64,000 nt of DNA. Source: an uncultured Bacteroidota bacterium. Lineage in GTDB: Bacteria; Bacteroidota; Bacteroidia; Bacteroidales; UBA12077. The stretch spans positions 1 to 64,000 of the forward strand of contig CAJXLK010000024.1 of assembly GCA_913055635.1 (NCBI GenBank), in the 5' to 3' direction. Positions 1 to 64,000 of the stretch are shown here, piece by piece (the first letter of the stretch is position 1; each line of letters starts with the position of its first letter). Made by a program: the position numbers and the translations under genes. The notes beneath the pieces were generated by a model that saw nothing but the letters and a program-made list of their open reading frames with translations, had not been told where the DNA came from and did no database searches.

Positions 1-1
1 C

Positions 2-991
2 GAACGGCTGGATATCGTTGCCGGCAAAACCCTACCGTATGCGGTTATCGCTGTCACAGTCACAGCGGCTATCGCCGCGGTAGTCGGTGGAGGACTGCTG
101 TCGGTTGCGGCGGTCGTCCCGATCGCGATGACGTTTTTGGCGGCGACGTTCCTTGGGGCGATGTTCGCTCGGTCGTTCAAGGAACTCACGTTCGTGACGA
201 TCACGATCACCGTCTTCCTCACGAGCTACGTGTTTATCCCATCGATATTTACGAACGTGACGCCGATCGCGCTGATCTCGCCGCTGACACTTGTGGTCAT
301 GGAGCTACAGGGTGAGGCTGTCAGCCTCGGGAGCTACCTGTTTTCGACCGGGCCGTTCTACACGAGTGCGGCCGTGTTATTCCTGCTCGGTACGGGCGTC
401 TACCGCGAGGAGGATATGTTTTCACAGAAGCCGGTGCCGCTGAAGTTCCTCGACGCGCTTGATGCGCGATTGAGCGGGGTTCGATCGGTTGGCGTGTTGA
501 CCGCGCTGTTTTTGCCATTTGTCTTTATCGCTGAGCTGTTGGCTATCGCCGTGTTGTTCGTGTTGCCGATCGAGGTGTCGATCCCGCTGGTGCTCGTGGT
601 GATCGCCGCCGTCGAGGAGGTTGCCAAAAGCATTCACGTGTTCGCCGGCTTCGAGAGTGATCGATTTGATCGGTCGGTGCGAACCGCGCTGCTGTTGGGA
701 CTCGCCTCGGGGATCGGCTTCTTTGTCGCCGAGAAGTTCACCGCCGTTGCCCAGTTCGTTGGCTTGCCGAATCTCCAACTTGGCGAAGCCGCCCTCCAGC
801 CGGCCGGCATCGGGATTACGCCATCGACATCGCTGCTGCTGTTGGCTGGCCCATTGGTACTGCATACGGTAACCGCCGGTGTTGCTGCCCTCGGCGCGCG
901 GAAAAGTCTGCGGTGGTATCTGGTGTCGCTGGTCGTCGCAACGGCGATTCACGCGGCGTACAACTTCGGGGTGGTGACTCTCTATGGCTGA
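2..991 (+). CDS. ABC-2 permease/PrsW-family membrane protein, 5'-truncated, haloarchaeal type
   Basis: The frame is open from the first bases of the window, so the N-terminus lies outside it; an internal ATG occurs at 128. The first residues (ERLDIVAGKTLPY) resemble the part of ABC-2 permeases where the protein enters its later membrane segments. The C-terminal half carries the motifs of PrsW-type intramembrane metalloproteases: EEVAK, FFVAEKF, an HTVTAG helix and a final HAAYNF. About eight hydrophobic segments are visible. The gene overlaps the next one by 8 bases, so the two form an operon, probably an export complex. GC content and codon use differ sharply from everything after base 1970. 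The PrsW-like half is fairly clear; the fusion to a permease is inferred from the short N-terminal part. It belongs to the foreign segment described at the junction. Confidence 0.7.
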   Translation, partial: ERLDIVAGKTLPYAVIAVTVTAAIAAVVGGGLLSVAAVVPIAMTFLAATFLGAMFARSFKELTFVTITITVFLTSYVFIPSIFTNVTPIALISPLTLVVMELQGEAVSLGSYLFSTGPFYTSAAVLFLLGTGVYREEDMFSQKPVPLKFLDALDARLSGVRSVGVLTALFLPFVFIAELLAIAVLFVLPIEVSIPLVLVVIAAVEEVAKSIHVFAGFESDRFDRSVRTALLLGLASGIGFFVAEKFTAVAQFVGLPNLQLGEAALQPAGIGITPSTSLLLLAGPLVLHTVTAGVAALGARKSLRWYLVSLVVATAIHAAYNFGVVTLYG

Positions 992-1886
992 TCAAGAGTG
1001 GTTGCGGGCCCGGTGGCGTGCCATCGTAGACCGCGTCAGCGACCCACGACTGACGATCGCCGGCCGCGAGCTACGGGTGTTGGGCCGCGAAAAGACGATC
1101 ATCCTTGCGGTCGTCATCCAACTATTTGTCGCCGCGTTCTCGGGCTTTCTCGTTGTCGGGCTTGTCTCGTTGTACGACCCCGGCAGCGTTGACGGCTATC
1201 AGATCGACGCCGCCGTCACCGGCGAGGCCACCGACGAGATGCTGGCGGCCATCGAGGAACGGCCGGCCATCGAGGGCACGCGGTACGCAACGACAAGCGA
1301 GGCCTACGCTGATTTTCAGGATGGCGCGGTCAACGCGGTGTTTCAGACAACCCGCAGCGACGGCCGTATCGAGGTGGTGATGACCGCCCCAGAGGGCAGC
1401 ATCGAGACCACGTTAGTCGTCTCGGAAGGTCAAGAGGCCTTGCGCGCTCTTGAGCGAAACCTTCGTGCCGACCGCGCTGCCTCGCTGTCGAATCCGCCGC
1501 TGCCGCTGCCGCCTGACACCGGTGGCAACCCCTACTACGATTTCACCTACACGATCCTACTGCCGCTGTTGGTGTTTCTGCCGGTGTTTATCAGCGGCTC
1601 GATCACCGTCGACTCGCTGACCGCCGAAAGCGAGCAGGGCACGCTTGAACTGTTGCGTGTCGCGCCGGTGACGATGGTTGACATCGTTGACGGCAAGTCG
1701 GCGGCAATGATCGCTATCGCCCCCTTGCAGGCGGTTGCGTGGCTGGGGCTGCTTTCGTTGAATGGTGTCGCCATTGCCAACGTTGGCTGGCTGGCCGCGC
1801 TTGTGACAGCGGTGACAGCGATCGTTGTCGCATTGTCGGTGGCCGTTTCGCTGTTGGCACCCGATCGGCTTCTTTGTCTGGTGTAG
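984..1886 (+). CDS. ABC-2 (NatB-like) transporter permease, 3'-truncated at a chimeric junction
   Basis: The reading frame gives 300 residues. A cytoplasmic N-terminus is followed by one membrane segment (about residues 38-60), a large extracytoplasmic domain rich in Asp and Glu (about 65-175), and then membrane segments from about 190. The phrase TAESEQGTLELLRVAPV is typical of ABC-2 permeases. Acid-rich soluble parts and GC-rich third positions suggest a haloarchaeon. Homologues continue with further membrane helices after the LLAPDR segment, but here the frame breaks off at a chance stop (LLCLV-stop). The true sequence therefore probably ends near 1868, and the last few codons are not part of the original gene. 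ATG at 984 overlaps the preceding gene. I take the loss of the 3' end to be an assembly artefact rather than a natural pseudogene. Confidence 0.7.
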   Translation: MADQEWLRARWRAIVDRVSDPRLTIAGRELRVLGREKTIILAVVIQLFVAAFSGFLVVGLVSLYDPGSVDGYQIDAAVTGEATDEMLAAIEERPAIEGTRYATTSEAYADFQDGAVNAVFQTTRSDGRIEVVMTAPEGSIETTLVVSEGQEALRALERNLRADRAASLSNPPLPLPPDTGGNPYYDFTYTILLPLLVFLPVFISGSITVDSLTAESEQGTLELLRVAPVTMVDIVDGKSAAMIAIAPLQAVAWLGLLSLNGVAIANVGWLAALVTAVTAIVVALSVAVSLLAPDRLLCLV

Positions 1887-1967
1887 ATGTCTTCTCTCGA
1901 TATGTTCAATTAAAGTATTGCAAAAGCTGTCGGTCCCGGATGTGTCCGGTTTACGGCAGAAAGGTCT
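1868..1967. other. Probable chimeric junction, haloarchaeal to Bacteroidota
   Basis: Upstream is GC-rich haloarchaeal-type coding sequence cut in mid-gene. Downstream is AT-richer sequence leading straight into a Bacteroidota 5S rRNA. The roughly 80 bases before the 5S gene could be the native 23S-5S spacer, but no 23S rRNA is present. rRNA operons are common sites of misassembly. The exact breakpoint cannot be fixed by eye. Confidence 0.65.
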
Positions 1968-2075
<108 letters not shown>

Positions 2076-2080
2076 CTTTT

Positions 2081-2120
2081 TAAAATCCCGGTTGGGTCCG
2101 CCCCGGCCGGGATTTTTTAT
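2081..2120 (+). terminator. Rho-independent terminator of the rRNA operon
   Basis: AAAATCCCGG (2082-2091) pairs with CCGGGATTTTTT (2107-2118), and the T-run follows the stem. It sits about 6 bases after the 5S gene. Confidence 0.88.
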
Positions 2121-2126
2121 TGTTCT

Positions 2127-2370
2127 CCCGAAACTTTTGCAAGCCCCCCGAAACTTTTGCAAGCCCCCCGAAAATTTTTCACGTCCCCCGAAACGCTTAC
2201 AACCCCCCGAGGCGTTTATATTCCCCCCAAGGCTTTTATACCCCCCCGAAACGCTTACAACCCCTCAAGGCGTTTACAATCCCCCGAGGCGTTTATACCC
2301 CACGAAGCTCTTACAACCCCCCCGACTTTTTAACGCTCCCATAGCTTTTTCACGCCCCCGACACTTCTCC
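2127..2370. repeat. Degenerate tandem repeat, about 19-20 bp unit, C-rich
   Basis: Roughly twelve imperfect units follow one another, each a C-run, then CGAAAC or CGAGGC, then a T/A-rich part (CTTTTGCAAG, GCTTACAAC, GTTTATA). The first two units are nearly identical and later ones drift. Proline-rich open frames through this stretch are produced by the repeat and are not taken as genes. The 195 bases after it, up to the sulfotransferase stop, show nothing recognisable. Confidence 0.85.
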
Positions 2371-2565
2371 AGATCTGCCCATCCCTTTGGCTTAGACAAA
2401 GCCAGGGAGGAACTGCTCCCCGCTTGACATTCCGGGGGTGGACAGCTTTTCTTGAAACCTTTCCTCATGCCGTCCAAATATGTCACCCTTACAGCTTAAC
2501 GGCCTGCTGCCAACAGGGGTCCGGGTTCCCCCAAAGCTTCCGCATAGGCAAGGAGAAGGGGCCCG

Positions 2566-3330
2566 TTACCAGTCAAACCGCCTGCCCAGTAACCCGTAAA
2601 GCTCTTCATTGTGGGGGCGGTAAAAATCCTCCAGCATCTGCCGTGTCGATGCGGCGATTTGTCCGTAGTGATGCACGTTACGGGGATATACATCGGATGG
2701 AAGATAAGATGCTTCAAGGCCAAGAAACCGCAACGAGCTTTTGACCATTTGTTTTGGTCGGGCGAAAAAAAGCTCCCCCTGTTCAATCCAAACCTGCTCG
2801 CGCGGGAAATACCGCAAATATTCCCTGAGCTGTTGGGCATAAAGTCCCCTGGTGCGGTAAGAGAACCGCCTGAGGTTTTTATTGCTCCGGGCCGATAACC
2901 AGCCATACCCCAGTCTGCCACGGTATCTGGCCAGCCGGCTTTCTTCCCTCTTGAGGGCTTCTTCCAGGGATAAGGTTTCTACCCCCTTTTGCCTTTGATG
3001 GAAATAAGCGGATATGGCACGATCCACCGGATTTCTCAACAAAACCAGCAGCCTTGCCCGGGGCAACGCCTTATAAATGCGACGGGCGGCTCCCGGGTAG
3101 AAAAGATAGGAGGGGGAAGCTTCCCCGGTAAGCTGACCACCCGTCTTTTTTTCAGGAAAGTGCCAACGGTACCACAACCGTCCTTTGTAATAATTTTTGT
3201 CAAAATAATGGATCTCTTTTTTAGAAGCCGGTAAAATGGAAGGATGTTGGCAAAGATACTCATACAACGATGTGGTGCCCGATTTCTGGGCCCCTATGAT
3301 TAAAAAATCCGGGTCGGCTGTCAGGTTCAT
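2566..3330 (-). CDS. Sulfotransferase domain protein (PAPS-dependent)
   Basis: This 254-residue protein is of the carbohydrate/heparan-type sulfotransferase family, which moves a sulfuryl group from PAPS to a hydroxyl or amino group on a sugar or other acceptor. The 5'-phosphosulfate loop is IIGAQKSGTTSL (residues 11-22). The 3'-phosphate motif LLRNPVDRAISAYF lies at about 98-110 with Arg99 and Ser107. EIHYFDKNYYKG (about 39-50) is typical of bacterial members. There is no signal peptide, so it should be cytosolic. It stands alone on the minus strand between two repeat-bearing gaps, so its acceptor cannot be guessed from neighbours; an exopolysaccharide or glycolipid is one possibility. The start at 3330 gives a complete domain. 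Confidence 0.88.
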   Translation of the reverse strand: MNLTADPDFLIIGAQKSGTTSLYEYLCQHPSILPASKKEIHYFDKNYYKGRLWYRWHFPEKKTGGQLTGEASPSYLFYPGAARRIYKALPRARLLVLLRNPVDRAISAYFHQRQKGVETLSLEEALKREESRLARYRGRLGYGWLSARSNKNLRRFSYRTRGLYAQQLREYLRYFPREQVWIEQGELFFARPKQMVKSSLRFLGLEASYLPSDVYPRNVHHYGQIAASTRQMLEDFYRPHNEELYGLLGRRFDW

Positions 3331-3437
3331 GGGTTGAATTTTTGGAGGGTTTCCATTTACAAAAATACATATTCCCTGCTAATTCTGTCAATATCCGCGC
3401 GGATTATATATCACGCTTCATAGCATTAGGCTGGGGC

Positions 3438-3571
3438 CATAGGGTTGATCCATAAACTTAAATCATGAAGCCGGATTATAAGATTGGATCATAAGATTGA
3501 AGTCATATGGCGAATCCATAAGGTTAAATTCATATGGCTAAATTTATAAGGCTGAATCATAGTACTGGGCC
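3438..3571. repeat. Degenerate tandem repeat, 13-14 bp unit
   Basis: About ten units start at 3438, 3451, 3464, 3477, 3490, 3504, 3517, 3531, 3544 and 3558. The consensus is close to CATAAGRTTGAAT. It lies in the 390-base gap between the divergently placed sulfotransferase and the terminator of the DUF3857 operon. The rest of the gap shows nothing further. Confidence 0.85.
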
Positions 3572-3661
3572 TTAAATTCATAAAGTTCTTTTGCTGTTGA
3601 CCGGATCAAAACTTTTTTCTGTGTTTTTGTTTTGTTCGAAGCATCAATGAGCGGGGAAGGC

Positions 3662-3698
3662 AAAAAAAATCCGGCTCCCAGAGGAACCGGATTTTTTA
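3662..3698 (-). terminator. Rho-independent terminator of the DUF3857 operon
   Basis: AAAAAATCCGG...TCC pairs with GGA...CCGGATTTTTT around a CAGA loop, with one mismatched pair. It lies about 23 bases past the minus-strand stop at 3721. Runs of A and T flank both sides, so it may work in both directions. Confidence 0.82.
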
Positions 3699-3720
3699 TT
3701 AATGGAAAGGGTTATTCTTC

Positions 3721-5556
3721 TTATTTTTCAACCTTTTTGAAGGTCAGGGTTCGGTATTGATCCTTTCTCCAGAGGCTGATCATTTCGCGGAATGCCTTGT
3801 AACTGTCCGGAGAGATGATTGTTTGGTCGATTTGCAGGTGGCGGTCAATGGACACATTGCCGTTGCCCGGTTCGATATGGATGCGCAATTGGCCTATGTC
3901 GGTATCTTTTTCAATTTGGGTTTGTTCATTGATCAATTCGACCGATTCAGGAAGATCAACGCTGTATTGATACCGGATGTCCAGGGGCCAGCCAACCTGG
4001 AGGGGGGCTTTCCTGTTGCCAGGCAATACCTCCATATGCCATTGATCCAGTCCGGTTTGGGTATGAGGAATGGAGATGAACCGGTAACCATTTTGTTGAT
4101 CAGGAGAGAGATTCTGGTCAATCGAGAATGAAACCGAGGTTTGTGAGGGCGTGGACTGCTTTAGGGTAAAATCACTTACTGCTGAAGCAGGGAAGCCCGG
4201 GGAAAGCATTGATTTGATGGTCCCCTCATCCCTTTGAATGGAAAGGTATGGATTTTCGCAATGGGAGAGGGTGGCGTCGATTTCCCCCTCGATGTGCCGG
4301 GCATCCTCCATCTCAAAGCTGGCTTCCAGGTGTTGCTGACTGGTTGGTGTCTCGGGCTTCACCACCTTTGTTTCGCCGGCTTCTTTATGGATCACCAGGT
4401 TCACCTGCTCGCCATGCCTGTAAAGGCCATTGAACGAGTGGTCTTCAATGGCCGAGAGATAAAGTTTCTGGTCATTGGCATTGACCTGGACGTAATATTC
4501 GACAAAATTGTTCAGGTTACCTGTTTCTTTTTGATGAAACGGGCCGGGTTCGATGGCCACCGGATGGGCTTGTATACCCAGGTGTTTGAGCAGGCTGGTC
4601 AAAAGGACGGTTTTTTCAAATGTGGTACCCCCATTGTTTTCCAATACCTGGTTGTTGGAGTGGAACTTGAAGCCTTTATACCGGGCAGGGATGTCAAAAT
4701 GGTTGATGTGGTTGACCACCATGTCCTGAACGGCCATGATGCTGTCCATTCGGCTGGTTTTGTTTTTCATCAGGTCTTTCAGCCCCGATTCTACACTTGC
4801 GGGCAGTTCGTAGTCAACCTGCTCCATCATATAGGAAGCCGCCCGGTCGAAAGAGGCCGTGCTGAAGATAAGCCTTGGCCGGTGGGTGTCATGGCGGGGT
4901 TGATGTTCCTCCTTCGAGGTGGCCGGGACATCTTCAAACACCCATTTATAGACCTTCATGTCACCATCCTGCGAGATGTTTAGATTTTCCTCGGCATGGA
5001 GGAGTTGATAATTCAATTCCTTGTCCTTGGGGAAACGCACTTTAATGACCAACTCCCGTACGGGTGAAGATTCGGATAAAACTTCATTGCCCATCAAAAA
5101 AGGCTTATAGCCAGCATCTGTCTTCAGGCTGTAATTCATAAAAATGGTGGAATTTTTTTCCAGGCCGGTATGGGTCACCACCATCTCCCGCAGGTGATGG
5201 TAGGGCGGTGCACCGGAGGCAAACCGCGGCAACACTTCATTGTAGGCGTTTTCTGGTGAAGCCACCATTTCGCCTTCTGCCGTCCTTGTCTCGGAACGCT
5301 TTACATCCAAACTTTGATGTTGGGGATTGTAAACAATAAAAGTTTCCCCATAGAGGCTGTTAAAGGCATAGTGGCTGTGAATGTCCAACTCGTGCTGATA
5401 TTGGTAATTCATCGAGCCATCCGGCTTAAGGGTATATACCTTGGTGATTTGCTGAAAAAGGGCATCAGCCTGTTTTTGCTTCTTGGTAGGCTTGTCGCAG
5501 CTGTTCAATGAAACAGCTATGGCAGCGGTAAATATGATTAGGAATATTCGTTTCAT
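3721..5556 (-). CDS. DUF3857-family lipoprotein with degenerate transglutaminase-like domain
   Basis: The protein has 611 residues. Its N-terminus has a hydrophobic stretch ending in LNSC (Cys20), so it is probably a lipoprotein. A DUF3857 beta-domain fills about residues 30-240, a transglutaminase-like fold follows at about 255-385, and a DUF2569/3858-like beta-rich tail runs to the end. In the transglutaminase part the expected catalytic Cys is absent (NNGGTTFEKTVLLTSLLKH where homologues have a C before the helix), and the expected His is replaced in NNFVEYYVQV. It is therefore probably not an enzyme. It lies 25 bases after the next gene upstream on the same strand, a paralogue that keeps the Cys. 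The pair may act together at the cell surface; the function is not known. Confidence 0.82.
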   Translation of the reverse strand: MKRIFLIIFTAAIAVSLNSCDKPTKKQKQADALFQQITKVYTLKPDGSMNYQYQHELDIHSHYAFNSLYGETFIVYNPQHQSLDVKRSETRTAEGEMVASPENAYNEVLPRFASGAPPYHHLREMVVTHTGLEKNSTIFMNYSLKTDAGYKPFLMGNEVLSESSPVRELVIKVRFPKDKELNYQLLHAEENLNISQDGDMKVYKWVFEDVPATSKEEHQPRHDTHRPRLIFSTASFDRAASYMMEQVDYELPASVESGLKDLMKNKTSRMDSIMAVQDMVVNHINHFDIPARYKGFKFHSNNQVLENNGGTTFEKTVLLTSLLKHLGIQAHPVAIEPGPFHQKETGNLNNFVEYYVQVNANDQKLYLSAIEDHSFNGLYRHGEQVNLVIHKEAGETKVVKPETPTSQQHLEASFEMEDARHIEGEIDATLSHCENPYLSIQRDEGTIKSMLSPGFPASAVSDFTLKQSTPSQTSVSFSIDQNLSPDQQNGYRFISIPHTQTGLDQWHMEVLPGNRKAPLQVGWPLDIRYQYSVDLPESVELINEQTQIEKDTDIGQLRIHIEPGNGNVSIDRHLQIDQTIISPDSYKAFREMISLWRKDQYRTLTFKKVEK

Positions 5557-5581
5557 ATTGCTTTTTTTCAGGATTTAGTGT

Positions 5582-7540
5582 TTATTTTTCCAGGATGACC
5601 TTTTCATCGGCCAGTTTTTGGTGAAGCTTCACCACATTCCTGAAGTTTTCCCAGGCATCGGCTTTGTATTTGCGTTTTTTGAAGGTGATGGTTTCGTTCA
5701 GCACCAGTTGGTCGTCGTTTAACTGGTATCCCCCCTCGAAGGCGGCGGCCGAACCCTGGATCTTGTCAGCTTCCGGAATATAGGCGGCCTGCTTGTAATC
5801 AGGTAGGGTAATGGTTTCGCTGAGTTCCACCAGCCGGCTGCACCGGTCGCGGAAGCCATACTGGCGCTCTTTCATGTCGGGATCAAAGTTCAGGTGGTAG
5901 TTGACGTTTTTAAATATCTCCCTGGCCACTACCGGGGTAAAGATGATTTCTCCACTGGTCACCCGGCCGAAATCAGGAATGCGGTATCGGACCTTGATCT
6001 TCATGTTGTCGTCTTCACCCTGATAATCATAAGGATCGCTATACGTTAATTCCAGGATTTCCATATTCGGGTCAATCTGGCGAATCAGTTTTTCCATGGT
6101 CCGATCCCAGTCGCTTTTGAAATTGCTGGTGAACATACCCCGGATGGCGCCATCTGATTGGCCCTCGGCTTCAATGTTCATCTCACCGGTCAGGGTACCA
6201 TCCTTTTGCAGGGTGGAAGTGGCGTTGATCCGGAAGTAATGATTTTCCGGGGCCGATATGGCCGTTTCCTTCAGATCGGAACCTTCGGGTGTGCCGGGCA
6301 GGTAATCCTGTTGTTGTTCCAGGCTTGACCATAATTCACGGGTGAAGGGCACCCAGGTGGGATCCAGCAATTTGTAGCCGGTGTCAAGTTTAACCATGGT
6401 GATGCTGTGGTTGAATTGATCGGCCGGGATGTCTTTGATGCTGGATCGGGCCATGGTCATGGCTGCATAGGATTCAAATCCGGCGGCCCGAAGCATGGTG
6501 ATCAGCATGCTGGCTTTGTCCTTGCATACGCCACAGCGGTCCCTGAAAACTGTGGTGCCTTTATGCAGGGTATAGCCCTCGCCTTCTCCCATGGATAAGC
6601 CTGAGTAACGGATGTTATCGGCCACCCAGTGGGTCAGTTGGGCAATGCTGTCCCTTTGAGTCTGGGCATCCTCTAATATCTCATTCACCTTGTCTTTGAT
6701 GGCCTGGTTGTACTCAAAACTGCCATAATCCTTGTTCACATTGTAAAACCATAGGGATTTCTGTTCCCATTTCTTGGTGGTGGTCATGATCAGTTTGGGG
6801 GCCACATCGGTAACGGCTACCATATGAGGCTCGCGTTCAACCGGGCCTACATCTGTCTTGACGAAGGTATACTGATCATGATCGCCCTTGCTAACCTTAT
6901 TGGCGTAGAGGTTGGTGTTGTAAGTCTCGTAATAGAGCTCTTTGGATTTGGGCAGCAGCAACTTATAAACCTTCTTCTGGATGGGTTCATCGTTCCAGAA
7001 TTCCACAATGTCGTAAAAATGCCCTTCCATCGGTGGCACATACTTGCTCTCGGAAGTAGTGGGCTCATCCTGCAACAGGGCATAGGTGAAACCTTTCATG
7101 AACCTTTCAATTTCCACCGCATCGCCGGGTTCCAAATCCCCGATGTTGATCATCTTATGGCGGGCTCCCCAGTATATCATCCGCGCCGGTGCCGGATAAT
7201 CACGTTCTTTGTCCATGTCAATCGTTTCTACCGTCCCGTCTTTCCGGTAAATCTTGACATTGCGTATTTCAACGTAAGCCGATAGCGGATCGTAACGGAA
7301 CTTTAAGTGATTGAGCTTTTTGGCCCCCTCCGGGGTAAGCACTTTGTAAAGCTTGTGATAATGGCGGTAACTTAAACCGCTTTCCTGTACATCCACCCGG
7401 GTGCTGTCAAACACCACCAGGTAATCGGAATGGGGATAATCCTCTGCATCTCCGGCATTTTGGATCATGCTGAAGGGTACACCCATCATTTGAATGCTGA
7501 AGAAGAACAGGAGCGCGAAGAGAGTGAGTTTTCTTAACAT
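5582..7540 (-). CDS. DUF3857/transglutaminase-like secreted protein
   Basis: The protein has 652 residues from the ATG at 7540, which opens a clean signal peptide (MLRKLTLFALLFFFSIQ). A frame extension to 7684 adds a charged stretch and is unlikely to be translated. The DUF3857 domain spans about residues 50-230. The transglutaminase-like domain at about 290-410 keeps the triad signals: RCGVCKDKASML (Cys), FNHSITMVKL (His) and LLDPTW (Asp). A beta-rich C-terminal domain follows. Proteins of this family are periplasmic or surface-bound in Bacteroidota and are often found in pairs. It is the first gene of a two-gene operon read towards 3721. Substrate unknown; a peptidase or amidase activity is possible from the triad. 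Confidence 0.85.
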   Translation of the reverse strand: MLRKLTLFALLFFFSIQMMGVPFSMIQNAGDAEDYPHSDYLVVFDSTRVDVQESGLSYRHYHKLYKVLTPEGAKKLNHLKFRYDPLSAYVEIRNVKIYRKDGTVETIDMDKERDYPAPARMIYWGARHKMINIGDLEPGDAVEIERFMKGFTYALLQDEPTTSESKYVPPMEGHFYDIVEFWNDEPIQKKVYKLLLPKSKELYYETYNTNLYANKVSKGDHDQYTFVKTDVGPVEREPHMVAVTDVAPKLIMTTTKKWEQKSLWFYNVNKDYGSFEYNQAIKDKVNEILEDAQTQRDSIAQLTHWVADNIRYSGLSMGEGEGYTLHKGTTVFRDRCGVCKDKASMLITMLRAAGFESYAAMTMARSSIKDIPADQFNHSITMVKLDTGYKLLDPTWVPFTRELWSSLEQQQDYLPGTPEGSDLKETAISAPENHYFRINATSTLQKDGTLTGEMNIEAEGQSDGAIRGMFTSNFKSDWDRTMEKLIRQIDPNMEILELTYSDPYDYQGEDDNMKIKVRYRIPDFGRVTSGEIIFTPVVAREIFKNVNYHLNFDPDMKERQYGFRDRCSRLVELSETITLPDYKQAAYIPEADKIQGSAAAFEGGYQLNDDQLVLNETITFKKRKYKADAWENFRNVVKLHQKLADEKVILEK

Positions 7541-7872
7541 AGTCCATCGTTTTGGTTGTAATTCGCCTCTAAATATAGCAAAAAATTTTTTTATACCTTG
7601 AGCCTGCTGCCCTCCATGTGCCATTTTCGTAGATAAGCTGGCAGTGAGCCTTCTGGATCGAAGGGCTTCGGGTTGAAGGGGCAAAAATTTTTTTATTTCC
7701 CGAGAGCGACGTAATTTTGTGTCTCATGTGATCATTTTTCTATTTGAGTTATTGATCACCTATCACTTGCCACGATCAACCAATGATCCGTTTTGTGAAC
7801 TTCCTGTATTGGAAACCGGAATAATAATTTGATCGTGCAAAGGCGTGAATGCATAAAAACACAGGGGGAATT
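7541..7872. other. Divergent intergenic region upstream of metH
   Basis: These 332 bases separate the DUF3857 operon (minus) from metH (plus), so both promoters should be here. No B12 riboswitch box or SAM-binding element is recognisable, and no clear TAnnTTTG element was found. A pair of GATCA-containing stretches at about 7728-7760 is the only visible symmetry. Confidence 0.5.
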
Positions 7873-10800
7873 ATGATTCAGGAATTATTAAAGAAGAGGA
7901 TTCTTGTCCTCGATGGTGCCATGGGCACGATGATTCAAAGTTACCAATTGTCGGAGTCGGCTTATCGCGGTAAAAGATTTGCCGATATCGATCAGGATGT
8001 GCAAGGCAATCATGATTTATTGTCGATCACCAGGCCCGATGTGATCCGCGAGATTCACCATGGATTTTTAGAGGCGGGCAGTGATTTTGTCACGACCAAT
8101 TCCTTTAATGCCAACAAAATATCGATGGCCGATTACCAGATGGAAGATTTGGTCTACGAGATGAACGTGGCTTCGGGGCGTTTGGCCAGGGAGGCGGCTG
8201 ATGCGTGGACTCAAAAGACGCCTGATAAGCCGCGGTTTGTAACCGGCACCCTGGGGCCTACCAATAAAACTGCATCGGTTTCACCGGATGTTAACCGGCC
8301 TGCCTACCGCACGGTAAGCTTCCGGGATCTGAAAGAGGCCTATTACGAACAGGCAGCCGGTTTGGCAGAAGGCGGGGTGGATGTTTTTCTGATTGAGACC
8401 ATTTTTGATACCCTCAATGCCCGGGCGGCCTTGTTTGCCATTGAGGAATACAACGAAAACAGTGGCCGCAATATCCCGGTAATGGTTTCCGGGACGATTA
8501 CCGATGCCAGTGGCCGCACTTTTTCCGGTCAGATGCTGGAAGCCTTTTACAATTCCATGTCGCATGTGGAACTGTTGAGCATTGGCCTGAATTGTTCCTT
8601 TGGGGCCAGGCAGTTGCGTGAGCCCATTCAGCATTTGTCTGAGATGTCGAGGTTTTATGTCAGTGCCCACCCGAATGCCGGGCTGCCCGATGAATTTGGC
8701 AATTATAACCAGTCGGCCCGCCAGATGCGGGAGGAGATCAGGAAATATTTGCAGGAAGGGCTGGTCAACATCATTGGTGGATGTTGCGGTACCACCCCTG
8801 AGCACATCAGGGGTATTGTCGAAGAAGCTGCCGGCTATGCCCCCCGCCGCATTCCACAGGTTGAGCGGGCTACCCGGCTCTCGGGACTGGAGCCCGTTAC
8901 CATTACCAACCAGAGCAATTTTGTCAACATAGGAGAACGAACCAATGTAGCCGGTTCCAAAAAGTTTGCCCGGCTGGTGCGGGAGGAGAAGTTTGAAGAA
9001 GCCCTTTCAGTGGCCCGTCAACAGGTTGAAGGCGGGGTCCAGGTCATTGACGTGTGTATGGACGATGCCATGCTCGATGCCCAAAGCATGATGCGCCATT
9101 TCCTGAACCTGATTGCCTCCGAACCTGAGATCGCCAGGGTGCCCGTGATGATCGATTCTTCCCGTTGGGAGGTCATCGAAACCGGCTTGCAATGCGTCCA
9201 GGGCAAGTCGATTGTTAATTCCATCAACCTAAAAGACGGGGAAGACCGGTTTATTGAACAGGCCGGCAAAATTAAAAAATACGGGGCGGCTGCCGTGGTG
9301 ATGCTTTTTGATGAACAGGGACAGGCCGTCGATTTTGAGCGGAAAACGCAGATAGCCAAACGTTCTTACGACCTGCTCACCCAAAAAGCCGGTATGGCCC
9401 CTGAAGATATCATCTTCGATGCCAATGTCCTGACCATCGCCACGGGCATGGAAGAGCACAACAATTATGCGGTTGAATTCATCGAGGCAACCCGCTGGAT
9501 CAAACAGCATTTGCCTTATGCCAAAGTTAGCGGCGGTATCAGCAACCTTTCCTTTTCCTTCCGGGGCAACAACGTGGTGCGTGAAGCCATGCATTCGGTT
9601 TTCCTTTACCATGCCATCCAGGCCGGTATGGACATGGGCATTGTTAATCCATCCCTGATGCAGGTTTATGATGATATCCCCAAAAACTTGCACCAGCTGG
9701 TGGAGGATGTGGTATTAAACCGCCGCCCCGATGCTACCGACCGCCTGCTGGCTTATGCCGACCAGGTCAAATCTTCAGGCCCGAAAAAAGAAAAACAGGC
9801 CGACTGGCGAAATAAACCCCTGCCTGAGCGGATTTCCCATGCCCTGATCAAAGGCATTACCGATTACGTGGATCAGGATATGGAACAGGCCCATCAGCAA
9901 TATAACCGCGGGCTCGAGATCATTGAAGGACCTCTGATGAGCGGAATGAATAAGGTCGGAGATCTTTTCGGGGAAGGTAAGATGTTTTTGCCCCAGGTCA
10001 TTAAGAGCGCCCGCGTGATGAAAAAGGCCGTGGCATACCTGATGCCCTATATTGAACAGGAAAACCAGGAGGAAGGGGGCAGCACCTCAGCCGGAAAAAT
10101 TTTACTGGCTACGGTCAAGGGCGATGTCCACGACATCGGGAAAAATATCGTCAGCCTGGTCCTCTCCTGCAACAATTATGAAGTGATTGACCTCGGGGTA
10201 ATGGTGCCCACCGAACAGATTGTGGAAGAGGTTGGCAAACAAAAGCCTGATATTTTGGGTTTGAGCGGATTGATCACCCCCTCGCTGGATGAGATGGTTC
10301 ATGTGGCTGAACAAATGCAGCGCAACGGCCATCATGTTCCCATGCTGGTTGGCGGGGCAACCACGTCAAAGGCCCATACGGCAGTCAAAATAGCCCCGGC
10401 TTATGATCAGCCGGTGGTCCAGGTGAAAGATGCATCTCAAAGCGTTGGGATCGTCGATAAGCTGATTTCGCCCAAAACCCGCGACGGCTTTATCGAGGAA
10501 TTGCGCCACCAGCAGCAGGAGGTCCGCGACAGGTATACCAAGACCCGCAGTCAGCAGGCATATGTCTCCCTGGAGCAGGCCCGGGAGAACCGCCCACAGA
10601 TGAACTGGAAGGGATATCAACCGGTTAAGCCTTCTTTTACCGGTGAACGGGCCTTTTATGACCTGGACCTGGAAAAGGTGATTCAATACATCGACTGGAC
10701 CTTCTTCTTCCACTCGTGGGAGTTGCGGGGGAAATATCCTAAAATTTTTGATGATCCGGTTAAGGGAAAGGATGCCCGGCAGTTGTATGATGACGCCCAG

Positions 10801-11535
10801 CAGATGCTGCGACGGATTATCGATCAAAAGATGATCCGTACCCAGGCAGTGGTGGGTTTTTATCCGGCCCTGGCCCATGGGGATGACATTTGTATCTACC
10901 ACAGCGAGGGCGACAGTGAACCCCTGTTGAGACTGCCTATGATTCGTAATCAGCGCGAAAAGGAGGCCGGCCAGTCCAACCTCTGCCTGGCTGATTTTGT
11001 TATGCCTGCAAAAGAAGGTCGCATGGATTACATCGGAGCCTTTTTTGCCACGGCCGGTTTGGGCGTAAAACAATGGGCAGAGCATTTTGAAAAGGACAAC
11101 GACGATTACCGGGCGGTGATGTTGAAAGTCCTGGCCCAGCGCCTGGCTGAGGCCGTCACTGAAATGCTCCATGAACAGGTTAGGCGCGAGTTGTGGGGTT
11201 ACGCTCCCAATGAAAATTTCTCGGTCAAAGAATTGTTACAGGAGAAATTTCAGGGCATCCGGCCCGCTTTTGGTTATCCGGCCATGCCCGATCATACACT
11301 GAAAGAACCGGTGTTTAACCTGTTGAAAGTCAATAGTCATACTGATATTCAGCTGACCGACAGCTATATGATGATGCCGGAGGCTTCAGTCAGCGGCCTT
11401 TATTTGGCCCATCCCCAGGCACATTACTTTGGCGTTCAGCGTATCTTGGAGGATCAACTCAACGATTATGCCCGGCGCAAAGGATGGTCTATGGAAACGG
11501 TTAAACACTGGCTTTCTCAAAATATAGTGGAATAA
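7873..11535 (+). CDS. metH: Cobalamin-dependent methionine synthase
   Basis: The enzyme moves the methyl group of 5-methyltetrahydrofolate to homocysteine by way of methylcobalamin. All four modules are present in the 1220 residues: the homocysteine domain (about 1-330) with zinc ligands in GLNCSFG and GGCCGTT (about 302-308); the pterin domain (about 345-610); the B12 cap and Rossmann domain (about 640-880) with [10 protein letters not shown], whose His near 753 is the lower cobalt ligand; and the AdoMet reactivation domain with [13 protein letters not shown] at about 1130. The ATG at 7873 follows AGGGGG and matches the normal N-terminus; an ATG at 7849 would add eight residues. metF, which makes the methyl donor, lies downstream. 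The enzyme depends on imported or self-made B12. Confidence 0.97.
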
Positions 11536-11543
11536 CAAACACA

Positions 11544-11805
11544 CCCCCGCTTAGCGGGGTCCGCTAAAATTCACCCCCGCTTAGCGGGGTCGGCTAAAAA
11601 CTCACCCCCGCTTAGCGGGGTCGGCTAAAAACACACCCCCGCTTAGCGGGGTCGGCTAAAAACTCACCCCCGCTTAGCGGGGGTCACTAAATTTAACCCC
11701 GCTTAGCGGGGTCGGCTAAAAACACACCCCCGCTTAGCGGGGTCGGCTAAAAACACACCCCCGCTAAGCGGGGGTCACTAAATTTAACCCCGCTTAGCGG
11801 GGTGT
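11544..11805. repeat. Nine tandem 30-31 bp repeats with a perfect palindromic core
   Basis: Units begin at 11544, 11574, 11605, 11636, 11667, 11697, 11727, 11758 and 11788. Each contains CCCCGCTTAGCGGGG, a palindrome but for its central base, followed by a linker such as TCGGCTAAAAAC. The copy at 11758 has the central base reversed (GCTAAGC). The array starts 9 bases after the metH stop and lies before metF. Each core could form a 7-bp hairpin in RNA. The linkers are near-identical, so this is not a CRISPR array. The 189 bases between the array and metF show nothing recognisable. Confidence 0.93.
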
Positions 11806-11994
11806 CAAAAGCGGTGTATCGGAAATGCGGGAGCGAGCGTTTCGATGAGCATAGATGATGTAATGCCATACCGATTGAAAACCTTGAATAAGTCTATATA
11901 CCAATGAAACCTGCATCCAAGGACTTACACAACAAGGACATGATTATTCATGCAGGTTCCATACGGCCAATATATTAACAAAAAAAATAACCGT

Positions 11995-12948
11995 ATGAAA
12001 GTGATTGATTCCATCAGAAAAGCCAAAACTCCGCTGTTCACCTTTGAACTGTTGCCCCCCAAAAAAGGAGGTAAGATTGATAACCTCTATCAAACGGTTA
12101 ATGACCTGGTTGAATTTGAACCCAGCTACATCAATGTGACCTATCATCAGCATGAAATAGAGTACTATGAGCGGGGAGACGGTCTGATGGAGAAAAAGGT
12201 GGTTCAAAAGCGGCCGGGCACCATCTCCATTTCCAGCGCTTTGTATAACAAGTTTAAAATTCCCGTGGTGCCCCACTTGATATGCGGAGGCTTCACCAAA
12301 GAGGAAACCGAAGACGCCCTGATCGATTTAAATTTCCTGGGGTTTAATAATATTCTGGCTTTGCGTGGCGACCCCGTCTCGGGGCAGAAAAGGTTCAAGC
12401 CTGAGCCTGGCGGTCATGTCCATGCCAATGAACTGGTCAGCCAGATTGTTCAAATGAACCGGGGCCAGTACCTCAATCCCAACCTGAAGAACACCACCGC
12501 CTCTGACTTTTGTGTGGGGGTGGCCGGATATCCTGAAAAGCATTATGAATCGCCCAATATGGAAACCGATATTTACTGGCTGAAGAAAAAGGTAGAGGCA
12601 GGGGCTGATTATATTGTAACCCAGATGTTTTTTGACAATGCCAAATATTTTCATTTTGTTGAAAAATGCCGGGAAGCAGGCATTCAGGTACCGATCATCC
12701 CCGGGCTAAAACCTATATCTACCTTTAAGGATATTGATATGATCCCCCGCGCCTTTTATATCGATATTCCCAACGAGTTGTGCCAGGAGGTTGGCAAATG
12801 CAAGACCCGGGAGCAGGTTAGGCAGGTTGGTGTTGAATGGACGGCGCAGCAGGCCATGGAGCTGAAAAGATACGGGGTGCCAGCCCTGCATTTTTTTACC
12901 CTCAGCCAGTCAGACAACATCCGCAAGATTGCTGCCCGTGTTTTTTGA
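11995..12948 (+). CDS. metF: Methylenetetrahydrofolate reductase
   Basis: The enzyme reduces 5,10-methylene-THF to 5-methyl-THF with FAD, supplying the methyl donor for MetH. The 317 residues from the ATG at 11995 open with MKVIDSIRKAKTPLFTFELLPPK's usual FELLPPK motif and continue as a TIM barrel: INVTYHQHE, ALRGDP, VGVAGYPEKH, ADYIVTQMFFDN and IPIIPGLKPI are all family landmarks. An upstream ATG at 11950 would add 15 residues not seen in homologues. It lies 460 bases after metH, separated by the palindromic repeat array, so co-transcription is possible but would have to pass nine hairpins. Confidence 0.95.
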   Translation: MKVIDSIRKAKTPLFTFELLPPKKGGKIDNLYQTVNDLVEFEPSYINVTYHQHEIEYYERGDGLMEKKVVQKRPGTISISSALYNKFKIPVVPHLICGGFTKEETEDALIDLNFLGFNNILALRGDPVSGQKRFKPEPGGHVHANELVSQIVQMNRGQYLNPNLKNTTASDFCVGVAGYPEKHYESPNMETDIYWLKKKVEAGADYIVTQMFFDNAKYFHFVEKCREAGIQVPIIPGLKPISTFKDIDMIPRAFYIDIPNELCQEVGKCKTREQVRQVGVEWTAQQAMELKRYGVPALHFFTLSQSDNIRKIAARVF

Positions 12949-13108
12949 ACCCCTGGCTGATTTTTTCTGCTTTTTTTTGATGGTTCAAACTGGTTTGGTC
13001 TTTTATTTGCTGATTTTTCATTTGAAAGCGCTCCTGAAAATATTTATCTTTATAATAGAAGGCCTCATGTAGGATATTTTTGGCCCATAAGTGAGGGCCA
13101 GCATATAG

Positions 13109-13335
13109 GGTGAATCGGAATAGGTTGATAAAGAGCAGGTTGGGTTAGAACAGACTGAATTAGAGCAGGTTGAATTAGAATGGGCTGACTTTAAACAGTT
13201 TGAATTGGAACAGACTGATGCAAAGCGGGTTGAAGTAAAATGAACCGATCAAAACAGGTTGAATTAGAACCGGTTGAATCAGAATGAGCTGAACCAGCGA
13301 CATTTGAATTCGAACAGGTTGGTTAAAATGATTGG
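13109..13335. repeat. Degenerate tandem repeat, 15 bp unit
   Basis: About fifteen imperfect copies of AGGTTGAATTAGAAC follow each other with a steady 15-base step. Four-unit blocks align over 60 bases (13141-13200 against 13201-13260). It fills much of the 515-base gap between metF and the serpin gene. The gap's first 130 bases and the stretch 13336-13412 show no gene. Confidence 0.88.
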
Positions 13336-13412
13336 GTTCAGGATGAATGGATGAGAATGGATTGGTTTAGCAGGGGTTGATTCAAAAAGGATTGACTGAA
13401 AATGTCTAATGC

Positions 13413-13454
13413 TGCAGCGGAAACTATAATAAATGCAGCGGAAACTATAATAAA
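13413..13454. repeat. Perfect 21-bp direct duplication just upstream of the serpin gene
   Basis: TGCAGCGGAAACTATAATAAA occurs twice head to tail (13413-13433 and 13434-13454), ending 9 bases before the serpin ATG. It contains a TATAATA-like core and may duplicate a promoter or translation-start element. Confidence 0.9.
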
Positions 13455-13463
13455 AAGGCGATT

Positions 13464-14678
13464 ATGAGATATTTGGTTTTCTTGTTCATCTTTGCATTGG
13501 CGGGTTGTGCGCAACTCTCCGGTTCCTCTTCCGGCGAAGCGCCACAGGATGATAATGAACCCGGGAAGGAAGCGGCCGTTTCCGGTAACAACCGCTTTGC
13601 CTTCGGCTTTTATCAAGAGCTGAAGGCAGGCCACAACATTTTCTTTTCTCCTTATAGCATTTCTTCGGCTTTGGCTATGACCTATACCGGTTCAGCCGGT
13701 GAAACCCGCCGGGAAATGGCTGAAGTCTTTGGTTTTCTTTCCGGCAGCAGGCAGAATGCCCTGGCATACCATCAACTTCAGCAACATCTGGATTCGTTCA
13801 ATCAGGAGGATCTGGCATTAAACGTGGCCAATTCATTGTGGGGGCAGAAGGATTTTGCTTTTCAACCCCGGTTTCTGGATATCAACGGCAAATATTTCTC
13901 GGCCGGCATCAAAAGGGTTGACTTTAAGCGGCAGCATCGTCAAGTCAGACAAGAGATTAACCGCTGGGTAGAACAAAAGACCAATGACCGCATACAGGAT
14001 CTGCTGAGTGAAGGTGTACTGGACCGGATGACCCGCCTGGTTCTGGTCAATGCCATCTACTTCAACGGGCAGTGGGAAAATCCCTTCAATAAAGACCATA
14101 CCCGCCCCGATGTCTTTTACAAAGAGCAGGACAAAACCCTCGAGGTGCCCTTTATGAATCAGTCCCTTCGTTTGCCTTATTATGAGAATGATTTGCTGCA
14201 AATGATTTCCATACCTTATGATGGAGGTGATCTCTCAATGGTTATCCTGTTGCCCCGGAAAATCGATGATATGGCACGACTAGAGGAAAATCTGGATGCG
14301 AAGTGGTTTGATCGCCACACCGATTCCCTTCAGAAGCAGCAAGTTGGCCTTTCCATGCCCCGCTTTGAGCTGACCCTTAAATACCGGCTCAACGACCATC
14401 TGAAAAGGCTGGGTATGCCATCGGCCTTTGGCGGAAAAGCTGATTTTTCCGGTATGACAGGCCGTAAAGATTTGTACATCAGTGAAGCGATTCACCAGGC
14501 CTTTGTGAAAGTCAATGAAACCGGAACGGAAGCTGCCGCTGCCACTGGCGTTGTGATGCGCAAAACCGCCATTGTCCGGAAAAAATCGTTCAAAGCCGAC
14601 CATCCTTTCCTGTTTATGATCCGCGATAATGCCACCAATGCCATTCTTTTTATGGGTAAAATCACTGATCCCTCCTGA
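13464..14678 (+). CDS. Serpin-family protease inhibitor, lipoprotein
   Basis: This 404-residue protein has a lipoprotein signal ending at LAGC (Cys15), a Ser/Gly/Asp-rich tether to about residue 45, then a full serpin fold. Family landmarks include NIFFSPYSISSALAM, LVLVNAIYFNGQWENPF, MVILLP and HPFLFMIRDNATNAILFMG. The reactive-centre hinge GTEAAAAT is of the inhibitory type, with small residues at P14 to P9. The scissile bond probably lies in the following VVMRKTAIV stretch, where Arg/Lys or Thr would be P1, so a trypsin-like or related serine protease, or a cysteine protease, may be the target. The tether suggests display on the cell surface or outer membrane. No operon partner is seen. Confidence 0.92.
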   Translation: MRYLVFLFIFALAGCAQLSGSSSGEAPQDDNEPGKEAAVSGNNRFAFGFYQELKAGHNIFFSPYSISSALAMTYTGSAGETRREMAEVFGFLSGSRQNALAYHQLQQHLDSFNQEDLALNVANSLWGQKDFAFQPRFLDINGKYFSAGIKRVDFKRQHRQVRQEINRWVEQKTNDRIQDLLSEGVLDRMTRLVLVNAIYFNGQWENPFNKDHTRPDVFYKEQDKTLEVPFMNQSLRLPYYENDLLQMISIPYDGGDLSMVILLPRKIDDMARLEENLDAKWFDRHTDSLQKQQVGLSMPRFELTLKYRLNDHLKRLGMPSAFGGKADFSGMTGRKDLYISEAIHQAFVKVNETGTEAAAATGVVMRKTAIVRKKSFKADHPFLFMIRDNATNAILFMGKITDPS

Positions 14679-14682
14679 CCGG

Positions 14683-14778
14683 GTTCCTTTGACATACCCT
14701 GGTTTTACATCTTCTCAAATTAAAGGGGCCCTTAAAGATTTACAATCAAGTTCCTTTGACATCCCTTGGTTGCACATC
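14683..14778. repeat. Imperfect 29-bp direct repeat, spacing 67 bp
   Basis: GTTCCTTTGACATACCCTGG and its continuation (14683-14711) recurs with five changes at 14750-14778, directly after the serpin stop codon. Confidence 0.7.
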
Positions 14779-14868
14779 CCCTGGTGGTCCTTTGAAGGCT
14801 GCTTATTCCCCGAAGTTTTGGTTATGGGGCGGGCGGGCTCCATTTTATTCGGATTCCCTGTGAATTGA

Positions 14869-14955
14869 CCCCCGCTATGCTATCATTAACCCCGCTATGT
14901 TATCATTGACCCCGCTATGCTATCATTAACCCTCGCTATGCTATCATTGACCCCA
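14869..14955. repeat. Tandem repeat, 20-21 bp unit, four copies
   Basis: Four copies of CCCCGCTATGCTATCATTGA-like units have GCTATG at 14874, 14894, 14914 and 14935. GA and AA alternate at the junctions. Confidence 0.9.
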
Positions 14956-15496
14956 CGATTGGCTTGAGCTGGGTCCATAATCGGGAGCGGTTCGCCAAAA
15001 ATGGCCCCTCAATTTAGCTGCCACCAACGATCAAATTTCCCTTTGAGATATGAGGGTCCGGTTGGATCCTTGCTATTCCCATATGTCCGACAAAAATAAA
15101 GGAGTATGACATGCAAAAATCCTTTTTGTAGGTATTTATACTTACCCCTCCTTATGGTTATGGAACGCCTTGCGTATATTTACCCTATTTATTTTTTAGT
15201 GAACTGATATTGAGTTTTTAATAAGCCCTTTAGGAAACAATTGGCGAATAAGGGAAATATGTATTAAGAGGTTCATAATGATTACTTTGGATGGGCCAGG
15301 GGTGCAGCGGGGAACGATTGCCTTTATACAACCCGTTCAAAAAACGGTGCTGATTAAAAGGAATTTACGATGTTCACGGGTGAAATTACGGGAAGGGCCA
15401 ATTCACGTGAAATCACTCTATGATCCGGCTCGATCATTTCGTAAACTTGTTGGTGATCACCAGCAATCATTGACAACCCTTTTAAAATCTAAGCTT
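14956..15496. other. Intergenic region before cheW
   Basis: The 540 bases hold no convincing gene. The cheW frame extends upstream to 15278, but that part has no homology to CheW and a more usual start lies at 15497. A TATATTTA near 15171-15180 resembles a Bacteroidota -7 element but lacks the final G and a matching -33 TTG. Confidence 0.5.
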
Positions 15497-16006
15497 ATGG
15501 AACAAAATGACTCCGAGAGTAAATCTTATCTGACCTTTAAATTGGGGGATGAAGAATTTGGTGCCCATGTATCGCAAGTGCTCAACATTCTGGAAATGAC
15601 CAGGATTACGGATGTACCGCAGTCGCCCGAGTATATGAAAGGGGTAATCAACCTCAGGGGGTCGGTCCTGCCGGTGATTGATACCCGCATCAAGTTTGGT
15701 TTGGCGGAAACCCAGTATACTCAAAATACATGCATTGTAGTGATGGATATTGATTTTGAGGGGGAAACCCTGAACCTGGGTGCCATTGTGGATGAAGTCC
15801 TTTCAGTGGTCGAGATTCAGCAAGACCAGGTTGAACCCCCGCCAAGTCTGGGCAGCCAGTACCATTCCGAGTTCATTGATGGCATGGCCAAAGTGGATGA
15901 TCACTTTGTGATGCTGATCGATATGCAAAAGGTGCTCAACAGCGATGAGCTGGCCGGTATTGCTGAAACATCCCGACATCAGGCAGCAGAAGAACCTGAG
16001 AATTGA
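15497..16006 (+). CDS. cheW: Chemotaxis coupling protein CheW
   Basis: CheW links chemoreceptors to the CheA kinase. The 169-residue protein from the ATG at 15497 (MEQNDSESKSYLTFKLGDEEF) shows the CheW fold: LTFKLGDEEFGAHVSQV, then VPQSPEYMKGVINLRGSVLPVID (the receptor and CheA contact region), then a C-terminal VIDEVLSVVEI-like strand. The next gene on the same strand, 142 bases on, is a chemoreceptor, so the two probably work together. No cheA or cheY is in the window. Confidence 0.94.
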   Translation: MEQNDSESKSYLTFKLGDEEFGAHVSQVLNILEMTRITDVPQSPEYMKGVINLRGSVLPVIDTRIKFGLAETQYTQNTCIVVMDIDFEGETLNLGAIVDEVLSVVEIQQDQVEPPPSLGSQYHSEFIDGMAKVDDHFVMLIDMQKVLNSDELAGIAETSRHQAAEEPEN

Positions 16007-16148
16007 CACATGTTTGGGCATCCTGTGAAATCAGGCAGGCCCTTAATTAATCAGATGCATTTATGCTTTTTTAGGAAGGATTGCTCTCATGCATTGTTCC
16101 TGCCTTAATAAAATGCATCCCAGAAAAGCAAACTCAAAACCAAATCTT

Positions 16149-18365
16149 ATGAAATGGAAAGACATTAAAATTGGAAGAAAACTGATCATTGTGTTTTTGG
16201 CAATTGGCATTGCTTCAATTGCCGTATTGGGGGTTATTTCCTTTAATGAATCGAAGGATGCCTTAATGAAAAAGAATTATGCCGAGTTGCAGGCGATAAG
16301 GGAGCTGAAGAAGAATCAGATCAATGATTTTTTTGAAGAGCGCCTGGCGGATATCAAGGTTTATTCGGTCAATACAGCCGTACAGATGGCCTCCCAGCGT
16401 TTTATCAGTGCTTTTGATACCGCGGGTATGGAAAGTGCCGAATACCAGAAGTGGGAGCGCAAGCACGGGCCCAAGCTGGAGCGTTACATCGAGGAGTATG
16501 AGTATTACGATTTGTTTTTCATCTCCAACGACGGGGATGTGGCTTATACGGTGGCCAAGGAAGACGATCTGGGAAGGAACCTGGTTACCGGAGGCTTATC
16601 GGATTCGCCTTTGGCCAGGGCATATCAAAAAGGCAAGAATGGTTATGCCCTGACCGATTTTGCCTGGTACGAGATATCGGATGAACCGGCAGCATTTGTT
16701 TCCGGCCCACTTAAGGATGATCAGGGCCAACAAATGGGGGTGATCGTTTATCAGATCTCGCTTGAAGCCATCAACGATATCATGCAGTCGCGGGCCGGCA
16801 TGGGGGAGACTGGCGAGACCTATTTGGTGGGTCCTGATAAGCTGATGCGTTCAGATTCCTACCTGGATCCGGAGAGCCATTCGGTAGAGGCTTCTTTCAA
16901 GGGTACAGTAGCTCAGAACGGGGTTAACACCAAAGCCGCCAATGAAGCCCTGAGTGGCATGACCGGCCATGATATCATCACCGATTACAATGGCCAACAG
17001 GTGCTTTCTGCGTATGCCCCGGTTCAGTTTGGGGATGTGACCTGGGCCTTGCTGGCAGAGATCAACCAGGGGGAAGTGATGAAACCGGTCAACAAACTGC
17101 GCAATGAAATTGCTTTGGTGGCCCTGATTGTCGGCATTGTTATTGTTGTTGTTTCCATTTATTTTGCCCGTTCGATCTCCACACCTATCAATAAGGGGGT
17201 TGAATTTGCCCGGCAGCTGGCCAAAGGTGATTTGACGGCTACTGTGGATGTGGACCGTAAGGACGAGATTGGTGTTTTGGCTTCGGCATTGCGCGATATG
17301 GCAGAAAAGCTCAAGGAAGTGGTAGCCAACATTCAGAGCGGTGCCGACAACATAGCTGCCGCCAGTCAGCAGACCAGCTCCAGTTCACAGCAGATGTCGC
17401 AGGGGGCCAGTGAGCAGGCTTCTTCGGCTGAAGAGGTTTCTTCCTCGATGGAGGAGATGACTTCCAACATCCAGCAGAATAGCGACAACGCCAAGGAAAC
17501 CGAGAAGATATCGGTTAAAGCAGCCGACGGCATCCGCAAGGGCAATGAAGCGGCACAGAATTCGGTTCAGTCAATGAAGGATATTGCCGAGAAGATTTCG
17601 ATCATCAATGACATTGCATTTCAAACCAACATCCTGGCTTTAAATGCTGCTGTAGAGGCGGCCCGGGCCGGCGAGCATGGCAAAGGTTTTGCCGTGGTGG
17701 CTTCTGAAGTGCGTAAGCTGGCTGAGCGGAGTGCTGAAGCCGCTAGCGAGATCGATGAGAAGTCCAAGAACGGGGTGGAAATATCGGAGCAGGCTGGTCA
17801 GCAGCTTCAGGAGATTGTCCCTGAGATCGAGAAAACCTCTAAGCTGGTTCAGGAGATTACCGCGGCCAGCAATGAGATGAACAGCGGGGCCGACCAGGTA
17901 AACAGTGCCATTCAGCAATTGAACCAGGTCACCCAGCAAAATGCGGCATCTTCTGAAGAGCTGGCCACCAGTGCGGAAGAGCTTTCGAGCCAGGCCGACC
18001 AGCTTAAGCAGGTCATCAGCTTCTTCCAGCTCGACGAACAGGCCAAAAGCATGTACCAATCATCCGATCAGCAGAAGATCGATTTTGCCCACATCAATCA
18101 ACAGCAACAGGCCAATAAAGGGGCAGCCCCTCAGCAGCAACACCAGCCTGCCGCTGCCCAGTCGAGTCAACCCAGTGGCCCTACCCATCAAAACCAGCCA
18201 GCCCATCAAAATGCCCGGCAGGCAGCACCATCCCAGCATACGGGCAACGGAGGGGAATCCGGCCAGGGCGTTGACCTGAAAATGTACAATGAAGCCCCGA
18301 GCCAAAACAAATCCGGTTCGGATGGCAATGAATCGGCTTCTGACAGGGATTTTGAAAACTATTGA
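16149..18365 (+). CDS. Methyl-accepting chemotaxis protein with CheR-tether-like C-terminus
   Basis: The protein has 738 residues from the ATG at 16149, which begins just before the first membrane segment (about 12-32). A periplasmic Cache-like sensor spans about 33-315 ([19 protein letters not shown] and [14 protein letters not shown] are typical). A second membrane segment lies at about 319-340, then HAMP, then the long cytoplasmic signalling coil with the hairpin tip [20 protein letters not shown] at about 485-505. After about residue 645 comes a Gln/Pro/Ser-rich flexible stretch of about 85 residues, ending in DFENY. This fits the x-[HFYW]-x-x-[HFYW] pattern of CheR-binding pentapeptides. 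CheW is encoded immediately upstream. The ligand is unknown. Confidence 0.95.
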
Positions 18366-18559
18366 TTCCTGAATCACTGGCCGGGAATAAGCCGGTAGCC
18401 GTTTGTGTTAAGTTCTGCCGGCTGGTTAAAATGAAGTAGGCTTCAGGCGCGCGGAGGGGGCAGGAAAATTTTCCTCCCCTGCCCGGCGCTGAAGGCAAAC
18501 ATCGGCGAAGCCCTTAAAGACTTTTGGGTTAGGTTTAGGGTTAACCTTTGGGTGTGTAA

Positions 18560-18590
18560 ACGGGCGCAGCTGCCAGGCAGCTGCGCCCGT
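18560..18590 (+). terminator. Strong GC-rich hairpin after the chemoreceptor gene
   Basis: ACGGGCGCAGCTGCC (18560-18574) and GGCAGCTGCGCCCGT (18576-18590) are perfect inverted repeats. No clear T-run follows (TCTATATG), so it could be a terminator of weak type or a 3'-end-stabilising hairpin. A palindrome AGGAAAATTTTCCT lies nearby at 18462-18475. Confidence 0.6.
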
Positions 18591-18685
18591 TCTATATGGG
18601 GCTGGTTCTGATCTTTACTGGCTTTTTCCTCCTTTTCGTTGTGTTTTAACGGGCCGATTGGGCCATTTTGGCCGGCCCTGGCTTT

Positions 18686-18752
18686 GAACCACCCCCTTTT
18701 TGAACCACCCCCTTTTTGAACCACCCCCTTTTTGACCGGCCCTTTTTGAAGC
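18686..18752. repeat. Tandem repeat, 16 bp unit, about four copies
   Basis: GAACCACCCCCTTTTT recurs with starts at 18686, 18702, 18718, 18734 and 18748; the last two are degenerate. It lies in the 480-base gap between the chemoreceptor gene and the DUF2520 gene. Confidence 0.85.
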
Positions 18753-18800
18753 ATGCCCAGGCCTTTGAGCATGACTCCCCTGGTATTTTGTTGTCTGATA

Positions 18801-18832
18801 TTTGAATTCAACCCATCAAATGCTTTAATTTG
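18801..18832 (+). promoter_or_regulatory. Probable Bacteroidota promoter of the DUF2520-KdsC-UbiA-Maf-S46 run
   Basis: TTTG (18801-18804), 20 bases, then TTAATTTG (18825-18832), one mismatch from TAnnTTTG. Transcription would begin about 10 bases before the ATG at 18848. Confidence 0.5.
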
Positions 18833-18847
18833 TAAAAAAACATTGCT

Positions 18848-19618
18848 ATGAAGATCGTCATGCTGGGGGCCGGAAACCTGGCCACCAACCTGGGGCTGGC
18901 CCTTAAAAAGCAGGGCCATGAAATCCTCCAGGTTTACAGCCGCACCTATGATGCTGCCGAGCAGCTGGCCCGGCAAACCGTCTCGGAAGCCACCACCAGG
19001 CTGAACCGCATTGTCAGGGGAGCTGATCTGTACATCCTTTCAGTCAGTGATGATGCCATGGAAGAAGTGCTGTGGCATTTTCCCTTCCGGGATGCTTTTT
19101 TGGTGCATACCGCCGGAAGCGTTCCCATGGATATATTGAAAGGCTATGTGGATCATTGCGGGGTGGTTTATCCGTTGCAGACTTTCTCCAAAGAGCGGAC
19201 CGTCGATTTCCAGGGCATCCCCCTTTGTTTGGAAGCCAGTTCACCCGAAAAACAAAACCTGCTTGAAAAGATGGCTTACAGCTTGTCTGGAAATGTTCAT
19301 CATGTCAATTCCTACCAGCGCCAATACCTTCATGTGGCCGCAGTGTTTGCCTGCAATTTCACCAATTATATGTTTACCCAGGCTGAATCGATCCTCTACG
19401 ATAAAAACATGGCCTTTGATCTGTTGGCTCCATTGATTCGGGAGACGGTTGACAAGGCCCTGGCGGGCTCGCCGGCCCGATCCCAAACCGGACCCGCCCG
19501 CCGTGGCGATCAGCAAACCCTGCAGCGGCACTTAAATTTGCTGGCCCATTCCGATAAATTGCAAAAATTATATAGCTTTGTATCCGATGCCATTGAAGCG
19601 GAGTATAAAAGCCATTAA
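18848..19618 (+). CDS. Rossmann-fold and DUF2520 domain protein
   Basis: A 256-residue protein whose N-terminal NAD(P)-binding motif is MLGAGNLATNLGLAL (residues 4-18), resembling F420-dependent NADP reductase or pyrroline-5-carboxylate reductase folds. A DUF2520 helical domain follows from about residue 130, with HVAAVFACNFTNYM near 158-172. Family members are conserved in Bacteroidota next to a KdsC-like phosphatase, as here, but their reaction is not established. The next gene starts 11 bases downstream. It is the first gene of a five-gene, same-strand run. Confidence 0.88.
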   Translation: MKIVMLGAGNLATNLGLALKKQGHEILQVYSRTYDAAEQLARQTVSEATTRLNRIVRGADLYILSVSDDAMEEVLWHFPFRDAFLVHTAGSVPMDILKGYVDHCGVVYPLQTFSKERTVDFQGIPLCLEASSPEKQNLLEKMAYSLSGNVHHVNSYQRQYLHVAAVFACNFTNYMFTQAESILYDKNMAFDLLAPLIRETVDKALAGSPARSQTGPARRGDQQTLQRHLNLLAHSDKLQKLYSFVSDAIEAEYKSH

Positions 19619-19629
19619 AGAAGTGGACC

Positions 19630-20130
19630 ATGAGCAACTTTAAGGAAGATTTACGTACGGTTAAGGCTTTCGTTTTTGATGTGGATGGGGTCTTCACCGA
19701 CGGGAAAATTTATTTGGCCGCCAAGGACGAATTCATGCGGGCGATGAACATTAAAGATGGCTATGCCGTAAGGTATGCAGTGGCTCAGGGTTTTCCCCTG
19801 GCAATCATCTCCGGGGGCAATTCGGAAACGGTGCGTCACCGGTTTAATAAACTGGGCGTGACCGATATTTATATGAACACCCTTGATAAGCAAGATAGCC
19901 TGGAAGATTTTTACTTTCAATATGACATTGATCCAGCCTCCATATTGTATATGGGAGATGACATTCCTGATTATCAGGTAATGCAACAGTGTGGCCTGCC
20001 TACTTGCCCCTCTGATGCAGCTGAAGAAATCAAAGCCATTTCTAAGTATATATCCAACTTTAAAGGGGGTCAGGGCTGTGTGCGTGATGTAATCGAACAG
20101 GTGCTGCGCTTACAGGGGAAGTGGCTGTAA
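19630..20130 (+). CDS. kdsC: KdsC-like HAD phosphatase (probable Kdo-8-phosphate phosphatase)
   Basis: This 166-residue HAD protein has no cap domain, the usual size of KdsC, which removes phosphate from 3-deoxy-D-manno-octulosonate 8-phosphate on the way to lipopolysaccharide core. Motif I is FDVDGVFTDG (residues 15-24, nucleophile Asp16 and acid Asp18), motif II is IISGG, and motif III/IV is YMGDDIPD. The KIYLA after motif I is typical of the family. It sits in a run with DUF2520, UbiA-family and Maf genes. HAD enzymes of this class can accept related sugar phosphates, so the exact substrate is inferred. Confidence 0.87.
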   Translation: MSNFKEDLRTVKAFVFDVDGVFTDGKIYLAAKDEFMRAMNIKDGYAVRYAVAQGFPLAIISGGNSETVRHRFNKLGVTDIYMNTLDKQDSLEDFYFQYDIDPASILYMGDDIPDYQVMQQCGLPTCPSDAAEEIKAISKYISNFKGGQGCVRDVIEQVLRLQGKWL

Positions 20131-20154
20131 ATCATCAATCGGCATCCGGTAACT

Positions 20155-21108
20155 ATGTATGATTATTTCAAATTAGTACGTTATCCCAATCTGATTATTA
20201 TTGTATTGACCCAGTACCTGATGCGATGGGGCATTATGGAACCCATTCTGGGGGTCAATCAGTTTGAATTGCAACTCAGCAGTTTTCATTTTCTGCTTTT
20301 GGTCCTCTCGACCGTAACCATCACGGCAGCCGGTTATGTGATCAATGATTATTTTGATACCCACACCGATCTGTTGAACAAGCCCCGCCAGGTACTGGTC
20401 GGTACCAAAATACACCGGCGTTTTGCCATGATCTTTCACATTGTTTTGAATGTAATCGGGGTGGGCCTGGGCTTTTATATCTCTTTTCATGTCGGCATGC
20501 CCTACCTCGGGTTTGTTTTTCTTGTGGTGGTGGGATTGCTTTGGTTTTATTCGACCACCTATAAACGGCAGTTTCTCATTGGCAACCTACTGGTGGCCCT
20601 GCTTACTGCGGTGGTTCCCCTGATGGTGCCCCTTTTTGAAATACCTTTGCTGAACGTGACTTACCGCGATATTTTGATTGAACATCAAACCAATTTTATG
20701 TACCTGCTCTATTGGGTGTTGGCTTTCTCCTTCTTTGCTTTTTTGACCAATCTGATGCGTGAAATCATCAAAGATATGGAGGATTTTGAAGGCGACCGGG
20801 TCTATGGGCGCAATTCCCTGCCGGTGGTCCTGGGCATGAAGGGTTCCCGGGTTGTGGTTAATACTCTGGCGTTGAGCACTATGGCCGGGTTGGCCTATGC
20901 CTATTTTCGATTCCTTGGGGATGCCATCAGCGCCGTTTATTTTTCATTGTTTTTGTGGTTACCTTTACTATTTTTGATTATTAAAACCATCAAAGCAGAT
21001 AATAAAGGTGATTTCCGACTGCTCAGCCATATACTCAAGGGAATGATGCTGCTGGGGGTCTTATATGCTTTGGTGGCGCGATATATTATTCAAACCCAAC
21101 TCGTATGA
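20155..21108 (+). CDS. UbiA-family prenyltransferase (possibly geranylgeranylglycerol-phosphate type)
   Basis: A 317-residue polytopic membrane protein with about eight hydrophobic helices. The two Asp-rich motifs that bind prenyl diphosphate through magnesium are present: NDYFDTHTD (about residues 63-71) and DMEDFEGDR (about 206-214). UbiA enzymes attach a prenyl chain to an acceptor. Bacteroidota members in this gene context are often annotated as geranylgeranylglycerol-phosphate geranylgeranyltransferase-like, but the acceptor is not evident from the sequence. Its last four bases overlap the maf start, so the two are translationally coupled. Confidence 0.88.
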   Translation: MYDYFKLVRYPNLIIIVLTQYLMRWGIMEPILGVNQFELQLSSFHFLLLVLSTVTITAAGYVINDYFDTHTDLLNKPRQVLVGTKIHRRFAMIFHIVLNVIGVGLGFYISFHVGMPYLGFVFLVVVGLLWFYSTTYKRQFLIGNLLVALLTAVVPLMVPLFEIPLLNVTYRDILIEHQTNFMYLLYWVLAFSFFAFLTNLMREIIKDMEDFEGDRVYGRNSLPVVLGMKGSRVVVNTLALSTMAGLAYAYFRFLGDAISAVYFSLFLWLPLLFLIIKTIKADNKGDFRLLSHILKGMMLLGVLYALVARYIIQTQLV

Positions 21109-21704
21109 ATTTTTTTGAGGAGATTGGTAAATACCAGATCATACTGGGATCACAGTCACCGCGACGTCAATACTTACTCAAAGAACTGGGGTTAAAATTT
21201 GACGTCAAACTGAAACAAATGGTTCAGGAAGTTTATCCGGAGAACCTCAGCAAAGAAGAGATCCCGCTTTATCTGGCCCGCATGAAGGCCGATGCTTTCG
21301 ATGATGAGTTGAATGAAAACACCATTGTCATCACCGCCGATACGATTGTCTGGAAGGACGACAAAGTGTTGCAGAAACCCGGCGATGAGAAGGAAGCCTA
21401 TGATATATTGCGCTCCCTTTCGGGTAGGGTTCATCAGGTTTATACGGCGGTTTGCATCCGTTCGGTGAATCAGAAATCCACCTTTTCTTCCCGCACCGAT
21501 GTGTATTTTAAGGAATTGACCGATAAGGAGATCTGGTATTACATCGACAAGTATGAGCCTTATGATAAGGCCGGTGCTTATGGCATCCAGGAATGGCTGG
21601 GCTACATCGGGGTGGAAAAAATTGAAGGTTCCTTCTTTAATGTGATGGGCCTGCCGGTTCAGAAGTTGTATGTAGAGCTGAAGAAATTTCTCAATATTAC
21701 TTAA
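21105..21704 (+). CDS. maf: Maf-family nucleoside triphosphate pyrophosphatase
   Basis: A 199-residue protein with the Maf signature LGSQSPRRQYLLKELG near the N-terminus. ITADTIVW (the catalytic Asp region) and KPGDEKEAYDILRSLSGRVHQVYT are also present, as is YDKAGAYGIQEWLG. Maf proteins hydrolyse dTTP, UTP or modified pyrimidine nucleotides and are thought to clear noncanonical nucleotides or slow septation. The ATG overlaps the UbiA-family gene by four bases. Confidence 0.94.
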   Translation: MNFFEEIGKYQIILGSQSPRRQYLLKELGLKFDVKLKQMVQEVYPENLSKEEIPLYLARMKADAFDDELNENTIVITADTIVWKDDKVLQKPGDEKEAYDILRSLSGRVHQVYTAVCIRSVNQKSTFSSRTDVYFKELTDKEIWYYIDKYEPYDKAGAYGIQEWLGYIGVEKIEGSFFNVMGLPVQKLYVELKKFLNIT

Positions 21705-21719
21705 TTAAATTCCTTGATC

Positions 21720-23870
21720 ATGAAGAAGCGACATTTTTTATTGTTTTTAACAGCCCTCTTTTTGTCTGCCCAGGCCACAGCCGGGGAAGGGATGTGGATT
21801 CCCAGCCTTTTAAAGCAGTTTAACATTAAGGATATGGAAGAGGAAGGCTTTCGCCTGTCAGCTGAACAGATATACAGCATCAACCACTCCAGCCTGAAAG
21901 ATGCGGTGGTTATATTTGGAGGGGGATGCACAGGTGAGCTCATCTCCGACCAGGGCCTTTTGATTACCAATCATCATTGCGGATATGGTGCCATTCAGGA
22001 GCACAGCACCATGGAGCACAATTATCTGAAAGATGGTTTTTGGGCCGATTCCAGGGAAGAAGAGTTGTCAAATCCCGGTTTAACGGCCACCTTCCTGGTC
22101 CGCATAGAGGATGTCACCGACCGGGTGCTGGCCGATGTCACCTCCGATATGGATGAATCGCAACGCCAGCAAGTGATCGATCAGGCCATTCGTGAATTAG
22201 AACAAAAAGCCACAGAGGGCAACCATTATAAGGCCGTAACTAAGCCTTTTTATTACGGCAATGAATATTATATGTTCATTTATGAGACCTATAAGGATGT
22301 AAGACTGGTGGGGGCCCCGCCATCGTCCATTGGTAAATATGGCAAAGACCGCGACAATTGGATGTGGCCGCGTCATACCGGCGATTTTTCCCTTTTCCGG
22401 ATATACGCCGATCAGAACAATGAACCGGCTGAATATGATCCGGATAATCAGCCCTACCAGCCCAAAAAGCATCTGCCCATTTCCCTGAAGGGTTATGATA
22501 AGGGCGACTTCACCATGGTGATGGGCTATCCGGGAAGCACCCAGCAATACCTGACTTCCCATGCCGTTAAGTTGATACAGAAACACCGCGATCCCGAACG
22601 CATCGACATCCGGGATATTCGCCTGGAGGTGATGGACAAGTATATGAGCCGCAATGACTCGATCAAGCTTAAGTATGCGGCCAAACAATCGGGCGTAAGC
22701 AACTCCTGGAAAAGGTGGAAGGGTGAGATCCGTGGATTAAAGCGCATGAATGCCATTGAAAAGAAAAAGCAACTGGAGGAGCGTTTCACTGAATGGGCCC
22801 AGGGCAATCCCGTACGGCTGGATACTTACGGGGGGCTGATCGAAACATTTGATCAGACCTATCAGGATTATAAGCCCTATGCAATGGCCCGGGATTATTT
22901 CAGGGAAGCTGCCTATTACGGCATTGAGCTGATGCGCTTTGCCTCTGCATTCGATCCGTTGGCCAATACCGATCAACAGGAAAATGTTTCCCAGGCCATT
23001 AGCGAGCTGAAAGTTGATGATTTTTTCAAGGATTATGTCCCGGCCATTGACCGGGAGATCGCCCCTCAAATGCTGAAGATTTATCATAAAAACATCGATC
23101 CGCAGTTTCACCCGGATATCTTCAGCCAGATTGAACAAGATCACCAGGGCGATTTTAAGGCCTATGCCAAACAGCTCTATGAGGAATCCCTTTTTGCGGA
23201 TTCGGCCCGGGTGCATGATTTGCTGGACGATTTTCAGCTCAAAGATACATCGCGTATATTGAATGATCCTGCTTTCCGGCTTGCTGAAAGTTTCATTGAC
23301 CTTTACCGGGAGGATATCATGCCGGGGTATGAAAAATACAATGTGAAGCTCGACAGCCTGTACCGGATTTATGTAGAGGGTCTGCGCACCATGCAGGAAG
23401 ATAAGACTTTCTGGCCCGATGCCAACTTCACCATGCGGGTGGCCTATGGCGAGGTAAAAGGCTATAAACCCCGCGATGCTGTTGTTTATAAGCACCAGAC
23501 CACCCTGGAAGGGGTGATGCAAAAGAACCGTAAGGGGCTGAAGGTTTATCAGCTGCCTGATAAGCTTAAAGAACTCTACCGGAATAAACAGTATGGCCGT
23601 TATGCCAATGAAGAAGGGGAAATGCCGGTTTGCTTCATTGCTTCCAACCATACTTCCGGAGGAAACTCGGGAAGTCCGGTGATCAACGCCAACGGAGAGC
23701 TGATTGGGGTGAATTTCGACCGCAACTGGGAAGGAACCATGAGCGACATCATGTATGACCCCACCCAGTGCCGCAACATCACCCTCGATATCCGGTATCC
23801 CCTGTTTATTATCGACCATTTTGCAGAAGCCGACTGGCTGCTGGAGGAGATGACCCTGGTGGAAAACTAA
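21720..23870 (+). CDS. S46-family dipeptidyl-peptidase, DPP11-like
   Basis: A 716-residue secreted serine peptidase that releases dipeptides from the N-terminus of peptides. The ATG at 21720 opens a signal peptide (MKKRHFLLFLTALFLSAQATA). LLITNHHCGYGAIQ holds the catalytic His (85 or 86) and NSGSPVINANGELIG the catalytic Ser (650); the Asp is probably in the DNWMWPRHTGDFSLF region. At Ser+18 is Arg668 in NFDRNWEGT. In P. gingivalis DPP11 the equivalent Arg selects Asp/Glu at P1, whereas DPP7 has Gly there, so acidic specificity is likely. It supports peptide use as carbon source. It is the last gene of the run beginning at 18848, 15 bases after maf. Confidence 0.93.
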   Translation: MKKRHFLLFLTALFLSAQATAGEGMWIPSLLKQFNIKDMEEEGFRLSAEQIYSINHSSLKDAVVIFGGGCTGELISDQGLLITNHHCGYGAIQEHSTMEHNYLKDGFWADSREEELSNPGLTATFLVRIEDVTDRVLADVTSDMDESQRQQVIDQAIRELEQKATEGNHYKAVTKPFYYGNEYYMFIYETYKDVRLVGAPPSSIGKYGKDRDNWMWPRHTGDFSLFRIYADQNNEPAEYDPDNQPYQPKKHLPISLKGYDKGDFTMVMGYPGSTQQYLTSHAVKLIQKHRDPERIDIRDIRLEVMDKYMSRNDSIKLKYAAKQSGVSNSWKRWKGEIRGLKRMNAIEKKKQLEERFTEWAQGNPVRLDTYGGLIETFDQTYQDYKPYAMARDYFREAAYYGIELMRFASAFDPLANTDQQENVSQAISELKVDDFFKDYVPAIDREIAPQMLKIYHKNIDPQFHPDIFSQIEQDHQGDFKAYAKQLYEESLFADSARVHDLLDDFQLKDTSRILNDPAFRLAESFIDLYREDIMPGYEKYNVKLDSLYRIYVEGLRTMQEDKTFWPDANFTMRVAYGEVKGYKPRDAVVYKHQTTLEGVMQKNRKGLKVYQLPDKLKELYRNKQYGRYANEEGEMPVCFIASNHTSGGNSGSPVINANGELIGVNFDRNWEGTMSDIMYDPTQCRNITLDIRYPLFIIDHFAEADWLLEEMTLVEN

Positions 23871-23952
23871 CGTTTGTGAAGCATGGACGCCCCCTGGGCA
23901 TAGAAAGCAGCCTTGCCAGTTAGCCAGGGTATAAAGCATTGAAAGGGTATGA

Positions 23953-25986
23953 ATGAACAGCTTGATCCGGTGTTTGCTTTTGTGGATTTTTCTTTTTGCT
24001 GCCGTGGGGCTACAGGCTCAGCAGCAGGAGGGTTATTATATCCGTTTTGATATTAAGGATCCGCGTCAGTTGGATACCCTTACCCGGATGATCTCCATTG
24101 ATGATGTACGGGATCATACGGTCTATGCTTATGCCACAGCTTCTCAGCTGGAGGGGTTGAGGCAGGAGACCTCTTTTTCCATCACCCTTTTATCGGTTCC
24201 CGGCGGGAAGCGGAGATCATTTTCAATGGCTTCATCCCCGGGGGAGATGGCTCAGTGGGACCAATACCCCACGTATGGTTGCTATGCTGCTATGATGGAC
24301 AGTATGGCCGGGGCACATCCCGGCATCAGCCGGCTTGATACCATAGGTTCCACAGTAGAAGGGCGGCACCTGGTGGTCATGCGCATTACCGACCACCCGC
24401 ACCGGGAGGAGCCTGAACCGGAGGTTTTTTATACCAGCACCATGCATGGCAATGAAGCAGGCGGCTATGTTATGATGCTGCGCCTTATTGACACCTTGTT
24501 GTCCTCTTATGGCCAGAGTGAGCACATTACCCGTTTGATCAATCACCTGGATCTGTTCATCAATCCCAATGCCAACCCGGATGGCACCTATGCCGGGGGC
24601 GATCATACAGTGGCCGGTGCTGTGCGCTACAATGCCCGGGGGGTCGATTTGAACCGCAATTTCCCTGGCCCGGTTGCCGGGGAGCATCCCGACGGCCACT
24701 CCTGGCAGCCCGAGACCCGGGCCATGATGGATTTTGCCGCCAACCAAACGATCAACCTCTCGGTGAATTTCCACGGCGGCGCTGAGGTGGTGAATTATCC
24801 CTGGGATACCTGGTCGCGAAGCCATGTTGATGCAGCGTGGTTTCAGGATATCAGCCGTGTTTATGCCCGCAGTGTTCAGGAGAACAGCCCTGAAGGGTAT
24901 TTTGCAGGACTCTCGGACAGTGGCATCATCAATGGCTACGACTGGTATACCATCAAAGGCGGCCGGCAGGATTATATGACTTATTTCAAAGGGGCCCGGG
25001 AAGTGACCATCGAACTGACGAATACCAAAATGCCCGGGTCTCCTCTCTTAAGGAATCTATGGCGGTACAACCGGGAGGCTTTGCTTTTGTATATGGAACA
25101 GGCCCTGGATGGAATTCATGGGAGGGTCACCGGTGGCGGCGAAGATCCCCTGAAGGCCCGGCTGCATCTGTCGAATCACGATACCTGCCTCGACCGCTCC
25201 TGGATTACAACCGATCCCGAGATCGGCGATTACCACCGGCTGATCGATTCCGGCAGCTATGACCTAAAGTTCTCGGCCTTTGGCCATCGCGACAGCACCG
25301 TCACAGACCTGCGGCTTGCTCCTGACCAACCCTTGCAGCTCGATGTCAACCTCAAACCCCTTTCCAATATACCCCTGGTCATTCAGCCAGATAGCCTGAC
25401 CGGCCATATGGCAATTGAAGCACGCGATACCCTACCTCTTATCGTAGCCAATCGGGATGACCTCCCCGCGGAACTGAACCTGAGGGTGCAGGATTCGGCA
25501 CAGCATCCCTGGATCAAACCCGCCGCCCTCTCCCAAACCATCTCCCCCGCCAAAAGCGATACCTTGAATTATTTCATATCCAGCGGAAATGTTGATACCA
25601 CCCTTTCAGCCAGCATTATCCTTTCTCTGCCCAATATGAACAGTGAAATGATCGTACCGGTTAAGGTGAAAGTGGACCAGCTCCAGGGATTAAACGATCC
25701 CGTCCCCAATATACAAGCCCGCTGCTATCCCAACCCTTTTTACCAGGTGTTGAACCTGGAGCTGAACCTTTCTGCCCCCAGCCGGAAAGTGTCCGTCCAA
25801 ATCCATGATTCGCAGGGTAAACTGGTCAAGTCCACCGAAAAACAATCCCTGCCGGCCGGAAAGCACCATATATCCTTTCACTTTCATTCCGGTGAATTAT
25901 CCCAGGGCCTCTACTTCATTCGCATTATAACCCCTTCTGGCCAACTTCATCGTAAAGTCTTGCATCTTCACCCGGTTTCAGATTAA
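23953..25986 (+). CDS. M14-family zinc carboxypeptidase secreted by the type IX system
   Basis: The 677-residue protein starts with a signal peptide ending at LQAQ. The M14 domain (about 115-380) keeps the zinc ligands His165 and Glu168 in MHGNEAGG and His274 in NFHGGAE, the RNFPG substrate-pocket motif, and the catalytic Glu354 in VTIELTNTK. A short carboxypeptidase-associated beta domain and a further beta domain follow. The last 90 residues (CYPNPFYQVLNLEL ... GLYFIRIITPSGQ ... VLHL) are a type A T9SS C-terminal sorting domain. It is 82 bases after the S46 peptidase gene and probably works with it on extracellular peptides. Confidence 0.93.
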   Translation: MNSLIRCLLLWIFLFAAVGLQAQQQEGYYIRFDIKDPRQLDTLTRMISIDDVRDHTVYAYATASQLEGLRQETSFSITLLSVPGGKRRSFSMASSPGEMAQWDQYPTYGCYAAMMDSMAGAHPGISRLDTIGSTVEGRHLVVMRITDHPHREEPEPEVFYTSTMHGNEAGGYVMMLRLIDTLLSSYGQSEHITRLINHLDLFINPNANPDGTYAGGDHTVAGAVRYNARGVDLNRNFPGPVAGEHPDGHSWQPETRAMMDFAANQTINLSVNFHGGAEVVNYPWDTWSRSHVDAAWFQDISRVYARSVQENSPEGYFAGLSDSGIINGYDWYTIKGGRQDYMTYFKGAREVTIELTNTKMPGSPLLRNLWRYNREALLLYMEQALDGIHGRVTGGGEDPLKARLHLSNHDTCLDRSWITTDPEIGDYHRLIDSGSYDLKFSAFGHRDSTVTDLRLAPDQPLQLDVNLKPLSNIPLVIQPDSLTGHMAIEARDTLPLIVANRDDLPAELNLRVQDSAQHPWIKPAALSQTISPAKSDTLNYFISSGNVDTTLSASIILSLPNMNSEMIVPVKVKVDQLQGLNDPVPNIQARCYPNPFYQVLNLELNLSAPSRKVSVQIHDSQGKLVKSTEKQSLPAGKHHISFHFHSGELSQGLYFIRIITPSGQLHRKVLHLHPVSD

Positions 25987-26063
25987 AAGGCCCCTGGAAG
26001 CCCAAAAATGATTTTAAGGCCGGTGGCCATAATGGCAAGCCACTGTATTGCCCAATGTTTTGC

Positions 26064-26555
26064 TCAGTGATGGGAGGCCGGGTTGATTTGGCTGGTGTCG
26101 GGCAGTTTTTCCGAATCAACGATGTGAACCGTTTGATGCTGCATCTGGGTAATGGTGATGGGGGCTTCCTTTTGATGGGAAAACCTGGATTGGGGCGCAT
26201 GCGATATTTGTTCTGCCGAAATTTGATGAAACCCGAGGATTTGTTCCACCGGCAATCCAATGAATTGTTTTTGACCTGGTTTTGGGGAAGCATTTTTCTG
26301 CTGCTGAAGGATTAACACACAGGTGTTATGGGGATTGATGCTGACAGGGGGTACGGGAAGGGTACTGATCGGATCTAAAACGGGGGCATATCCACTGTAG
26401 AAAGGGACCACTCCGGCTAAAAAACCTGGCTGTTCCTCCATTTCCTCTACCTTTTGCCCTTCCAGAATCATCCATACCTGGCGCAGGGGAATGGCAAACT
26501 GAATATCCCCGATCCTGAACCGCAAATGAGGGACAATAGAGGCCTCTACAGCCAT
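26064..26555 (-). CDS. CheW-like domain protein
   Basis: A 163-residue protein from the ATG at 26555; a TTG extension to 26591 is less likely. The N-terminal two thirds read as a divergent CheW fold: LRFRIGDIQFAIPLRQVWMI, FLAGVVPFYSGYAPVLDP and CVLILQQ, then IGLPVEQILGF. The last 40 residues are polar and without known motif. It differs clearly from the CheW at 15497. A coupling or scaffold role in a second signalling array is possible. It is followed 255 bases on, in the upstream direction, by a LuxR-type regulator on the same strand. The M14 gene converges on it from the other side. Confidence 0.75.
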   Translation of the reverse strand: MAVEASIVPHLRFRIGDIQFAIPLRQVWMILEGQKVEEMEEQPGFLAGVVPFYSGYAPVLDPISTLPVPPVSINPHNTCVLILQQQKNASPKPGQKQFIGLPVEQILGFHQISAEQISHAPQSRFSHQKEAPITITQMQHQTVHIVDSEKLPDTSQINPASHH

Positions 26556-26810
26556 AAAGGAGCTTTTTAAAGATGGGAAACCGAGCCTCAAGTTAGTTCA
26601 TTCAAAATAAAAAGTAAAGGGTGAAGCAATCTTTTAATCAACATTGCTGGCAGTGACCTTCAAAACAGGAATAAATCAGCTGCAGGGCCCTGTTGGGTGA
26701 AATCAACCGAAAATAATCGGTGCATCTTCTGAAAGTGATTTGGCCTTTAGGGGATAAATATCAGCAGGTGATCCATTTATTCTGAACCCCCGGTAGGAAC
26801 GGTTCGAGAT

Positions 26811-27737
26811 TTAGAGCATTTTGTGGTGAACCGCATACCGGATCAGGTCGGCGGTGTTTTTGGTGCTGGTTTTATTCAGGATATTGGCCCGGTGCGATTC
26901 TACCGTCCGCTTGCTGATGTAGAGCTTTTTAGCGATCTTTTCACTGGTATAGCCTTCATAAATGAATTGCAGAATTTGCATCTCCCTCTGGGTGAGGTTA
27001 TAACCCGGTCTTCTCCTTGCTTTGTTGGAGGTTTGGGTTTGTTTGCCTCTTTGTTTCTCTCGTATATTCAGTATTCCTGACAGACCGGAAAGTGTATGGT
27101 GGATTTCACCTACCAGTATGTTGTCATCTACTGATGGCGACTTGTTTTGGCCATTCTGCTTTTCAATAAGATACTCTGCCACCAGCGGCAGATGATCCAA
27201 ATCCAGAGGCCGCCCGAATAAGCGCATATCTTTCCAGCTTGATTCCGGGGTATATATTTGAATGTCTTCCGCGTAATGGTGGATTTTCCGCTGCGAAAGC
27301 TGTTTGATGTTATCCAGAAAGGGCTTTCTCTGATCTTCCTGGATCTTTTCCGAAAGGGGATGCAGCTGTATGGAAGCCGGATGCATTTGAACCATTTTGG
27401 CAGCCGCGGGGTTGATCATTACAGGATAGATCCCATTGCTTATGATCAGGCCTATGTTCATTTCGTTTACGGTTTCTGCAAGCCATTGCACCTGATGTTG
27501 AAACCGCTTAAAACATGTTTTATCGCTGCCCTCAGGAAGATTATGGGCTAAAAGATAGGAAGATTCCGCCCCCGCATCGCCCCCGGGCTCTGTTTGCTCC
27601 AGCATGTCAAGAAACTCGCCCTCGTCTTCAACCTCTTTCACAATGTAACCTTTCTCTTCTGCCTTTTTCTTTAAACGGGTTTGATCAACATCGGGGTTCT
27701 TCAGGAGATAAATATGTGCATCGCGCTTAAGGATCAT
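26811..27737 (-). CDS. LuxR-type transcriptional regulator with PAS-like sensor region
   Basis: A 308-residue protein. The C-terminal 65 residues are a LuxR/NarL helix-turn-helix: LTQREMQILQFIYEGYTSEK, then IAKKLYISKRTVESHRANIL. The N-terminal part lacks a receiver-domain Asp pocket. Residues about 85-200 (VNEMNIGLIISNGIYPVMINPAA) resemble a PAS domain that may bind a small ligand. Because no phosphorylation site is seen, it is probably a one-component sensor. The start at 27737 is backed by a TAnnTTTG element 40 bases upstream. Its targets are unknown; the CheW-like gene downstream and the giant surface protein gene upstream are the nearest candidates. Confidence 0.88.
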   Translation of the reverse strand: MILKRDAHIYLLKNPDVDQTRLKKKAEEKGYIVKEVEDEGEFLDMLEQTEPGGDAGAESSYLLAHNLPEGSDKTCFKRFQHQVQWLAETVNEMNIGLIISNGIYPVMINPAAAKMVQMHPASIQLHPLSEKIQEDQRKPFLDNIKQLSQRKIHHYAEDIQIYTPESSWKDMRLFGRPLDLDHLPLVAEYLIEKQNGQNKSPSVDDNILVGEIHHTLSGLSGILNIREKQRGKQTQTSNKARRRPGYNLTQREMQILQFIYEGYTSEKIAKKLYISKRTVESHRANILNKTSTKNTADLIRYAVHHKML

Positions 27738-27776
27738 GTGAAATTCACAAATTCAATATTTTTTCAAATCCATACA

Positions 27777-27784
27777 CAAATCTA
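27777..27784 (-). promoter_or_regulatory. Probable -7 element for the LuxR-type gene, within a 405-bp gap
   Basis: Read on the minus strand, 27784-27777 is TAGATTTG, a full match to TAnnTTTG. No good -33 TTTG is seen at 19-21 bases. The rest of the gap to 28142 shows only a small hairpin (CAACCGG/CCGGTTG, 27913-27932) with an A-loop. Confidence 0.4.
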
Positions 27785-28142
27785 ATAAACAATGAACCTT
27801 TGCCTGTCAGTATAAATACGGAAAATGGCGTATGCCGGCAGATACACACTGTTTATGCTTAGATGTTTCTACGGAATGTCTGTCTGGCCGGTTCCCTTGC
27901 TTACGATTGTGCCAACCGGAAAAAACCGGTTGTATATCGTGATTACTTTGCTTATCCCATTGCAGAAGTTACATCATCGTCAACTCCATCATGTTGTTTA
28001 TCGTGATGGCTTGGATTATTACCCGGCAACCGAAAGAAGAGGAATGGTGTAACAATTCATATGTCTTATACCAATTTACAAAAAATTGCAGGAATATGTT
28101 TTTTCAGTATTGATATTATAATAGCTTTTTGTTACAATGCTT

Positions 28143-31100
28143 TTATTTCAGAATGATCTTCATTGTTTGGCTACCTCTTCGTGTTTTGATGAGCAGGTGG
28201 TATACTCCTGGAGGAAGGTAGCTGGTATTCAGGTTTATTTGTTCATTCTTCATTTTTTTCTTGATGGTTTTCACCGGGTATCCTTGGTTTGCAATGAGTT
28301 TTATGTGAAAGGTTTGTCTTTCAGAGGCGTTCACTTCAAGGATCATATGGTTCCGGGCCGGATTGGGATAAATTTTGGCGGAGTATGTTTTTGGAGGAGG
28401 CCTGTGGTAGGAGGTAGGTTTAAAGATCATGATTTCATCCCGGGCAGGGCATCCATATTGGTTAAAGACGGTTAATCTGTACTTTCCGGGATGTTCGGCC
28501 ATGTAGGTTTCTGAGGTACTGCCATCCTGCCATTGGTAGGCATAGTAATTGCCAGGGTCGATCTCATAGGGCAGCTGGGTGTAGATGGTATCGCCCAGGT
28601 CGAGTTCCGGGACGGGGTATATTTGAAAAGTCTGGGTGGTTCTATTATTAGAGGGCCTTGCATCACCTTTCATGCGGGCAGAAAGTTGCAGTTTGTAGGT
28701 GTCGGTTTGTTGTTCGAGTTGGGCCGAATCGGAGAATTCGAACAGCAGGCTATCGTGGGGCAACAGATCCTGTTTGAGGATGAGGGTATCGTGTTGCTTA
28801 TGGTGGTTGTCAATGCGGAAGGAAACCGCCAGGGTTTGGTCCCTTGAAATATTGGTATTGCCGTTGTTTTTAAGGCTGATTTGAACCGGGGCAGGCTGAT
28901 CCTGCCTGCAGATATTGCCCGGGCTCAGGATCCGGGAAATGCTGATGTCGGGAATCGTCAGGCTGATTTGTGCTGTATCGGCTGTTTGGCAGCCTTTTAA
29001 GTTGGTCACCTCAACGTAATACCGGGCCGCTTCCCGGGAGGTCACCTCATAGGTTGGTCCTGTCGACCCGTCCTGCCATTGGTAGTGGGCATAACCGCTA
29101 TCCACCCTCAGGGTCAAAGTGTCGGGACGCGTGGTATAGAGGGTGTCGGGCCCCAGGTCGATCTGCGGAGCGCTGTAATGGGTGATGGTTTGCTGAAGGG
29201 TGTCATTCGCCTTATTCGCATCATCTGCCATGGCCACATATGCAGAAAAGGCATGGTTGATTCCAGGCTGGCTCAGATCAACAGGATCGCTGAAAGTGAA
29301 AACAAACGAAGAATCCGGATAGAGTTTGTGGTTAAGGGTGTTTTTTTCCTCAACCTGGGGTTGATCGTTGAGGTGATAGCCCAGCCGTATTTTCCGTCCC
29401 TCCTGTAGGGTGTCGGCCCCCTTGTTGCGGATGCGAAGCTTCAGGGGCTCGTTTTCACTTAATTGACATGCAGTCGAAGGATTAAGAATGGAGTCAGCCT
29501 TCAGGTCATAGGTCATGATCCGGGCGGTGTCAACGTAGCTGCATCCATGGAGGTCGGTGATCGTCAGGTGGTAGTTGCGGCTGGTCTTGCGGGTGACATC
29601 AAAAGCCGGGTTGGTGGAGCCATCCTGCCAAAGGTAGGCGTTTTCTTCTATGTTGGGCCGCAGTTGTACGGTATCGGCCCGGGTGGTATAAAGGGTGTCG
29701 TAATTGAGGCTGAATTTGGGATACCCATAGGCTTTGACTGCATCCAGCAAGGTATCATTGCTTCGGTCAACATCGTGGCGATGGTCGGTAAAAAGTTTAA
29801 AACGGAAGGTCTTAAAGCTGCTCATGTCGAGCGGATCTGTAAAAATATGGGTGAAGCTTTGGCCTGGCAGCACTTGGTCCTCAAGTTGGGCGGTATCCAG
29901 ATGCCTCGTGCCGTCCTCCATTTGATATCCCAGGGGTATCGGGCTACCAGCGGCAAGGGTGTCATAGCTGAAGTTTTTTACCTGCACCTTCAGGTTTTCG
30001 GAGGAACTTAACCGGCAATCGCTGACTGGGGCCATCAATTCGGTGACTCCAAAATTGTAGGTATAGATGTGTACGGTATCGCTGTCGTTCCCACAACCGT
30101 GGTTGCCGGTGACCTGCACGGAATAGGCGGCTGATTCATTCCGGGAAACCTGGTAAGTCTGGCTGGTGGATCCGTCCTGCCAAAGGTAGCTTTCAAAACC
30201 TTCACCGGCATCCAGGGTGATTGTATCGGCCAGGGTGGTGTGGATGACATCGCGGGTCAGCTCCACATCGGGATGCCCCCAGGTGTGGATGGTTCGCCTC
30301 AGGCTGTCGTTTTCGGGGTTGGCATCCGGCTCCTTTGCTGTGGTTATCATGATGGGGTGGGGGCCTTCGGCGGAAAGATCCACAGCCGGGTTGAGGGTGA
30401 ATGCCGTGGAACTGTCCGGCATCAGGGGATTGGACAGTGAAAGGGTGTCGCGGTGGCGGGTCCCATCCACTCGCAGGCGCACCGGTATCAGGGCCCCGGC
30501 CAGCAGGCTGTCGGCGCTGTAATTGGTGATCTGAACCCTCGCTTGTTCGGAATCCGTGAAGCTGCAGCTGCTGTTGGGATAAACCAGCGAATCGACGCCC
30601 ACATCGCGTGCGATGATGTGGGTGGAGTCTGAATCCTCCCCGCAACCGTGCCCGTCGGTTACCGTGACTTTGTACCACTGACTGCGGTTATGTTGAACGC
30701 TGAAGGTTTGTCCTCCGGTGCCATCCTGCCAGGTATAGGTCTCGAAGCCGGCACCTGCATCCAGCGTGAGGGTGTCGGCCCGGGTGGTGATCAGGGTGTC
30801 GTACTGAAGTTCAGTGTCGGGGGTGCCCCAGGTATTTACCAGGATCTGGGCCGTGTCGTTGCCCCGGTTATAATCACTGGGGTAATTGGTGAAAAATTTC
30901 AGCCGGTAGGCATCCGCCCGGCTCAGATCGATCTTTTGATCAAAGGTATGGTTCAGGGTGCTGTCGGAGCCGGTCTCCGGCCATTCATCGTTTAATAGGA
31001 GCGAATCGTATACCGGGGCCTGGTCATTGATTTGATAGCCCAGGGGGAGGGTATCTCCTGCCGCGAGCGGGCTTAGGCCCATGTTGCTGATCTCTGCCTC

Positions 31101-34100
31101 AATGGCCAAAGGCTGATCATGTTGACAGGCATCTTCCACCGGGGTGATGATTTGGGTGATGCCGGTATTGATATCGGAATCGACCACCTTTACCGAATCA
31201 GTGGCCGTACACCCGGTGTCGTTTTCAACGGTAACCCGGTACCAGCCCGTGCTGTTTACATCAATCCTGCGGGTATTTGCGCCGGTGTTCCAGGTGTAGG
31301 AGGCATAACCGGCTCCGGCGTCCAGAGTGGTGTCGACCGGCGAAGGCGTACCTACAACCCGGCCCATGTCGTAGCGGGGCATGCCCATCACCGCAATGGT
31401 GTCGGTGAGGGTGTCGTTGCTGTGCGGGCCATAGAAATAAGGGTTATCTTCCCGGGAAGTGTAAACCTGAAAAGGGTATTGACCACCATAGGACATGTCG
31501 AGGGCCCGGCTGAAGGTGAATGGGGTTGAATCGCCGGGGGCCAGATTGGATTGGAGGGTCAGGGTGTCCAACAGATGGGACCTGTCATTAAAATGCATCC
31601 CCAATGGGATCTCTTCTCCCGGAGAAAGGGTATCGGGGCCATCATTGCGGACATAAACTTTAGGTTGTATCCGGGGGCTTAATTCGCAGGAGGTTTTAGG
31701 GTAAGCCATCGAGGAGACCCCCACATCGGAAGGTGCCTCGTATATTTTGATGTCGTCGATGCCATAGCCTTCAAAGGGGTTGTAGGGATCGGTGGCAAAG
31801 ACCAGGGCAAACCGGACGTTTGCCTGTCCCGCCGTTTCGCGGGGGAGCATCATTTTGGCTTTCATCCAGCTGTTGGTGGTGGTATCCCATCCGGGTCCGT
31901 TCAACCCCTCAATATGATTACTGGTGTAGCCGTTCCAGGGATAGTTGCCCCGGCCGGAGGCCAGCTTCCAGGTGGTACCCTCATCCAGGGAATAGTAAAG
32001 GGCCAGCCCGTCCTTTCCTTTTTCCACTTCGCCTTTGATCTTTATTTCAAAGACCGGGTGATCTGTCTCGGAAAAGTTGAAGCACGGGCTCTTGATGAAA
32101 GAAGAGTCATTGATCCGGTAGGGCCCGGAAAGGTTGGTGGCCCATATCTTGCTGCCGGAAGCGGCCGAATCGAGGACTTCACCATCGGGTCGGCCCCATT
32201 CAAAGATGGAGCTGTCCGGGTTGGTTCGCCAGTAACCATGGTTTTGTTCAAAATCTTCGCTGTAGGGAGGTTGATAAGTGGGGGCAATGAACAGGGGGTG
32301 GTTGAGCCGGTTGTTATCGGTGGCCTCGTCCTGGGGCAGTTCCGTCTGGACCCATACTTCCCTGTACCAGCCCGGATTGGTCAGATCCAGTGTTTGGTCG
32401 AACGTATGGGTGAGCTGCCCGCCAACGGGAATGCTTTCAAAGATGGTGTCGCGGATCACCTGTGCCCCCCCGTTGAAGTTGCAGGCCAGCGGGATGGTGT
32501 CGCGGGTGGGATCGCCCCCGTAATTTTTCACCACCACCCGAACCGCTTCCTCGGCACGATGGCCGCAGCCGTGTGAAGGGGCAAGCCATTGGGAAATGCC
32601 CACATCCTGGCCCACATAGTCGCCGGTGATCACAATGTTGTCCAGGTTCCATCCCGAGAAAGGCCAGCTGTCATCGCTGCCCCCCAAACTGAAGCGCAAC
32701 CTTACACTGTCGGTGCGGTTGACATCATCGCGCAGATCAAAATGATCCCGCTCCCAGCGATCCATCACAATGGCCCCGCTGTTTTTCCAAACCTGCTGCC
32801 ATGTTTGCCCGTTGTCCTGGCTGATGTCGATCGATACCGTGTCGAGCCCGTCCACATTCAGCCACCGATAAAAATAGAGTTCTATGTCCTTGTAGTAAAA
32901 TAAATCGAGCATGGGGGTAACCGCCTGGTAGGCGTCAGACCCCAGGTTGTTCTCATAATCCCCCGGCGTGCTGCCCTGCCCGGTGATGTCGGTCCCCGCC
33001 ATCCGGCTTCCCTCATAGGCCCTGGCCGGGTCAGGATTGCCAAAGGTGCCGCCCAGCGGCGGATCATGCGGCGGTGCCACTTCAAACTCCCCCGTGAAAA
33101 TCCAATCGGAAGGGGTTTCAAAATTTTCATACACCACCGATTCATAGATCTTGCGGGAACCATGCGGAGACTTGAAAACCAGGGGGTAATGTTCATGGTT
33201 GATCACCATGTCATGGGCCGCGATTTTGGCATCCAGTACATGGCCCTGGGTCTGATGCGAGCTGTCGGCTTTTACATCGTAGGTGACCCACACTGAGGAG
33301 AGGCCCCGGGGTATTTCATAGTCAATCTGATCAAAAACCGCCTTTCCCTCAATAAAATCCCTCCCTTCAGCTATTTGCCGGCTTTTGCTGAAAAGGGTGT
33401 CCCCGGCCGCAAACAGCTTGACCCCATTTGCCTTTAAATCACCATCGCTGGTGTTCATGGAAGTTACGGCCAGGGAATCCAGCCGGATGGTGCCCTCGTT
33501 GCCTTCAATGTTGATGTCCATTCGGACAATGGGATTGTTCTCGGACCGGGTGGCTACAAAATCAGTGGAGGCTTGTTGGTAATTGATCCCCTCCACATAT
33601 TTGGACTGGATCTCACTTTCTCTGACCATCACCTGATCAATGCATACGCCAAAGCCATTGTTGGTTTTTCCTTCAAAAGCAATATAGTAGTTGCCGGACA
33701 GGGAACTGTCGGGTAGCTGGATGCTTCTTTTCTGCCATTCTTCTACAACTGCCGTGTATTCGGCCAGTTTTTGCCAGGAGGCTGTTTGGGCCGACTTGTA
33801 ATACACCCGGAGTTCGTCGTTTCGGAAAGCATCATAGGTGTATCGCTCATCCTGGGCATGCCAGAAGGTGAGTTCAGGCTTCACTTTGTAGGTCAGATCC
33901 ATCGGGGGGGTGACCAGCCTGGTGCTGATCCCGTTGAGGCTTTCATAATGCAAAAGGGCATTGGTGGTGCCTTCATAAGCATAAGGCGGATGCCCGCTGC
34001 CTTCGATTTCCGGTGTCTTGGTGAACCCCCCGTCCTGATATTGCCAGTTGCGGGTGCCGGTTTCATGCTGGTTGTTCCAGCCCTCAGGCAGGGCTGCCGA

Positions 34101-34223
34101 TTCAAAATTTTCATACAATACGGTATCAACCCCTTGGGCATGGGTGTTTTGGAAAGGCAGCACCAGTACCGCAATTAAAATGAGCAATAAACCCTTGATG
34201 TAGGATGAGTTGCCGGATGTCAT
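28143..34223 (-). CDS. Giant (2026-residue) T9SS-secreted repeat protein
   Basis: A signal peptide (residues 1-30, ending HAQG) is followed by MAM/choice-of-anchor-type jelly-roll domains at about 31-205, 365-540 and 650-835, with an extra beta domain at about 205-365. From about 540 a CARDB-like repeat begins with phrases such as DVGVSSMAYPKTSCEL, DVGVDSLVYPNSSCSF and DISISRILSPGNIC; I count seven. Copies two to seven are each followed by a short module of the form YxWQDGSTxxTYxV...YxVTVTxxHGC. The last 80 residues (IYPNPARNHMILEV ... LPPGVYHLLIKTRRG ... MKIILK) are a type A T9SS sorting domain. The protein should be exported and anchored at the cell surface. The modules look like adhesion or matrix units; no enzyme motif is seen. 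Confidence 0.9.
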   Translation of the reverse strand: MTSGNSSYIKGLLLILIAVLVLPFQNTHAQGVDTVLYENFESAALPEGWNNQHETGTRNWQYQDGGFTKTPEIEGSGHPPYAYEGTTNALLHYESLNGISTRLVTPPMDLTYKVKPELTFWHAQDERYTYDAFRNDELRVYYKSAQTASWQKLAEYTAVVEEWQKRSIQLPDSSLSGNYYIAFEGKTNNGFGVCIDQVMVRESEIQSKYVEGINYQQASTDFVATRSENNPIVRMDINIEGNEGTIRLDSLAVTSMNTSDGDLKANGVKLFAAGDTLFSKSRQIAEGRDFIEGKAVFDQIDYEIPRGLSSVWVTYDVKADSSHQTQGHVLDAKIAAHDMVINHEHYPLVFKSPHGSRKIYESVVYENFETPSDWIFTGEFEVAPPHDPPLGGTFGNPDPARAYEGSRMAGTDITGQGSTPGDYENNLGSDAYQAVTPMLDLFYYKDIELYFYRWLNVDGLDTVSIDISQDNGQTWQQVWKNSGAIVMDRWERDHFDLRDDVNRTDSVRLRFSLGGSDDSWPFSGWNLDNIVITGDYVGQDVGISQWLAPSHGCGHRAEEAVRVVVKNYGGDPTRDTIPLACNFNGGAQVIRDTIFESIPVGGQLTHTFDQTLDLTNPGWYREVWVQTELPQDEATDNNRLNHPLFIAPTYQPPYSEDFEQNHGYWRTNPDSSIFEWGRPDGEVLDSAASGSKIWATNLSGPYRINDSSFIKSPCFNFSETDHPVFEIKIKGEVEKGKDGLALYYSLDEGTTWKLASGRGNYPWNGYTSNHIEGLNGPGWDTTTNSWMKAKMMLPRETAGQANVRFALVFATDPYNPFEGYGIDDIKIYEAPSDVGVSSMAYPKTSCELSPRIQPKVYVRNDGPDTLSPGEEIPLGMHFNDRSHLLDTLTLQSNLAPGDSTPFTFSRALDMSYGGQYPFQVYTSREDNPYFYGPHSNDTLTDTIAVMGMPRYDMGRVVGTPSPVDTTLDAGAGYASYTWNTGANTRRIDVNSTGWYRVTVENDTGCTATDSVKVVDSDINTGITQIITPVEDACQHDQPLAIEAEISNMGLSPLAAGDTLPLGYQINDQAPVYDSLLLNDEWPETGSDSTLNHTFDQKIDLSRADAYRLKFFTNYPSDYNRGNDTAQILVNTWGTPDTELQYDTLITTRADTLTLDAGAGFETYTWQDGTGGQTFSVQHNRSQWYKVTVTDGHGCGEDSDSTHIIARDVGVDSLVYPNSSCSFTDSEQARVQITNYSADSLLAGALIPVRLRVDGTRHRDTLSLSNPLMPDSSTAFTLNPAVDLSAEGPHPIMITTAKEPDANPENDSLRRTIHTWGHPDVELTRDVIHTTLADTITLDAGEGFESYLWQDGSTSQTYQVSRNESAAYSVQVTGNHGCGNDSDTVHIYTYNFGVTELMAPVSDCRLSSSENLKVQVKNFSYDTLAAGSPIPLGYQMEDGTRHLDTAQLEDQVLPGQSFTHIFTDPLDMSSFKTFRFKLFTDHRHDVDRSNDTLLDAVKAYGYPKFSLNYDTLYTTRADTVQLRPNIEENAYLWQDGSTNPAFDVTRKTSRNYHLTITDLHGCSYVDTARIMTYDLKADSILNPSTACQLSENEPLKLRIRNKGADTLQEGRKIRLGYHLNDQPQVEEKNTLNHKLYPDSSFVFTFSDPVDLSQPGINHAFSAYVAMADDANKANDTLQQTITHYSAPQIDLGPDTLYTTRPDTLTLRVDSGYAHYQWQDGSTGPTYEVTSREAARYYVEVTNLKGCQTADTAQISLTIPDISISRILSPGNICRQDQPAPVQISLKNNGNTNISRDQTLAVSFRIDNHHKQHDTLILKQDLLPHDSLLFEFSDSAQLEQQTDTYKLQLSARMKGDARPSNNRTTQTFQIYPVPELDLGDTIYTQLPYEIDPGNYYAYQWQDGSTSETYMAEHPGKYRLTVFNQYGCPARDEIMIFKPTSYHRPPPKTYSAKIYPNPARNHMILEVNASERQTFHIKLIANQGYPVKTIKKKMKNEQINLNTSYLPPGVYHLLIKTRRGSQTMKIILK

Positions 34224-34560
34224 TGTTTGAAGTTTTCATCAGGGTTCATACCGGATAATGATCACGGGAACCTTTGGGCTTCATTTACGTATGTTTTTGA
34301 TAAAAGTTTCCTGTGCTTACACGAAAGCCGCTTGCGCTTTTGTGAACAGACAGGTGGCCGAGCCTTTTCTCCGCCTGGTCGAACGAACCTGAAGGGGCTT
34401 GACCGTAAAAAAGCATTCGAGCATCTGGGCAACAAGTACATAAATGGAGCAGTGCGGGTTGCATAAAAGCGTTCCGATGAGAATAGATTGTTCAATATGA
34501 TGCCGATCAATAAACCTTGATAGGTCTTTATGCCAATTACATATTCTGATCGAGTGAAAG
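34224..34560. other. Divergent intergenic region between two giant surface-protein genes
   Basis: These 337 bases must hold promoters for both directions. No clear TTTG-N19-TAnnTTTG pair, tRNA or repeat is seen. Confidence 0.5.
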
Positions 34561-37500
34561 ATGATAAGGAAAAAGTTCATACTGGCTGGTCTTTTATTTT
34601 TGTTGAGTCTTGGTGAATCCATCGCCCAGACCGATTCCACGTTCTGGTTTGCCGTGCCGTATGCCACGCCCCACCATGTAACGGAAACCGGCGGGGTCAT
34701 TCGCCTGACAACCCGTGACCGGGATGCCCGGGTAACGATCACACGGCCGGCCTCTGGCGATGTGGTGTTTGAGGGGTTGGTTCCTGCCGGGCAAACGGAA
34801 AGTGTGGTGTTGCCGCCTTCTTATGTGCAGAATGAGCTGACCAGTCCTTTTTGGGACATCCGGGAAAATTCTTCGTTTCTGATTCAATCGCGCAGCCCCT
34901 CGGGTGATATGCCGCCCCAGATCAAGGCCTATTATGAAATAGCCCGGGTCGATCCCACCGACACCACTGTGATGGTCAGTGGCAATAACAACCCCGATAT
35001 TTTCTCACTTAAAGGGAAGAATGCCCTGGGCCGGGAGTTTTATGTGCCTTTTCAGACCCGCTGGAACAATGAAGACTGGAATGTTTCAAACGGGGCCTTT
35101 AGTTCCATTGTCATGGTGGCCACGGAGAACAATACCACCATCACCTTTAACTCGCCTTATCCGGTGGCCCAAAGCACCGGCGGCAATTATACGGCCAATA
35201 CCGATCACAGCATCACCCTGGACCGGGGCGAGACCTACAAGATCACCCCCCGCCGCAAACCTTCCAATCCAGGGGTCATTAGTGTGGATGCCGACTACAG
35301 GCTGCGTGGTGCTCATGTTACTTCCGATAAGCCCATTGCTGTTACCACCGGCGATGATTCCAACCGGAAAGAAGGGGCCTATGACTTTATCGGCGATCAG
35401 TTGGTGCCCATCAGCAACATTGAAGGAGAGCAGGTGATTGGCCATGAATACCTGGTGATGCGCGGGCGGGTGGATGACGACCATGGAGGAGAACGCCTTT
35501 ATGTACTGGCCACTGAGAACAATACCACCGTTGAACTGGATGGATCGGTGGCTTTTGGTGGGCCCATCGATGCCGGTGATCAGGAGGTCTATGAGATCCC
35601 ACCTGGCGAGGCCTACACCCATGTCAATGCCGATAAGCCTGTTTACGTGTTTCATGTCTCCGGTTTCGGGGATGAGTTGGGCGGGGCTGTTCTGCCTACG
35701 ATTGACGGATGCACCGGTTCGATGGATGTGAGTTTTGTGCGCTCAAAGCGGGGAAGCAACGGCGATCGCTTTTACCTGAACCTGATGACCAAAAAGGAGG
35801 GCATTGATAATTTTCATGTGGTCACTGACAATGGCAATACCACCTATGATCTGAATCCCGGCAATTTTACCCCGGTGCCGGGTACCGACTGGTATGTGCT
35901 GGATCAGGGCGATGACAACCTGTTCACCGATGCCGAAATCACTCCTCAGACGGTGACCCGGGTCTACAACGATTCGGCTGTTTTTCACCTGGGGATGATC
36001 AATGGCCGGCAAACCGGGGGCGGGTGCATGTACGGCTATTTTTCCGATTACATCGATGCCGTGGCCGATGTGGTGATTGTTTCCACCGGCAGTCAGTTCA
36101 TCAGCGGATGCTTTGGCGATACCATTCAGCTGAGGGCTTCCGGGGGCATCAGCTACCAGTGGCAGCCGGCTTCGGGTTACCTGGATGACCCGACCATTGC
36201 CGAACCCAAAGCCATCGGCCTGCCACCGGGCCTCTATAAGTATGATGCCATCATCGACAACCCCTGCTTTGGCACCGATACCCTGACCGTGTTCATTGAG
36301 ATTTATGAGAATGTGGAGGCTTTCTTTGAAATCAGCTCAGGCATTGGCTGTGCCCCTTTTGATGTGGAGATCAACAACAAGACCACCGGGGCCAATGTCT
36401 ATAAATGGGACTGGCAGAATGACCGGAATTTTGATTATACCTCCAACTCAGACACCAATATTGTCCATACATTCGACAACACCACTTCCAGCGATTCGGT
36501 CTACACCATGCGGCTGGTGGCCCAGAATGATTCGACCATTTGTTCGGATGAATATGAAAGGCAGGTTCGGGTTCACCCGGAGATCCGGGCGGGCTTTGAC
36601 CAGGACCGCGATTTGGGCTGTCATCCTCTGGAAGTGCTTTTCTCCGATACTTCCTCCGGGCACACCGATCCCGGCGGATATGAATGGGACCTGGGCGACG
36701 GGGCTTCTTCGGCTTCCGATACCACGGTGCGCCATACTTATATCAATAACCGGGGCACGGATACCACTTACCAGGTGGAGCTGGTAACCACTTCACCGGC
36801 CCTTTGCCGGGATACTGCCCGCAAGGATATTACCGTGCGCTCTTACCTGGAGGCCGGTTTTACGATGGATACGGTACAGGGATGCTCGCCCTTTGAACTG
36901 GATATTGAGCACACTTCCCGGGGAGATGTGGATACGGCTTTCTGGCATTTTACGGGCACCAGTGGCCTGGACCACCGGGACACCACCTATGGGGCCAATG
37001 TGGCGCCCCCGCCAACCCTGCTCTATGATACAGCCACCAACCAGGTCGATACCATTGACATCGTCCTTCGCGTGAGCAATGGGTATTGCTATGACACAGC
37101 CCGCCGGCGGGCCTATGTATTTCCCCCGGTAACGGCCGGTTATACGCCCGGTGCCATTTCCGGATGCAACCCGCTGGCGGTCAGCTTCAACAATCACTCC
37201 TCCTACACCGGCATGTCCCCCGGCGATACGACAGGCCTGCTTTATGACTGGTCTTTTGGAGATGGTGCTTCTTCCGAGCGTTATGCCCCCGATCACCTCT
37301 ATAATCACCTGAATGACACACCAACGACCTATCGCGTAGAGCTGATGGTGAGCTCGCCCCATGGATGCCGCGATACAGCTGCCTCTCGGGTCAATGTGGC
37401 CCCCTATATCCGGGCCGATTTTAAGGTGGAAGAGAACCAGGGCTGCTCCCCCTTCCAGGTACAGTTGCATAATACATCCGAGGGCGGGGTTGACAGTATA

Positions 37501-39549
37501 TACTGGGATTTTCAAAGCGATGGGCTCATCGACAGCACCCTGCACGACACAGCCTTTACCCGTGTCTTTTATAACCGGGGAACCAGCCCTGATACCGTTG
37601 ATATCCGGCAAGTCGTGGCGAATCCTCAGGGCTGCCGCGATACCATGGAACGCCGCATCTATGTTTATCCCGATGTACAGGCCGATTTTGTGCCCCTGGA
37701 TACGGCAGCCTGCCACCCCGCTGCCGTTACCTTTGCCAATCATTCCAGTTACAGGGGCACCCCCGATACCACCGGTTTGACCTACCACTGGGAATTTGGC
37801 GACGGGGCTACCTCATCCCTGCCCAATCCCGGCCATACCTTTTACAATTATGATCCCCGCCAGGATACTTCTTATACCGTCAACCTGGAAGTGGTCTCAC
37901 CCCACAACTGCCGCCACGATACCAGCAGGCAGGTTGCGGTTTACCATCAGCCCCGGGCCCGGTTCGATTTGGATACCACCGCTTCCTGTCCGCCACTGGA
38001 AGTATCCATGGAGAATACTTCCACCGGGCACAGTGCCTTTGAATGGCGTTTTGGCGATGGCAATACCAACAGCACCGACCCGGTGGTTGCCGATTATTCG
38101 TATGGGGGTAACACCACGGGTTCGGTGAAGCACTACCAGCTGGAGCTTTATGTGGAAAGCAACCGGGGATGCGCCGACAGCTCCCGCCAGGATGTAAGCG
38201 TTTATCCCGAGGTGATGGCCGATTTTGCCATGGATGATCCGGCCGGTTGCCACCCCCATGCGGTGAGCTTCACCGGTCAATCCCAACATGCCGGTCAGTA
38301 TAGCTGGGATTTCGGCGATGGGGGAGGTTCGACCCAGGAAGACCCGGTTCACCGGTTTGTCAACCCCGGAAGTTCCGATACCGCTTATTCGGTTGAGTTG
38401 ATAGCCGGTTCCGTTTATAACTGCCGGGATACCGCGGTCAGGAGCGTTGAGGTCTATGCCCGGCCCAATGCCCGTTTCAATGCCACGCCTGAACTTCAGC
38501 AATGGCCCGGGAACAGGGTGTCTGTTTCAAACCTCTCCAATGCCGGGGCCTGGAAGTATCAATGGGATTTTGGCGATGGCAGCAGCCTGACCACCTTACA
38601 GGCGGATGAACCTGATCATCATGATTATGAAAAATGGGGGCACTATACCATTGAATTATCGGTGCACAGCACTACTTCTCCCTGTATGGATACCACTGCA
38701 AAAGAAGTCCAGGTCTTGCCCCCCGAGACGTTTGCCCGCTTCACGATGGATGATGCCGATGGTTGTGAACCCCATAACGTGAGTTTTAGCGGCGGGGCTT
38801 CTCCGTTTGCCGGACAAACCGGCGAAACCTATCAGTACCACTGGGAATTCGGCGACGGTTCAACCGCAGAGGGCCGCTATCCCACCCATGTCTACGATTC
38901 GGCCGGTACCTACTATGTCTCGATGGAGGCGATAGGGGCGGGTGGCAGCGATATGGCTACCGATACCGTGGTGGTTTACAAAGTTCCTGAAGTGGATTTC
39001 GAAGTGGAGCCTAAAGTAGTGATGCTGCCCGACCAGGTGATGCATTGCTACAACTTCACCGATTATGCCGAAAATTATAAGTGGAATTTTGGCGACGGCG
39101 CCACCTCTGAGAAGAAGAACCCCCAGCATGCGTATGAAAAACGCGGCACCTATGACGTGGTTCTTACAGGCAGCACCCGTTACAACGACCATGTTTGTGC
39201 CGATTCCCTGCGCAAAGTGGATGTGGTGAGCGTCCAGGGTAAAGGCTTCATTGAATTTCCCGATGCCTTCACCCCAAGCCCGAGCGGACCCAGTGAAGGA
39301 TACTGGGATCCCCAGGATATGAGCAACGACATTTTCCATCCGGTGGGCGAGGGCATCGATGAATACAAGTTGGAGATCTTCAACAAATGGGGCGAGCGGC
39401 TGTTCATCAGCGAAGATTTCCGCATCGGCTGGGATGGCTATTACAATGGCGAGCTCATGCCCCAGGATGTCTATATTTACAAGGCTGAGGGCAGGTTCAG
39501 CAACGGGGCTGCTTTTGAAAAAATGGGCAATGTAACCCTGCTGCGGTAA
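34561..39549 (+). CDS. PKD-repeat surface protein (1662 residues) with IgGFc-like domain and type B T9SS signal
   Basis: After a signal peptide (ending SIAQ) comes a large region, about residues 25-490, resembling the IgGFc-binding protein N-terminal domain (TDSTFWFAVPY ... ATENNTTITFNSPYPV ... VTSDKPIAVTTGDDS). One Ig-like module follows at about 500-580, then eleven PKD domains of about 90-100 residues. Each starts like AGFDQDRDLGCHPLEV and contains a WDFGDG-type core. The final 100 residues (FPDAFTPSPSGP ... NDIFHPVGEGIDEYKLEIF ... YIYKAEGRFSNG) are a gliding-motility-associated (CHU_C/type B) sorting domain. Cell-surface adhesion is the usual role of such proteins. It is related at the C-terminus to the next gene. 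Confidence 0.92.
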   Translation: MIRKKFILAGLLFLLSLGESIAQTDSTFWFAVPYATPHHVTETGGVIRLTTRDRDARVTITRPASGDVVFEGLVPAGQTESVVLPPSYVQNELTSPFWDIRENSSFLIQSRSPSGDMPPQIKAYYEIARVDPTDTTVMVSGNNNPDIFSLKGKNALGREFYVPFQTRWNNEDWNVSNGAFSSIVMVATENNTTITFNSPYPVAQSTGGNYTANTDHSITLDRGETYKITPRRKPSNPGVISVDADYRLRGAHVTSDKPIAVTTGDDSNRKEGAYDFIGDQLVPISNIEGEQVIGHEYLVMRGRVDDDHGGERLYVLATENNTTVELDGSVAFGGPIDAGDQEVYEIPPGEAYTHVNADKPVYVFHVSGFGDELGGAVLPTIDGCTGSMDVSFVRSKRGSNGDRFYLNLMTKKEGIDNFHVVTDNGNTTYDLNPGNFTPVPGTDWYVLDQGDDNLFTDAEITPQTVTRVYNDSAVFHLGMINGRQTGGGCMYGYFSDYIDAVADVVIVSTGSQFISGCFGDTIQLRASGGISYQWQPASGYLDDPTIAEPKAIGLPPGLYKYDAIIDNPCFGTDTLTVFIEIYENVEAFFEISSGIGCAPFDVEINNKTTGANVYKWDWQNDRNFDYTSNSDTNIVHTFDNTTSSDSVYTMRLVAQNDSTICSDEYERQVRVHPEIRAGFDQDRDLGCHPLEVLFSDTSSGHTDPGGYEWDLGDGASSASDTTVRHTYINNRGTDTTYQVELVTTSPALCRDTARKDITVRSYLEAGFTMDTVQGCSPFELDIEHTSRGDVDTAFWHFTGTSGLDHRDTTYGANVAPPPTLLYDTATNQVDTIDIVLRVSNGYCYDTARRRAYVFPPVTAGYTPGAISGCNPLAVSFNNHSSYTGMSPGDTTGLLYDWSFGDGASSERYAPDHLYNHLNDTPTTYRVELMVSSPHGCRDTAASRVNVAPYIRADFKVEENQGCSPFQVQLHNTSEGGVDSIYWDFQSDGLIDSTLHDTAFTRVFYNRGTSPDTVDIRQVVANPQGCRDTMERRIYVYPDVQADFVPLDTAACHPAAVTFANHSSYRGTPDTTGLTYHWEFGDGATSSLPNPGHTFYNYDPRQDTSYTVNLEVVSPHNCRHDTSRQVAVYHQPRARFDLDTTASCPPLEVSMENTSTGHSAFEWRFGDGNTNSTDPVVADYSYGGNTTGSVKHYQLELYVESNRGCADSSRQDVSVYPEVMADFAMDDPAGCHPHAVSFTGQSQHAGQYSWDFGDGGGSTQEDPVHRFVNPGSSDTAYSVELIAGSVYNCRDTAVRSVEVYARPNARFNATPELQQWPGNRVSVSNLSNAGAWKYQWDFGDGSSLTTLQADEPDHHDYEKWGHYTIELSVHSTTSPCMDTTAKEVQVLPPETFARFTMDDADGCEPHNVSFSGGASPFAGQTGETYQYHWEFGDGSTAEGRYPTHVYDSAGTYYVSMEAIGAGGSDMATDTVVVYKVPEVDFEVEPKVVMLPDQVMHCYNFTDYAENYKWNFGDGATSEKKNPQHAYEKRGTYDVVLTGSTRYNDHVCADSLRKVDVVSVQGKGFIEFPDAFTPSPSGPSEGYWDPQDMSNDIFHPVGEGIDEYKLEIFNKWGERLFISEDFRIGWDGYYNGELMPQDVYIYKAEGRFSNGAAFEKMGNVTLLR

Positions 39550-39949
39550 AACCTGGTTGGAGTTTTCAACAAGTTAAGCCGCTCAGGCGAAGAATATACC
39601 GGTGCTTACTTTCTGCAATACCCTCTATTACGGGTTTTTCCAACGCTTTCCATTCAGGGTTGGATTGTGGAAAACTTTTTTTATCAATTTTTATGGATGA
39701 TTTACCTTTTAAAAAGCAGGGTTCGTCAAAAAGTGTCACAATATGGAACACCTCGGCATGCGGGTTATGGGAAGCCGGTAAGGGCTGAAGCATCGTCTTT
39801 ATAGGTCAAAGGAAAAGAATGGTTGTATACATTCTGTATACACCGGCATTTGGGAGATGAGATACCTCACCTTGCTGTATTATAACCAAAATAAAGGGAC
39901 CCTCGTATGCAGGTATAGCATTGATTAAAAACCGGTTTTTCGTGTTGAT
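39550..39949. other. Intergenic region before the SprB-like gene
   Basis: The 400 bases hold no gene. A GTATACATTCTGTATAC inverted repeat lies at about 39826-39842 and could be an operator. No convincing promoter pair was found. Confidence 0.5.
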
Positions 39950-42900
39950 ATGAAGAACATCTACCTTCGGACATTTCGATTGCGCTTACTTCCTAAGATA
40001 CTGCTGCTGACTGGATGGTTTATATTAATTCATTTCTCTTTATGGGGACAAAATTTGACCATAGATCCTCCCCATGATGCTGATTCAACTTTTGTGATTA
40101 AGGATACTGTATATCAAGATAAAATAAATACAGGAGCTGCAAGTGGAACCTTTATATCTGGAACAGGCGTATTAAATTTCAATAATAATACCGCAGATTA
40201 TAATCCTTCACTCGCAGGTGTCGGGATTGATTCCATTATATATGAAAAGAATTCAAGCTATGATACCCTCGCAATCCGGGTTATCCCTTACATCAGTTAT
40301 GACACCACCTTCACGGCATGTGAGAACGATGGGGCTTTTAACATCAATCATGCGGTAGATACACCAACGACGGGGACTCCACATTACTATGGGACTGGCG
40401 TAAATTCTTCAACCAATGAATTTGAGCCCCTTTCAACCTCCGGACACTCCGGTTCGCCCTATAAAATATACGCGGAAAAGAGCGTTACGGTGGGCAGCAA
40501 TACCTTTACCAATACCGATTCGACTACTGTAACGCTGAAGGCTGCGCCAGACCCTTTTTCCTTAATGAAGGATACGGCTTACTGTCCTTCACAGGGTGGG
40601 GTGAAATTGTGGATGGAAAATACCCAGAACAATTCTTATCAATATGTATTACAAAAAGGAGGTGCCGATATAGATACGGTTCCGGGCGAGACTGATTCGG
40701 TGGCTTTTCCCGGAACCTATACTGCCGGCAGCTATACGGCTTATGCTTATGTAGGGGGATGCAGCACCCCCATGAACGATACGGTTACAGTCTCAGAAAT
40801 AACGGCTGATTCGCCCAACCTGGAATACATCACCGATTCAGCCTTTTGTCCGGGTGGGGCCGGCGTTGAATTGGGACTTGATTCCAGTGAGGTAGGGGTC
40901 AATTATATCCTCCAGCAGAATGGGGTGGATGAAACGACTGTGGCGGGTACTGGTTCGGCCATTTCTTTTGGAACATACTATGATTCGACCGGCCATTATG
41001 CTGTAGAGGCCACCAATGGGGTTTGTGACACATCCTTGAACGATACCCTGAAAATTTATAAGAAGAATGAACCGGAAGTTTATACACTTGACGGCCCGGG
41101 AGGTTTTTGCCAAGGGGAGTCCAGTATCAAACTCTATCTGCCCAACTCTGAAACCGGCATTCGGTATGATCTTATAAAAGATGGCAGCAAATTTACTGAT
41201 CAGTATGGCAGTACCGGTGATTCGGTTATTTTTTCAATTACCAGCACAGACACTTATCATGTTATAGGTGTTGATACTGCCACAGATTGCACAAGTCCCA
41301 TGGATGACACCCTAGATATTGTGGATTATTCGCCGGTCAATGCTTCGGTGGCTTTTACAGATTCCACTATATGTAATGGCGAATCAATTGTGCTGGAAGC
41401 AAGCGGTGGAGATAGTGCCTACAGTTGGACCCCGGTTTCTTCCCTGGAGACATCTTCCACTATCAGTAATCCCGAGGCCCAGCCTTCTAATACCACAACT
41501 TACGAAGTGGTTGTTACAGATGATAATGGATGTCAGGAAACCAAGGCGGTAGATGTTACTGTAGCCGGAATACCTACAGCCAATGCCGGGACAGATACTT
41601 CAGTATGTAAAGGGGATAGTGTGCAGTTGGTAGCAGACGATGTAACAAGCTCTTTTCCTGATGCATCGTATTCATGGACACCTACAAGTACCCTTACGGA
41701 TCCAACCAAGCGGAAAACCTATGCTGATCCAGAAACCCCTACCCAATATACCCTCGAAGTAACAAGCAAATTTGGATGTTCCAGCACCGATCAAATTACG
41801 GTGGATACCAACGCTGTCCCTAATCCTTCATTGTCTGATTATACGGTATGTAACGGTGAAAGTGTTACTCTTAAAGCCTCAGGAGGCAATTCTTATTACT
41901 GGCCGGATCTTGATACCACAGCTCAGTCTGTTACAGTTAGCCCGAATTCAACCCGCGATTATACTGTGGAAGCTTCCTATACCAATGGATGTTCTGGTAC
42001 TACCGACGGGCAGGTTCAGGTAAATCCTACCCCTACGATTACAGCTACTGCTACAAAAAATCCCGTTTGTGCCGGGCAAATGGATACAATTAATACAACT
42101 GTTTCCGGAGGTACTAAACCCTATCAGTCTTATGCATGGAGTCCATCTGGTTCCGGAGACCAGGTGGATTTTCAGGCGCCTACCGGCGTGTCCGAGGTCA
42201 CTTATGGCGTTACTGTGACGGATAACAATAATTGCCAGGATTCAACTTCGGTGACTGTGGATATAAATGCGTTGCCTAATGTTTCCATAAGTGGCCTGGA
42301 TAGTGAATATTGTTCGGATGAAGGACCTGATCACATTTACGGAACTCCCGAAGATGCAAATGGTGAATTTTTACCTGCTTCTTATGTCACTGATGATGGT
42401 GATGGAACTGGGGTATTCGATCCATCAGCATTGTCTCCTGGTAATTATACTATTGCGTATCGATATAAAACAGATCCACAGGGTTGTGTGGATAGTGCAT
42501 TAGCTACCACTACCATTTCTTCCGATACCATACCCGATCCATCCATAAACGGGCTCGATAGCACCTATTGCGACAATGATGCCAGCACCTATATTATCAC
42601 GGGAAGCCCTGAGGGTTCCGGTGGCAGTTTTACCTATAGTCCGGCTTCCGGCATAACCGATAATGGATCGGATACTGCTTATCTGACACCCCAGGATGTG
42701 GGCACAGGAGATCATACCATCACCTATACCTACACCAGTCCTTCGGGAGGATGTTCGGCCTCCGTTACCGAAACCTTCCAGATTGGCGTGCCATTTACCT
42801 TCAACCTTGCTTCGAATTATTGCGCCAGCCAGGATACGTTTCAGCTTATGGTTGATAAGCCGTCGAATACAGCACCGGGGAAATTTTATGTATACGATGA

Positions 42901-45900
42901 AGATGGTGACAGCATCTTATATAGTGCTAAGGAGGGTACATCTGAAGCTGTTTTTGATCCCTCTTCCCAGGGACCAGGCGTTTATGGGGTCAGGTATGAG
43001 GTGGCCGATACGGTTATGAATTGCAGCAATTCCGATTCAGTTGGGTTTACGGTTCATTCGAATCCTGATGCAGGCTTTACCCTGGATGGGATACCCAATG
43101 ATTCGATGCATTTTCGATATTGTAATAGCGATACAATAATTACCCTCGATGGCCAGGTGAATGATGGCGGTACGTATAACGGTGCGGGTGTTCCCGGGGG
43201 TAGCAACAAATTTGTACCCGGCGATACTACAGCCGGTGATTACTGGCTCACCTATACCTATACCAATTCAACCACCGGGTGTTCCAGTACTGACAGCGCC
43301 CGTGTAACGATCAGACCCTCTCCGGATGTAAGCATTAACGGGCTGGACCCGGGCTATTGTACGAGTCTTGACACGGTCTATGAAATCACGGCTTCTCATG
43401 ATTCCGGTTATTATTCCACCAATCCCTCGAGCGACTCCTCGTTGTTCTATGACAAAGGAAGCGGTCTGGCCGATTTTAATCCTTCAAATGCCCCTTTCAC
43501 CGGAACCTTCGAGATAACATTCACGGCAGTGGGCATGAATGGATGTAGCGGTGATACCACTCGTGCTGTGAGTATTGACGCTCCTCCGGCTGTCTCTATT
43601 ACAGACCTTCCCGATACGCTCTGCTGGAATGCCCCTGCCGACAGTGTATATGGCAATCCTACAGATGCAAACGGGAAATTCATCGGCCCTTCCTTTATAA
43701 AGGATAATGGCGACGGCACGGCGGTCTTTGATCCCGATTCGGCATCCTCCCCGGGTACGTATGATGTTATTTACCGCTATACCACTCCGGTAAGCGGATG
43801 TTTGGAAACCGATACCCAGTCTGTAACGATCCTGCCTCTGCCCAAAACCTATAGCCTGCAAGGTGGTGGCTCCTATTGTTCCGGAACAGGAGGACGGGAG
43901 CTTCGGTTAAGCGGAAGTGACAGCAGCGTGCGTTATCGCCTTTATAAATACGGAAGCTTGGTGGAAGATACATTAAGAAAGGATGACGGTGAATTTACAT
44001 TTGAAGGTACCTGGCTGGCAGGTGGCTATTCTGTTAAAGCCAAAAATACCGGTGGATGCACGGTGGCTATGAACAATACCGATACCATAACAGAAAAGTA
44101 CCCTCCGGAAGATGCTTCTGGTCTTTCAGGTACAGATACCCTGGCGATCGGGGGAACAGGCTCTTATTCGGTACCGGAGCTGCAGCATACCACCAGTTAC
44201 GTCTGGAACCTTCCATCAGGTGTTACCATTTCCTCAGGAAGCGGCAACCGGTCGATAGATGTTTCGGTTGACCCAACGGTCGCGCCGGGGACCGATTCTG
44301 TTTCGGTTTATGGAACAAATGGATCAGGGTGTGGAGATGGAAATCCCGACTATTATGAGGTCTACATACTTCCCAAACCAGAAGCTGTCACCTCCCTTAA
44401 AGGCAAAGATACAGTATGTGCCGGTTCTCAGCCTTTAAACTATGAGGCGGCTCCGCAACCTCTGGATTATGCTGATTCCATCCATTGGACCGTACCCTAT
44501 GGTTTTACCATTACCAGTGGCAGGGAGACCAGCAGCATTGTTTTGGATGTAGCTCCCGACGCTTCTTCAGGCTTTGTTGCAGCCCGCGGTGTTAATGCTT
44601 CGGGAAAAGGCCCTGCTGATTCCATTCATGTTTATGTAAGCGAACCCCCGGAGATAAACGTCAGCGGCCTGAATTCGGCCTATTGCAGCAATGATCCTGC
44701 CACTACGATTGTTGCTACTCCTGATTCCGGCACTTATAGTTCGTCCTGGAGTACCACTGTTTTTGTGGATAGTGGCGATGGTACTGCCCATTTTGATCCA
44801 TCGGGATTATCCGGTGGGTCTCCGTCTACAGATAGCATCCGGTATTCAATCACCAGGAATGGATGTAAGGCAGACACCACTATGGGTGTGACCATCTATA
44901 ATGCACCGGGCGTTGCTATTTCAGGGGTTCCGGACATCATCTGTGAGAATGCCGGCCCTGATACCCTGGAGGGAAACCCGATGGATTCCAACGGGCAATT
45001 CACAGGCACCGGTGTTGAGGATAACGGAGATGGCACAGCGGTTTTCTATCCCGATACCGCCGGTCAGGGAAATCATGCTGTAACCTATAGTTATACCGAT
45101 CCTGCCACCAGTTGCATGAGCGATACGACCTACTATATTTATGTAAAAGAGCCCCCTCAGACATATACCCTCACTGCCGACGGCAGCTACTGTGAGGATA
45201 CCCCCGGCGATACCATCACCCTTTCCGGTGGGGAAACCGGCGTGCGTTATAGCGTTTATGAAGGAGGTACCGCTCTGCTTTATGATACCACCCTTTCGGC
45301 AAATGTGGGGAGCGACTGGGTCATTGATACGGCCTTTACATCGGGCACCTATACGGTCAAAGCAACGGCTAATGGTTGTACAGCATGGATGGACAACTCA
45401 TTGGAGATCACCAAAGCGCTTTTGCCATCTGATGCTAATCCCCTGTCGATGACAGGAACAGATACCGTAATCCTTGACGGAAATGGCTCTTATAGTGTTG
45501 ATCCGATAGCCAACACCACCACCTACCACTGGATAAAACCTTCTTCAGCTGCATTCCAGCTGAAGGAGGACACTACCGATGTAACGATCGACTTTACAGG
45601 CGTCCCCGCCGGCGATCATCAGATCGGGGTGTATGGGGCTAACCATTGTGGTCAGGGAGATACGGCATATTACGACGTTTATATCCTGCCTAAACCTTCC
45701 CAGCCGGATTCGATAAGCGGTGATAGGATAGTCTGTGCGGGAGCTGTAAATGTCACCTACGATGCCCATCCCTATCCACTTGCCCATGCTGACTCTGTAG
45801 AATGGGATGTACCCGGGGGCTTTACAATAGTAGATGGAAAAGGTACCTACCGGATCAAGGTTGATGTGGCCGGTTCCGGAGCTGTTAGCGGTGATATCCG

Positions 45901-48900
45901 TGCCAGAGGTGTCAATGCCTCGGGTAAAGGCCCGTGGGTTTCTTATCCGGTTAGGGTCAAATCGATACCCGATATCAATTTCAGCGGCATTTCTTCCCCC
46001 TATTGTGATTATGCCCCTGAGGATACGATCACGGCCCTTCCCGATTCCGGAAGTTATATTCGTCCCTCTACATGGACTTCGGCAGCCTTACAGGATCTGG
46101 GCAATGGAAAGGCAGTGGTTGATCCCGGAGCACCTGGTGAAGGAAGCTACGAGATTGGCTATGAGATAGATCTGGGCGGTTGTAGTGTGGATACCAGCAT
46201 CCAGGTAGAGATTAACGCAGCGCCGAATGTAACTTTCGATGGTTTGCCCGGAGACACGACAGATCTGTGTAAGAATAGCGGATCCTTATCATTGAAAGGC
46301 AATCTGGCCGATTCCAACGGATATTACAAGGGTGCCGGCATTAATGACCATCATGACGGTACAGCCACTTTGGACCCGACCCATTTATCTTCCGGAGTAT
46401 ATGATATTGCCTACCACTATGTCGATACCACTTCAGGATGTATGGATACAGCCACTCAACAGGTAAGGATATTGAAAGCACCGCAGAATTATGCTTTGAA
46501 AACAGTATCAGGAGAATATATTTATTGTGAAGATATGCCGGGACTTGAGTTTAAGCTGAGTGGCGGTGATAGTGCAGTAACCTATGATCTGATTAAAAAT
46601 GATAAAAATGATGTTGCTTCTCGCACTTTGAGCAGTGATGGCTCATTCACCTTTAATGGTTATTGGGAAGAAGGCACTTATTCTGTGTATGCTGTTACTT
46701 CCAGGGGATGTAAGGATACCATCAGCAATACGGTAACAACTTATGAAAAGGCCCTTCCTGAACCGGCGCCCCCGATCTGGGGTGACAGTATAGTACCGGT
46801 GAATGACAGTGGCTCGTATCATGTGGCTCCTATAGCAAATTCTTCCTCCTATCAGTGGATTTATCCATCTGATGCTTCGATTACCGGTAATGGATCCCGC
46901 GAGGTTGCCATATCCTTTGATTCTGCCGGGCTGGATTCTGTTGGAGTTTATGGCCGGAATGATTGTGGACAGGGAGATACTTCCTATTTTAAAGTAGATG
47001 TTCTGGACAAACCGGCACCCATTGATTCCTTAGCAGGAGATACATCGGTTTGTGCCGGATCTGTCAACCTCGAATACGAAGCTTTCCCTGGACTCACCCG
47101 GATTGATTCGATTGAATGGATTCTGCCAAATGGTTTTACTATCACTTCCGGCAAAAAAACTCAAAGCATTGAAGTAAGCATAGACAGCTCTTTTGCGGAT
47201 AATGGATATGTCGTGGCCAGGGGTGTTAATGGTGCCGGCAAGGGAAAGGCAGATTCACTGTTTGTAAGGGTTCATCCCATCCCAGCCACCAATAGCGTAA
47301 GTATTTCAGGAGAATTGACCTGTGCAGTGGATTCGGTATTGATAGATGGAAACAGCACTACCTCCGGTGCAAGTTATACCTGGGTGGGTGGTAACAAAAC
47401 CGTTCATGATGATTCTGTCTATGCTCCGCTGAAGGGCGAATATACGCTGACGGTGGAAGCCTATGGTTGTACCCACGACACCACTGTAACGGTTACCGAA
47501 AACAAAACCACCCCTTCGGCCGGCATCGCCACCCCGGATACACTGACCTGTGATAACCCACAGGAGACCCTTCAGGCCAGCACCGATGCCGGCAATCCGG
47601 GATTTGTATGGACAGCTGGTGCAGGTGGAAATATCGTCTCGGGCGACTCCACAGCCACCCCAACCGTCGATGCCCCCGGCTCATATACCGTGACGGTGGT
47701 GGATTCAATCAATGGTTGTACCAATACCGCCACGATCACCGTGGAAGAAAATGTGACGCAACCCAGCTTCAGCCTGAATGACCCCAGCGACATCACCTGT
47801 GCCAGGGATACGGCCGTGATATCCACCCCGGGCGTATCAGATGCCACCTATCAGTGGAGCGGCCCCTCCGGCGGCATCGTCAGCGGACAAAACACCGCCT
47901 CCGTTGTGGTTGGTAAGACAGGCGACTACAGCCTTACCGTGACCAAGAACAGCAATGGCTGCAGCCGGACCAAATCAAGAACTGTCAGTTCCGATTCGAC
48001 CCAACCCGCCATCAACAGTTATACAAAAACCGGGGATATCACCTGCCACCACAATCAGGTGAACCTGGAAGTGGATGTGGATACCACCAATGTAAACTAT
48101 ACGTTTGAACCGGTCTCCAGTGGCAACATTGTATCGATCAACAACAACATTGCCACGGTGGATGCTGAAGACCGCTATGCCGTTGTCGCTACCTATGCAG
48201 CTACCGGTTGCAGCATTAGCGATACCCTTAAAGTGAACGATCTGCGCCACCCGGTCAATGTAAACATCGATGCGGCTTTCACCACCCTTACCTGCAACCA
48301 GCCCTATGATACTTTGACGGTGACTTCTGATTTGACCGACAAGGAAGTGGAGTGGAAGGCGACCAATGGCGGCCATATTCATTCGGGCCATTATACCAGC
48401 CAGGCCATTGTGGATTCGGCCGGCAAATATACGGCTACAGTAACCGATACCACCACCGGGTGCCACAATAGTGAATTTGTGGAGGTCAACAAGGATTTTT
48501 CGGCGCCTGTGTTCAACGGCATCACCAAAAATCCGGACAGCCTCACCTGTAAGAGCGATGTTACCCTGGTGGCCGATGTATCCGGTGCCGTTTCCTATTC
48601 CTGGAGCGGGCCTGGAAACATTTCACCTTCCGATCAGGATTCGGTGGAAGTGGATCAACCCGGCACTTATACCCTGGAGGCCACTGCTGCCAATGGTTGC
48701 CCTTCAACCGACAACGTGGCGGTGCCGGCCGATACCAGTTCCCCCTCAATGACCCTGCACACCAATTATGACGATATCACCTGTACCAACCAGAAGAATA
48801 CCCTGGAGGTGTATTCCAGCACCTCGGGCGTTACCTATCACTGGAGCCAGACCACCGGCAGCGGCAACCTCTCGGATAACAATGTCCAGTTTCCCGAAGT

Positions 48901-51900
48901 CGACGGGGCCGGTACCTTTAAGGTGGTGGTTACAGATGCTGACAACGGCTGTACCACCGAAGACCAGGTTAGTGTAGATACCAACTATACCCTGCCGGTT
49001 ATTGACAATTTTGAAGACAACCCCGACAGCATTTCCTGTGCCAACCATACGGTAGAGCTGTTGGGTTCCTCCTCCACCACCAACGCGGATTTGATGTGGA
49101 CGGTAAGCTCGGGCAGCGGCAATATCTATGATGAAACCACTGAAACACCCACCGTGGATAAGAAGGGGGAATACACCCTGACGGTGACCCACCCCACGAC
49201 AGGTTGCCAGGTGGACAGCAGTGTGACAGTCGATAATAATTTTGCTCAGCCCGTTGCAGAGGTCGATCAGAATGTGGGCCAGATCACCTGTAATGTCGAT
49301 ACACTGCAGCTTGACGGCAGTGCTTCGACGGGCGTGAACTTTAACTGGAATGCCGTCAATGGCAGTGCTTTCCATCCGAACGATTCGGTTGCAAAACCCT
49401 ACATCACTTCCGACGGATTGTATATCCTTACTGTGGAGCATCCCCACAGCGGTTGTACGGATAAGGACTCTGTGGAAGTCAAGCGCAACAATTCGGTACC
49501 CAGGATCACGATGGGTGATGTCAGTGCCGACACCCTGAATTGCGCGGTGGACAGTTCCATATTAAAAGTCGATTACGTGGATCAGCCGGATTACTGGTGG
49601 TCAACCACCGACGGGAACATCACCAGCGGGGCCAATACCACCACCGTGGTAGTGGATGCCCCAGGCACCTATACCTTTACCGCTGAAAATCCCACTACCG
49701 GCTGTACCAATTCCAAATCGGTGACCATTGAAGAGGAGACCACCCAGCCCACTTTTACCCTTTCGGCCAATAAATTGACCTGTACGCGCGATACGGTGCA
49801 AATCCATACCGACGTGGGTTATGCCACCGATCCAAGCCGCGTCTCCTACGCCTGGACATCCAGCGGCGGGCAGATCATTTCGGGCGATGAAAACCTGCCC
49901 AATCCCAGAGTAGTTAAGACAGGCACCTACTACCTGACCCTGACCGATGATGTGAACGGATGTACCCGGACCAGGAGCATCAAGGTGACCGCGAGTACCA
50001 CCCCACCAAATGTTTCCCTGGATACACCGAACGATCTGACTTGTTCGCGAACCAGTGTGGACTTGCAGGCCAACACCAATATTTCCGATTCGTCTTACCT
50101 GTGGACCACCACCGGCAGCGGAAATATTGTCAATCAAACCACTGCCACGCCTACGGTGGATGCCATCGGCTGGTATACGGTAAAGGTGACCAACGAGAAG
50201 AACGGTTGTTATAGTGAAGACAGCGTTTATGTGGACAAAAACGTTTCCACACCGGATGTTCATGTGGATCCGTTCAACGACATCACCTGTTCGCGCACCA
50301 CGGTGGAGCTTTTCGGCAGTTCATCACAGGATGTCTACTTTAGCTGGAGCGGCGGACCCGGCAACATCAGCGATCCCAATTCGGCCCTGACCGAGGTGGA
50401 TGGGGCCGGCGATTATACCCTGAAGGTTAAAGACAAGGTCAATGGATGTAGCAACGACACGACCGTCACAGTGGAGGCGCACACCGACCTGCCATCCAAA
50501 CCGGTGGTCAGCGATACCGGCAGTTGCTATGGCCAGGCCAATGTGGCGTTGACCGCCACGGGAAGCAACAACCGCTGGTACAGTGAAGCATCCCAGGATC
50601 CCTCAACCCTTGTAGGGACTGGCGACACCTATACACCGACCATGAGCAGTGTGGGCGATTCGGTCTTTTATGTCACCCAAACCGGCTCCAATGGCTGCGA
50701 GAGCCCGGCCACGGCAGTGACCTATACGGTCTACCCCCTGCCCGATGCGCCTTCGGCAACCGATAAGGAGGTGTGCTTTGGTCAGGCCAATCCCTTCCTC
50801 GAGGGCATGCCTGCCAATTCCGACTATACCATCAACTGGTATAATACCTCCGACAGCCTGCTGTCGACATCTTATCAGTATCAGCCAACCCCAACGGCTC
50901 CCGGGACCTATCCTTTTGGCGTGACCCAGGTGGATGCCAACGGATGTGAAAGCCCGCAAACACAGGCCTATTTCACCATCCATGATCTGCCTCCTGCCCC
51001 GATGGTCGACTCCGATACCCTGCGGGTATGTGAAGGCGCCCCGGCCAAAACCTTTATTGCCCATGGCGACAACATCAGGTGGTACAACACCACCCCGCCG
51101 GCCAGTCCCATCGCCTCGGGCAATATCTTTGAACCCGATGTCAGCGGTGTGGGTCAATATCATTTCTATGTAACCCAGTCCGAATCCTCCACCAGTTGTG
51201 AGAGCGACTATAAGCGGGTGGTCTACATCATTCAGCCCAATCCCGATCCCTATACCCTAAAGGGAGGCGGAACCTATTGTGAAGGCACCGGCGGCAGGGA
51301 GATTTATCTGGACAATTCGGTGGATACGATTTCCTATGAATTGCGGCGCGATGGCAACACCTATATGACCAACATCTCCGGCGATGGCGATTCACTGACT
51401 TTTGGACGGATCAAGCCGGAAGGAACCTATACCGTTTACGGAACGGCGGGCAACGGCTGCACCGCCAGGATGTCGGGAACGGCTGTGATCTCGGTCGATT
51501 CCCTGCCCGAAGCGGCCGGAACCATCGTGGGCGATTCAGTGGTCTGCCAGGGCGCTACAGCCATAGATTACACCGTGCCGGAGATTCCTTATGCCGATCA
51601 ATATGAGTGGAGCGTGCCGGCCGGTGCTGAAATCATTGCCGGGGAGAATGCCAGGACCATTTCGGTCAACTATTCCGATTCCGCTGAGAGTGGCCAAATC
51701 ACCGTTTATGGGGCCAATGCCTGTGGCGACGGGCCTGTGTCAACCGGCCATGCCATTACGGTCAATGCCCTTCCGGGACCGGCCGATAGCATCATGGGCC
51801 CCGGCGGTGTTTGCCAGGGTGCTGACGGGGTCACCTTTGAAGTGCCCAACATTGAAAACGCCTCGGAATATGTATGGTCGGTACCTGCCGGGGCCACCAT

Positions 51901-54900
51901 CGTGGCCGGTGAAGGCTCGCGAACCATTATGGTCGACTTCGACGCCTCCTCCACCGGTGGAATGGTTCAGGTACACGGACGCAACAGCTGCGGCACGGGA
52001 GCCTCTTCACCCGATCATACCATTGATATTACTTCAAAACCCATCATCTCGGCCGAAACTTATCAATCCATCTGTTCTTCTTCCGATTCCCTGATCGCCA
52101 GCGATCCGGGTTCGGCCACCATTCAATGGGCCTTGATCGATGGCCAGGCCAATATCGCCCATCCCACCCAGTTTGAAACAGAGGTGACCAACCTGGGCAC
52201 CGGCCGCAATGCCTTTGAGGTGACCCTCACCCAAAATGGCTGTTCCGATGTGGATACCGTCGTGATCGAGAACAACCAGCGGTTTGTGAATGCCGGTGCT
52301 GATCAGACCCTTTGTTCCAGTTCCTATACCCTGTCGGGTACCCAGCCAGCGAGCGATGTAAGTGGCAATTGGTCGATCGAACAGGGCTCAGCTAGTTTTG
52401 CCGATGCCGGCCGGTATAATACCGAAGTGACCAGTCTGCAGAAAGGGGTGAATGTACTGCGCTGGACCCTCACTAAAAATGGATGCAGAAGCTATGATGA
52501 AGTAACCATCGTTAACGACAGCCCCACCCAGGCCGAGGCAGGCATCAACCAGCAATTGTGCAGCGATTCCACCTATCTGGATGCCAACACACCTTCGCGG
52601 GGTGGCGGGCAATGGACCATTTTAAACGGGTATGTGGATTTTGAAAGCCCAACCGATCCCAATACCCAAATCACCCATGTGGCCAAAGGCGATAACCTGC
52701 TGCAGTGGACCATCACCAATAATGCCTGCAGCACGGCCGATACGGTTTCCATTGTCAACAATAAAGTAGAAGTGGAAGCTGGCCCCGATCAGGTCATCTG
52801 TGGCTATCAAACAACCCTCGATGCTTTGACTCCTGCCAAGGGAGACGGGCAATGGTCCATCCTCAGAGGATCGGCCACCTTTGAAAACCGTTCCGATCCG
52901 AAAACCAAGGTATACCTGTTGGTCTCCGATACTACCGTCCTTTCCTGGGATGTATACCATAACGGATGTGTCTCAAGCGACAGCATGACCATCGTCAACA
53001 ATTCGCCCACCAAAGCGGATGCAGGTGACGACCAGGAGATATTCCAGGATCATACCTTCATGGAGGCCAACGATCCTTCAAAAGGTTCGGGTGAATGGAA
53101 ACTGCTGGCCGGGTCAGCCAATATCTCAGATAAGACCAGCCCCTCTAGTGAAATTACCAACCTGGCTTACGGGGAGAACCTGTTCCAGTGGAAAGTGACC
53201 TATAAGAATTGCATCTCCATTGATTCTGTAGTTATTGATAACCAAAGCACCGGCAACATCACCGCCGGCAACGATACCACCATTTGTACCGATGAAATGC
53301 GGCTCAGTGCTTCCGAGCCGGTCCAGGGCGAAGGCGAATGGTCTGTGGTGAAAGGCTCCGGCACCTTTGGAGATAAAAATTCCAATACCACGATGGTTCG
53401 GAATCTCTCGCGGGGTGAAAATGTCCTTAAATGGACCATCATTGGCAACGGGGTGATTTCGGACAAGGTGACCATCATCAATAACGCCCCCACCCAGGCC
53501 AATGCCGGTCCGGATATGACCTATTGCCAGGATTCGGCGGAACTTTCTGCCAATCATGCTTCCATTGGCCAGGGTAAGTGGAAGTTGATCGCCGGAGAAG
53601 GCACCTTTGAAGATACCACGGCCAATAACACCATGATTCATAATTTGGGCACCGGTAAAAACACTTTGCGTTGGACCATCACCAACCAAAAATGCCAATC
53701 CACCGATGACGTGGTGATTACCAACAACAAGCCCACGACGGCGGATGCCGGTGTGGATCAAACCCTTTGTTCAAGCGAGGCCACCCTTTACGGCAACTCA
53801 CCTTCTGTGGGTCAGGGCCTGTGGACCCTGGTCAGTGGTTCGAATTCCGTGGAATTTCAGGATCAGACGGTGGGCAATACCCGGGTTACAAACCTGGGCC
53901 GGGGTGAAAACACCCTGCGCTGGACCATCACCAATGGCAATTGTGTCTCTTCGGATTCGGTAACCATCATTAATGACAACCCGACACCCGCCAATGCCGG
54001 CCGGGATAAATCCATCTGTGTGGATTCCTTCGAGCTCAATGCCAGTGAAGCGGTGATTGGCCAGGGCACATGGACCGTGATCAATGGTTATGGAGAATTT
54101 GTCGATTCATCGCGGCACAACACCCAGGTCAGGAACCTGGATAAAGGAGGTAATGTTTTACGTTGGAGCATTGAGCATAACGGATGTATTTCGTACGATG
54201 AAGTCGAGATCTCCAATGACCTGGTAGAAGCTGAGGCCGGCTATGATCAGAGCCTTTGCACCGACAGCACGTATCTCTCGGCCAATAACCCGGGTCGTGG
54301 GGAGGGCTACTGGTCAGTGATTACCGGATCGGCCTCTTTCGAAGACGCTTCCGATCCCAATACCAATGTAAAAGGATTGGATCACCGCAGCGACAACATC
54401 CTGAAATGGACTGTTTCTCATAAGTCGTGTGTCTCGACCGATCAGGTCACCATTGAGAACAACAGCCCGGGCATTGTTTATGCCGGTGAAGATGCCGAAG
54501 TGTGCGATGATGTTTATTACCTGAGCGCCAACCCGAATTACATCGGTGAAGCCCATTGGGAAGCTTTGAGTGGTGGGGCAGATATTGTCAAAGATTCTTC
54601 GGCCAATACGATGGTCAAGGATATGGGTCTTGGGCGCAACACCTTCCGTTGGACGGTTCGTCGGGATGGATGTGTCAAGCACAATGATGTGACCATTTAC
54701 AACAATATGCCGGTGGATGCCTATGCCGGGGAAAATGACACCATTTGCTCCACAACCACCACGATGCACGCAGAAGAGCCCCCGTTTGGCACCGGTCAGT
54801 GGAGTGTGGTGGCCGGCTCCGGTGAGTTTGCCAACGACAGTGCCGGCAATACCACGGTTACCAACCTTTCCCAGGGGGCCAATACTTTCAAGTGGTCCAT

Positions 54901-56485
54901 CTACAACGGCCGTTGCTCAACCACAGATGAGGTGACCATTGTGGTCAACCGGCCCAATGAGCCACGCGCTGGCGCCGATCAGGCCATTTGTGCCGATTCA
55001 ACCTCCCTCCAGGCCAATTATCCCGGTCCGGGCCAGACCGGCCGCTGGGAGGTGGTCGAAGGAAGCGGTAAGTTTGAAGACCGGAATGACCCCCATACCA
55101 AGGTTACCCATATGAGCCATGGAGATAACATTTATCGGTGGAACATCAGTTATAAGCAATGCAACCTCTATGATGAGGTAACCATCACCAATAAGATGCC
55201 CACTGAGGCCGACGCCGGTCAAAACATCGACGTATGCGGCGACCAGGTGCGCCTGAATGCCGTTCAGACTTCCATCGGCAACGGTCACTGGAGCCTGGTC
55301 AGCGGACAGGCTGAATTTGGAGACAGGAACGATCCCAATACAGTGGTCAGTAACCTGGGGTATGGACCCAATACCCTTCGATGGGAAACCACCCACGGTG
55401 AATGCACTTCCATGGATGAGATCATCGTCTCCAATAAAAAGGCCACGGCCTATGCCGGTGTTGACCAGGAAGTATACCGGGATTCCACCACCCTGGTGGC
55501 CAATAAGGCCATCCGCGGCGAGGGTACCTGGATCCTGCTGGGTGGCTCCGGTACATTTGCCCAGCCCCATTCGGCGCAAACCAAAGTGCGCGACCTCACC
55601 AATGGAGTCAACACATTCCGGTGGCAAATCAACAATGATGGATGCATCTCAGCCGATGAGGTGAGCATTACCTATTACGAAATGCCCAATCCTGAGTTCG
55701 ACGTCAGCCGGGACAATGGTTGCCCACCCCTTACGGTTCAGTTCTACAACGAATCGCTGAAGCTGAATACCGACTTTACCTGGAGATTCGGCGATGAGAA
55801 CATTTCAACCAATGAAAATCCGCGACATACATACTATCAACCCGGCCGCTACGAGGTCACTCTTAAGACCCAGGGCCCCGATGGCAGCAGTGTTTCCGAA
55901 GACACCACCATCGTGGTGCACGATCTGCCCGAAGCCCGGTTTGATGTGGCCCCCGATGTGCTCTATATTCCCGAACAGCACCTGCAGTGCTATGACATGT
56001 CCATTGATGCCGATCGCTATAAATGGCATTTCGGGGATGATTCCACATCCAACGAACCCAGCCCCATGCACCACTACCGCGATACCGGTACCTATGACAT
56101 CCGCCTGAAGGTTTGGTCACCCCACGGCTGTACCGATGATACGGTGAAACATGATGCAGTTACCGTCAAGCAAAGTGGTAAGATTAAGTTCCCCTCGGGC
56201 TTTACGCCCAATCCCAGCGGTCCGGTCGGGGGGCATTATAATGAAAACTCAAAGAGTAACAATATCTTCCATCCCATCGTAAAAGGAGTAAATGAATACC
56301 ACATGGAAATATTCAACCGGTGGGGCGTCAAGGTCTTCAGCACCGATAAGGTCGATGTTGGCTGGGATGGCTACTATAAAGGCAAACTTGCTGAAGAAGG
56401 TGTCTATATTTATAAGGTTCACGGAACCTACAACAATGGCACCCGGTTCGAAAAAGTTGGTGATTTTGTTTTAATCAGGAAGTAA
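39950..56485 (+). CDS. SprB-like giant adhesin (5511 residues), type B T9SS cargo
   Basis: This is the largest gene in the window. Signal peptide to about residue 34. Residues 35-1120 are mixed PKD/Ig-like and SprB-type modules (SGLDSEYCSDEGPDHIYGTP...). Residues about 1124-2447 are three copies of a five-module block. Residues about 2450-3513 are thirteen modules with an ITCxxDTxxL start, about 80 residues each. Residues 3513-4100 are mixed. Residues about 4030-5243 hold fifteen modules with an AGxDQxLCxDSxxLxAN start and LRWTITNxxC end. Then two PKD domains and a CHU_C/type B sorting domain (FPSGFTPNPSGP ... NIFHPIVKGVNEYHMEIF). SprB is the mobile gliding adhesin of Flavobacterium; the 3' neighbour is a PorP/SprF gene, 2 bases on, as in sprB-sprF. 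Whether this organism glides is not shown. Confidence 0.93.
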   Translation: MKNIYLRTFRLRLLPKILLLTGWFILIHFSLWGQNLTIDPPHDADSTFVIKDTVYQDKINTGAASGTFISGTGVLNFNNNTADYNPSLAGVGIDSIIYEKNSSYDTLAIRVIPYISYDTTFTACENDGAFNINHAVDTPTTGTPHYYGTGVNSSTNEFEPLSTSGHSGSPYKIYAEKSVTVGSNTFTNTDSTTVTLKAAPDPFSLMKDTAYCPSQGGVKLWMENTQNNSYQYVLQKGGADIDTVPGETDSVAFPGTYTAGSYTAYAYVGGCSTPMNDTVTVSEITADSPNLEYITDSAFCPGGAGVELGLDSSEVGVNYILQQNGVDETTVAGTGSAISFGTYYDSTGHYAVEATNGVCDTSLNDTLKIYKKNEPEVYTLDGPGGFCQGESSIKLYLPNSETGIRYDLIKDGSKFTDQYGSTGDSVIFSITSTDTYHVIGVDTATDCTSPMDDTLDIVDYSPVNASVAFTDSTICNGESIVLEASGGDSAYSWTPVSSLETSSTISNPEAQPSNTTTYEVVVTDDNGCQETKAVDVTVAGIPTANAGTDTSVCKGDSVQLVADDVTSSFPDASYSWTPTSTLTDPTKRKTYADPETPTQYTLEVTSKFGCSSTDQITVDTNAVPNPSLSDYTVCNGESVTLKASGGNSYYWPDLDTTAQSVTVSPNSTRDYTVEASYTNGCSGTTDGQVQVNPTPTITATATKNPVCAGQMDTINTTVSGGTKPYQSYAWSPSGSGDQVDFQAPTGVSEVTYGVTVTDNNNCQDSTSVTVDINALPNVSISGLDSEYCSDEGPDHIYGTPEDANGEFLPASYVTDDGDGTGVFDPSALSPGNYTIAYRYKTDPQGCVDSALATTTISSDTIPDPSINGLDSTYCDNDASTYIITGSPEGSGGSFTYSPASGITDNGSDTAYLTPQDVGTGDHTITYTYTSPSGGCSASVTETFQIGVPFTFNLASNYCASQDTFQLMVDKPSNTAPGKFYVYDEDGDSILYSAKEGTSEAVFDPSSQGPGVYGVRYEVADTVMNCSNSDSVGFTVHSNPDAGFTLDGIPNDSMHFRYCNSDTIITLDGQVNDGGTYNGAGVPGGSNKFVPGDTTAGDYWLTYTYTNSTTGCSSTDSARVTIRPSPDVSINGLDPGYCTSLDTVYEITASHDSGYYSTNPSSDSSLFYDKGSGLADFNPSNAPFTGTFEITFTAVGMNGCSGDTTRAVSIDAPPAVSITDLPDTLCWNAPADSVYGNPTDANGKFIGPSFIKDNGDGTAVFDPDSASSPGTYDVIYRYTTPVSGCLETDTQSVTILPLPKTYSLQGGGSYCSGTGGRELRLSGSDSSVRYRLYKYGSLVEDTLRKDDGEFTFEGTWLAGGYSVKAKNTGGCTVAMNNTDTITEKYPPEDASGLSGTDTLAIGGTGSYSVPELQHTTSYVWNLPSGVTISSGSGNRSIDVSVDPTVAPGTDSVSVYGTNGSGCGDGNPDYYEVYILPKPEAVTSLKGKDTVCAGSQPLNYEAAPQPLDYADSIHWTVPYGFTITSGRETSSIVLDVAPDASSGFVAARGVNASGKGPADSIHVYVSEPPEINVSGLNSAYCSNDPATTIVATPDSGTYSSSWSTTVFVDSGDGTAHFDPSGLSGGSPSTDSIRYSITRNGCKADTTMGVTIYNAPGVAISGVPDIICENAGPDTLEGNPMDSNGQFTGTGVEDNGDGTAVFYPDTAGQGNHAVTYSYTDPATSCMSDTTYYIYVKEPPQTYTLTADGSYCEDTPGDTITLSGGETGVRYSVYEGGTALLYDTTLSANVGSDWVIDTAFTSGTYTVKATANGCTAWMDNSLEITKALLPSDANPLSMTGTDTVILDGNGSYSVDPIANTTTYHWIKPSSAAFQLKEDTTDVTIDFTGVPAGDHQIGVYGANHCGQGDTAYYDVYILPKPSQPDSISGDRIVCAGAVNVTYDAHPYPLAHADSVEWDVPGGFTIVDGKGTYRIKVDVAGSGAVSGDIRARGVNASGKGPWVSYPVRVKSIPDINFSGISSPYCDYAPEDTITALPDSGSYIRPSTWTSAALQDLGNGKAVVDPGAPGEGSYEIGYEIDLGGCSVDTSIQVEINAAPNVTFDGLPGDTTDLCKNSGSLSLKGNLADSNGYYKGAGINDHHDGTATLDPTHLSSGVYDIAYHYVDTTSGCMDTATQQVRILKAPQNYALKTVSGEYIYCEDMPGLEFKLSGGDSAVTYDLIKNDKNDVASRTLSSDGSFTFNGYWEEGTYSVYAVTSRGCKDTISNTVTTYEKALPEPAPPIWGDSIVPVNDSGSYHVAPIANSSSYQWIYPSDASITGNGSREVAISFDSAGLDSVGVYGRNDCGQGDTSYFKVDVLDKPAPIDSLAGDTSVCAGSVNLEYEAFPGLTRIDSIEWILPNGFTITSGKKTQSIEVSIDSSFADNGYVVARGVNGAGKGKADSLFVRVHPIPATNSVSISGELTCAVDSVLIDGNSTTSGASYTWVGGNKTVHDDSVYAPLKGEYTLTVEAYGCTHDTTVTVTENKTTPSAGIATPDTLTCDNPQETLQASTDAGNPGFVWTAGAGGNIVSGDSTATPTVDAPGSYTVTVVDSINGCTNTATITVEENVTQPSFSLNDPSDITCARDTAVISTPGVSDATYQWSGPSGGIVSGQNTASVVVGKTGDYSLTVTKNSNGCSRTKSRTVSSDSTQPAINSYTKTGDITCHHNQVNLEVDVDTTNVNYTFEPVSSGNIVSINNNIATVDAEDRYAVVATYAATGCSISDTLKVNDLRHPVNVNIDAAFTTLTCNQPYDTLTVTSDLTDKEVEWKATNGGHIHSGHYTSQAIVDSAGKYTATVTDTTTGCHNSEFVEVNKDFSAPVFNGITKNPDSLTCKSDVTLVADVSGAVSYSWSGPGNISPSDQDSVEVDQPGTYTLEATAANGCPSTDNVAVPADTSSPSMTLHTNYDDITCTNQKNTLEVYSSTSGVTYHWSQTTGSGNLSDNNVQFPEVDGAGTFKVVVTDADNGCTTEDQVSVDTNYTLPVIDNFEDNPDSISCANHTVELLGSSSTTNADLMWTVSSGSGNIYDETTETPTVDKKGEYTLTVTHPTTGCQVDSSVTVDNNFAQPVAEVDQNVGQITCNVDTLQLDGSASTGVNFNWNAVNGSAFHPNDSVAKPYITSDGLYILTVEHPHSGCTDKDSVEVKRNNSVPRITMGDVSADTLNCAVDSSILKVDYVDQPDYWWSTTDGNITSGANTTTVVVDAPGTYTFTAENPTTGCTNSKSVTIEEETTQPTFTLSANKLTCTRDTVQIHTDVGYATDPSRVSYAWTSSGGQIISGDENLPNPRVVKTGTYYLTLTDDVNGCTRTRSIKVTASTTPPNVSLDTPNDLTCSRTSVDLQANTNISDSSYLWTTTGSGNIVNQTTATPTVDAIGWYTVKVTNEKNGCYSEDSVYVDKNVSTPDVHVDPFNDITCSRTTVELFGSSSQDVYFSWSGGPGNISDPNSALTEVDGAGDYTLKVKDKVNGCSNDTTVTVEAHTDLPSKPVVSDTGSCYGQANVALTATGSNNRWYSEASQDPSTLVGTGDTYTPTMSSVGDSVFYVTQTGSNGCESPATAVTYTVYPLPDAPSATDKEVCFGQANPFLEGMPANSDYTINWYNTSDSLLSTSYQYQPTPTAPGTYPFGVTQVDANGCESPQTQAYFTIHDLPPAPMVDSDTLRVCEGAPAKTFIAHGDNIRWYNTTPPASPIASGNIFEPDVSGVGQYHFYVTQSESSTSCESDYKRVVYIIQPNPDPYTLKGGGTYCEGTGGREIYLDNSVDTISYELRRDGNTYMTNISGDGDSLTFGRIKPEGTYTVYGTAGNGCTARMSGTAVISVDSLPEAAGTIVGDSVVCQGATAIDYTVPEIPYADQYEWSVPAGAEIIAGENARTISVNYSDSAESGQITVYGANACGDGPVSTGHAITVNALPGPADSIMGPGGVCQGADGVTFEVPNIENASEYVWSVPAGATIVAGEGSRTIMVDFDASSTGGMVQVHGRNSCGTGASSPDHTIDITSKPIISAETYQSICSSSDSLIASDPGSATIQWALIDGQANIAHPTQFETEVTNLGTGRNAFEVTLTQNGCSDVDTVVIENNQRFVNAGADQTLCSSSYTLSGTQPASDVSGNWSIEQGSASFADAGRYNTEVTSLQKGVNVLRWTLTKNGCRSYDEVTIVNDSPTQAEAGINQQLCSDSTYLDANTPSRGGGQWTILNGYVDFESPTDPNTQITHVAKGDNLLQWTITNNACSTADTVSIVNNKVEVEAGPDQVICGYQTTLDALTPAKGDGQWSILRGSATFENRSDPKTKVYLLVSDTTVLSWDVYHNGCVSSDSMTIVNNSPTKADAGDDQEIFQDHTFMEANDPSKGSGEWKLLAGSANISDKTSPSSEITNLAYGENLFQWKVTYKNCISIDSVVIDNQSTGNITAGNDTTICTDEMRLSASEPVQGEGEWSVVKGSGTFGDKNSNTTMVRNLSRGENVLKWTIIGNGVISDKVTIINNAPTQANAGPDMTYCQDSAELSANHASIGQGKWKLIAGEGTFEDTTANNTMIHNLGTGKNTLRWTITNQKCQSTDDVVITNNKPTTADAGVDQTLCSSEATLYGNSPSVGQGLWTLVSGSNSVEFQDQTVGNTRVTNLGRGENTLRWTITNGNCVSSDSVTIINDNPTPANAGRDKSICVDSFELNASEAVIGQGTWTVINGYGEFVDSSRHNTQVRNLDKGGNVLRWSIEHNGCISYDEVEISNDLVEAEAGYDQSLCTDSTYLSANNPGRGEGYWSVITGSASFEDASDPNTNVKGLDHRSDNILKWTVSHKSCVSTDQVTIENNSPGIVYAGEDAEVCDDVYYLSANPNYIGEAHWEALSGGADIVKDSSANTMVKDMGLGRNTFRWTVRRDGCVKHNDVTIYNNMPVDAYAGENDTICSTTTTMHAEEPPFGTGQWSVVAGSGEFANDSAGNTTVTNLSQGANTFKWSIYNGRCSTTDEVTIVVNRPNEPRAGADQAICADSTSLQANYPGPGQTGRWEVVEGSGKFEDRNDPHTKVTHMSHGDNIYRWNISYKQCNLYDEVTITNKMPTEADAGQNIDVCGDQVRLNAVQTSIGNGHWSLVSGQAEFGDRNDPNTVVSNLGYGPNTLRWETTHGECTSMDEIIVSNKKATAYAGVDQEVYRDSTTLVANKAIRGEGTWILLGGSGTFAQPHSAQTKVRDLTNGVNTFRWQINNDGCISADEVSITYYEMPNPEFDVSRDNGCPPLTVQFYNESLKLNTDFTWRFGDENISTNENPRHTYYQPGRYEVTLKTQGPDGSSVSEDTTIVVHDLPEARFDVAPDVLYIPEQHLQCYDMSIDADRYKWHFGDDSTSNEPSPMHHYRDTGTYDIRLKVWSPHGCTDDTVKHDAVTVKQSGKIKFPSGFTPNPSGPVGGHYNENSKSNNIFHPIVKGVNEYHMEIFNRWGVKVFSTDKVDVGWDGYYKGKLAEEGVYIYKVHGTYNNGTRFEKVGDFVLIRK
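43320..47290 (+). repeat. Higher-order repeat in the SprB-like gene: three copies of a ~440-residue block
   Basis: Each block has five modules in the same order, opening at about 43320, 44650 and 45973. Openers are INGLDPGYC, VSGLNSAYC and FSGISSPYC. Next come ITDLPDTLC, ISGVPDIIC and FDGLPGDTTDLC; then SLQGGGSYC, LTADGSYC and LKTVSGEYIYC; then two modules ending with RGVNASGKGP or RGVNGAGKG. Confidence 0.85.
47300..50490 (+). repeat. Thirteen tandem ~80-residue modules in the SprB-like gene
   Basis: Module starts are recognisable as ELTCAVDS, DTLTCDNP, DITCARDT, DITCHHNQ, TLTCNQPY, DSLTCKSD, DITCTNQK, SISCANHT, QITCNVDT, DTLNCAVD, KLTCTRDT, DLTCSRTS and DITCSRTT. Most modules end with a GCT or GCS and an acidic strand. 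Confidence 0.85.
52281..55680 (+). repeat. Fourteen tandem ~81-residue modules near the C-terminus of the SprB-like gene
   Basis: Modules start with AGADQTLC, AGINQQLC, AGPDQVIC, AGDDQEIF, AGNDTTIC, AGPDMTYC, AGVDQTLC, AGRDKSIC, AGYDQSLC, AGEDAEVC, AGENDTIC, AGADQAIC, AGQNIDVC and AGVDQEVY. A divergent copy precedes at about 52040. Two (EIF and EVY) lack the Cys present in the others. Confidence 0.88.
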
Positions 56486-56487
56486 TC

Positions 56488-57477
56488 ATGAAACGTTGGA
56501 TTGTAATCGCATTGATGATAGGGATTTCTTCTGCAGCATTGGGGCAGGATCCCCAATTTTCGCAGTTCTATTCTTCCCCTTTGCATTTGGGCCCCTCCTT
56601 TGCCGGTGCCTCCGGTAAAACCCGGATCTCCCTGAATTACCGCGATCAGTGGCCCAAACTGCCCGGGGTGTTCGTGACCTATGCTTTTGCAGCCGATCAT
56701 TACGCCAAAAGCCTCAATAGCGGATTTGGCCTTTCCTTTATGAATGACCAGGCCGGTAATGGAAAAATATCCACCACCAATGTGGCGGCCAACTATTCTT
56801 ATAATGTGAAACTGAATGAGCGGTGGAATTTTCGCCCCGGCATCAAGTTCTTTTACCACCAATACCACATCGACTATTCCAAGGTGGTTTTCAACGACCA
56901 ATTGGGGTTTGATTATGTGAATCCTTCCTCGGTGGAAGGTCTCCCCCAGGACAGCCGTTTCAGCTATTATGATTTCGGCAGTTCCATCATGTTTTACAAT
57001 TCCCGTTACTGGATAGGGGGTATGGTGGATCATCTGATCAAGGCCAGCCCCTCATTTCAGGACAATCCCAATTATAAACCTTTAAAATACAGCCTGTTTG
57101 GCGGGACCCAGATCCCCCTGGAAAGCCTCCACTATAAGCAGGACCTGCACAGCCTCTATGCTGCCTTTCATTTTAAGTCGCAGCGGAATGTTAGCCAAAT
57201 GGACATTGGGGCTTACTATCAAAAGGAACATTTTTTGGTAGGCCTCTGGTATCGGGGAATCCCCATGATCAGTGAGGCCCATGGCAGCGATGCCATCATC
57301 CTGATGATGGGGTACCGCGATGACAACTTCAGCGTAGGTTATAGTTACGATGCCACCATTTCCCGACTGATTACCAATACCGGTGGGGCCCATGAAATTT
57401 CTTTTACCTATACCTTCTCAGGAAGCGATGTCTTCAACATCAGGGAGTATGAACCCTTGCCCTGTCCGGAGTTGTAA
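56488..57477 (+). CDS. sprF: PorP/SprF-family outer-membrane protein
   Basis: A 329-residue protein with a signal peptide (ending ALGQ) and the family opening DPQFSQFYSSPLHLGPSFAGASG, followed by NYRDQWP, FGLSFMNDQAG and many amphipathic beta strands ending in an outer-membrane barrel pattern. In Flavobacterium johnsoniae SprF is needed for secretion and surface attachment of the SprB adhesin; paralogues pair with other type B cargo. Here it begins 2 bases after the 5511-residue cargo gene, so the two should be co-transcribed and work together. A weak hairpin (CCATA/TATGG, about 57480-57500) follows the stop. Confidence 0.93.
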   Translation: MKRWIVIALMIGISSAALGQDPQFSQFYSSPLHLGPSFAGASGKTRISLNYRDQWPKLPGVFVTYAFAADHYAKSLNSGFGLSFMNDQAGNGKISTTNVAANYSYNVKLNERWNFRPGIKFFYHQYHIDYSKVVFNDQLGFDYVNPSSVEGLPQDSRFSYYDFGSSIMFYNSRYWIGGMVDHLIKASPSFQDNPNYKPLKYSLFGGTQIPLESLHYKQDLHSLYAAFHFKSQRNVSQMDIGAYYQKEHFLVGLWYRGIPMISEAHGSDAIILMMGYRDDNFSVGYSYDATISRLITNTGGAHEISFTYTFSGSDVFNIREYEPLPCPEL

Positions 57478-57612
57478 TTCCATACCATTTTTTATGGGAT
57501 TCTCTAATTGCTTAAAAGGGCTTCTCGCGCTGATGGCTATTGAAGCTGATACTTGTATTGAGAAACCTTTAGCGGGTGAACAATTTTTCCTTTAAGCTGT
57601 TGGAAGATTATA

Positions 57613-57643
57613 TTTGGCGTTTTAGGAAAAGATTGTATATTTG
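57613..57643 (+). promoter_or_regulatory. Promoter of the histidine operon
   Basis: TTTG (57613-57616), exactly 19 bases, then TATATTTG (57636-57643): a perfect fit to the Bacteroides -33/-7 consensus. Transcription should start within a few bases of the leader ATG at 57651, leaving almost no 5' untranslated region. Confidence 0.8.
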
Positions 57644-57650
57644 CCCTGTT

Positions 57651-57719
57651 ATGCTAATCAAACAAAACCATAACCCCCGCGTACACCATCACCATCATCA
57701 CGATGGGGTGACCCCGTAA
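57651..57719 (+). CDS. hisL: First histidine leader peptide
   Basis: A 22-residue open frame (MLIKQNHNPRV, then six His, then DGVTP). The six His codons are codons 12-17 (57684-57701), with another His at codon 7. The stop is TAA at 57717. When charged tRNA-His is scarce, ribosomes would stall on the His run and free the antiterminator segment that begins 2 bases after the stop. It starts 7 bases after the promoter -7 element, with no Shine-Dalgarno sequence, so it may be read from a nearly leaderless mRNA. The CACCATC of the His run can also pair imperfectly with GATGGGGTG, which may serve as a pause hairpin. Confidence 0.92.
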   Translation: MLIKQNHNPRVHHHHHHDGVTP

Positions 57720-57720
57720 T

Positions 57721-57783
57721 GCAAAAAATTGCAAGCGAACGAAGATATCATTCAGGCCCGCAATTTTTTGCGGGCCTTTTTTG
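57721..57783 (+). promoter_or_regulatory. First his attenuator: antiterminator and rho-independent terminator
   Basis: Terminator: AGGCCCGCAA (57754-57763), TTTT, TTGCGGGCCT (57768-57777), then T6. Antiterminator: GCAAAAAATTGC (57721-57732) is perfectly complementary over 12 bases to GCAATTTTTTGC (57760-57771), which is the terminator's loop and inner stem. A ribosome at the leader stop codon (57717-57719) would cover the first segment and allow termination; one stalled on the His codons would leave it free. Confidence 0.9.
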
Positions 57784-57873
57784 TGTGCCATGCATGCGGG
57801 CTGTCGCGTTAAAACAGCAATGGGTTTATTTTTTAATCTGAAGACCTGCAGAAATTTTAACAAATACACATCA

Positions 57874-57948
57874 ATGATTCCATATCAACAACATACTGCT
57901 CACTTCCATCACCATCATCACCATCATCATCACGGGATACCTATCTGA
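57874..57948 (+). CDS. Second histidine leader peptide
   Basis: A 24-residue open frame (MIPYQQHTAHF, then nine His, then GIPI). His codons 12-20 lie at 57907-57933, with two more at codons 7 and 10, making eleven of 24 residues. The stop is TGA at 57946. It lies 90 bases after the first terminator and has no Shine-Dalgarno sequence but an A-rich upstream stretch, as is usual in Bacteroidota. No second promoter is evident, so it would be read only by polymerases that pass the first attenuator. Confidence 0.92.
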   Translation: MIPYQQHTAHFHHHHHHHHHGIPI

Positions 57949-57951
57949 TGA

Positions 57952-58027
57952 GGAAGACAAGCAGTATGCCATAACCTGAGAACCCATTTTTTCAAAGGCC
58001 TGCGGAGACTTCCGCGGGCCTTTTTTG
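57952..58027 (+). promoter_or_regulatory. Second his attenuator: antiterminator and rho-independent terminator
   Basis: Terminator: AGGCCTGCGGA (57996-58006), loop GACT, TCCGCGGGCCT (58011-58021), then a T-run; one T-G pair. Antiterminator: GGAAG (57952-57956), GCAG (57961-57964) and GCC (57968-57970) can pair in order with CTTCC (58009-58013), CTGC (58000-58003) and GGC (57997-57999), 12 pairs with one internal loop and one bulge. It begins 4 bases after the leader stop, matching the spacing in the first attenuator. Confidence 0.85.
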
Positions 58028-58049
58028 TTTCATCCAAATATGATTGAAT

Positions 58050-58907
58050 ATGACCCAATTGAAAATTGCCCTTCAAAAATCCGGCCGGTTGAGCGATAAA
58101 TCGATCGAGCTCATCCGTGAAAGTGGCATCAGCCTGACCAACGGCAACCGGAAGCTTTTATCGCTTTCCGCCAATTTTCCCCTGGAAGTGATGTACCTGC
58201 GCGATGATGACATTCCCCGTTATGTAAGCGATGGGATTGCAGATATCGGGATCGTCGGGGAGAATGTGGTGGAAGAGGAGCAGGCTCCGGTTGAGACCAG
58301 GGAGAAGCTGGGTTTTGCACGGTGCCGGATGTCGCTGGCGGTGCCCAAAACAGAGGCTTATGACGGTCCGGACGATTTCACCGGCAAACGTATTGCCACT
58401 TCGTATCCCACCATCCTGCGGAATTATTTTGCTGAAAAAGGCATCGATGCCGATATCCATCATATCAGTGGATCGGTGGAGATAGCCCCCGGAATTGGCC
58501 TGTCGCACGGTATATTTGACATTGTAAGTTCCGGAAGTACATTGATCAGCAATGGATTGCGGGAAGTAGAAAAAGTAATGGATTCCCAGGCCGTGTTGAT
58601 CGCCCCACCTTCCCTGGAGCAGGAAAAAGAAAAGATCCTGGCGGATTTGCTGTTTCGCATCCGGGCGGTCAAAAAAGCGCGCGACAACAAGTACATCCTG
58701 CTCAATGCCCCCAATGACCGTTTGGAGGAGATCAGCTCCCTGATCCCCGGAATGAAAAGCCCCACCATCATGCCCCTGGCCGATAAAGGCTGGAGCTCGG
58801 TTCATTCGGTGCTGAATGAAAACGATTTCTGGCAGGTCATTGACGCATTAAAGGAAAAAGGGGCGCAGGGCATCCTGGTGGTCCCCATCGAAAAGATGAT
58901 TGTTTGA
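58050..58907 (+). CDS. hisG: ATP phosphoribosyltransferase, long form
   Basis: The enzyme joins ATP and PRPP, the first and feedback-controlled step of histidine synthesis. The 285 residues from the ATG at 58050 match the long (HisG_L) form with a C-terminal ACT-like regulatory domain that binds histidine. Landmarks are IALQKSGRLSDKS, EVMYLRDDDIPRYV, DIGIVGENVV, and the PRPP-loop region ISGSVEIAPGIGLSHGIFDIVSSGSTL. The C-terminal domain covers about 210-285 (SPTIMPLADKGWSSVHSVL). No hisZ is needed for this form. It follows the second attenuator by 22 bases, so control is by both attenuation and feedback. The 171 bases to hisD are A/T-rich with no gene. Confidence 0.96.
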   Translation: MTQLKIALQKSGRLSDKSIELIRESGISLTNGNRKLLSLSANFPLEVMYLRDDDIPRYVSDGIADIGIVGENVVEEEQAPVETREKLGFARCRMSLAVPKTEAYDGPDDFTGKRIATSYPTILRNYFAEKGIDADIHHISGSVEIAPGIGLSHGIFDIVSSGSTLISNGLREVEKVMDSQAVLIAPPSLEQEKEKILADLLFRIRAVKKARDNKYILLNAPNDRLEEISSLIPGMKSPTIMPLADKGWSSVHSVLNENDFWQVIDALKEKGAQGILVVPIEKMIV

Positions 58908-59078
58908 TGATTTAGATCCAACCGGTTGTAGGTTTATATGAACATCATCAATTCTAAAAATATTGGTTAAACTCTAAATGTTGGTTGATTTGATGGTGAA
59001 GGTTGATCATTATATAAATTGTTCATTGATTCTCTTTTAGAATAAAGTCAAAATATTTAACCCCAAAAAATTCGTATC

Positions 59079-60371
59079 ATGGAGATCATAAAAAATCCCC
59101 CGAAAAGTGAATGGAACGGGCTTTTAAAGCGGCCCATGGATGATCCGGAGCAAATTCGCGAGAGCGTCTCGACCATTCTGGCTGATGTCAAGAAGAACGG
59201 TGATTTTGCCATAAAGAAGTACACCCGGGCATTGGATGGAGCTGACCTGGAATCAATCAGCGTTTCGGCTGAAAAGGTGGCACAGGCGGAAAAGCAGCTG
59301 AATGAAGGCTTGAAACAAGCCATTCGGCAATCGGCGGCCAATATTAAAAAGTTTCATGAAGCCCAGGATTCCGGTGATGTTTCGGTAGAAGTCCAGCCGG
59401 GTCTGCGATGCTGGCAGAAGGCTGTGCCCATTGACCGCATCGGCATCTACATTCCGGGCGGGTCGGCGCCCTTGTTTTCATCGGTGTTGATGCTGGCTGT
59501 TCCGGCGATAGCAGCCGGGTGTAATGACATTGTGCTGGTTACTCCGCCGGATGAACAGGGAGGAGTGGATCCGGCCATTTTGTATGCGGCGGCCCAAAGC
59601 GGGGTACATCGCATTTACCGCATAGGTGGAGCCCAGGCTGTTGGTGCCCTGGCTTATGGCACGGAAACCATTCCCCGGGTCGATAAGATCTTTGGTCCGG
59701 GCAATCAGTTTGTCACCCTGGCCAAGCAGCTGGTTTCCCTGGAGGGGACGGCCATTGACCTGCCCGCCGGGCCATCAGAGGTGCTGGTGGTGGCCGACAA
59801 AACAGCTTCAGCTGATTATGTGGCGGCCGATTTGCTTTCTCAGGCCGAACACGGAGCCGACAGCCAGGTGATTTTGCTTTCTGATGATGAGCCGTTGATC
59901 CGTCAAACCCGTGATGCCCTCCAGCTTTTGGCAGCAAACCATAACCGGTCTGAGCTGGTAGAAAAGGCCTTGGATAGCTGCCGGCTGATCCTGCTGGAGG
60001 ATAAAGAGCAGATGATGGAAATGGCCAATGCCTATGCCCCCGAACATTTGATCATTGCTGTTGAGGATGCCGAACGCCTGGCATCACAGGTGCGCAATGC
60101 CGGTTCGGTCTTCCTCGGTCATTATACCCCGGAAAGCCTGGGCGATTATGCTTCGGGAACCAACCACGTGCTGCCGACTAATTCGGCGGCCAAAGCCTAT
60201 AGTGGGGTTAACCTCGACGCCTTCCGCAAGAAAATCACCTTTCAGCAGGCTTCTCGTCAAAGCCTCGAGCAAATGGGGGAGGTGGTCATGCAAATGGCCG
60301 AAGCAGAGGGTTTGGAAGCCCATCGCCGGGCGGTTGCTATACGGTTAAACCTCAAAAAAGGGCAAAAATGA
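59079..60371 (+). CDS. hisD: Histidinol dehydrogenase
   Basis: The enzyme oxidises histidinol to histidine in two NAD-dependent steps with zinc. The 430 residues have the usual length. Family signatures are present: RIGIYIPGGSAPLFSSVLML, GPGNQFVTLAKQLV, IDLPAGPSEVLVVAD, and DLLSQAEHGADSQVILLS with the catalytic Glu-His pair, then DYASGTNHVLPT. The stop overlaps the hisC start by four bases (ATGA), so translation is coupled. Confidence 0.97.
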   Translation: MEIIKNPPKSEWNGLLKRPMDDPEQIRESVSTILADVKKNGDFAIKKYTRALDGADLESISVSAEKVAQAEKQLNEGLKQAIRQSAANIKKFHEAQDSGDVSVEVQPGLRCWQKAVPIDRIGIYIPGGSAPLFSSVLMLAVPAIAAGCNDIVLVTPPDEQGGVDPAILYAAAQSGVHRIYRIGGAQAVGALAYGTETIPRVDKIFGPGNQFVTLAKQLVSLEGTAIDLPAGPSEVLVVADKTASADYVAADLLSQAEHGADSQVILLSDDEPLIRQTRDALQLLAANHNRSELVEKALDSCRLILLEDKEQMMEMANAYAPEHLIIAVEDAERLASQVRNAGSVFLGHYTPESLGDYASGTNHVLPTNSAAKAYSGVNLDAFRKKITFQQASRQSLEQMGEVVMQMAEAEGLEAHRRAVAIRLNLKKGQK

Positions 60372-61420
60372 AGCCAGTCAATGAGTTGTTGCGGGAAAAT
60401 ATCCGTTCGCTTGAACCCTACCACTCGGCAAGGGAGCATCATCAGGGGGGTGGGCTGGTTTACCTGGATGCCAATGAGAATCCCTTTGGCCGGAAGGTCA
60501 ATCGCTACCCCGACCCCCATCAGCGGGCATTGAAGGACATGCTGGCCGGGTGGGTTGGCCTCGCCCCGGAGCAGGTTTTTCCCGGCAATGGCAGCGATGA
60601 GGTGATTGACCTGCTGATCCGGACTTTTGTTGAACCCCACACCGACAACCTGGTGCTGCCCGATCCTACCTACGGCATGTATGAGGTCGCGGCCCGGGTG
60701 CAGGGGGCAGAGGTCAGGAAAGTTCCGCTCAAAGAGGATTTTCAGCCGGATGTCTCCGCGATGATCAGCCGGGTGAATGACCGCACCAAACTGATCTTTT
60801 TGTGCAGCCCCAACAATCCCACCGGTAACCTGGTCAAACAGGATCATCTGGAATATCTTCTGCGGCATTTTGAAGGGTTGGTCGTGGTCGATGAGGCTTA
60901 TGTGGAGTTTACCCGAACATCGGGTTTCCTGGCCCTGCTGAAGCAGTACCCCAACCTGGTGCTTTTGCGGACTTTCTCCAAGGCCCTTGGTATGGCAGGC
61001 ATAAGGTTGGGATATGCCCTTGCCGGTGAATCCATTGTCCGGATACTTACCCGCATCAAGCCCCCCTACAATGTCAACCGGCTGACCCAGCAAATGGCCC
61101 TGCGAAGAGGCCGCAAACCCGAGCGGGTTCAAAAACTCGTCAACCTGATTGTCAGGGAGCGTGCACGTTTGTCTGCTTTCCTCAACCGATGCCGTTTCGT
61201 GGAAGAGGTGTATCCCGCTCAGGCCAATTTTCTGCTGGTGCGGGTGAAAGAACCCGATAAACTGGTCAAATACCTTAAAGACCGGGGAATCATCATCCGA
61301 AACCGAAGCCACCTGACCCGCTGCGAGCGTTCAGTGCGCATCACCATTGGCAAACCCAGAGAAAATAAACGGTTGATGAAGCTTTGCCGACAATTCGACC
61401 AGCAATACGTCCATTTCTAA
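60368..61420 (+). CDS. hisC: Histidinol-phosphate aminotransferase
   Basis: A PLP enzyme of fold type I that makes histidinol phosphate from imidazole-acetol phosphate and glutamate. The 350 residues include LDANENPFG, the SPNNPTGN loop, VVDEAYVEF and the PLP lysine in RTFSKALGMAGIRLGY. It overlaps hisD by four bases. The gap to hisB is 224 bases, long for this operon, and is filled with repeat units. Confidence 0.96.
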   Translation: MKPVNELLRENIRSLEPYHSAREHHQGGGLVYLDANENPFGRKVNRYPDPHQRALKDMLAGWVGLAPEQVFPGNGSDEVIDLLIRTFVEPHTDNLVLPDPTYGMYEVAARVQGAEVRKVPLKEDFQPDVSAMISRVNDRTKLIFLCSPNNPTGNLVKQDHLEYLLRHFEGLVVVDEAYVEFTRTSGFLALLKQYPNLVLLRTFSKALGMAGIRLGYALAGESIVRILTRIKPPYNVNRLTQQMALRRGRKPERVQKLVNLIVRERARLSAFLNRCRFVEEVYPAQANFLLVRVKEPDKLVKYLKDRGIIIRNRSHLTRCERSVRITIGKPRENKRLMKLCRQFDQQYVHF

Positions 61421-61430
61421 CCCCAATAAC

Positions 61431-61644
61431 GCTACCATGAAAAAGAGAAGTTCCTTTGTTGATCCTCGATTCGAACACCAATGCAGCTACTTTAACAATA
61501 GATGTTCTTTTGTTGATTGTTAATTTGAACACCAACACATCTGACTAAGAAATAAAGGTCGCTTTGAACCTCCTAGAAATACTGCTATCATGAAAAATAG
61601 ATATCTCTTTGTTGATCATCAGTTCGAACAACCATACCGTTACC
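61431..61644. repeat. Decayed tandem copies of the hisB start region
   Basis: Units at about 61431, 61486, 61541 (weak) and 61583 resemble the hisB initiation region at 61639. The 28 bases from 61590 differ from those from the hisB ATG (61645) at only four positions, and the peptide MKNRYLFVD matches HisB MKNKYLFID. Two copies keep an ATG: 61437 (28-codon frame) and 61590 (21 codons, stop at 61653 inside hisB). Each unit also carries TTCGAACA or a relative. Confidence 0.85.
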
Positions 61645-62760
61645 ATGAAAAATAAATACCTCTTTATTGACCGCGATGGAACCCTAATCAGGGAGCCGGA
61701 AGACGAACAGGTTGATACCCTGGATAAGCTGGAGTTCATGCCGGGGGTTTTCCGAAACCTCTATCAGATTGTTCATGGCCTGAATTACCGGCTGGTCATG
61801 GTTTCCAATCAGGACGGGCTGGGCAGCAGTCGCTATCCTGCGGCGGCCTTTGAACGGGTACAGCGCAAAATGCTCCGGGCTTTTTCCAATGAGGGCATTG
61901 CCTTTGATCAGGTCCTGATCGATGACTCCACGGCCGATGACCCTGCTCCCACCCGCAAACCCGGTACCGGCCTGGTGGCTCCCTGGCTGGAGGGAGATTT
62001 TAACCGGCAGGCCTCCTGGGTCATCGGCGACCGGCTTACTGACATCGAACTGGCCCATAATATGGGCCTGAAAGGGATGCTTTTCTCATCGCCGGATGCA
62101 TCCCTTCCGGAAAATCTGACACCCGTTTGCCGGTTGCAGACGAATCAATGGGATCAGATCTATCGTTTTCTCAGGCGTTGGGAACGGTCGGCGGCTATTA
62201 ACCGGCAAACGGGCGAAACCTATGTACAGGGAAGGCTTTCACTGGATGGCACCGGAGAAAGCTCGATCCACACGGGGTTGCGGTTTCTGGATCATATGCT
62301 CGACCAACTGGCCCGCCACGGTGGTTTTGACCTGGAATTAAAGGTTGAAGGCGACCTGGATGTGGATGAACACCATACCATCGAGGATACGGGTTTGGCC
62401 CTGGGCAGTGCTTTTTTCCAGGCCCTGGGCGATAAAAAAGGGCTGGCCCGCTATGGGTTTTATGTGCCCATGGATGAGAGCCAGGCCAGCTGCCTGATCG
62501 ATATGGGCGGGCGGCCCTACCTGTCCTGGGAGGCTTTGTTCACCCGGGAAAAAATAGGCGATGTGCCAACCGAAATGCTGTCGCATTTTTTCCGCTCTTT
62601 TGCCGACCAGGCCCGCTGCAACATCCACCTCTCCGCCCGGGGTGACAATGAGCACCATAAGGCGGAAGCCCTTTTTAAAGCCTTTGCGCGGGCCCTGCGT
62701 ATGGCAACCCGCTGGGACGATGCCGATGCCACATTACCAACCACCAAAGGAACACTCTGA
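61645..62760 (+). CDS. hisB: Bifunctional histidinol-phosphatase / imidazoleglycerol-phosphate dehydratase
   Basis: The protein has 371 residues. The N-terminal HAD phosphatase (about 1-165) has FIDRDGTLI, with the nucleophile in DRDGT, VSNQDG and GDRLTDIELA. The C-terminal dehydratase (about 180-371) has the manganese-binding HHTIEDTGLALG motif and a later DNEHHKAEALFKAFARAL. It carries out the sixth and eighth steps of the pathway. The ATG at 61645 starts directly at the HAD strand; an earlier in-frame ATG at 61609 lies inside the repeat unit and is rejected. hisH begins 3 bases after the stop. Confidence 0.96.
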   Translation: MKNKYLFIDRDGTLIREPEDEQVDTLDKLEFMPGVFRNLYQIVHGLNYRLVMVSNQDGLGSSRYPAAAFERVQRKMLRAFSNEGIAFDQVLIDDSTADDPAPTRKPGTGLVAPWLEGDFNRQASWVIGDRLTDIELAHNMGLKGMLFSSPDASLPENLTPVCRLQTNQWDQIYRFLRRWERSAAINRQTGETYVQGRLSLDGTGESSIHTGLRFLDHMLDQLARHGGFDLELKVEGDLDVDEHHTIEDTGLALGSAFFQALGDKKGLARYGFYVPMDESQASCLIDMGGRPYLSWEALFTREKIGDVPTEMLSHFFRSFADQARCNIHLSARGDNEHHKAEALFKAFARALRMATRWDDADATLPTTKGTL

Positions 62761-62763
62761 ACC

Positions 62764-63345
62764 ATGAAAGTAGCCATTATCCGGTACAATGCCGGTAACA
62801 TCCGTTCGGTCGATTTTGCCCTGAAAAGATTGGGGGTTCGGGCAGCGATCACCGACGACCATCAGAAGATAAGCCAGGCCGACCGGGTGATCTTCCCCGG
62901 GGTAGGCGAAGCCAAAAGCACCATGGCGTATTTGAGGGCAAGGGGGCTGGATCGGTTGATCACCAGCCTGGAGCAGCCTGTTCTGGGCGTTTGCCTGGGT
63001 ATGCAGCTGATGTGCCGTTGGTCGGAGGAACGCAACACCGCCTGCCTTGACATCATTCCTTCTTCGGTGTTGCACTTCAAAGGCGGGATGAAAGTGCCCC
63101 ATATGGGCTGGAGCCGGATCAGTGATTTGAAATCCCCTCTTTTTGAAGGCATACCGGAAGGAGCTTATGTGTATTTCGTGCATAGCTACTACCTTCCGCA
63201 GAATCCCTATACCATTGCCCATGCACACCATGGCATGCCGTTTAGTGCAGCTGTAGAGAACGGTCGGTTTTATGCCGTGCAGTTTCACCCGGAAAAAAGT
63301 GGCCCCATAGGGGCGCAAATCCTGAAAAACTTTTTAAGCTTATGA
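62764..63345 (+). CDS. hisH: Imidazole glycerol phosphate synthase, glutaminase subunit
   Basis: A 193-residue class I glutamine amidotransferase that supplies ammonia to HisF. The nucleophile is in VLGVCLGMQLM (Cys76), and the His-Glu pair is in VQFHPEKSGPIG near the end. The N-terminal YNAGNIRSV and the PHMGWSRI motif are typical of HisH. It overlaps hisA by four bases. Confidence 0.96.
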   Translation: MKVAIIRYNAGNIRSVDFALKRLGVRAAITDDHQKISQADRVIFPGVGEAKSTMAYLRARGLDRLITSLEQPVLGVCLGMQLMCRWSEERNTACLDIIPSSVLHFKGGMKVPHMGWSRISDLKSPLFEGIPEGAYVYFVHSYYLPQNPYTIAHAHHGMPFSAAVENGRFYAVQFHPEKSGPIGAQILKNFLSL

Positions 63346-64000
63346 TTCAAGTTATTCCCGCCATCGACCTAATCGATGGCAAGGTTCAGCGCCTGCAGCA
63401 GGGCGATTTCAACCGTAAAACCCCATATCCCTGGGATCCGGTAGAGTTATCGCTGTTATTGGATCAGAAAGGATTCAAACGGCTTCATTTGGTTGATTTG
63501 GAAGGGGCCGGCGAGCAAAGGCCGGTTCACCTGGAAGTGCTTCAGGCCATAGGGCGGGAGACTTCCCTGGCCATCGATTATGGGGGTGGCATTCGCCGGG
63601 GGGAAGATGTGGAGCGGGTGCTGGAGGCCGGTGCCAGGTTTGTGGCCGTTGGATCGCTGGCGGTTAACGAGCCGGATCGGCTGAAATCGTGGATGGATGC
63701 TTTTGGAGGGCGCTCTTTCCTGGTCGCCGCCGATGTGCGCCAGGGCAGGGTAACTACCAGCGCATGGCGGCAAAACTCTGCCCTAAGAGTTGAACAGGTG
63801 GTTGACCCCCTGCTGCCCCATGGCCTGGAGCAGCTCCTGTGTACGGATATCAGCCGCGATGGCATGCTGGAAGGCATCCGCAGAGGCTTTTATGAAGACC
63901 TGAGAAAACGCTTGCCTTCCCTCCACATCATCGCCAGTGGAGGCATTACTTCCCCGAATGACCTCAAAAGACTGGAAGAGGCAGGGATCGATGCAGCGGT
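63342..64000 (+). CDS. hisA: Phosphoribosylformimino-AICAR phosphate isomerase, 3'-cut by window end
   Basis: This TIM-barrel isomerase converts ProFAR to PRFAR, the fourth step of the pathway. The 219 complete codons visible begin MIQVIPAIDLIDGKVQRLQQ, with the catalytic Asp in AIDLIDG. IDYGGGIRRGEDV, VAVGSLAVNEP, and LLCTDISRDGMLEGI with the second catalytic Asp follow. The start overlaps hisH. It runs off the window; hisF and hisIE would be expected next from the order of genes in Bacteroidota. Confidence 0.95.
   Translation, partial: MIQVIPAIDLIDGKVQRLQQGDFNRKTPYPWDPVELSLLLDQKGFKRLHLVDLEGAGEQRPVHLEVLQAIGRETSLAIDYGGGIRRGEDVERVLEAGARFVAVGSLAVNEPDRLKSWMDAFGGRSFLVAADVRQGRVTTSAWRQNSALRVEQVVDPLLPHGLEQLLCTDISRDGMLEGIRRGFYEDLRKRLPSLHIIASGGITSPNDLKRLEEAGIDAA

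Follow-up and report, generated by a model that had tools for sequence, protein, structure and literature searches.

The window, i.e. the whole 64,000-nucleotide (64-kb) stretch of DNA analysed here, contains at 57609-58050 a his leader region that lies between a PorP/SprF-family gene (56488-57477) and hisG (58050-58907, ATG at 58050), with all features of the region on the + strand. hisG, which matches TIGR00070/TIGR03455, opens a his operon with the order hisG-hisD-hisC-hisB-hisH-hisA, in which hisD, hisC, a bifunctional hisB and hisH are identified by NCBIfam and the last listed gene is a putative hisA, named by position and sequence. In this Bacteroidota sequence, a promoter is followed by leader 1, terminator 1, leader 2, terminator 2 and then hisG. 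Leader peptide 1 (MLIKQNHNPRVHHHHHHDGVTP and a stop codon, 57651-57719) has 7 His, 6 of them consecutive (57684-57701), and its intrinsic terminator (57754-57777, or to 57783 with the T tract) consists of AGGCCCGCAA-TTTT-TTGCGGGCCT with a 10-bp stem, followed by TTTTTTG. Leader peptide 2 (MIPYQQHTAHFHHHHHHHHHGIPI and a stop codon, 57874-57948) has 11 His, 9 of them consecutive (57907-57933), and is followed by terminator 2 (57994-58023, or to 58029 with the T tract), which is formed by AAAGGCCTGCGGA-GACT-TCCGCGGGCCTTT with a 13-pair stem, again followed by TTTTTTG. The preliminary description of this DNA had claimed two leaders with six and nine consecutive His, 7 and 11 in total, each with a terminator of its own, and all of this is borne out by the leader and terminator sequences.

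These elements are conspicuous within the window. Runs of at least six CAY codons occur in it twice, exactly at leaders 1 and 2, versus a mean of 0.0 in 200 order-1 Markov simulations, and elsewhere in the 4.08-Mb genome runs of at least five CAY codons are found in two other places only. Both terminators are among the top four terminator-like scores of the window's + strand, and terminator 2 is 97.6% paired. Both modules thus have the two elements of a leader-peptide attenuator that can be read directly, namely a short open reading frame rich in His codons (six and nine) and an intrinsic terminator ahead of the first gene (57754-57783 and 57994-58029).

Some further observations concern the surroundings. 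The two other CAY-rich sites of the genome (C1:4463, C20:61610) adjoin other open reading frames or run antisense to them, and the search around C1:4463 yielded no terminator-like site. A 5S rRNA gene is located at 1968-2116, and the terminator-like hairpin that follows it immediately (2082-2116) is the strongest one on the + strand. Directly upstream of the PorP/SprF-family type IX secretion gene, a single repeat-rich open reading frame of 5511 aa (39950-56485) resembles a secreted adhesin-type protein. Elsewhere in the genome (G000:C1:2963-5977), two neighbouring near-alike open reading frames (MHFTDPLTQTVLVFLL... and MPPTDPLTRTFLVFIL...), apparently for a membrane glycosyltransferase, are probably a tandem gene duplication.

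Single and tandem his attenuators among relatives

The preliminary description had proposed to search Bacteroidota hisG upstream regions for paired His-rich short open reading frames with two terminators. The order Bacteroidales was sampled evenly, which gave 134 hisG loci with sufficient upstream sequence. Among these, a single His leader with terminator is the rule (91 loci), 30 loci have none by the criteria used, and 13 loci, which belong to seven family codes (f1, f14, f33, f41, f48, f65, f115), have two complete modules. Eight further tandem loci were fetched separately (G002, G003, G011, G014, G018, G019, G021 and the Salinivirgaceae MAG BM715), resulting in 21 tandem loci; one of them, G018, apparently is the same contig as Marinilabiliales BM718, as position and leaders are identical. 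The reading as two complete his attenuators in tandem is supported by these 21 loci, in which the layout is kept and both modules retain His runs, terminators and antiterminator pairing. G192 and G170 are weaker-looking tandems. In case of G170, two similar short leaders, MRNLYFNNNHHYLPENR and MRNYFNINHFNYHHPMEKVQR, are found about 370 to 20 nt before hisG, with few His codons and each ahead of a terminator, and this locus is possibly a tandem with weak His runs that came about by duplication. Of the named loci of the phylum, 77 had sufficient upstream sequence: 55 of them carry a single module, 20 carry none by the same criteria, and BM715 and BM718 are the only two tandems, with no tandem outside Bacteroidales in this set. 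The single his attenuator is the normal state in the phylum.

If the tandem state is mapped onto a HisG tree, a quick one, 8 changes are required, and well-supported branches force at least 3 of them; the number does not separate gains from losses. G001, which belongs to the same genus as the genome of the window, has one module only, which resembles module 2 and directly follows the end of the same PorP/SprF gene. Within the genus, the residues that flank the His runs diverge and the His runs are kept in both leaders, and the His counts of leaders 1 and 2, from which (7 and 11 in the window) the preliminary description had suggested different thresholds, vary among relatives. The two modules of a locus resemble each other no more than modules from different families do, which speaks neither for nor against an origin by recent duplication.

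Predicted pairing of the antiterminator segments

An attenuator further needs an antiterminator segment that is exposed by the stalled ribosome and excludes the terminator. Such segments exist in silico in both modules, as judged with a folding measure that is uncalibrated (see below). In module 1, the upper part of terminator 1 (GCAATTTTTTGC) has its complement in the segment TGCAAAAAATTGCA (57720-57733), with TGCAAAAAATTGC pairing with GCAATTTTTTGC (duplex p=0.03). In module 2, the segment GAGGAAGACAAGCAGTATGCC (57950-57971) pairs with both arms and the loop of terminator 2, in that GGAAG...GCAGTATGCC pairs with GGCCTGC...CTTCC (duplex p=0.04). It had been stated that the segments begin 2-4 bases after the leader stops; both are indeed present, but that of module 1 begins at 0-1 nt. 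In relatives, the module 2 antiterminator overlaps the last leader codons and the stop.

For a broader assessment, the stretch from the His run to the terminator was paired with the terminator 5' arm and apex in 43 modules, and growing-transcript folding was carried out with the ribosome stalled on the second His codon or positioned on the stop codon. Most of the 43 modules beat their shuffles in the duplex test. In the stalled state, a mean of 14.2 pairs was obtained versus 8.2 in shuffles (Wilcoxon p=2e-13, whereby the relatedness of the loci means that p-values overstate independence), and all 43 modules were above their own shuffled mean. The mean in the stop state was 3.6 pairs, and the stalled state was higher in all but one of the modules. 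For module 1 of the window, 14.3 pairs are expected in the stalled state, compared with 6.3 for shuffles and 3.7 when the ribosome is placed on the stop codon. Antiterminator 2 is the weaker one of the window, as 10% of shuffles reach it in growing-transcript folding. In an alignment of seven genomes, 92.9% of cells of this antiterminator are paired versus 32-41% if it is slid by 1-3 columns, and the helix shows an A-U to G-C double change in G003, with a shuffle control for these seven sequences of 63/500, which is not significant.

Equilibrium folding was uninformative for the comparison of stalled and stop states, as in these calculations the full terminator prevailed in nearly every case. 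Since the equilibrium favours the complete terminator, the switch must be kinetic. Kinetic switching is usual for attenuators. With E. coli hisL as positive control, the same folding measure did not separate the stall and stop states because the hisL switch runs through more segments, and the measure is thus uncalibrated and supportive only.

In module 2, there is an additional pairing around the His run: segment 1 (CATACTGCT, 57891-57899) can pair with AGCAGTATG, which lies 3' of the leader stop, resulting in a perfect 9-bp protector (1:2) helix (p=0.01 versus shuffles) that would hold the antiterminator segment when the ribosome is absent. The CATAC/GTATG pair is clear in this module, in G014, in BM715 and in a few others. 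As many modules do not have it, a 1:2 protector helix of this type was dropped as a general rule.

A probable shared transcript with two decision points

With the -7 and -33 consensus elements of Bacteroidota (PMC7366714), the main promoter was assigned to 57614-57643, with a -33 TTG, a 19-nt spacer and the -7 box TATATTTG at 57636-57643 (9/9 consensus positions, p=0.03 versus shuffles). The same box is found 6-7 nt before ATG 1 also in G002 and G003. Another candidate -7 box, an exact TAnnTTTG match with the sequence TATATTTG, is located upstream at 57609-57616, and its TTTG also occupies the -33 position of the next promoter. The proposed promoter before leader 1 is there, but with two candidate -7 boxes in place of one. 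The main -7 box ends 7 nt before ATG 1, and the spacing in G002 and G003 is nearly the same, so that the mRNA from which leader 1 is translated may be leaderless or close to it. The start site is likely at about 57649-57651. Alternatively, with the box at 57609, the 5' UTR would be about 29 nt long.

A second promoter at 57784-57873 had been named in advance as the case that would turn the two leaders into independent alternatives. No exact TATATTTG box exists between leaders 1 and 2, and the best promoter-like site in the 96-nt gap from terminator 1 to leader 2 reaches 7/9 with p=0.61, i.e. chance level. Most relatives do not even have the room, as only 7-41 nt separate terminator 1 from ATG 2 in 15 of the 21 tandem loci, so that a separate promoter would have to sit inside terminator 1. 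What speaks for parallel, alternative transcripts, with an own promoter for each attenuator, is the promoter-sized gap of 96-186 nt in the window, G002 and G236, together with the near-match TATTTTTT at 57827 between the leaders of the window; however, G002 and G236, which have the two longest gaps, reach best scores of only 4/9 and 5/9, and we regard such an arrangement as improbable. The short gaps and the chance-level sites indicate that leaders 1 and 2 most likely are on one shared transcript.

Even on a shared transcript, module 1 might be a passive leftover of a duplication or operon rearrangement without present regulatory effect, as modules come and go: module 1 is absent in G001, and terminator 1 is weakened in G192. 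This is very unlikely, as in divergent families the His runs, the terminator and the antiterminator are no less well kept in module 1 than in module 2, and as terminator 1 would stop most transcripts anyway unless relieved. Module 1 could also mainly yield a short terminated RNA or a peptide that acts in trans, with the cis effect being secondary. Attenuator leader peptides can act in trans, with peTrpL of Sinorhizobium as a reported case (PMC7298713), but leader peptide 1 is, except for the His run, unconserved even within the genus, which speaks against a trans-acting peptide, and such a role appears extremely unlikely.

It is thus very probable that the region contains two attenuators that are ribosome-mediated, respond to His-tRNA and follow each other on one transcript, with read-through multiplying. 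This reading builds on the anatomy of the modules, their conservation and complementarity and the lack of promoter room in most relatives, from which we infer two states, ribosome stalling, a shared transcript and a multiplicative output. The transcript would start upstream of leader 1, and both modules would sense how much tRNA-His is charged. With ample histidyl-tRNA, the ribosome would reach the leader stop and cover the antiterminator segment, and the terminator hairpin would form. When histidyl-tRNA is scarce, the ribosome would stall on the His run, the antiterminator would pair with the terminator 5' arm and apex, and the polymerase would read on. As the polymerase would have to pass both decision points, read-through fractions would multiply, which should reduce expression in the uninduced state and make induction steeper and more digital. 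This steeper response is suggested by the logic of a series and by the behaviour of same-ligand tandem riboswitches (PMC9481103). A toy model, whose numbers illustrate the logic only, assumes equal modules with a basal read-through of 5% and yields for the tandem a basal level of 0.25% and an apparent Hill coefficient of 1.9 versus 1.3. The fact that G001, in the same genus, manages with one module argues against the series reading.

The recurrent doubling across families looks like a selected means towards a tighter off state and sharper induction. We lean slightly towards the broader view that Bacteroidales repeatedly evolved same-signal tandem leader-peptide attenuators as graded-to-digital converters for histidine biosynthesis, in which gain and loss of modules would tune the dose response between species, as a ribosome-mediated counterpart of pseudo-cooperative tandem riboswitches.

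Comparison with known systems

According to the textbook, attenuation involves one attenuator per operon. Related species in which the same gene is preceded by either one module or two represent a natural experiment, and by such a comparison it is measurable how a second decision point affects the basal level, the range and the steepness. The survey also shows the frequency of his attenuators in a phylum for which few descriptions of them exist. In Flavobacterium, transcriptome data revealed a structured hisG leader that is conserved in Flavobacteriaceae, and leader-peptide attenuation was suggested before amino-acid operons (PMC9723704). Such single his attenuators of Bacteroidota have the same place and the same kind of leader and terminator, and each module of the window looks like one of them, whereas here two complete ones follow each other. 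In a paper on the his genes of the Bacteroidota superphylum, attenuation comes up a single time, with reference to enterobacteria (PMC8305728). The preliminary description knew of no described tandem his attenuator, and in agreement with this, none was found in a search of mainly open-access literature, with subscription papers mostly outside its range.

The enterobacterial hisL (Rfam RF00514 His_leader) shares with the modules the His-run leader, the intrinsic terminator, the competing pairing and the position directly before hisG, but it is present in one copy and its switch has more segments. His_leader is the best Rfam match to module 2 and a weaker match to module 1, and with 26 and 19.9 bits versus a gathering score of 49 both modules are far below the threshold; they would work like RF00514 but are not filed as members. 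The tandem attenuators mgtM and mgtP of Salmonella mgtCBR, which act additively and have been called a singular example (PMC3641672), are alike in that two leader open reading frames with attenuators are located in one mRNA leader; in the window, a common leader mRNA is probable, as two modules follow each other with no promoter between them by sequence. mgtCBR responds to two signals (ATP and proline) without usual intrinsic terminators, whereas both leaders of the window have His runs, and one signal would be read twice.

The sensing of one signal twice in series is known from Enterococcus, where double T-boxes precede his transporter operons (PMC9413887), and from same-ligand tandem riboswitches, which are pseudo-cooperative and give a steeper response (PMC9481103). 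These systems sense tRNA or ligand directly by RNA, whereas in the window a ribosome would stall on a leader open reading frame. Double T-boxes and pseudo-cooperative tandem riboswitches are the nearest same-signal designs, and ribosome-mediated attenuators would join them as the same design, implemented by different means.

Follow-up and report, generated by a model that had tools for sequence, protein, structure and literature searches.

The segment at 57721–57732 is in all probability (about 0.86 by our estimate) the antiterminator strand of a ribosome-mediated transcription attenuator for the his operon. We refer to the whole stretch of 64,000 nucleotides that was analysed as the window. 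As the sequence-only reading had stated, the segment is the exact reverse complement of 57760–57771, the loop and the inner four pairs on both sides of an intrinsic terminator (terminator 1; Table 1). It starts two bases past the stop codon of a His-rich leader peptide with six consecutive His codons, and the same reading correctly placed it where a ribosome at that stop would cover it. Addition of a U57720–G57772 wobble extends the helix to 13 pairs. Elsewhere in the window, perfect 12-bp inverted repeats separated by 10–60 nt occur only in a repeat cluster at ∼ 11.7 kb. Leader 1, the segment and terminator 1 (together unit 1) are followed by a second His attenuator (unit 2, 57874–58028), absent from the earlier note, whose leader lies ∼ 150 bases downstream and has nine consecutive His codons. 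The locus has three features of the attenuator class: a His-rich ORF, an intrinsic terminator before hisG and, as judged by computation, a mutually exclusive antiterminator.

We propose that when His-tRNA is scarce a ribosome would stall in the His run (57684–57701) and leave 57721–57732 exposed. The exposed segment could then pair with its target emerging from RNA polymerase, the 3′ arm of the terminator being still incomplete, and read-through would follow. With ample histidine the ribosome would reach the TAA and mask the segment, so that the terminator (57754–57777) would form and transcription would end. Since a four-segment attenuator follows unit 1, polymerase would have to clear both, which would amount to AND logic.

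Table 1. Features of the tandem his leader and its surroundings (positions in the window).
Feature	Positions	Strand	Description	Evidence
Candidate −33 element	57613–57616	+	TTTG; 19-nt spacing to −7 box	
Candidate −7 element	57636–57643	+	TATATTTG; ends 7 nt before leader-1 ATG	
Leader peptide 1	57651–57719	+	MLIKQNHNPRVHHHHHHDGVTP; stop TAA 57717–57719; His run 57684–57701	His-rich leader, equivalent position in relatives
Putative antiterminator segment of unit 1 (segment 2)	57721–57732	+	GCAAAAAATTGC	Sequence; pairing with 57760–57771 conserved
Putative antiterminator target	57760–57771	+	GCAATTTTTTGC; terminator-1 loop and inner 4 pairs on each side	Sequence; relatives
Intrinsic terminator 1	57754–57783	+	Stem 57754–57763/57768–57777 (10 bp), loop UUUU 57764–57767, then U tract	
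Leader peptide 2	57874–57948	+	MIPYQQHTAHFHHHHHHHHHGIPI; stop TGA 57946–57948	
Segment 1 of unit 2	57892–57900	+	CATACTGCT; pairs with AGCAGTATG 57960–57968	9 bp, 0/200 shuffles
Part of unit-2 antiterminator	57952–57956	+	GGAAG; pairs with CTTCC 58009–58013	
Segment 2 of unit 2	57960–57970	+	AGCAGTATGCC; partner is segment 1 or terminator 5′ arm 57997–58003	
Intrinsic terminator 2	57994–58028	+	Stem 57994–58006/58011–58023 (13 bp) and U tract	
hisG, first gene of his operon	58050–58907	+		NCBIfam equivalog above cut-off

Covariation of the antiterminator pairing

Homologues of hisG are present in 192 of the 393 genomes of the order. Most of the relatives that bear a name are Bacteroidales MAGs, and on this basis the window probably belongs to Bacteroidales. 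We examined 124 hisG upstream regions for a His-rich ORF with a terminator no more than ∼ 140 nt behind it. Both were found in 98 of them, and 19 of the examined regions carry tandem His-leader units. We then took the sequence between the last His codon and the terminator of every unit and paired it with all terminators. Pairing was stronger with the own than with foreign terminators, both in energy (mean −17.2 versus −13.5 kcal/mol) and in contiguous helix score (17.8 versus 14.3), and in neither case was the difference reached in 10,000 permutations. Measured against shuffles of itself, this sequence showed a pairing excess of z = 15.7, a value that holds for the full set of 117 units as well as for 64 non-redundant ones. 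The top contiguous-helix score among these 117 comparable units belongs to unit 1 of the window. Because the paired sequences differ widely (TATGCAG/CTGCATA, CTCAGGCG/CGTCTGAG, GGTAAGC/GCTTACC), the relationship is one of covariation. The antiterminator helix has a median position from −3 to +4 relative to the first stop-codon base, which falls within the footprint of a stop-bound ribosome. The sequence-only reading had staked its antiterminator on conservation and covariation of the pairing in related genomes; both are found, so the proposal stands.

Close relatives with this version of unit 1 number only six (L001, L002, L003, L007, L052 and L063), with 12–14 of 14 positions paired; the match is weaker in the sister genus, mostly 9–11 of 14. 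When partners were reassigned among the six versions, 6 of the 720 arrangements were as good. A search of the families of two genomes (G037 and G064) for further close relatives gave none that were new.

In L013 most of the pairing has gone. The first unit of this locus (∼ 260–340 nt upstream of hisG) has a broken His run (HHQH) and has lost the TGCAA antiterminator motif but kept its terminator; it looks like a leader unit in decay. Many near-complete genomes of one family (f1; G005, G008, G009, G010 and others of genus g2) are without any hisG match, which suggests repeated loss of histidine synthesis in that family.

Folding calculations on truncated transcripts

At equilibrium the full terminator 1 (−19.6 kcal/mol) is ∼ 6 kcal/mol more stable than the 12-bp antiterminator (−13.0 kcal/mol), so the choice between them must fall during transcription. 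The equilibrium fold of the complete leader is always the terminator and cannot test a switch; we therefore calculated partition functions for truncated RNAs, for which the ribosome edges and cut points had to be assumed. When the ribosome was placed at the His codons, leaving 57721–57732 free, the antiterminator was populated to > 99% up to 57773 and yielded at 57775. With the ribosome at the leader-1 stop (leading edge 57726–57730), terminator 1 formed. Structure prediction, which the sequence-only reading had named as a check, is thus consistent with the antiterminator role it gave to the segment.

The same simulation was applied to all 117 units. Near the decision point the mean terminator probability was 0.58 for a stalled ribosome and 0.85 for one at the stop. 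A shift of > 0.2 in the expected direction was seen in 60 units and one against it in three, about half of the 117 showing no clear simulated switch.

Two segments, four segments and other explanations

Unit 2 fits the classical four-segment scheme, since a segment 1 is present that would sequester segment 2. Counterparts of this 1:2 stem, changed in sequence yet paired, occur in five relatives (L002, L003, L007, L052 and L063), and the GGAAG/CTTCC antiterminator has an 8-bp version in L002 and L003 (TGCGGAAG with CTTCCGCG). Over the order, pairing of pre-His with post-His sequence is enriched (z = 8.7). In unit 1 no significant sequestration of segment 2 by a segment 1 was detected (best pre-His pairing, p = 0.10), so that the description 'two-segment' fits this unit. 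The sequence-only reading had set the switch apart from the four-segment scheme of enterobacterial his leaders. This is valid for unit 1 within its genus; as a general contrast it fails, given the 1:2 stem of unit 2 and the enrichment over the order.

Could unit 1 really be a four-segment attenuator of the unit-2 kind, its weak segment 1 (for example CCAUC...GAUGG across the His codons, or upstream CCC with GGG) having been overlooked? We consider this unlikely, though it is the most serious of the alternatives. A His-codon hairpin is present in the folds of L001, L003, L007, L052 and L063, the order as a whole shows a mild excess of post-His/His-codon pairing (z 4.3), and the first unit of a sister genus has clear 1:2 pairing (GAATTTACAA with TTGTAGATTC). 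However, the His-codon hairpin does not overlap 57721–57732, the upstream strand of the best 1:2 pairing lies partly inside the presumed promoter, and the predicted fold of the naked RNA is the antiterminator rather than a 1:2 stem.

With a 1:2 stem in unit 2 and none that is significant in unit 1, the prediction for RNA without a ribosome is termination at unit 2 and read-through at unit 1. L002 and L003 show the same contrast, most other tandem loci do not, and we rejected 'first unit default on' as a general rule for tandem loci, since it is clear only in these three same-genus genomes. For the window, we tentatively suggest serial His attenuators with opposite defaults, an arrangement that is possible but which we do not favour: two-segment unit 1, perhaps on a leaderless mRNA, would be on unless its leader is completed, and four-segment unit 2 would be off unless a ribosome stalls. 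If so, read-through would require that a ribosome begin leader 2 and stall in it, and that leader 1 not be completed.

The complementarity itself might be a by-product of a palindromic terminator rich in A/T tracts, with a functionless upstream copy and with terminator 1 serving to end upstream transcripts. Part of it is indeed structural: the inner arms GCAA/TTGC are palindromic and self-complementary, so any GCAA...TTGC copy will match itself, and the information beyond the palindrome is the A tract against the U loop. Such tracts also raise the frequency of chance matches, although a chance origin is unlikely: 12 strict pairs were reached by only 3 of 5000 dinucleotide-preserving shuffles of the linker. 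Furthermore, hisG is present in four genomes of the genus, counting that of the window; three of these have tandem units and one, L004, has a single unit and lacks unit 1. Against this, the A tract and the loop co-vary in the relatives: in L002 the A tract shortens together with the U loop, L007, L052 and L063 have a C–G pair, and a G–A mismatch in L007 is G–U in L063. An equivalent relationship holds order-wide between unrelated sequences, and in all tandem loci a His-rich ORF precedes terminator 1. We therefore regard a by-product as very improbable. Slightly less credible still is a role of the segment chiefly as a local TGCAA/TTGCA hairpin, serving to space or pause polymerase or ribosome: the segment can fold on itself in this way, and the minimum-energy structure of the full transcript contains the hairpin, but it is worth only −3.5 kcal/mol, and L003 (UGCAAAAAUUUUUC) keeps the terminator pairing without a good hairpin counterpart.

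We also observed, at 57946–57974, that the TGA of leader 2 overlaps an ATG (TGATG). The downstream frame encodes MRKTSSMP followed by a stop and is similar to MRKGCSMP, the C-terminal end of the L002 leader 2. Leader 2 of the window was apparently shortened by a frame change, the RNA element being kept.

Relation to known attenuators and genomic setting

Ribosome-mediated his attenuation with a His leader is a classical form of control, and the tandem his leader of the window is a simplified and doubled variant of it. It resembles the enterobacterial his attenuator (HisL, RF00514) in its His-rich leader peptide, alternative antiterminator and intrinsic terminator before hisG. It differs in the lack of a significant 1:2 stem in unit 1, in its two tandem units and in a pairing centred on the terminator loop. 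The Rfam His_leader model (RF00514) scored 19.9 bits (57683–57780) and 26.0 bits (57915–58028), both below its gathering cut-off of 49 bits. The Rfam search gave no leader family at cut-off, and T-box covariance models gave no match in the window at gathering cut-offs and none at E up to 10 in 57550–58080. His attenuation appears common in this Bacteroidales-type order, and the enterobacterial model stays below cut-off at the locus studied here. Our data further suggest that a minimal antiterminator capturing the terminator loop can replace the classical scheme with a 1:2 stem. As both designs lie in one tandem leader, the benefits of each (default state, steepness, leakage) are directly testable.

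Amino-acid attenuators in Bacteroidetes/Chlorobi were reportedly listed by Vitreschak et al. in 2004. No account of his attenuators in Bacteroidetes emerged from the literature that we searched, an absence that proves little. According to a 2010 survey, leader-peptide systems had been known only in Proteobacteria and Actinobacteria until the survey itself added Firmicutes (PMC2965389). Candidate his attenuators in Firmicutes (Bacillus cereus group, Eubacteriales and Erysipelotrichales) have been reported (PMC9413887); like those of the window they combine non-enterobacterial His leader peptides with a terminator and an alternative antiterminator, but they belong to another phylum. The tandem attenuators of Salmonella mgtCBR likewise have two leader ORFs per mRNA leader (PMC3641672). 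Those ORFs sense different signals, ATP and proline, whereas the two leaders of the window are both His-rich, each with an intrinsic terminator of its own.

Downstream of hisG lie hisD (59079), hisC (60368), hisB (61642) and hisH (62764), all NCBIfam equivalogs; the gene upstream of the leaders is of the PorP/SprF type. The candidate promoter elements in Table 1 are to be compared with the consensus TTTG/TAnnTTTG as quoted in PMC7366714. A −7 box 6–7 nt before the ATG predicts a transcript start at or adjoining the start codon, in the window at 57650–57651, and hence a leaderless mRNA. Among the same-genus tandem genomes, the −7-like box lies 6–7 nt from the leader-1 ATG in three of three (including L002 and L003), and in L004 the gap is ∼ 20 nt. 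No His-run leaders other than leaders 1 and 2 were found in the genome. Two additional CAY runs were considered and rejected as His leaders; they are unlike leaders and apparently are either internal to other sequence or out of frame with it.

The cluster noted above at ∼ 11.7 kb (11697–11803) consists of CCCCGCTTAGCGGGG-type inverted repeats. Similar GCTAAGCG repeats occur in L002, where they precede the his leaders, and in L003, where they follow unit 2 and precede hisG. One ORF (39950–56485) encodes 5511 aa; it contains numerous repeated stretches, and inspection by eye suggests a type IX secretion sorting domain at its C-terminus.
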